From a virus: DNA of 22,769 nucleotides. Both the position numbers and the translations under genes were made by a program. The notes beneath the pieces are model-generated. The model was not told where the DNA came from, ran no database searches, and saw nothing but the letters and a program-made list of their open reading frames with translations. Below, one piece after another: positions 1 to 22,769 of this stretch; position 1 is the first letter of the stretch, and each line of letters opens with the position of its first letter. The DNA lies in IMG/VR virus record IMGVR_UViG_3300035180_000724, positions 1 through 22,769 of that record. One strand, written 5' to 3'.

Positions 1-2
1 GG

Positions 3-1034
3 CTCACTGAGCAGGAAGTGCCAGATGAAGCCAAGGAATACGACGCCAACGTCTGGCTCATTGGCAACTACGTCATCAAGGCTGTGCTCAACTACGACCC
101 GCTGGGTGTGAAGCCTTACTCCAAAACATCTTTTATCAAGTGCCCCGGGGCTTTCTGGGGTAAGGGTATTCCTGAGATCATCGAGGACCTGCAGAATATC
201 TGCAACGCTGCTGCACGTTCCCTTGTGAACAACATGGGCATCGCCTCTGGTCCGCAGGTCGAGGTCAACCTCGAACGCATTCCTCCGAACGAGGACATCA
301 CGCAGGTTTACCCATGGAAAATCTGGCAGGTGATCAACGATCCGATCGGTGCCAACCAGCCTGCTGTGCGGTTCAATCAGCCGCTTGACAATTCGAAATC
401 GCTTGTCGAGGTGTATGAGAAGTTCTCGCGCCTTGCTGACGACCACTCGGGCATCCCCGCGTATCTCTATGGTGACACCAACGTGCAAGGCGCAGGGCGG
501 ACATCGTCCGGGCTGGGCATGCTTATGGGTGCTGCCGGCAAGGGTATCCGTCAGGTCATCATGCACATTGATGCTGATGTCATTGAGCCCGTGGTCAAGC
601 GCCAGTTTGTCTACAACATGCGGTACGATGAGGATGAGTCGATCAAGGGCGACCTCATTGTGCAACCGAAGGGTGCTGTGAACCTTGCCACCAAGGAGCA
701 GATGAACGCTCGTCGGGTCGAGTTCCTCACGGCCACAGCCAATCCGATCGACATCGAGATCATGGGCAAGGAAGGCCGCGCAGTCGTGCTGCGCGAGGTT
801 GCCAAGGGTCTGCAGCTGCCATCCGATGACGCAGTGCCGTCACGCGAGAAGGCTGCCTACGACGCACATGTTGCGGGCTCGGCACCGCCTCCGGGTGGCC
901 CACCCGGTGCACCGCCGTCTGCCGGGCCGTCGCCCGCAGCGCCCGGCTCTACCCCATTACACCCTGATGGTTCACCGAAAGGTGGACAGTCAGGTGCACT
1001 TGCAGTCCCACGTCAACTTGGTGGAGGGCAATAA
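3..1034 (+). CDS. Portal protein, C-terminal part (5' end outside window)
   Basis: The reading frame is open to the left edge (LTEQEVPDEAKEY...), so the true start lies upstream; the first start-like codon, a GTG at 18, is probably internal. About 343 residues are visible. The portal is the dodecameric ring at one capsid vertex through which DNA is packaged and ejected. Supporting signs are the helical crown-like stretch IPEIIEDLQNICNAAARSLV, the segment SGIPAYLYGD followed by a Gly/Thr-rich GRTSSGLGMLMGAAGKGI, which resembles a segment I recall from podovirus-type portals, and the position directly before a scaffold and a capsid gene. The last 60 or so residues are a low-complexity Pro/Gly/Ser tail, probably disordered. 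The stop overlaps the next start (TAATG). The terminase large subunit would be expected just upstream. The assignment rests on motif resemblance plus synteny. Confidence 0.82.
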   Translation, partial: LTEQEVPDEAKEYDANVWLIGNYVIKAVLNYDPLGVKPYSKTSFIKCPGAFWGKGIPEIIEDLQNICNAAARSLVNNMGIASGPQVEVNLERIPPNEDITQVYPWKIWQVINDPIGANQPAVRFNQPLDNSKSLVEVYEKFSRLADDHSGIPAYLYGDTNVQGAGRTSSGLGMLMGAAGKGIRQVIMHIDADVIEPVVKRQFVYNMRYDEDESIKGDLIVQPKGAVNLATKEQMNARRVEFLTATANPIDIEIMGKEGRAVVLREVAKGLQLPSDDAVPSREKAAYDAHVAGSAPPPGGPPGAPPSAGPSPAAPGSTPLHPDGSPKGGQSGALAVPRQLGGGQ

Positions 1035-1267
1035 TGCGTCCGACCCCAGATGAGGCGATGATGCTGCAGGTCGTTGCGAAGGCCAATCCGAGGCTCGTTG
1101 AGTTCGTCCAGAAATGGGTGCGCGCCGAGCTGGATATTCTGCCTTCACAACAACAGGACGTGGCAAAGAAGCAAGGATATTGCCTCGCCCTGCAAGAGCT
1201 TTACAAGCTCCTCGTCCCACCTGCACCCGCGGCAAGGCAAGGCCCGCCGGGGGGAAATCAAGTTTAA
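1034..1267 (+). CDS. Small hypothetical protein between portal and scaffold
   Basis: 77 residues starting at an ATG that overlaps the portal stop (TAATG), with GGAGGG at 1023-1028 as ribosome binding site, so it is probably translationally coupled to the portal. The first 60 residues look helical (VEFVQKWVRAELDILPSQQQ) and the end is Pro/Gly-rich. No family is recognised. Its place between portal and scaffold suggests a head-assembly or packaging accessory, but this is position only. Confidence 0.7.
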   Translation: MRPTPDEAMMLQVVAKANPRLVEFVQKWVRAELDILPSQQQDVAKKQGYCLALQELYKLLVPPAPAARQGPPGGNQV

Positions 1268-1292
1268 CATGCACACCGCATAGGAGCATATC

Positions 1293-2288
1293 GTGGCAGT
1301 ACCCGAACAAGTTCGCAAGCAATCTGAGGCCATTCAGGCCCTCTATGCTGACCTCAACACCGATGCTGGCGCAGCCGCAGCTGCCGCCGAGGCTGAAGGT
1401 GCGGCTGGCGCAGAGGCTGGTGCCGACAGTGTTGTGACTGAAGTTCAACCAGCAGTGACCCCTGAGTCGATCACTGCTGCGCTCGCGGAAGCAGAGCAAA
1501 AATATCGGAGCCTTCAAGGGATGTACAACAAGGACAATGCTGCGCTGCGGACTGCTTCCCAGCGCGTGCAGGAACTTGAGGCGCTTATCGCATCGTTCTC
1601 CGCGGTTACCCCGACCCCAGCGGCCCCGGCGGCTCCAGTGCAAGTCACTGATGCCGACCGCGCTGAGTATGGTGATACCATCGACATGATGCGTAAGGTC
1701 ACTCAATCCGAGCTTCACCCACTGCTGACACGTTTGGCAGCTGTGGAAACGGCGCTTGGTAACTTGTCTACAAACTTGAACACATCAGTTCTTCCACAGG
1801 TACGGCAGGTTGCTCAGCAACAGGCCATGTCTGCGGAGGACCGGTTCTGGACCACATTGTCCAGCGACGTACCTAACTGGCAGCAAATCAACAACGACCC
1901 GAAATTTCAGTCGTGGTTGTTGCAGGTTGACCCGCTTACTGGCACGACGCGACAGGCGTTCTTGGAACAGGCCCAGCAGAAACTTGATGTGCAAAGGGTG
2001 GTTGCCTTCTTCCGTGCGTTTTCACCGCCTGCCCCTGCAGCGGCTGCCGCAACCGACACGACTCAGCCCAGTGCATCAGAACTCGAAAAGCAGATTGCTC
2101 CCGGCCGCTCGCGCGGTGGGAAGCCACCTGTGAACCCCACTGCAAAACAATGGACCCCAGCCGAAGCCGCCAAGCTTTATGACGACAAACGCAAGGGTGT
2201 CTATGTGGGACGGGAAGCTGAATTCAAGAAACTCGAAGTCGATCTTTTTGCTGCGCAAGCGGAAGGTCGCTATAACGCAACCGCATAG
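1293..2288 (+). CDS. Capsid scaffolding protein
   Basis: 331 residues from a GTG at 1293, chosen because AGGAG at 1282-1286 is correctly spaced. Scaffolds guide coat-protein assembly into a procapsid and are then lost. The N-terminal 50 residues are Ala/Glu-rich and low-complexity. Residues about 57-102 form a likely coiled coil (ESITAALAEAEQKYRSLQGM, then QRVQELEALI). Residues 103-118 are an Ala/Pro linker. Residues 183-243 are a helical segment (RFWTTLSSDVPNWQQINNDP). The C-terminal 45 residues are charged and helical (AEAAKLYDDKRKGVYVGREA, ending EGRYNATA), like the coat-binding tails of phage scaffolds. The position directly before the major capsid gene fits. There is no protease signature, so a fused maturation protease is unlikely. 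Confidence 0.8.
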   Translation: MAVPEQVRKQSEAIQALYADLNTDAGAAAAAAEAEGAAGAEAGADSVVTEVQPAVTPESITAALAEAEQKYRSLQGMYNKDNAALRTASQRVQELEALIASFSAVTPTPAAPAAPVQVTDADRAEYGDTIDMMRKVTQSELHPLLTRLAAVETALGNLSTNLNTSVLPQVRQVAQQQAMSAEDRFWTTLSSDVPNWQQINNDPKFQSWLLQVDPLTGTTRQAFLEQAQQKLDVQRVVAFFRAFSPPAPAAAAATDTTQPSASELEKQIAPGRSRGGKPPVNPTAKQWTPAEAAKLYDDKRKGVYVGREAEFKKLEVDLFAAQAEGRYNATA

Positions 2289-2304
2289 ATAAGGAACTAC
2301 GACT

Positions 2305-3216
2305 ATGGCATTTCCAGTCGCCTCTGGCCGCCCCTCTTACTCGGGTAACTTCATCCCCGAAATCTGGGCCGGCAAGCTGATCGAGAACTTCTACGACGCT
2401 ACGGTTCTCGCAGCTATTTCGAACACCGACTACGAGGGCTCGATCAAGGCCCACGGTGACACGGTGAACATCCGCACGACCCCGACTATCAACCTGCGCA
2501 CCTACGTCAAAGGTCAGGCGCTGACGGTTGATACGCCGGACAACCCGAAGCTCCAGCTGCTCATCGACAAGGGTGATTATTTCGCCTGCGTTGAAGATGA
2601 CATCGACAAGGTCCAGTCTGACATCAAGTTGATGGATGTTTGGTCCAAGGATGCCTCCGAGCAGATGAAGATCAAGATCGACAGGCGTGTGCTCACGGAC
2701 TTGCTCCCTGACATCGCCGCGATCAACAAGGGTGCCAATGCTGGCCGCATCACTGCGTCTATCAACCTCGGCACGACCGGCACACCGCGCGCCATCGACA
2801 AGACCAACGTCCTCGATTTCATCGTTGATGTGGGTCAGGTGCTCGACGAAGCCAACTGCCCTGAAGGTGACCGCTACATGGTGATCCCTGCCAAGATGGC
2901 TGCGATTATCAAGAAGTCGGCCCTGCAGAACGTCTACGTGTCTGGTGACACTGTCTCGATCGTGCGTAACGGCAAGATCGGTATGGTTGACCGGTTCACC
3001 ATGTACGTGTCGCACAACCTGAACCTCGCCTCTGGCGGCAAGTTCAGCATCATCGCCGGCCACAAGATGGGCTTCACGTTCGCGTCGCAGATGACGAACA
3101 TGGAAACCATCCGCTCGCAGACCACCTTCGGTAACATCATCCGCGGTCTGCAGGTTTATGGCTATAAGGTGGTGAAAGGCGAAGCTCTCAGCCAGTCGGT
3201 CGTCACGATTACGTAG
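2305..3216 (+). CDS. Major capsid protein (HK97-fold type inferred)
   Basis: 303 residues, ATG with AAGGA at 2291-2295. Builds the icosahedral shell. Sequence signs are an N-terminal stretch PEIWAGKLIENFYDATVLAA, then GDTVNIRTTPTI (residues 51-62), then LLIDKGDYFACVEDDIDKVQ (85-104), a series I recall from coat proteins of many podoviruses and siphoviruses. The middle has a long helix (EQMKIKIDRRVLTDLLPDIA) and the end is a beta-rich segment. It follows the scaffold and is followed at once by a strong hairpin. A length near 300 is at the short end for this fold. No cleaved N-terminal delta domain is evident, in keeping with a separate scaffold. I infer the fold from resemblance and synteny only. 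Confidence 0.88.
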   Translation: MAFPVASGRPSYSGNFIPEIWAGKLIENFYDATVLAAISNTDYEGSIKAHGDTVNIRTTPTINLRTYVKGQALTVDTPDNPKLQLLIDKGDYFACVEDDIDKVQSDIKLMDVWSKDASEQMKIKIDRRVLTDLLPDIAAINKGANAGRITASINLGTTGTPRAIDKTNVLDFIVDVGQVLDEANCPEGDRYMVIPAKMAAIIKKSALQNVYVSGDTVSIVRNGKIGMVDRFTMYVSHNLNLASGGKFSIIAGHKMGFTFASQMTNMETIRSQTTFGNIIRGLQVYGYKVVKGEALSQSVVTIT

Positions 3217-3222
3217 TTGGTT

Positions 3223-3238
3223 AGGGGCTTCGGCCCCT
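3223..3238 (+). terminator. GC-rich hairpin after the capsid gene (candidate terminator or attenuator)
   Basis: A perfect 6-bp stem AGGGGC/GCCCCT with a TTCG tetraloop, 6 bases after the capsid stop. UUCG loops are exceptionally stable in RNA. The following bases are TCCTCCCTGTAACAATTTTC, so there is no immediate clean U-tract. It may be a leaky terminator that lowers expression of downstream genes relative to the coat protein, or an mRNA 3'-end stabiliser. Confidence 0.7.
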
Positions 3239-3275
3239 TCCTCCCTGTAACAATTTTCTCTGAGGAGATAGAACT

Positions 3276-3752
3276 ATGGTTGCTTATACTGACTCCCTTG
3301 GCTTCAACAAGGGTACTGGTCCCCTCCCTGATGACGCACTTGCCAAAGTGTTCGTCGCGGACGTGACTCTCGACTTCACCAAGATTGCTGCTGCGCGTGT
3401 TGCTGCAGGCGTGGCTGCAATCGCGGTTGGTGATACTCTCGTGGCGATGATCATCCCAGCGAAATGCCTCGTTGAAAACGTCGGCATGGAACTAGTCACG
3501 GCATCGTCCAACGCTACCGCTACGATTGCCATCGGTGACTCGTCTGCTGCTTCGGGGTATCTCGCTGCACAGGCACTTGCCACCCCGGGCATTTATGGTG
3601 GTACCCCCGTCCTGTCGGCTGGTGCCTATCTGCCAACCCTCAGCGGCGGTAAGGTGTACTATACTGCGGACACGTTGCTGCTCACCTTCGGTACGGCCAT
3701 TCCGACCGCCGCTCTTGTGCGCATCTTCGCAACGATCAGCGATCTGTCGTAA
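3276..3752 (+). CDS. Putative capsid decoration or head-associated protein
   Basis: 158 residues; GAGGAG at 3262-3267 sets the ATG. The protein is almost entirely Ala/Val/Thr/Gly-rich and beta-predicted, with VTLDFTKIAAARVAAGVAA near residue 30, TATIAIGDSS in the middle and ALVRIFATISDL at the end. This composition and the pattern 'TLDF.KIAAARAAAG' recall a group of small virion proteins found next to coat genes in many phages, which are thought to bind the capsid surface or form head fibres. It has hairpins on both sides, which suggests its dose is set separately from its neighbours. The function is inferred from position and resemblance; a tail-associated role is possible. Confidence 0.62.
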   Translation: MVAYTDSLGFNKGTGPLPDDALAKVFVADVTLDFTKIAAARVAAGVAAIAVGDTLVAMIIPAKCLVENVGMELVTASSNATATIAIGDSSAASGYLAAQALATPGIYGGTPVLSAGAYLPTLSGGKVYYTADTLLLTFGTAIPTAALVRIFATISDLS

Positions 3753-3757
3753 ACCTG

Positions 3758-3777
3758 AAGGGGGCGAAAGCCCCCTT
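3758..3777 (+). terminator. GC-rich hairpin after the decoration-like gene (candidate terminator or attenuator)
   Basis: A perfect 8-bp stem AAGGGGGC/GCCCCCTT closed by a GAAA tetraloop, starting 6 bases after the stop codon. It is followed by CCCACCCAACAAGG rather than a U-run, so termination is likely partial; the downstream genes are tightly packed and lack a visible promoter of their own. Confidence 0.72.
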
Positions 3778-3802
3778 CCCACCCAACAAGGACCAGTTAA
3801 AC

Positions 3803-4042
3803 ATGCGCTACCTCATCAACATCAAGGATGGTACCATCTATGAATGGGACGAAATCCTTGCCGCTAACGCGCTGTGCCGTGAGTGCAGTGAGCAGGAAGC
3901 CTTCCCCGAAAAGTTCATCGCCAAGTCTGCTCTTGGCCGTGTACCCAAAGTGAAGCTCAACACGCCAGATATTCCGCCACAGGAAGAGCCTGCGGATAAT
4001 TCTGAGCTCAACGCTGACGCTTCGCAGGGCTTGCCCAAGTGA
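3803..4042 (+). CDS. Small hypothetical protein
   Basis: 79 residues; AAGGA at 3788-3792 precedes the ATG. The N-terminus (MRYLINIKDGTIYEWDEILA) looks like a compact beta/alpha fold. Two cysteines sit close together (CREC, residues 29-32). The C-terminal 30 residues are acidic and Pro-rich, probably disordered. No family is recognised. Its stop overlaps the GTG of the next gene, so the two are likely coupled; a small head-completion or decoration role is possible but unsupported. Confidence 0.68.
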   Translation: MRYLINIKDGTIYEWDEILAANALCRECSEQEAFPEKFIAKSALGRVPKVKLNTPDIPPQEEPADNSELNADASQGLPK

Positions 4043-4695
4043 CATTCGCTGAGGTCATCGTAGCTGTCCGTGACTTGCTGCAGGATGCAAACTCAAATCC
4101 TGACCTGCAGCGGTACACTGATGATCAGCTTGTAGGGTTTGCGAACCAGACCCTGAAGCGGATTGCCTTGCTGCGCCCTGACCTCTTCGCCTACATTGGC
4201 GACATCGCACTGACCGCAGGGGAGACACTTCAGTCTGCTCCTGCGGACTCTATCCGCATCTTTGAAATCTTGCGGGTGAAGAACGGCGCAGCCGTCCGCG
4301 AGACCGACCGTCACACAATGGACCAGACGTACCCAGAATGGGTGAGCGACCCGCAGGGTCCCTGTGTCAATTGGATGCGGCATCCTCGCAACAACAACAA
4401 GTTCTTTGTGTATCCACCGTCCCCCAATGGGCAAATCCTGACCGGTGAGTACGCAAAAGCTCCACCCAATTACAACATCGGCGACACGATCGCTTTGCTT
4501 CCTGACGTGTATTTTCCTGTTGTGGTTGACGGTACAGTCTATATGGCTGAGGCTGTTGACACTGAAAGTGTGAGCAGCCAGCGCTCGGAGATGTTCCAGA
4601 AATCCATGACGGGCATGCTTGCCGCAGGGCTTGACGCGCGGTCAGTCACTGATAAAGAGGACGCTGCCGTACCAGCAAAGAAAGGGTCGTCATAA
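4039..4695 (+). CDS. Phage head-tail adaptor protein (DUF6682-like)
   Basis: 218 residues from a GTG that overlaps the previous TGA (GTGA); no strong Shine-Dalgarno, so reinitiation is likely. The opening EVIVAVRDLLQDANSNPDLQ, then YTDDQLVGFANQTLKRIALL and RPDLFAYIGD, matches the pattern I know from phage adaptor proteins of the DUF6682 type, which bind under the portal. The middle holds aromatic segments (YPEWVSDPQGPCVNWMRHPR; KFFVYPPSP) seen in such proteins. It stands between the capsid block and a second connector candidate. The family call is from memory of the motif and is moderately sure; the head-tail connector role is also supported by position. Confidence 0.68.
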   Translation: MTFAEVIVAVRDLLQDANSNPDLQRYTDDQLVGFANQTLKRIALLRPDLFAYIGDIALTAGETLQSAPADSIRIFEILRVKNGAAVRETDRHTMDQTYPEWVSDPQGPCVNWMRHPRNNNKFFVYPPSPNGQILTGEYAKAPPNYNIGDTIALLPDVYFPVVVDGTVYMAEAVDTESVSSQRSEMFQKSMTGMLAAGLDARSVTDKEDAAVPAKKGSS

Positions 4696-5348
4696 TGTCG
4701 ATGCGAGCCTTTCTATCCATCGAACGTAAACTGGCAGCCAGCGTTGCCGGCTGCCCTCGCCCCACCATCGAGCAGCATGTGCGTGACGCCGCTATTGAGG
4801 TGTGCAACAAGACCAAGGTGTGGCGGTACGAGCAGGACTCGATCCGGCTCTCAGCTGGTGAGTACAACTACGATTTCGATACGCCCGATTTCACGGAGGT
4901 GGCTGCAATCATAAGCGCCACGATGAACGGCACCCCACTATCACATATCACTGAAGACGAGCTGCACGACGCGATGCCGTCATGGCCGCAGACAGCGGCA
5001 ACTGACTGGGCCACCCCGACTGTGATAAGTCAGGTTGCCGTTGACCAATTTGTTGTGGCGGCGGTCCCTGACGCTACCCAGACATACGATGTCAAAATGT
5101 TCCTCGCGCTCAAGCCTACGGTCGATGCGACCGGTATGGACAGTGCTGTGTTCGATCGGGTTGAGCAGATCATTATCCACGGCGCGCTGCAGCATCTTTT
5201 GGTGCTGCCTGAGAAACCATGGAGCGACCGCGAGCTTGCGACGTATCATGCGAAGCAATACACATATAAAACTGCGTCGTTCCGTGCCGACGCCAACCTC
5301 GGTGCAACACGATCTTCACTTTCCGTGAAGATGCGCCCTTTCGTATAG
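4695..5348 (+). CDS. Second head-tail connector / tail adaptor candidate
   Basis: 217 residues; ATG overlaps the previous stop (TAATG) with AAAGGG upstream. The N-terminal part has VAGCPRPTIEQHVRDAAIEV then CNKTKVWRYEQDSIRLSAGE and YNYDFDTPDFTEV, a layout I recall from podovirus head-tail connector proteins placed after the coat gene: an N-terminal helix pair followed by a beta-sandwich and a helical C-terminus (RVEQIIIHGALQHLLVLPEK). It would form the ring that joins portal or adaptor to the tail nozzle, like T7 gp11 in role. I do not see a diagnostic catalytic or binding motif. A tail-fibre adaptor is an alternative. Confidence 0.62.
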   Translation: MSMRAFLSIERKLAASVAGCPRPTIEQHVRDAAIEVCNKTKVWRYEQDSIRLSAGEYNYDFDTPDFTEVAAIISATMNGTPLSHITEDELHDAMPSWPQTAATDWATPTVISQVAVDQFVVAAVPDATQTYDVKMFLALKPTVDATGMDSAVFDRVEQIIIHGALQHLLVLPEKPWSDRELATYHAKQYTYKTASFRADANLGATRSSLSVKMRPFV

Positions 5349-5355
5349 GTGCCAG

Positions 5356-5688
5356 ATGTCAGACGTTATCAAGCTGGTGCAGGGAGATACACTCCCTTCG
5401 ATTACGATCACCCTCACTGACGAAGTCACTGGCGCAGCTTTTGACCTGAGCGGCGGCGGTACTTCGATTGCAATCAAGTTCCGGGCGGTCAACGCAACCA
5501 CTGTGTTGGCTACGATTGTCGGCTCCGTGGTTGACGGCCCTAACGGTGTGTTCGAGTTCGATTTCACCCCGTCTGTGCTGTTAGGGATTGACCCCGGGCA
5601 ATATGAGGGCGAGATCAAAGTCACGACTGCAGCTGGTCTCCAGACTGTGTTTGAGCCCATTAAGTTCCGTGTGAGGGCCAAGTTCTGA
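5356..5688 (+). CDS. BppU-like small beta-sandwich tail protein
   Basis: 110 residues. The sequence IKLVQGDTLPSITITLTDEV, then GTSIAIKFRA, then GVFEFDFTP and IDPGQYEGEIKVTT follows the beta-strand pattern of the N-terminal domain of baseplate upper protein BppU (an Ig-like fold in lactococcal phage baseplates), which also occurs as a stand-alone protein in podovirus and siphovirus fibre clusters. The upstream TAGGTG is a weak ribosome site. It lies at the start of the fibre region, so it probably serves as a small adaptor or anchor for surface proteins. Its TGA overlaps the next ATG (TGATG), suggesting coupling with the repeat protein. The family assignment is by pattern only. Confidence 0.6.
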   Translation: MSDVIKLVQGDTLPSITITLTDEVTGAAFDLSGGGTSIAIKFRAVNATTVLATIVGSVVDGPNGVFEFDFTPSVLLGIDPGQYEGEIKVTTAAGLQTVFEPIKFRVRAKF

Positions 5689-6659
5689 TGCGTACATGGC
5701 GGAGCACCTCTGGGCGTAGCAGCAAGCGGCTTCTGATGACCGCCAGCCTGCTTGTGCCTATGGTCGCTGCCATCTCTGGTGTTCAGGTGGCTTCCTCGGC
5801 CAACCCCCGTCCTGCGGCTTCCTACGCGTTTCTAGACCCTGATTTTACGGTATCATATGCGCAGCCCATGGCTACCCTGACCAGTGGTCAGCTTGTGGCA
5901 ACATCTCACAGCGTGCAACTCGTTGCTACGATCCAGCCGGCTGAGGGGTTGTTCGACTCTGCCTATGCTACAGATGTGCTGGCTGTGTTTGTGGGCAAGA
6001 GCCTTTCTGATACTATTTCTCCCGCCGACGTCATTGTGTTCAGTATGAGCCGTCCGCTGGCAGACAGCGTGACCGCAACTGAAGCGCCTGTGTTCAGCTT
6101 CTCTCAAGCTGCGTCGGATAACGTGACACCAAGCGATGCTGTTACATTTGGGTACTCTTTGGTCACCAGCGACAGCGTGGCAACTAGCGAAACCCCTGTG
6201 TTCAGCTTCGCTCAAGCTGCTGCCGATAGTGTGACGATGAGCGAAGTGCAGGTGTTCAACACAGGTAAGGTGCTTACTGACAGCGTGACGGCCACTGAAG
6301 CACAGGTCTTTGCTTTCTCACAGGTTGCTGCCGACAGTGTGACGACGAGTGAGACCCCTGTGTTCAGCTTCTCGCAAGTTGCTGCGGACAGCGTGACGAC
6401 CACTGAAGCACAGGTCTTTGCTTTTGCGCAGGCTGCAGCAGACAGTGTGACGATGAGCGAAGCGCAGGTGTTCAATTTCTCGCAAGTTGCTGCTGATAGC
6501 GTGACCATTTCTGAGGCGCTCACAGACGTGTGGACCGCAAACATTAGCTTGTCTGATAGCGTCACTATGGCGGATAGTTTGTCTACGGTGTACACACCCG
6601 GTGGGGCTGACCCACGGTACATTAATGGCGCGGCGTTCAACCGCGTCAGCTTTAACTAG
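5688..6659 (+). CDS. 18-residue-repeat protein with signal-peptide-like N-terminus
   Basis: 323 residues. Residues 1-38 resemble a Sec signal peptide: a basic start with five Arg and one Lys in the first 15 residues, a hydrophobic core (LLMTASLLVPMVAAISGVQV) and a small-residue exit ASSA. A single membrane anchor is an alternative. Residues 89-286 are eleven consecutive 18-residue repeats with consensus ADSVT.SEAQVFSFSQVA, with no gap or insertion; residues 287-305 hold a last, shifted unit. Such strict periodicity with alternating Val/Phe suggests a beta-solenoid or fibrous rod. The end, DPRYINGAAFNRVSFN, looks like a conserved cap. It sits between a BppU-like protein and fibre genes, so a virion fibre is the default guess, but an exported host-surface protein must be considered. 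No enzyme motif is seen. Confidence 0.72.
   Translation: MRTWRSTSGRSSKRLLMTASLLVPMVAAISGVQVASSANPRPAASYAFLDPDFTVSYAQPMATLTSGQLVATSHSVQLVATIQPAEGLFDSAYATDVLAVFVGKSLSDTISPADVIVFSMSRPLADSVTATEAPVFSFSQAASDNVTPSDAVTFGYSLVTSDSVATSETPVFSFAQAAADSVTMSEVQVFNTGKVLTDSVTATEAQVFAFSQVAADSVTTSETPVFSFSQVAADSVTTTEAQVFAFAQAAADSVTMSEAQVFNFSQVAADSVTISEALTDVWTANISLSDSVTMADSLSTVYTPGGADPRYINGAAFNRVSFN
5952..6545 (+). repeat. Eleven tandem 54-bp units (18 residues each)
   Basis: In-frame tandem array of 11 units of exactly 54 bp covering residues 89-286 of the repeat protein. The units from 6060 to 6491 are the best conserved (DSVT, then SE or TE, then VF). DNA copies are diverged at third positions, while blocks such as GACAGCGTGAC or GACAGTGTGACGA recur. 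The unit number could vary between relatives by recombination. Confidence 0.9.
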
Positions 6660-6670
6660 AGGAGAACAGA

Positions 6671-7126
6671 ATGTTCAGCGACGAGACCAAAATTACAGGG
6701 GCCGTGGAACTCGTTCTGCGCTCCAAGTCTGGGCGGGTTAAGCGCAGGCTGAAGATCAAGAACCTCGTAGTCACTACGGGCAAGGTTTTCATCGCTGCCT
6801 CGATGGCCAAGACGACGGTTAACACGCCAGTCGCCATGACACATATGGCAGTGGGTACGACCAACACTGCACCGGCAGCTGGCGATACCACGCTGGCAGC
6901 GGAAGTTGCCGCCTCTCGCACGGCGCTTACCTCCACGACCCCATCATCGAATACGTGCGTTTATGTTTGCACGTTCGGCGCAGGTGTCGGCACAGGTGCG
7001 CTCGTCGAGGCAGGTATCTTCAATGCTTCATCGGCCGGTACTATGCTCTGCCGTTCGGTCTTCTCCGTGATCAACAAAGGTGTTTCTGACTCCCTGACCA
7101 TCACTTGGACAATCACGGTCAACTAG
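6671..7126 (+). CDS. Conserved phage virion protein of unknown function, tail module
   Basis: 151 residues; GAGGAG lies just upstream of the ATG. The N-terminal half includes GAVELVLRSKSGRVKRRLKI, then NLVVTTGKVFIAASMA; the second half has VEAGIFNASSAGTMLCRSVF, then SDSLTITWTITVN. The GIFNA..GTML and LTITWTI elements recur in small proteins located beside tail fibres in many tailed phages. I cannot give a specific function; a fibre-base or tail-tip beta protein is most likely. The stop is one base before the next ATG, so translation of the first fibre, which lacks a clear ribosome site, probably depends on this gene. Confidence 0.65.
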   Translation: MFSDETKITGAVELVLRSKSGRVKRRLKIKNLVVTTGKVFIAASMAKTTVNTPVAMTHMAVGTTNTAPAAGDTTLAAEVAASRTALTSTTPSSNTCVYVCTFGAGVGTGALVEAGIFNASSAGTMLCRSVFSVINKGVSDSLTITWTITVN

Positions 7127-7127
7127 A

Positions 7128-8693
7128 ATGGCGGTCACCTCTTCCGCACTGACCAAGAACAACGCAACATCCACATTGGCGAGCTCGATCACCAATGTGG
7201 CGACATCGTTGACTGTGGCTGCGGGTGATGGCGCGAAGTACCCTAACCCCGGGGCGGGTGAGTATTTCTACTGCACATTGTCGAACGCACTGGGCACGAC
7301 GATTGAGATCGTGAAGGTCACCGCACGTGCGACTGACGTGTTTACGGTTGTGCGTGGGCAGGACGGTACTACTGGGCAAGCATTCAACGCTGGTGACATC
7401 GTTGAGATGCGACCGGTGTCTGCACTTTTTGGTGAGAAGCTTGACGCAAAAGCGCTGAAGTATGTGAGCAAGACAGCTGACTACACTGTTGTTGCTGCCG
7501 ACCTTGGGTACACGATCGAAGCCAACACAAACTCAATCACGCTCTCGCTGACGGCGGCTGCTACCCTTGGGGAAGGGTTCTGGTTCATTGCCAAGAACAA
7601 TAACGCGGCTGGTGCTAACACACTGGTGGTTGACCCCAACGCGTCCGAAACCGTTGACGGCATTGCGACTTGCACTGACTACCCGGGTGCAGTCCGGTTG
7701 TTCTATTGTGACGGTGCTAACTGGCGCTCCCATCTTATCCAAGGTGGTACAGCCCAATGGGCAACGGGTGGGTCGTTCTCCTTTATAATGCCGAACAACG
7801 CCGTTGAGCTTTCTGTAAAGCTTTACGGTGCAGGCGGTGGTGGTGGTGCTGGACAATCAGCAGCAACAGCAACTGCACGTCTTGGGGGAACGGGCGGCGG
7901 CGGCGGATCCAGACAAGATAGAACCTTTTCACCCTTTGACTTTGGTGCGTATGGCTCAACCTCAACTATTGTTGTGGGGACAGGCGGGAGCGGCGGTACA
8001 GGAACTTCCGGTGCCGCTGGTAGTAACGGCGCTGGTGGCGGCAATACTTCAATCAATGGCTCCATTGTTGCTTATGGCGGTGGTGGGGGTAAAGGTGGAA
8101 CGAGCGCAATTGCAGCTGGTGGTGGTACAGGGGCGGGAACAAGCGGCGCAGGAAACACCGCTCCAACTGCAGCTTCAGCGGGCGGCTCCCCTGCAACAGC
8201 AACAAACGCTGTTGGTATTTCTGGGCAAGGTGCTGGCTCCACAACCAATGTTAACACTTCCCCTAATCCTGCTGAATGGGGTGGGGCTGCTGGCGGCGGC
8301 GTCTTAACTGCTGGCGGCGCAGGAGGCCCCGGTGGACGGGCTCTCTATGGTGGTCCCGGTGGGGGTGGTGGTGCAGGGATAACAACTGGCAACGCAGCAG
8401 CAGCTGGCGGCGCAGGAGGCGCTCCCAATTCTTGGAGCACTGGCGGCGGCGGCGGCGGTGCTGGCGGGACCACTGCAGGAACTTCCGGTACAGCTGGGAC
8501 TGTCACAGCTGGGACTTCCTATGCGGGTTCGGGCGGTGGCGGCGGAGGTACTAATGGCACATCTACGGTAGGTGCGGGGGGCGCAGGTGCTCGCGGTGCC
8601 GGTGGCGGCGGAGGTGCAGCGGCGTTGACGGGCACGGCTGGCGGCGCTGGCGGTAAAGGCGGCGACGGTTTTGCCGCGATTGCGTATAAGTAA
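7128..8693 (+). CDS. Tail fibre 1: shared anchor, beta domain, glycine-rich tip
   Basis: 521 residues. Residues 1-105 are the anchor domain shared with the genes at 8707 and 10038 (core YFYCTLSNA, IEIVKVTARATDVFTVVRGQ, DIVEMRPVSALF). Residues 112-203 form a fibre beta domain (SKTADYTVVAADLGYTIEAN, then SETVDG, then CDGANWR) of a type common in phage fibres. From about 208 there is a strand segment (FSFIMPNNAVELSVKLYGAG) leading into some 285 residues dominated by Gly with Ala, Ser and Thr. Similar tips in S16/T2-type gp38 adhesins fold as polyglycine-II helix bundles whose loops bind receptors; that analogy is inference. It ends FAAIAYK. No clear Shine-Dalgarno is present, so coupling to the upstream stop is likely. 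Probable receptor-binding protein. Confidence 0.8.
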   Translation: MAVTSSALTKNNATSTLASSITNVATSLTVAAGDGAKYPNPGAGEYFYCTLSNALGTTIEIVKVTARATDVFTVVRGQDGTTGQAFNAGDIVEMRPVSALFGEKLDAKALKYVSKTADYTVVAADLGYTIEANTNSITLSLTAAATLGEGFWFIAKNNNAAGANTLVVDPNASETVDGIATCTDYPGAVRLFYCDGANWRSHLIQGGTAQWATGGSFSFIMPNNAVELSVKLYGAGGGGGAGQSAATATARLGGTGGGGGSRQDRTFSPFDFGAYGSTSTIVVGTGGSGGTGTSGAAGSNGAGGGNTSINGSIVAYGGGGGKGGTSAIAAGGGTGAGTSGAGNTAPTAASAGGSPATATNAVGISGQGAGSTTNVNTSPNPAEWGGAAGGGVLTAGGAGGPGGRALYGGPGGGGGAGITTGNAAAAGGAGGAPNSWSTGGGGGGAGGTTAGTSGTAGTVTAGTSYAGSGGGGGGTNGTSTVGAGGAGARGAGGGGGAAALTGTAGGAGGKGGDGFAAIAYK

Positions 8694-8706
8694 GGAGTAG
8701 CCCTCA

Positions 8707-9732
8707 GTGGCACAGGCACTAGTCAAGAACAACGCGTACAGCACCCTAGCCTCTGGCATCACGAGCTCAGCGACGTCGTTGACTGTTGCCACTGGGCATG
8801 GTGCTCGCTTCCCCGCAGTATCCGGGGGTGACTATTTTTATGCCACGTTGATCAACGCGTCGAACTTGCTTGAGATCGTCAAGGTCATTGCGCGGGCTGG
8901 TGATGTGTTCACTATCCAGCGTGGTCAGGATGGGTCGTCCTCGTTTGCATATCTGGCTGGTGATCGTATCGAGCTTCGCCCTGTGGCGGCGCTGTTCAAC
9001 GACAAGCTTTCGCTTGGCGGCGGCACGCTGACTGGTCCATTGGCCGTGCCCGCGGGCGCTGTGACTACACAGGTTCCACAAGTACAGGAAGTTGTGAAGC
9101 GCTCTGGCGACACGATGACTGGTCCACTTACTGTGCCTACGGTGAACGTGACTACGCTTTATGGTAGTGGAGGGATCGTTGATTTCCCCACAGGTAACAG
9201 GTTAGTGTCTCCTGATGCGGGCAGTTTTGTAGCCCCCGGGATGGTGCTCCAGACTGTCTACGCGCGCATTGATACACAGGCCACATATACGTACACGACC
9301 AGCGCCGGTCCGGGCTTCAGCGTGATGGACCTCACTGCGCTGACGATCAGCATCACGCCGAAGCTTGCTACATCGAAAATCCTCTTACAGGCTATGATCA
9401 GCGGCAGCCACAGCGACCAAGACTTTCTTTTCATCCTCGATCGGAATGGTACACCTATTGGGCGCAATGCTAGCGGTACAACTCGGCAGTTTGGTCTTGC
9501 AGCTGGTTCAGGCCAGAGCGGGTCCACCACCACTGATGGGTATCAGTGGAATTTCTTCTACATGGACGCTCCCGGGGCAACGTCTGCGCTTACCTATAAG
9601 GTGCAGTATCAGTCGTCGGAGAACGCCGTCCAGACGAGGACCTTCTACCTCAACCGCACTGCCGCGAACACAAACGCAGACTTCAACGAAGTCGGCATCA
9701 GTCAGATTATTGCACAGGAGATTGCACAGTAA
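8707..9732 (+). CDS. Tail fibre 2: shared anchor with beta-sandwich head
   Basis: 341 residues from a GTG at 8707, supported by AAGGAG at 8692-8697. Residues 1-98 are the shared anchor (YFYATLINA, LEIVKVIARAGDVFTIQRGQ, RIELRPVAALFNDKL). Two short phage-fibre motifs follow, GGTLTGPL (105-112) and SGDTMTGPL (133-141), known from many side-tail fibres. From about 176 comes a distinct C-terminal domain: APGMVLQTVYARIDTQATY, SITPKLATSKILLQAMISG, YQWNFFYMDAPGATSALTYK and a closing ISQIIAQEIAQ. This layout (VLQTV... SITPKLATSKIL... LTYKVQYQ... EI) recurs in fibres of marine and other phages and probably folds as a trimeric beta-sandwich. Unlike its two relatives it has no glycine-rich tip. Probable receptor-binding or fibre-branch protein. 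Confidence 0.8.
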   Translation: MAQALVKNNAYSTLASGITSSATSLTVATGHGARFPAVSGGDYFYATLINASNLLEIVKVIARAGDVFTIQRGQDGSSSFAYLAGDRIELRPVAALFNDKLSLGGGTLTGPLAVPAGAVTTQVPQVQEVVKRSGDTMTGPLTVPTVNVTTLYGSGGIVDFPTGNRLVSPDAGSFVAPGMVLQTVYARIDTQATYTYTTSAGPGFSVMDLTALTISITPKLATSKILLQAMISGSHSDQDFLFILDRNGTPIGRNASGTTRQFGLAAGSGQSGSTTTDGYQWNFFYMDAPGATSALTYKVQYQSSENAVQTRTFYLNRTAANTNADFNEVGISQIIAQEIAQ

Positions 9733-10034
9733 TGGACCTCGCTGCTGCGCTTAAGATACTCTATCCCAATGCAACGTGGTCGATTGAGCGTGACTACGCT
9801 TCCCTTGTGTGGCCGAACCAGATGGATGAGAAGCCATCAGAAGAAGTACTCGTGGCCGAAGCCACTCGGCTGCAGGCAGAGTGGGTTCGCACGGAGTACC
9901 AACGCAAGCGGGCCAAAGAGTACCCTGATCCCCGCGTTTACCTTGATGCGATCGTCAAGGGTGACACCGCACAGATGCAGCAGTATGTTGATGCGTGCTT
10001 GGCAGTGAAAGCCAAGTACCCGAAGCCGGAGTAG
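9732..10034 (+). CDS. Small tail-fibre assembly chaperone-like protein
   Basis: 100 residues; ATG overlaps the stop of fibre 2 (TAATG). The N-terminal part is a small beta/alpha unit (ILYPNATWSIERDYASLVWP). The rest is a long helix (VLVAEATRLQAEWVRTEYQR) followed by KEYPDPRVYLDAIVKGDTAQ and YVDACLAVKAKYPKP. The 'YQR.RA.EYP...YLDA.VKGD' style is known from small proteins next to fibre genes, often annotated as tail assembly chaperones or XkdW-like. Its place between two fibre genes fits a folding or trimerisation helper. No direct evidence is visible; a minor virion protein is possible. Confidence 0.58.
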   Translation: MDLAAALKILYPNATWSIERDYASLVWPNQMDEKPSEEVLVAEATRLQAEWVRTEYQRKRAKEYPDPRVYLDAIVKGDTAQMQQYVDACLAVKAKYPKPE

Positions 10035-10037
10035 TAG

Positions 10038-11285
10038 ATGGGCGTCCAAGTCACAAATAACGCAGCGAGTAAGCTGGCCGGCAGCATTGACACTGTCGTC
10101 ACTTCGCTGTCTGTTACGGCCACTGAGGGCGCAAAATTTCCCGCAGTTTCGACTGCGTCAGGTAATTATTTCTACGCGACACTTATCGACACAGCGGGCA
10201 ACATTGAGATCGTGAAGGTCACCGACCGTGTCACTGACACGTTCACGATCGTGCGTGCTCGTGATGGCACAACAGCCAAGTCGTTCTCAGCCAATGACCG
10301 CGTTGAGCTGCGCCCCGTAGCGGGACTTTTTAATGATCTCCCCAACCGGTTGCTGCAGACAGCCGACTACGCTGATGCGTCGATCACCACAGCCAAGCTT
10401 GCTGTGATGGGTTCTGTCACACCGAACACCTATGGCGGCCCCGGTAAGTACACCCAGTTCACTGTAAATTCCAAAGGCCAAGTTACTGCTGCCAGCGAAA
10501 GCTCAGGCGCGCTGCAGCAGACGACGTTTGCGTATACTGGCGGTGCACAGACATGGACAAAGCCTGCCGGCGGTACGTGGGCGCTGATCGAGCTATGGGG
10601 CGGTGGCGGGTCCGGTGGTAAGGGTCGCGCCAACTCTGCTGCTGGCGGCGGCGGTGGCGGGCGCTATATCCGCCGTCTGGTTTTGCTGTCTACGCTCGGC
10701 GCAACTGAGACCGTGAATATCGGCGCTGGTGGTGCTGCGCAGGCATCTGCGGACAGTAACGGTAACCCCGGCGGGGCCACTACATTCGGCACAGGTCCTA
10801 CACTTGTTACCGCATACGGTGGCGGTCCCGGCATGGGGACAGATGTTTCGGGTAACAATGGTGGCGGTCATGGCGGCGGAATTGGTGCCGTAGGTGGTAC
10901 ACAGGCCGTCGCTTCGACGGCGCTAGCCCTCAATAGCAGCTCAGACACACCGGGAGGGCGGTATGGTGCTTCCACTGCTGGTGAGGCTGGCGCGTCTGGG
11001 GAACACGCTGGGGGCGGTGGTGGTGCATGCAATAGTGGTACTTCTGTTGGTGGTGCTGGCGGTAACTCAACTTGGGGCGGTGCTGGTGGGGGTGCTGCGT
11101 CTGAGGTTAGTTCTCCCGCCCCGGGGGCCGGCGGTACGTCACAGTTTGGTGGGAATGGCGGCGCTGGGGCGTTCGACTCGAACAACGCTACGGCAGGTTC
11201 TGTCCCCGGTGGTGGTGGCGGCGGTGCAGAGCAGGGTACTAGCGGCGCAGGTGGCAACGGTCGCGCGATCATAACTGTTTTCTAG
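10038..11285 (+). CDS. Tail fibre 3: shared anchor, short stalk, glycine-rich tip
   Basis: 415 residues; the previous gene ends in two consecutive TAG codons directly before this ATG, with GGAG upstream. Residues 1-101 are the shared anchor (YFYATLIDT, IEIVKVTDRVTDTFTIVRAR, RVELRPVAGLFNDL). Residues 107-153 carry fibre motifs (YADASITTAKLAV, then GKYTQFTVNSKGQVTAASE). Residues 164-190 resemble the strand segment that leads into glycine-rich fibre tips (FAYTGGAQTWTKPAGGTWAL, then IELWGGGGSGGKG). From 187 to the end the chain is Gly-dominated with Ala, Ser and Thr, ending GRAIITVF. It is the partner of fibre 1 in architecture but shares little beyond general glycine richness at the tip. Probable receptor-binding protein; polyglycine-II folding is inference. 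Confidence 0.8.
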   Translation: MGVQVTNNAASKLAGSIDTVVTSLSVTATEGAKFPAVSTASGNYFYATLIDTAGNIEIVKVTDRVTDTFTIVRARDGTTAKSFSANDRVELRPVAGLFNDLPNRLLQTADYADASITTAKLAVMGSVTPNTYGGPGKYTQFTVNSKGQVTAASESSGALQQTTFAYTGGAQTWTKPAGGTWALIELWGGGGSGGKGRANSAAGGGGGGRYIRRLVLLSTLGATETVNIGAGGAAQASADSNGNPGGATTFGTGPTLVTAYGGGPGMGTDVSGNNGGGHGGGIGAVGGTQAVASTALALNSSSDTPGGRYGASTAGEAGASGEHAGGGGGACNSGTSVGGAGGNSTWGGAGGGAASEVSSPAPGAGGTSQFGGNGGAGAFDSNNATAGSVPGGGGGGAEQGTSGAGGNGRAIITVF

Positions 11286-11297
11286 GGGGCGGAGCAA

Positions 11298-11594
11298 ATG
11301 GCACCTCGGCGGACTTCTACTCAGGTATCACAAGATACTGACATGGCGATTATCAAAGTGAAGCTCGATGCACTGCTCTCACAGGTATCAAAGCTAGAGC
11401 GGGACATGGACTCCCGGTTTGCTGCTGCGGCTGACCTTGCTCAATTGCGCAAAGAGTTTTCTGATCTGGTCAGTACGAGTGTAACACAAGATCAATTCTG
11501 GCCCATTAAGACAGCAGTTTATGGCGCGATTGGACTCGTCTTGGTAGGCGCGCTAGGGTCTATTCTGGCCCTTATCTACAGGAGTTCATCATGA
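11298..11594 (+). CDS. Coiled-coil protein with C-terminal membrane segment (XhlA/holin-accessory-like)
   Basis: 98 residues with GGAG upstream. Residues 17-58 form a likely amphipathic coiled coil (IIKVKLDALLSQVSKLERDM). Residues 70-94 are one membrane segment (KTAVYGAIGLVLVGALGSIL). This arrangement, coiled coil then C-terminal TM then a short basic tail, is typical of XhlA/haemolysin-like and other small phage lysis accessories that sit beside holins and endolysins. It opens the lysis block and overlaps the next gene (ATGA). It could be the holin itself, a holin partner or an antiholin; I cannot tell which. Confidence 0.58.
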   Translation: MAPRRTSTQVSQDTDMAIIKVKLDALLSQVSKLERDMDSRFAAAADLAQLRKEFSDLVSTSVTQDQFWPIKTAVYGAIGLVLVGALGSILALIYRSSS

Positions 11595-12091
11595 GGCAGG
11601 TCATTTTCTGGGTGCTGTTTGTTTTCGGGGTTGCTACTAGCCTGACCCCCGGTGTATTTCTACTTATGCTTAACGCACCCTCGCCTGTGCAGGATTTGCA
11701 AGTTAGGGTCCTCACCCCCGTGGTGGCACCGGGACAAGAGTTCCAAGTCGAGATTTCTTCCGTACTCACTGATGAGTGCTCAGGCACGATCTGGCGGTCG
11801 ATCATCGACTCGGCTGGTGTTCGCACTGAGTATCAGCCGGCCGTGCGCCCTGACCAAGCCACATACACCGTGAAGCTTACTGTCCCGCTGGGGGCCAACC
11901 CCGGTGTTGCATACTACCAAGTGAAAGTTGAGTGGGTGTGCAACGCAGTGCAGCGTGTTTTCCCGCGCGTTACCCAGCAGCGGGCAGCTGTATTTGTGAT
12001 TAAACCACTGCCCGGGCAAATCCCGGACCTCGATAAACAGGGGGTGTATAGAGCCCCTGACACGCTTGCGGCAGAAGGAGCATCCCTATGA
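11591..12091 (+). CDS. Membrane-anchored periplasmic protein of unknown function in lysis block
   Basis: 166 residues; ATG overlaps the upstream stop and AGGAG precedes it. Residues 4-27 are hydrophobic (VIFWVLFVFGVATSLTPGVF), a TM anchor or uncleaved signal. The remainder looks like an Ig-like beta domain: VQDLQVRVLTPVVAPGQEFQ, then CSGTIWRSIID, then ATYTVKLTVPLG and YYQVKVEWVCN. Two cysteines could form a disulfide in the periplasm. The C-terminal 30 residues are Pro-rich. No family is recognised. It overlaps the endolysin start (ATGA) and so is co-translated with it. Possible roles are endolysin or holin regulation, superinfection exclusion, or a membrane-tethered virion protein; none is shown by the sequence. 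Confidence 0.65.
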   Translation: MRQVIFWVLFVFGVATSLTPGVFLLMLNAPSPVQDLQVRVLTPVVAPGQEFQVEISSVLTDECSGTIWRSIIDSAGVRTEYQPAVRPDQATYTVKLTVPLGANPGVAYYQVKVEWVCNAVQRVFPRVTQQRAAVFVIKPLPGQIPDLDKQGVYRAPDTLAAEGASL

Positions 12092-12588
12092 CAATGATCT
12101 GGCCAATGGAACGGGACTGTGACGCATTCTACGGGAACCCTCGCGGCCCCGGCGGCGCTGTGGTGAACCCGAAGTGGTACCAAGCCAACATCGTGAACAT
12201 CGCCCCACCGTTCCCCATGCACATGGGGTCGATCAAGATCATGCACTTCCCAGTACATACTAAGTGCGCCGCTGCGTTCAAGCAGTGGATGAAAGCCATG
12301 CTGGACAACGCAGGTGGCGACCCCGGCAGGCTCGCTGTCTGGGGCGTAGACGTGTTCTCGGGGTCGTTCAATTACCGGGCTAAGCGTGGATCGAACGCTC
12401 TCTCCATGCACTCGTACGGGATCGCTGTTGACCTTGACGCTCCGCGGAACCAGTTCAAGAGCCGCAGCATACACTTCGCGCAGTTTAAGCAGCAGGTTGT
12501 ATCCCCTTTCCTTGACCTTGGCGGTGAGTGGGGCGGTAACTGGAAGAACTCGACTGATGGTATGCACTTCCAATTTGCACATCCATAG
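12088..12588 (+). CDS. Endolysin, peptidase M15-type (L-Ala-D-Glu or D-Ala-D-Ala peptidase)
   Basis: 166 residues with AAGGAG before the ATG. It cuts peptidoglycan peptides during lysis. The zinc-peptidase M15 signature is complete: S106-M-H108-x2-G-x3-D115 (SMHSYGIAVDLD) gives two zinc ligands, GGEWGG supplies the catalytic Glu147, and DGMHFQF supplies the third ligand His160. The upstream segment FNYRAKRGSNAL fits the substrate-binding Arg region of VanY/Ply-type enzymes. There is no cell-wall binding domain and no evident signal peptide, so release needs a holin. Its neighbours are two membrane proteins upstream and a holin candidate and spanins downstream. Substrate bond specificity cannot be read from the sequence. 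Confidence 0.88.
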   Translation: MTMIWPMERDCDAFYGNPRGPGGAVVNPKWYQANIVNIAPPFPMHMGSIKIMHFPVHTKCAAAFKQWMKAMLDNAGGDPGRLAVWGVDVFSGSFNYRAKRGSNALSMHSYGIAVDLDAPRNQFKSRSIHFAQFKQQVVSPFLDLGGEWGGNWKNSTDGMHFQFAHP

Positions 12589-12636
12589 TGTACATTGACG
12601 TAGTTTAATACAACCCAACCACAGAAGGAACCTCAC

Positions 12637-12951
12637 ATGTCTATTCTGAACTCGAATTCCATTACCAACGTGACCGCGATCCTTGCGGGGGTCGTGGCTG
12701 TTGTACCGAAACTCGTTGGCTGCACTGTCGATGCCACAACGCATGTTGCTGCATGTGCTGACAGCTGGGTCGGTCCGGCCTATGCCCCGTGGCTCGCCTT
12801 CGCCCTCGGTGTCATCGCCTTTGTTAGTGCCTCGTTCGGCTCTGGTACGATCACCCAGAACCTGTTCGCTAAGGTTGTGCCTGTCGTTGAGCATCAAGAC
12901 GCCGCGCCCGGTGTGGTGACACAGGCTCAAGTCGATACACCGCACGCCTGA
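12637..12951 (+). CDS. Holin candidate with two membrane segments
   Basis: 104 residues; AAGGA stands before the ATG after a 48-base gap, the longest spacer in this block. Two hydrophobic segments are seen, about residues 9-28 (ITNVTAILAGVVAVVPKLVG) and 48-68 (AYAPWLAFALGVIAFVSASF), separated by a loop with two cysteines (C29 and C40), and followed by a hydrophilic tail of about 35 residues. A two-TM layout next to the endolysin is that of class II holins. Its stop overlaps the i-spanin start (TGATG). The call is from topology and position, with no specific family recognised. Confidence 0.62.
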   Translation: MSILNSNSITNVTAILAGVVAVVPKLVGCTVDATTHVAACADSWVGPAYAPWLAFALGVIAFVSASFGSGTITQNLFAKVVPVVEHQDAAPGVVTQAQVDTPHA

Positions 12952-13181
12952 TGAACTACTTCAAGCTCGCCCTGTTCTTCCTCTCGCTTGGTCAGTTGTT
13001 GTTCAACTATCTGGCCAAAAAGAATGCTATCTCGGAGGAACAGCGGCGAGCTTATCTCCAGACTTTACAGGATTGCGCTGCAGCAGCGAAAACCAAAGAA
13101 GAGGTTATCAAAGATGTCGCCAAGAAAACTGAACAGCAGGTTGACGCTGATCTCTCTGGTGATTTCCGCGACGGTCCTTAG
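12951..13181 (+). CDS. Inner-membrane spanin subunit (Rz-like)
   Basis: 76 residues, ATG overlapping the previous TGA. An N-terminal membrane segment (YFKLALFFLSLGQLLFNYLA, residues 3-22) is followed by a charged helical periplasmic stretch (SEEQRRAYLQTLQDCAAAAK, then TKEEVIKDVAKKTEQQVDA). This is the topology of Rz-type i-spanins, which bridge the periplasm with an outer-membrane partner to fuse the membranes at the end of lysis in Gram-negative hosts. It is short for an Rz protein, most of which exceed 100 residues. The assignment is strengthened by the lipoprotein gene that overlaps its 3' third in another frame. Confidence 0.75.
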   Translation: MNYFKLALFFLSLGQLLFNYLAKKNAISEEQRRAYLQTLQDCAAAAKTKEEVIKDVAKKTEQQVDADLSGDFRDGP

Positions 13182-13335
13182 TGCCTGCGGCCCCGAGAAA
13201 CTCCCAAAGCCTGAGCCTGCACAGGTAGGCTGCCACGCGTTCTTCATAATTCATCCGTCACGCCAAGACACGCTTGACACGAAGAAGCAAGTGCTCTCCC
13301 ACAACACGATCTACCGGAAGGTCTGCCCAGCATGA
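13114..13335 (+). CDS. Outer-membrane spanin lipoprotein (Rz1-like), overlapping the i-spanin in another frame
   Basis: 73 residues, starting at an ATG inside the i-spanin gene (68-base overlap, different frame); GAAGAGG lies upstream. The N-terminus is a lipoprotein signal: basic MSPRKLNSRL, hydrophobic TLISLVISATV and lipobox LSAC with Cys25 as the lipidated residue, followed by GPEKLPKPEP. The mature part is about 49 residues with Pro early and further Cys at 40 and 71. An overlapping i-spanin/o-spanin arrangement is well known from lambda-type Rz/Rz1. The frame stays open upstream to an ATG at 12988, but a lipoprotein signal must be N-terminal, so the internal start is preferred. Its TGA overlaps the ATG of the next gene. 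Confidence 0.82.
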   Translation: MSPRKLNSRLTLISLVISATVLSACGPEKLPKPEPAQVGCHAFFIIHPSRQDTLDTKKQVLSHNTIYRKVCPA

Positions 13336-15716
13336 CCGCAATGCGGTTCGCCAAGTTCCTCGGCTACGCGCCTAAGAGCGCACCCGAACTGCTGTCTGAT
13401 ACCGCTGCTCAAGTTGCCGTCAATGTGAAATTCTACTCGGGAGATTTGCTCCCGTATCGCACACCTGTGGTAAACTCGAACATCGGTCGCAACGGCACTA
13501 TCCAGTCTATCTACCCAATGCGTAATCCTGCCGATAGTTCCGACCTGAAGTGGTTATCATGGTTGGGCAGCGTTGATGTGGCTACTACGACCGCGCTGGA
13601 CGATGCTGAACAGCGCATCTATTACACAGGAGACGGTGTCCCCAAGGTTACGAACTATGCACTGGCGGTGCAGGGTTCCGTGCCCTATCCAACGGCTGCA
13701 TATGATCTCGGGCTCCCTCTTCCGACACAAACTTTCGGTGCTGCAGCTGCTTCGGCAGCTACGTCAACGACGGTGACGTATGCACGTGACGGCGGCAATG
13801 TCGCTACGATCGTCACTGCCGGGCCACACGGGCTCAAGACAGGTGCGTTTGTTGCTGTGTCTGGGTTCACCGCAACCGATGCGTCTACCTTCAATGTCAC
13901 TTCCTCGCAGATCACTGTGATCAACAGCACTACGTTCACATACTACAGCATTGGCAACGCGGTCTCTGGCTCCGACAATACCGGCTCTGTCGGCTTGGCT
14001 GGCAACACGATCGCCCGCAACTACGTCTACACATGGGTCACGCCATGGGGTGAGGAGTCGGTGCCAAGCTCGCCCAGCACCACGCTGTACCTGCGCGAAG
14101 GTCAAGTAGTGACGCTCACTGACCTACCGAATTCACCGCCTGCAGGCAACAACTTTATCCGCGGCATCCGCATCTACCGCACCATTACCGGCACCAACGG
14201 CACATCGTATTTCCGTGTCGCTGAAGTGTGGTTCCCCCTCGCGCTTGACAGCGCTTCGCGCACGTCGAACCTCGTCACGATGAAGGTCGCAAGTAACCAC
14301 AACTTGTTGGTGGGCGATAAGATCAAGATTTCAGGTACTGCTTTTGGTGGTGTGCCTGACACATCTTTTGACGTCACTGACATAACTGTGCAGAGCGTAG
14401 TCGATAATTACACGTTTACTTATCTCGCAGCTGGCGCGGACAAAGCCCTGACGAATTGCTCTGCTGGCACACTGTACTGGGATACGGCGGAACCCGGCGT
14501 TGTCTCTTCGCGGTACTACACCGGCACGACCTTTATCGATGATTTCAACTACGCAGGGCTCGCAATCGAACTTGACAGCCTCAACGCTGATCCGCCGGAC
14601 CCCGGGATGCAGGGTATCATTGCTGCGCAGAACAACATCTTGGCAGGCTTTGTTGGCAACGAAGTCTGCTTCTCGGATGTGGGTCGCCCATGGTCATGGC
14701 CGTCGAAGTACCGTCTGGTGCTTGAGTACCCCATTGTCGCGCTCGCGGCCGTCGGTGGGCAGATTGCTGCACTCACGACTAAGTATGTTTACCGCATCAG
14801 CGGCTCCGACCCCAGCAGCATGGCATACGATCGCGCTGACGCACCCTACCCATGCTTGTCGAAGCGTGGCGTGCTCAACGTCGGCTATGGCGTGATCTTC
14901 CCATCTTATGGCGGGCTGGCAGTGTTCCAGAGCGGCGGCGGTCTGGCGTTCGTTACAAGGATCGTGCATGACTGGGACACATGGCCAGTATCACTTGACC
15001 CATCGACGCTTGTTGCTGCGTTCTATGCGGGTAAGTACTTCGGCTCCCACTCCAGCGGCGCGTTCATCTTCGAGCAGGACGAAAAGACCGGTGGCTATTT
15101 CACTGACGTAGGAGCGCATTTCACTGCAGCCTACTACGACTCGCGGTCGAACCGGTTCTACTATGTGTCAGACACATCGGGCACGCTCATGGAGTGGGAC
15201 CCGATTGGCCAGCCGCTGCTCCCCATGGAGTGGAAGTCGAAGGTTATCCTGACCAAGGGATATATGAATTTTGGTGCTGCGCGTGTCGTTGGTGAGTACG
15301 CTACTCCCTCACTTGACGCTGATGCCGTGGCTACCTACAACGCTACTGTGGCCCCATTTAACACATCGATCTGGTCACAGATTAGCCAGCTTGGGACTGT
15401 CGATGGTCCATCACCATTGGACTACATCCACCCAATCTCAGGCAGTCCGTTGTCTGTGTCTGGCGCATTGAACAGTTTTCCGGTCAACGGTGACCCATTC
15501 ACGATCAGCAAGCTGGTGTTGACTGGTGTGTACCCCGTCAACTTCAAGCTTTGGGCGAACAAGGTGCTGGTGCTCGACACTAACATCGTGGACTCTAACA
15601 TCTTCCGATTGCCCACAGGGTACCGGGCTGACACACTAGAGTTCTCTGTGTCGGGCTCTGCCCGCATCAAGTCTATTCACATCGGTGAAACCCCCAATTC
15701 GTTGAGGGATGCGTAA
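13332..15716 (+). CDS. Large tail tube/nozzle-like protein
   Basis: 794 residues; ATG overlaps the o-spanin stop (ATGA) with GGAAGG at 13316-13321; an ATG three codons later is an alternative. The N-terminus (KFLGYAPKSAPELLSDTAAQ, then VAVNVKFYSGDLLPYRTPVV) and many short beta repeats resemble the nozzle-type tail proteins of podoviruses. These close the short tail, as T7 gp12 does. About residues 130-380 carry insertions that look like beta domains with Thr/Ser-rich loops (VTYARDGGNVATIVTAGPHG; GNTIARNYVYTWVTPWGEES). From about 430 to 560 are propeller-like strands (FVGNEVCFSDVGRPWSWPSK, then TTKYVYRISGSDPSSM). The end is a compact beta domain. It directly precedes the ejection proteins, as in T7. 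No catalytic motif is visible. A host-contact tail protein is possible. Confidence 0.66.
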   Translation: MTAMRFAKFLGYAPKSAPELLSDTAAQVAVNVKFYSGDLLPYRTPVVNSNIGRNGTIQSIYPMRNPADSSDLKWLSWLGSVDVATTTALDDAEQRIYYTGDGVPKVTNYALAVQGSVPYPTAAYDLGLPLPTQTFGAAAASAATSTTVTYARDGGNVATIVTAGPHGLKTGAFVAVSGFTATDASTFNVTSSQITVINSTTFTYYSIGNAVSGSDNTGSVGLAGNTIARNYVYTWVTPWGEESVPSSPSTTLYLREGQVVTLTDLPNSPPAGNNFIRGIRIYRTITGTNGTSYFRVAEVWFPLALDSASRTSNLVTMKVASNHNLLVGDKIKISGTAFGGVPDTSFDVTDITVQSVVDNYTFTYLAAGADKALTNCSAGTLYWDTAEPGVVSSRYYTGTTFIDDFNYAGLAIELDSLNADPPDPGMQGIIAAQNNILAGFVGNEVCFSDVGRPWSWPSKYRLVLEYPIVALAAVGGQIAALTTKYVYRISGSDPSSMAYDRADAPYPCLSKRGVLNVGYGVIFPSYGGLAVFQSGGGLAFVTRIVHDWDTWPVSLDPSTLVAAFYAGKYFGSHSSGAFIFEQDEKTGGYFTDVGAHFTAAYYDSRSNRFYYVSDTSGTLMEWDPIGQPLLPMEWKSKVILTKGYMNFGAARVVGEYATPSLDADAVATYNATVAPFNTSIWSQISQLGTVDGPSPLDYIHPISGSPLSVSGALNSFPVNGDPFTISKLVLTGVYPVNFKLWANKVLVLDTNIVDSNIFRLPTGYRADTLEFSVSGSARIKSIHIGETPNSLRDA

Positions 15717-16054
15717 TGGCTTTTGCAGCGATGCCCCCAGTACCGCAGGTAGGGCTCGATAGCTTCATTGCTGGGTTTATGTTGGCCACCAAGCAGAACG
15801 TCGAGGTGCTCACTGGGCAGTACGGGGACAAGCGTTTCCAGTGCGTGCTTCGTGGTCAGATATCAGTGCAGACCATCACCACCGTCAGCATGCAGCAGGT
15901 CACCGCGAAGGGGAGCGGGGTTACCATCTCTGGATCAAACGTACCGACACTGGCGGATTACATCGAAACAGTTAAGAGTTTACAGTTGTTGGCGAATGAT
16001 GTAAGCTCAATGCGCAATACGCTCAATGCGCTGATCATGCAGTTGAAGGGATAG
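15716..16054 (+). CDS. Small virion protein of unknown function
   Basis: 112 residues; ATG overlaps the previous stop (TAATG) with GAGGGA upstream. A short N-terminal segment (LDSFIAGFMLATKQNVEVLT) precedes a beta-like middle (GDKRFQCVLRGQISVQTITT, then KGSGVTISGS) and a C-terminal helix (TVKSLQLLANDVSSMRNTLN). The C-terminal coiled-coil look suggests oligomerisation. No family is recognised. The location between the nozzle-like gene and the ejection proteins suggests a tail or internal virion component. Confidence 0.66.
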   Translation: MAFAAMPPVPQVGLDSFIAGFMLATKQNVEVLTGQYGDKRFQCVLRGQISVQTITTVSMQQVTAKGSGVTISGSNVPTLADYIETVKSLQLLANDVSSMRNTLNALIMQLKG

Positions 16055-16062
16055 GAGCTACT

Positions 16063-16968
16063 ATGGCCGGTAATCAGTGGGCACGTGCTGCAGGACTCGC
16101 TCCCATCGCTCGCCCTCCAGTTGGCATGAACATCAACACAGCCCTCCCCAGTTTCTTGCAGAATACTGGGTTTAAAGCCCCATCGACGTTCTCTACTCCG
16201 CCTGCTGCCGTACTGGCACAACCTCCCGCTGTCACGCCGCTCTACCCTCCCGCTGGACCCGTAGCAGGGTTTGCTGAAGGCGGTCATGTCTGGCCCCCGC
16301 AGCGGGCATTCGCTGATGGCGGCGTGGTGTCCCCGGACAGTGCAGGCCCAGCGCCCGGTGGTCCGGGCTTGCAGCTTGGCGCTCCAGCCCCTGCTGGTGG
16401 TATGACGCCTCCTCCTGCTGCGGCCCCCGCAGCCCAGATCAATCCTGAGCAGTTCCAAGCTGAGCTTCAGCGTTTCATGCAGGCCCACCCACAGCAGGTC
16501 AAGCAGATCGCTGAGGTCGTGCAGTCGGCGCTGCAGTCTGGTCAGTTGTCCATGCAGGAGTTCAACCTCGCTGTACAGCTCGCCGTGGCTGCCGCGCAGA
16601 ACCCCTCACTATGGCCCAAGCTGCGCCAGCTCGCCATCCAGAAGGGGCTTGCCACAGAGCAGCAAATTCCTCAGCAGTACGACCAGAGCCTCGTCTACTC
16701 GCTCATCCTTGCCGGCCAAGCGCTGCAGCACAGCGGTGGCGATCCTACTGCGCAGGCACAACCGACGATCCCACAAGGACCGTCGCAGCAGCTTGCTGCA
16801 GGCGGTGGTGTTATCCCACCAGCTGCCGCTGCCAAAGCTTCTGAGAAAGCTGACAATGTGCACATCGCTGTATCCGGCGGTGAGTACGTCATCCCTGCGC
16901 ATGTCGTGCGCCAGAAGGGCACAGATTTCTTCGACAAGATGATCGGTAAGGAGCCACCAGCGAAATGA
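16063..16968 (+). CDS. Putative internal/tail virion protein with Pro/Ala-rich N-terminus
   Basis: 301 residues with AGGAG before the ATG. Residues 1-125 are low-complexity, rich in Pro, Ala and Gly (for example PPAAVLAQPPAVTPLYPPAG), likely disordered; short motifs FAEGGHVWPPQ and FADGGVVSP repeat there. Residues about 126-210 are helical (QFQAELQRFMQAHPQQVKQI, then EFNLAVQLAVAAAQ). The C-terminus has NVHIAVSGGEYVIPAHVVRQ followed by KGTDFFDKMIGK, a motif that I recall at the ends of podovirus virion proteins and, in looser form, in tape-measure proteins. The exact role is unknown; it overlaps the next gene by ATGA and likely belongs to the ejected set or its scaffold. Confidence 0.6.
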   Translation: MAGNQWARAAGLAPIARPPVGMNINTALPSFLQNTGFKAPSTFSTPPAAVLAQPPAVTPLYPPAGPVAGFAEGGHVWPPQRAFADGGVVSPDSAGPAPGGPGLQLGAPAPAGGMTPPPAAAPAAQINPEQFQAELQRFMQAHPQQVKQIAEVVQSALQSGQLSMQEFNLAVQLAVAAAQNPSLWPKLRQLAIQKGLATEQQIPQQYDQSLVYSLILAGQALQHSGGDPTAQAQPTIPQGPSQQLAAGGGVIPPAAAAKASEKADNVHIAVSGGEYVIPAHVVRQKGTDFFDKMIGKEPPAK

Positions 16969-17486
16969 GCCGCAAAGGGGGATTGGTCATTTTGCGCCCT
17001 GTTGAAGACGCACCAGCGGTGGTAGAAATTCCGCTACCTGAAATCCGCCCGTACCAGCTTGTGAACGCACAGCTGATCAACCTCTACTGGCCTCGCGTGC
17101 GCCCACTCCTTGAGCGCTGTGTCAAGGAGGCTATGCACGGTGAAATGGAGGCCGATGACATCCGTGATCTTGCGCTTGCAGGTAAGATCATCCTCATGGT
17201 GTTCACGCGGTACCCTGACCCCGGGGTGCAAACCCCTGTTGAGCTGGCCATTGCCATCGAGCCAATCGCTTATCCGCGGTTGCCAGCGATCAATATCGTC
17301 GCCATGGGCGGCACGGACTTTGGTCTCATCCAGAAGCAGTGGTGGACCTACTTTAAGGGTTGGGCGATCATGAACGGATCGCGTGCCATCGAAGCATCAG
17401 TGAGCCCTGCCATGATGCGGGTGCTCCGTCGCTGGGGCTACAAAGCAATTTACACTCGGGCGCGCTGCGACCTGATGGAGGAATAG
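16965..17486 (+). CDS. GNAT-like protein in the position of T7 gp13
   Basis: 173 residues; ATG overlaps the previous TGA (ATGA), with AAGGAG upstream. The second half, INIVAMGGTDFGLIQKQWWT then YFKGWAIMNGSRAIEA and SPAMMRVLRRWGYKAIYTRA, resembles the C-terminal beta-alpha-beta of GNAT-type folds found in small phage proteins, among them T7 gp13, which is needed for assembly of the internal core. I do not see a convincing acetyl-CoA loop (Q/R-x2-G-x-G/A), so enzymatic acetyl transfer is doubtful. It lies immediately before the gp14-like gene, matching T7 gene order. An assembly chaperone for the ejection proteins is my best guess. Confidence 0.6.
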   Translation: MSRKGGLVILRPVEDAPAVVEIPLPEIRPYQLVNAQLINLYWPRVRPLLERCVKEAMHGEMEADDIRDLALAGKIILMVFTRYPDPGVQTPVELAIAIEPIAYPRLPAINIVAMGGTDFGLIQKQWWTYFKGWAIMNGSRAIEASVSPAMMRVLRRWGYKAIYTRARCDLMEE

Positions 17487-18713
17487 ATGATCGAGTATGT
17501 CCCCACGCCGCTGCTCTCCACGACAGCCTTGACCCCTTGGGACCCTAGCACACAGTGCAAGGGTCTTGGTTCTATTCTGGGGACCATTGTTGGTGTCGTT
17601 GCCACGATTGCTGTACCCTTCCTTGCCCCGGTTATTGGCTCCGCCCTCGGTGGTGGTTTCTTCGCCTCGATCGCTGGGCAGGCACTCATTGGTGCCGGTA
17701 TTGGTGCTATCGGTGGCGGCGTCGGCGCTGCGGTATCTGGTAGCAGCATCTTGCAGGGCGCTCTGCTTGGTGGTGCCGGCGGCGGTATCGCAGGCGGCGC
17801 AGGTGCATTCTTTGGTGGGGCGGGCCTCACGACAGGCGCTGGCGCTACCGCTGGCGCTACCGCTGGTGCAGGCGCTGGTCCCGGTGCTGGTTCCTCGTTC
17901 TTCTACGGCACGCCGGGCACGCTCACGGGCGATGCTGGGCTCGCTGGCTCTGGCGCATTCTATGGCTCTGCTGGTACTGTTCCGACTGCTGGGCTGACTC
18001 CGCCCACGGCTGGTGTTGGTGCTACGAGCGCTGTGGCCAATCCCACGAGCACGGCCCCAGCGGCCGGGGCTGTCCCCGGGGGCGTTGCGGCTACGACTGC
18101 TACGGGCGGCCTCGCCACCGCGTTCAAGACAGCTGCGATCCAGTCTGTCATGGCTGGTGGTATGCAGGCGCTGAAGACCCTTACTTCTGAGCAGCAGGGC
18201 GCGCTTCTTAACCAGATGAAGCAGGAGATGGCGGTTACTCAAGGGCAGGATGCTGCTGCCTATCAGGCGCAGCTCAAGATTTTCAACGACTACTATTCAT
18301 ATGCCAAGAGCATCAACCCCGAGTATTTCTCGCAGCTTGAGCGCAACAACGAGAGCCAGCGTCTTGCACAGGTGGCTAATGCTGGTGAGCGGCAGTTGCG
18401 CGCCACAGGTTATGGTGCACCCACAATCGGTGCTGAGCGCCGCCGCAACGAGGTCGAAGGTGTCGCTGGGCTTAACACCGCTGGTACTACCGGCTATATG
18501 CGCGGTCTGCAGGCCAAGGATGCTGCCTACCAGACATCATCGAGCCTATATCCGAAGTCACAACCTACGCATACGTACGACATACAGAACATGTACAACG
18601 ACGAAACTGCCCGGTCGGAAGACCAGACCGCAGGTATTGCAGGCATCATCTCTCCATGGCAGATTTACGCACAACACAGGCTGGGCGTTCTCGATAACTC
18701 CCGCACGACATAG
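17487..18713 (+). CDS. Internal virion / DNA-ejection protein (T7 gp14-like by position and layout)
   Basis: 408 residues, ATG directly after the previous stop with GGAGG upstream. Residues 26-115 are hydrophobic and Gly/Ala-rich (LGTIVGVVATIAVPFLAPVI, then FFASIAGQALIGAGIGAIGG), suited to insert in a membrane. Residues 116-205 are low-complexity Gly/Ala/Thr. From about 220 there is a helical domain (LLNQMKQEMAVTQGQDAAAY, then IFNDYYSYAKSINPEYFSQL and RLAQVANAGERQLRATGYGA), as seen in T7-group gp14 and in other podovirus ejection proteins. In T7, gp14 forms the outer-membrane part of the ejection channel. The function is inferred from layout and from the transglycosylase-bearing neighbour. 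Confidence 0.7.
   Translation: MIEYVPTPLLSTTALTPWDPSTQCKGLGSILGTIVGVVATIAVPFLAPVIGSALGGGFFASIAGQALIGAGIGAIGGGVGAAVSGSSILQGALLGGAGGGIAGGAGAFFGGAGLTTGAGATAGATAGAGAGPGAGSSFFYGTPGTLTGDAGLAGSGAFYGSAGTVPTAGLTPPTAGVGATSAVANPTSTAPAAGAVPGGVAATTATGGLATAFKTAAIQSVMAGGMQALKTLTSEQQGALLNQMKQEMAVTQGQDAAAYQAQLKIFNDYYSYAKSINPEYFSQLERNNESQRLAQVANAGERQLRATGYGAPTIGAERRRNEVEGVAGLNTAGTTGYMRGLQAKDAAYQTSSSLYPKSQPTHTYDIQNMYNDETARSEDQTAGIAGIISPWQIYAQHRLGVLDNSRTT
17837..17866 (+). repeat. Short 12-bp tandem repeat in the ejection-protein gene
   Basis: CGCTGGCGCTAC occurs twice in perfect tandem and is followed by a partial third copy, coding for alternating Gly-Ala-Thr-Ala. A likely slippage site in a low-complexity linker; multiples of 12 bp keep the frame. 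Confidence 0.7.
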
Positions 18714-18721
18714 AGGGTTCA

Positions 18722-20923
18722 ATGGCGCAGCTGTTTTCCGGTTCCGCAGTAAACGCACTGACTGACGCTGCTGAGAACCAGCGGCGGCAGCTTGAGGCTG
18801 CCAACGCGATCGAAGGCCACATCCAGAACATTGACCGTGCTAAGACCAACTTGCCCCGCGGCACGATGGTTCCTAACAACGGCGCTGCGCAAGTAGGTCT
18901 TGCGCCGCCTAAGCCGCTTGCGCCTGACCCGACTGACTTTGGCGTGTATAACGGTGCAGGCGCTGGTCTCACCCCACCTACCGGGCAGGCAGCTTTTCCA
19001 GCGGCTGCTTCTGCCCAAGCCCCTGCAGGGGCCTCACTAACCCAACCAACTGCAGGGGGAACCACGCAGGTCACTCGTGCTGTCTGGGACTCTATGCGCC
19101 CTGAGACGCAGCAGGCGATCGTTGACACATACAATGCGCAGCATCCGAACTATAAGCTACAACCAACTAACAAAACCGTTGTCCGTGTGGCGCAGCCGCT
19201 CACTAAAGAGCAGTATGCTGCCATGCTGCCGGCACAGACTACTGCTGACATGGTGCAGGCGTACGCGCAGCGTGACCCGAACTATAAGCCGGTCACCCAG
19301 TCTGTCCCGGGTAAGGGTGACCTCCCGTCTGGTGGTGTTCCTGAGCGTGCACAGAAGCTCATCGCAGCAGCCCCTACAGCTACGCAGACCCCACAGGCGC
19401 AGAAGGTTGCGCAGTTTGCGCAGGCCATCGGTATTGACCCCGCGAAAGCTCTTGCCACGTTCGGCATGGAGAGCGGCTTTGGCCGTGTCAAGACAAATGA
19501 CTGGCAGACAGCCATTGAGGACGGCACTGGTTGGGGACTTATGCAGGTCACCCCCGCAACGGCGCGTGGTACTGCCCGCTATTTCTCGGACCCTAAAAAC
19601 CTTGAGCAGTTCCCCAACGACCAGCAGAACATCAAGGCCCTAGTGCAGATGGTGCTGCAGGGTAATTCTAATAACGAGGAAACACAGATTGCTGCAGGCA
19701 TCCTGCAGCTCAAGTACATTGACGCGATCGGCATCAAGGACCCTTCGCTCGTGGGCGCGGCATACCAAGGCGTACCTGAAAAGGTGCTCGCTGCTGGCGC
19801 ACCTACTGGTGCCACTGATGGTAACCTGAGCAATGTGGATTACGCCAATAACTGGAACGCGCTCTACACTCATTTCAGCGGTGGTGCACCTGCCCAGACA
19901 GCTGCTGCCCCTGACCAGACTCAAGCGAACGCTATCCCGGCCCCTGCCGGTATCACTCCACCAAAAGCTGGTACGCCCGCTGCGGCCGGGGCTACGTCAG
20001 CGGGACTAGCGCAGAGCAAAATCCCTTCGTTCGACACGCGCATCAGATTTGCTACGACCCAGCAGCCGCAGGCATTTGACTACCACCGTGACCAGATCAT
20101 GCAGTCTCGGCAGCTGTACGTTAGTCAGATCGAGACAGCGCAGAAGCAGTTTGCCGCAGAGAATACTAAGTACACAAACGAGTTCAACGCTGCGCAGCAG
20201 GCATATCTCACTGCGCAGCGGGCCAATGATATTGCTGGCATGCAGATCGCACAAGACCAGCTTGATAAGCTGCAGACCTACGGTAATGATTTGAGTGCGC
20301 GCATCAATAACTTCCAGACGACTGCGCAAGACACGGTCCACAAGTACAATGATCTGCTGCTGCAGAATGAGTCTGATGCTGCGATCCGTGATCTGCACAG
20401 CGGTGATCCTCGTCGTGCAGGTGCTTTGCTCACGCAGATGGGTGGCCAATCGGTGCGCTTTCAGCGCACGACCGATGGCGACTTTGTCCGCATTGATGGA
20501 GACCATTACGCAATTGATGACCGCACTGGACAGGCTAAACGCTTCACTATGGCTGACATTGCCTACGAGGTTTATCGTCTTGCTGATCAGAACCGCGCCG
20601 CTGCGATGGACGCCAGCTCTGTTGCCGGTAGGGTCCACGGTGACGAGATGGAACTGCAGCGCCTCAAGAACGATGGTGACCTCCTCTCGACGGTCGCCAA
20701 AGCCACCATCAACTCGCGTGGGGACATGGAACGCGAACTGGCGCGGCTGGCGTCGGACAACAAGGTGACCAAGAACGACGATGGCAGCCTGTCGATTGTT
20801 TACAATAACCGCATCGTGACCTATGACAGGAACGCAATCCAAGCGACCATTGGTGGCGATGAAATTCCGACAACCGGCATTACAGTGATCGCGATCCCTC
20901 AGGCGGGGCTGGTCACTAACTAG
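18722..20923 (+). CDS. Internal virion protein with lytic transglycosylase domain
   Basis: 733 residues, AGAGGG before the ATG. Residues 1-225 are linker-like, with Pro/Ala-rich parts and a repeated motif (QAIVDTYNAQHPNYKLQPT and DMVQAYAQRDPNYKPVTQS). Residues about 232-355 are a soluble-lytic-transglycosylase (SLT) domain: catalytic Glu250 in FGMESGFG, then GWGLMQVTPATARG (270-283), AAGILQLKYI (324-333) and VGAAYQGVP (344-352), the usual order of conserved motifs. It cleaves peptidoglycan glycan strands so the ejection channel can cross the wall. Residues 388-430 are an Ala/Pro linker. From 440 to 560 there are long coiled coils (MQSRQLYVSQIETAQKQFAA; AQQAYLTAQRANDIAGMQIA). The C-terminus is mixed alpha/beta. 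In T7 the same activity sits at the N-terminus of gp16, so the domain is placed in a different core protein here. Confidence 0.85.
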   Translation: MAQLFSGSAVNALTDAAENQRRQLEAANAIEGHIQNIDRAKTNLPRGTMVPNNGAAQVGLAPPKPLAPDPTDFGVYNGAGAGLTPPTGQAAFPAAASAQAPAGASLTQPTAGGTTQVTRAVWDSMRPETQQAIVDTYNAQHPNYKLQPTNKTVVRVAQPLTKEQYAAMLPAQTTADMVQAYAQRDPNYKPVTQSVPGKGDLPSGGVPERAQKLIAAAPTATQTPQAQKVAQFAQAIGIDPAKALATFGMESGFGRVKTNDWQTAIEDGTGWGLMQVTPATARGTARYFSDPKNLEQFPNDQQNIKALVQMVLQGNSNNEETQIAAGILQLKYIDAIGIKDPSLVGAAYQGVPEKVLAAGAPTGATDGNLSNVDYANNWNALYTHFSGGAPAQTAAAPDQTQANAIPAPAGITPPKAGTPAAAGATSAGLAQSKIPSFDTRIRFATTQQPQAFDYHRDQIMQSRQLYVSQIETAQKQFAAENTKYTNEFNAAQQAYLTAQRANDIAGMQIAQDQLDKLQTYGNDLSARINNFQTTAQDTVHKYNDLLLQNESDAAIRDLHSGDPRRAGALLTQMGGQSVRFQRTTDGDFVRIDGDHYAIDDRTGQAKRFTMADIAYEVYRLADQNRAAAMDASSVAGRVHGDEMELQRLKNDGDLLSTVAKATINSRGDMERELARLASDNKVTKNDDGSLSIVYNNRIVTYDRNAIQATIGGDEIPTTGITVIAIPQAGLVTN

Positions 20924-20931
20924 GAGGCCAG

Positions 20932-22769
20932 ATGGCCGATAAACCAGCATATGCTCCAGTCCCTTATGGTATCGGGTTAGACACAACGCGCTATGTTCCG
21001 GGCAGCTATGTGCGGGACAACATGCACGTGATCGACGATGTGATGCCGCCTGCTCGCCCGGCACCGACGGCGCAAGCCCCTGTCGCTGCCGTGGCCTACA
21101 GCCCGTCGCTCAAGAAGTTCTTTGTCAACGGCAACACGTTCGATGATGGTGACGACACATCTGCTGCGGCCTCGCTCAAGTACTTCGATCCGAACAAACC
21201 ACAGGCTCTACCCGCTGGTGACTGGGTGCCGCTGTCCCCTGCGGGGTATGCTGCCTATGTCGGCAAGATCGTTGATCCCAGTATGGGCAAGCTTGCCAAG
21301 AAGAATTTCGGCATCGGCGTTGACAGCCTCAAGGGTCTGGCTGGTGCTGGGCTCAAGTTCCTCGGCGCTGAGCAGACTGGCCAATCGGTCATTGACAGCG
21401 CCAACGAAAGCCTTGGCAAGACTGATGTGTACCAGCGCAATGCGACTGACATCGGCTCTGATCCGCATCACGGCATCCTTGACTGGTTCGTTGCCAACCT
21501 CGCTCAGCAGGGTCCGAACATCGTTGAAAGTGCGCTTACTACCGCTGCAGGCGCTGTGGCTGGTGGTGTCGCTGGTGCTGAAACGGGTCCCGGTGCTCTG
21601 GGCACTGCTGCTGGTGGTGCCATCGCTGCCATGGTCGGTCGTGCGGCGTTCAAGCAGGGTCTGATCTCTGCGGCCAAGAAATACGCCGAAGGCAAAGTCC
21701 TCGAAGCTGGCGAAAGGAAACTGCTGCTTGAGGCAGCTGGTCTGACTGCTGCGGCGCAGGAAACTGCCATGTCCGCTGGTGGCGAAGCCGCGCTCAAGAA
21801 TGGTCTTGCTCTGGGCGTGAAGAACACGTCTCGTTCTGCCGGCAAGTATCTCGGTGCTACCGCGGCGACGGGCCTCAACAACGAGGCTATCGGTGTCTCG
21901 GATATTTACGGTGAGCAGCTCGACCCCGGGCAAGAACCCAGCCGTGCATACGCTGCCATCGGTTCCATACCCTATGCTGCCATGGAGTCGCTGCCTGAGT
22001 ACCTGTTGGCAGCCCGCCTGCTCGGTGGCTTTGCCCATGGTACTGGCTCTGCCATTGACCAAGGTATCCGCGGCAAGGCTATCTCGCTTCTCGGTCGTGG
22101 TATCAAGGGTGGTGCTTTCGGTGCCGTCACTGAAGGCGGCGTTGAAGCTGGGCAAGAAGCCTTGCTCATGGCTGCCCACCACACAGTGGACTGGAACTCG
22201 CCGCAGAGTGTGGCGCGCATCTACAACGCATTCGCCGCAGGTGCAGGTGTCGGTGGTCCCATCGGCTCGCTTGCCCATCTTGCTGGTGGCCACGAAGCTG
22301 CCAACGTGCTCGACATTCACGGCACGGCTGAGCCTACCCCTGAGCAGCTGGCGCTTCCCAATCCCGGTGAACAGCTGGCTCTGCCCGCCCCCTCTCCTGA
22401 GAACCGTCCGCCTGTCCCGGGTGGTGGTACCCCCGGCAGCGCTGGTGAGATGCTCAAAGCAATCGGTGCGCGCAGCGGACAGGGTATTGCTTCTCTGGGT
22501 GGTAACCTTGACGCCGCAGCCAGCCTCCAGCCCGGCTCATCCTCTGCAGTCGCTGTAGATGCGTCTGGGAACGCTTCTCTCCCCCAAGGTCTCTCAGCCC
22601 CAGCGACTGGTTCCTTGCCTCCCGGTGCCGCTCCTACGGTCTCGCTTGCGCCGCCAGTACTCAACGCCCCGCCTACAACGACACGTTCACGCATTTTGCG
22701 CCGCGGTGAGGCAGCAATGCGGGCCGGCACACAGGCCACTGTCAGCCCCGGGGGACCGCCCGTACCCTC
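20932..22769 (+). CDS. Very large internal virion protein, N-terminal part (runs off the right edge)
   Basis: ATG at 20932 with AGGAGG just upstream; I translated the frame to the window end and found no stop in 612 codons. The start MADKPAYAPVPYGIGLDTTR leads to a short domain (SPSLKKFFVNGNTFDDGDD, then YFDPNKPQALPAGDWVPLSP). Residues about 100-170 are helical. Around 195-245 is a hydrophobic Gly/Ala-rich stretch (ALTTAAGAVAGGVAGAETGP, then GGAIAAMVGRAAF), probably membrane-seeking. Around 345-420 come two more hydrophobic helices with EGGVEAGQEALLMAA, a pattern that I recall from very large phage-ejected proteins. The last 130 visible residues are a Pro/Gly/Ala linker, so more domains must follow. 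Position and layout match T7 gp16-type or polyvalent ejected proteins. Confidence 0.75.
   Translation, partial: MADKPAYAPVPYGIGLDTTRYVPGSYVRDNMHVIDDVMPPARPAPTAQAPVAAVAYSPSLKKFFVNGNTFDDGDDTSAAASLKYFDPNKPQALPAGDWVPLSPAGYAAYVGKIVDPSMGKLAKKNFGIGVDSLKGLAGAGLKFLGAEQTGQSVIDSANESLGKTDVYQRNATDIGSDPHHGILDWFVANLAQQGPNIVESALTTAAGAVAGGVAGAETGPGALGTAAGGAIAAMVGRAAFKQGLISAAKKYAEGKVLEAGERKLLLEAAGLTAAAQETAMSAGGEAALKNGLALGVKNTSRSAGKYLGATAATGLNNEAIGVSDIYGEQLDPGQEPSRAYAAIGSIPYAAMESLPEYLLAARLLGGFAHGTGSAIDQGIRGKAISLLGRGIKGGAFGAVTEGGVEAGQEALLMAAHHTVDWNSPQSVARIYNAFAAGAGVGGPIGSLAHLAGGHEAANVLDIHGTAEPTPEQLALPNPGEQLALPAPSPENRPPVPGGGTPGSAGEMLKAIGARSGQGIASLGGNLDAAASLQPGSSSAVAVDASGNASLPQGLSAPATGSLPPGAAPTVSLAPPVLNAPPTTTRSRILRRGEAAMRAGTQATVSPGGPPVP

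Follow-up and report, generated by a model that had tools for sequence, protein, structure and literature searches.

Three neighboring fiber genes in the window, by which we mean the whole 22,769-nucleotide stretch of viral DNA analyzed here, look like old paralogs kept side by side, and they probably encode the trimeric fibers of a GP4/Lessievirus-like podophage, with anchors that dock on a six-fold nozzle and distal parts that act as separate receptor-binding heads swapped at the anchor boundary. All three reading frames are intact and run in one direction (Table 1). A BLASTP comparison of the first ∼108 residues of the three products resulted in pairwise identities of 55–62% over 95–101 amino acids, with E-values of 1e-33 to 1e-41 for the three pairs, and the alignment of the three anchors contains 42 invariant columns, in agreement with a preliminary description of this DNA that had proposed the N termini of the three genes to be homologous from end to end. 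The anchor was also picked up independently at the DNA level by a repeat finder, as a three-copy family. The likeness among the three fibers ends where the anchor ends, and a wider search showed the same anchor to be joined to many other tips. The fibers gave no match to the T7 gp17-type N-terminal tail fiber domain in a Pfam scan, and no promoter for a separate fiber scored above chance in positions 6500–11700.

Table 1. Coordinates of the fiber genes, their neighbors, and the tail genes in the window
Feature	Position	Strand	Description
Tail adaptor	4039–4695	+	Homolog of 8jov_2 (12 chains)
Tail adaptor	4695–5348	+	Homolog of 8jov_G (12 chains)
110-aa protein	5356–5688	+	Dock candidate of the preliminary description; conserved in gene order; weak resemblance to BppU_N, below cut-off
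151-aa protein	6671–7126	+	Dock candidate of the preliminary description; often directly upstream of first anchored fiber; model resembles HFTV1 baseplate hub domain
Fiber 1	7128–8693	+	521 aa; anchor (7128–7445), beta stem of ∼100 residues, glycine-rich tip
22-bp block in fiber 1	7302–7323	+	Identical to 10203–10224
Fiber 2	8707–9732	+	341 aa, GTG start; anchor (8707–9012), short stem, TNF-like tip (9199–9729)
100-aa protein (phrog_9114)	9732–10034	+	Probable chaperone of the fiber 2 tip, as suggested by linkage
Fiber 3	10038–11285	+	415 aa; anchor (10038–10343), short stalk, glycine-rich tip
22-bp block in fiber 3	10203–10224	+	Identical to 7302–7323
Tail nozzle (phrog_511)	13332–15716	+	Homolog of 8jov_A (6 chains), E = 1e-58; probable anchor dock

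The distal parts of fibers 1 and 3 both match the Pfam family Gly_rich_2 (PF21722), with E-values of 3.7e-7 and 3.3e-13 and scores of 30.8 and 50.6 bits, respectively, which are above the cut-off of 24.3 bits. The preliminary description had assigned three different tips to the three fibers. The distal parts do differ, but the heads of fibers 1 and 3 match one family, and the three different stems therefore carry two classes of tip. The tip of fiber 2, which had been described as beta-sandwich-like, is indeed beta-rich, and its predicted structure (pLDDT 84, built from 28 sequences) models as a TNF-like jelly-roll fold. The nearest PDB structures to this model are chains of Pgp3 (E = 3e-5, TM-scores of 0.50–0.59), the chlamydial protein whose C-terminal domain we take to be TNF-like. 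The same type of tip is also present in P-SSP7, HTVC010P, DC33, and S-WAM2, which belong to other phage lineages, and it is found as separate genes that lack the anchor, sometimes in tandem (L182 and L184).

The window contains the hexameric nozzle, both dodecameric adaptors, and, in the interval between adaptor and nozzle genes, the anchored fibers of a podophage tail of the GP4/Lessievirus type. The anchor profile matches the putative tail fiber of the Ralstonia podophage GP4 (8jov_1 in PDB ID 8JOV) with an E-value of 3.4e-25, and this protein is present in the structure as 18 identical chains, i.e. six trimers, together with a hexameric nozzle. In GP4, the six trimeric fibers are reportedly attached to the nozzle, and two further fiber types to a 15-fold adaptor. 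The preliminary description had suggested the 5356 or 6671 protein as the docking site of the anchor, a proposal that finds no support; the match to 8JOV points to the product of 13332. With matches to a single solved tail for the anchor, the nozzle, and both adaptors, the nozzle has better support as the dock, and by transfer from GP4 the hexameric product of 13332 is likely to be the dock of the anchors in the window's phage. The GP4 tail entries 8JOV and 8JOU are those of Zheng et al. 2023 (J Mol Biol 435:168258), according to the reference given in PMC11784390. The window differs from GP4 in that only one GP4 fiber sequence in the PDB has the anchor, compared with three genes here, and in that the 8JOU proteins have no provable homolog among the window's 5356 and 6671. 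No relative of the nozzle protein was found in genome contigs, where a prophage would have pointed to a host.

The relatives keep both 5356 and 6671 in this gene order, and the gene immediately upstream of the first anchored fiber is 6671-like at 39 of 61 distinct loci with a nozzle and at 30 of 57 distinct loci where the stretch contains none. The 6671 product could well be a virion component close to the fibers, and since 6671-like genes adjoin the first anchored fiber even at nozzle-less loci, another attachment part is possible. At these loci, single genes match head and connector families and a search for a nozzle came up empty, which carries little weight, as the records may be fragments. 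Profiles of the 5356 and 6671 families gave no convincing match to those of the 8JOU proteins (homologs of BcepIL02 gp55 and gp57), a result compatible with remote homology. The model of 6671 has no match to 8JOU and resembles a domain from the baseplate hub of an archaeal virus. The protein encoded at 5688–6659 contains ten D-S/N-V motifs ∼18 residues apart (amino acids 126–290) and an INGAAFN end. It may be a rope-like component of the virion, and several relatives encode comparable repeat proteins, which differ in length, ahead of their 6671-like gene. Between fiber 3 and the nozzle gene, positions 12088–12588 encode an endolysin-like M15-type peptidase (PF13539).

The multi-fiber arrangement is already known from Lessieviruses, as the tail type is from GP4. 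In Lessievirus (Bcep22, BcepIL02, DC1, CSP3, BcepMigl, and JC1), three or four tail fiber genes lie between the adaptor and nozzle genes, and in the five Lessievirus genomes compared these three or four fibers have the N-terminal anchor of the window's fibers. The window and the Burkholderia Lessieviruses have the gene order portal, capsid, adaptors, fibers, and nozzle in common; however, identity is lower, and the genes of the 5356, 5688, and 6671 types are replaced by others. Three of the four tips of BcepIL02 are related to one another, in contrast to the two tip classes of the window. The CSP3 paper discusses the multiple fiber genes of Lessievirus, which generally cluster by position, and repeats a suggestion by Gill et al. 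that virions may differ in the fibers that they bear (PMC10269572). Virion proteomics of JC1 listed no tail fiber protein, and thus none of its three (PMC9144972). What is added by our analysis is the generality of the arrangement in environmental relatives, its slot structure, and the tip-linked gene.

Multiple anchored fibers are the rule in this nozzle-defined metagenomic group. Viral contigs were scanned with the nozzle profile, rather than that of the anchor, and then pooled with the earlier loci; clustering of the nozzles at 95% identity, with a complete adaptor–nozzle interval required, resulted in 41 clusters. One anchored fiber is present in 9 of these, two in 26, three in 5, four in 1, and zero in none, and hence two to four in 32 of the 41. 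The nozzle query itself reached 30 clusters, in which the number of fibers is two in 24 cases, one in 4, and three in 2. Ten nozzle clusters contain a short anchor-only protein of 118–169 amino acids, similar to that of Klebsiella phage ZX1 (125 amino acids). At six loci (L149, L153, L155, L161, L166, and L171) the second anchor is an anchor-only protein of 118–127 amino acids beside a full-length anchored fiber, as though the second dock had either a cap or a tip protein encoded separately.

Replacement of tips at the domain boundary is directly evidenced by cross-genome pairs of fibers with anchors at least 85% identical and tips of at least 60 amino acids (n = 74, BLAST threshold of 1e-3). 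The tips have no detectable similarity in 44 of the 74 pairs, have a shorter stretch in common in 18, and are shared over at least 60% of the tip in 12. In the 44 pairs with differing tips, identity stops within a range from 9 residues ahead of the anchor profile's end to 7 residues past it, these sequences, like those behind the linkage described below, being related and not independent. Within the population of the window's virus no tip variation was seen in the two contigs at hand, L004 and L005, which derive from this virus (10.2 and 8.5 kb, respectively, aligned with the window at 99.9% identity and with no gaps) and have the tips of the window.

A small gene accompanies one of the tip classes. 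Of 10 anchored fibers with a TNF-like tip, 7 are immediately followed by the start of a 9732-like gene, compared with 2 of 174 other anchored fibers (Fisher p = 2e-11, a value inflated by shared ancestry), and such a gene also follows 11 of 41 anchorless genes for TNF-like tips. At L189 and L190, these anchorless genes stand in tandem, and several copies are each followed by a 9732-like gene. Judged from this linkage, the product of 9732 is probably a cognate chaperone that travels with the TNF-like tip; none of the chaperone families in Pfam and NCBIfam, including the Tfa type, matched it above the cut-off. A solved example of a fiber chaperone is gp25 of the myocyanophage Pam3 (PMC9608196), a phage in which TNF-like and glycine-rich heads likewise occur together with a phage-encoded chaperone. 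In contrast to the window, both head domains are in one Pam3 protein, gp24, which has a helical anchor, and gp25 comprises 162 amino acids in a beta-sandwich and a helical domain, compared with 100 amino acids for 9732; the two are likened by description. The same applies to the Alteromonas phages A5, V22, and P24 (PMC10579305), where a fiber and its cognate chaperone are common to unrelated virion types but the whole host-recognition module is shared.

The preliminary description had explained the three genes by duplication followed by tip exchange. The homologous anchors and the swapping of tips at the anchor boundary in relatives bear this out in part, but the duplication does not look recent, as identical codons at identical residues occur at the rate expected from codon usage for two of the three pairs (fibers 1 and 2, and fibers 2 and 3). 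Among 71 anchors of multi-fiber genomes, 70 have their best match in another genome and not in their own paralog, and the sole exception is fiber 1 of the window, for which the nearest anchor in that set is fiber 2 (63%). L070 and L072 encode separate orthologs of fibers 2 and 3 that correspond in both anchor and tip, and a 9732-like gene separates the two, which is the window's arrangement too. The first slot of L070 carries a tip unrelated to that of fiber 1. This first-slot fiber (L070:5674–7608) ends in RCC1-like repeats (PF00415 above and PF25390 below the cut-off), an unusual tip for a phage.

Fiber 1 could have been gained whole from another phage lineage and not by duplication in this one, a history that we consider rather unlikely. 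The unrelated tip in the first slot of L070 would fit such a gain, and in one tree the anchor of fiber 1 groups with nozzle-less loci (91/85), one of which provides its closest identity outside the window's own contigs (66%). However, another tree joins it weakly with fiber 2 (84/21), a single clade of the three window anchors is not rejected by the AU test (p = 0.33, with ∼100 columns being too few to place fiber 1), and fibers 1 and 3 have a 22-bp block in common. This block, ATTGAGATCGTGAAGGTCACCG, had been pointed out in the preliminary description and is exact at both positions. An identical run of this length between fibers 1 and 3 was obtained in ∼0.1% of 5000 simulations with the proteins fixed and codons drawn randomly from the window's own usage, and the block is therefore probably more than chance, although this is one of three fiber pairs and was chosen after the fact. 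Gene conversion may have left the block as a trace, or chance may have produced it, aided by the strongly conserved IEIVKVT motif. It is less probable still that only one of the fibers works, with the others being reserve or decaying copies. The JC1 proteomics would agree with this, but the three frames of the window are intact, two of the fibers have orthologs that are kept with their tips in relatives, and the persistence of two to four copies in 32 of 41 nozzle clusters indicates that they are under selection.

The anchors themselves may be specialized, each fiber gene having a docking position of its own, such as one on the nozzle and another at a different site, so that there would be no competition between them; we regard this as conceivable but doubtful. 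The best match of an anchor from a two-fiber relative lies in the corresponding slot of another genome, and in the 25 two-fiber genomes from viral contigs the two anchors form separate lineages, with the second-slot anchors in one clade (96/87; 98% of bootstrap trees) and with two alignment columns that fully separate the slots. When low-complexity sequence is excluded, tips are common to 19 same-slot pairs compared with 0 cross-slot pairs. On the other hand, glycine-rich tips as a class are present in both slots, the window's anchors fit neither of the two slot types, GP4 has a single fiber with this anchor in the PDB, and the fidelity of the slots is also expected if a slot's own anchor serves as the homology arm in recombination, so that it fits either explanation. 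Extended to the group, the slots would tentatively suggest that abundant uncultured podophages carry fiber sets in fixed slots, with an anchor lineage for each slot, tip replacement confined to the anchor boundary and for the most part to a slot, and a dedicated chaperone gene for some tips; the slots might then be two or three functionally distinct fiber positions on one virion and not interchangeable copies.

In the preferred reading, with several fibers on one nozzle, the product of each fiber gene would form a trimer that docks through its N-terminal anchor of ∼100 residues on the six-fold nozzle encoded at 13332, as suggested by GP4. The head would be glycine-rich in fiber 1, TNF-like in fiber 2, where the 9732 product would probably assist its folding, and of a second glycine-rich form on a short stalk in fiber 3. 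Over time, heads would be replaced by recombination at the anchor–head boundary while the anchor keeps its gene position. The six nozzle positions would most likely be filled by the three fibers in mixed or alternative combinations, and mixed occupancy may widen or hedge receptor recognition and thereby affect host range. Several receptor-binding proteins per short-tailed phage have been described for few cultured groups only. In this group, the history can be read from the conserved anchors, the replaced tips, and the tip-linked small gene, and the solved homologous tail 8JOV makes it testable whether one six-fold platform serves several fibers or each fiber has its own position.
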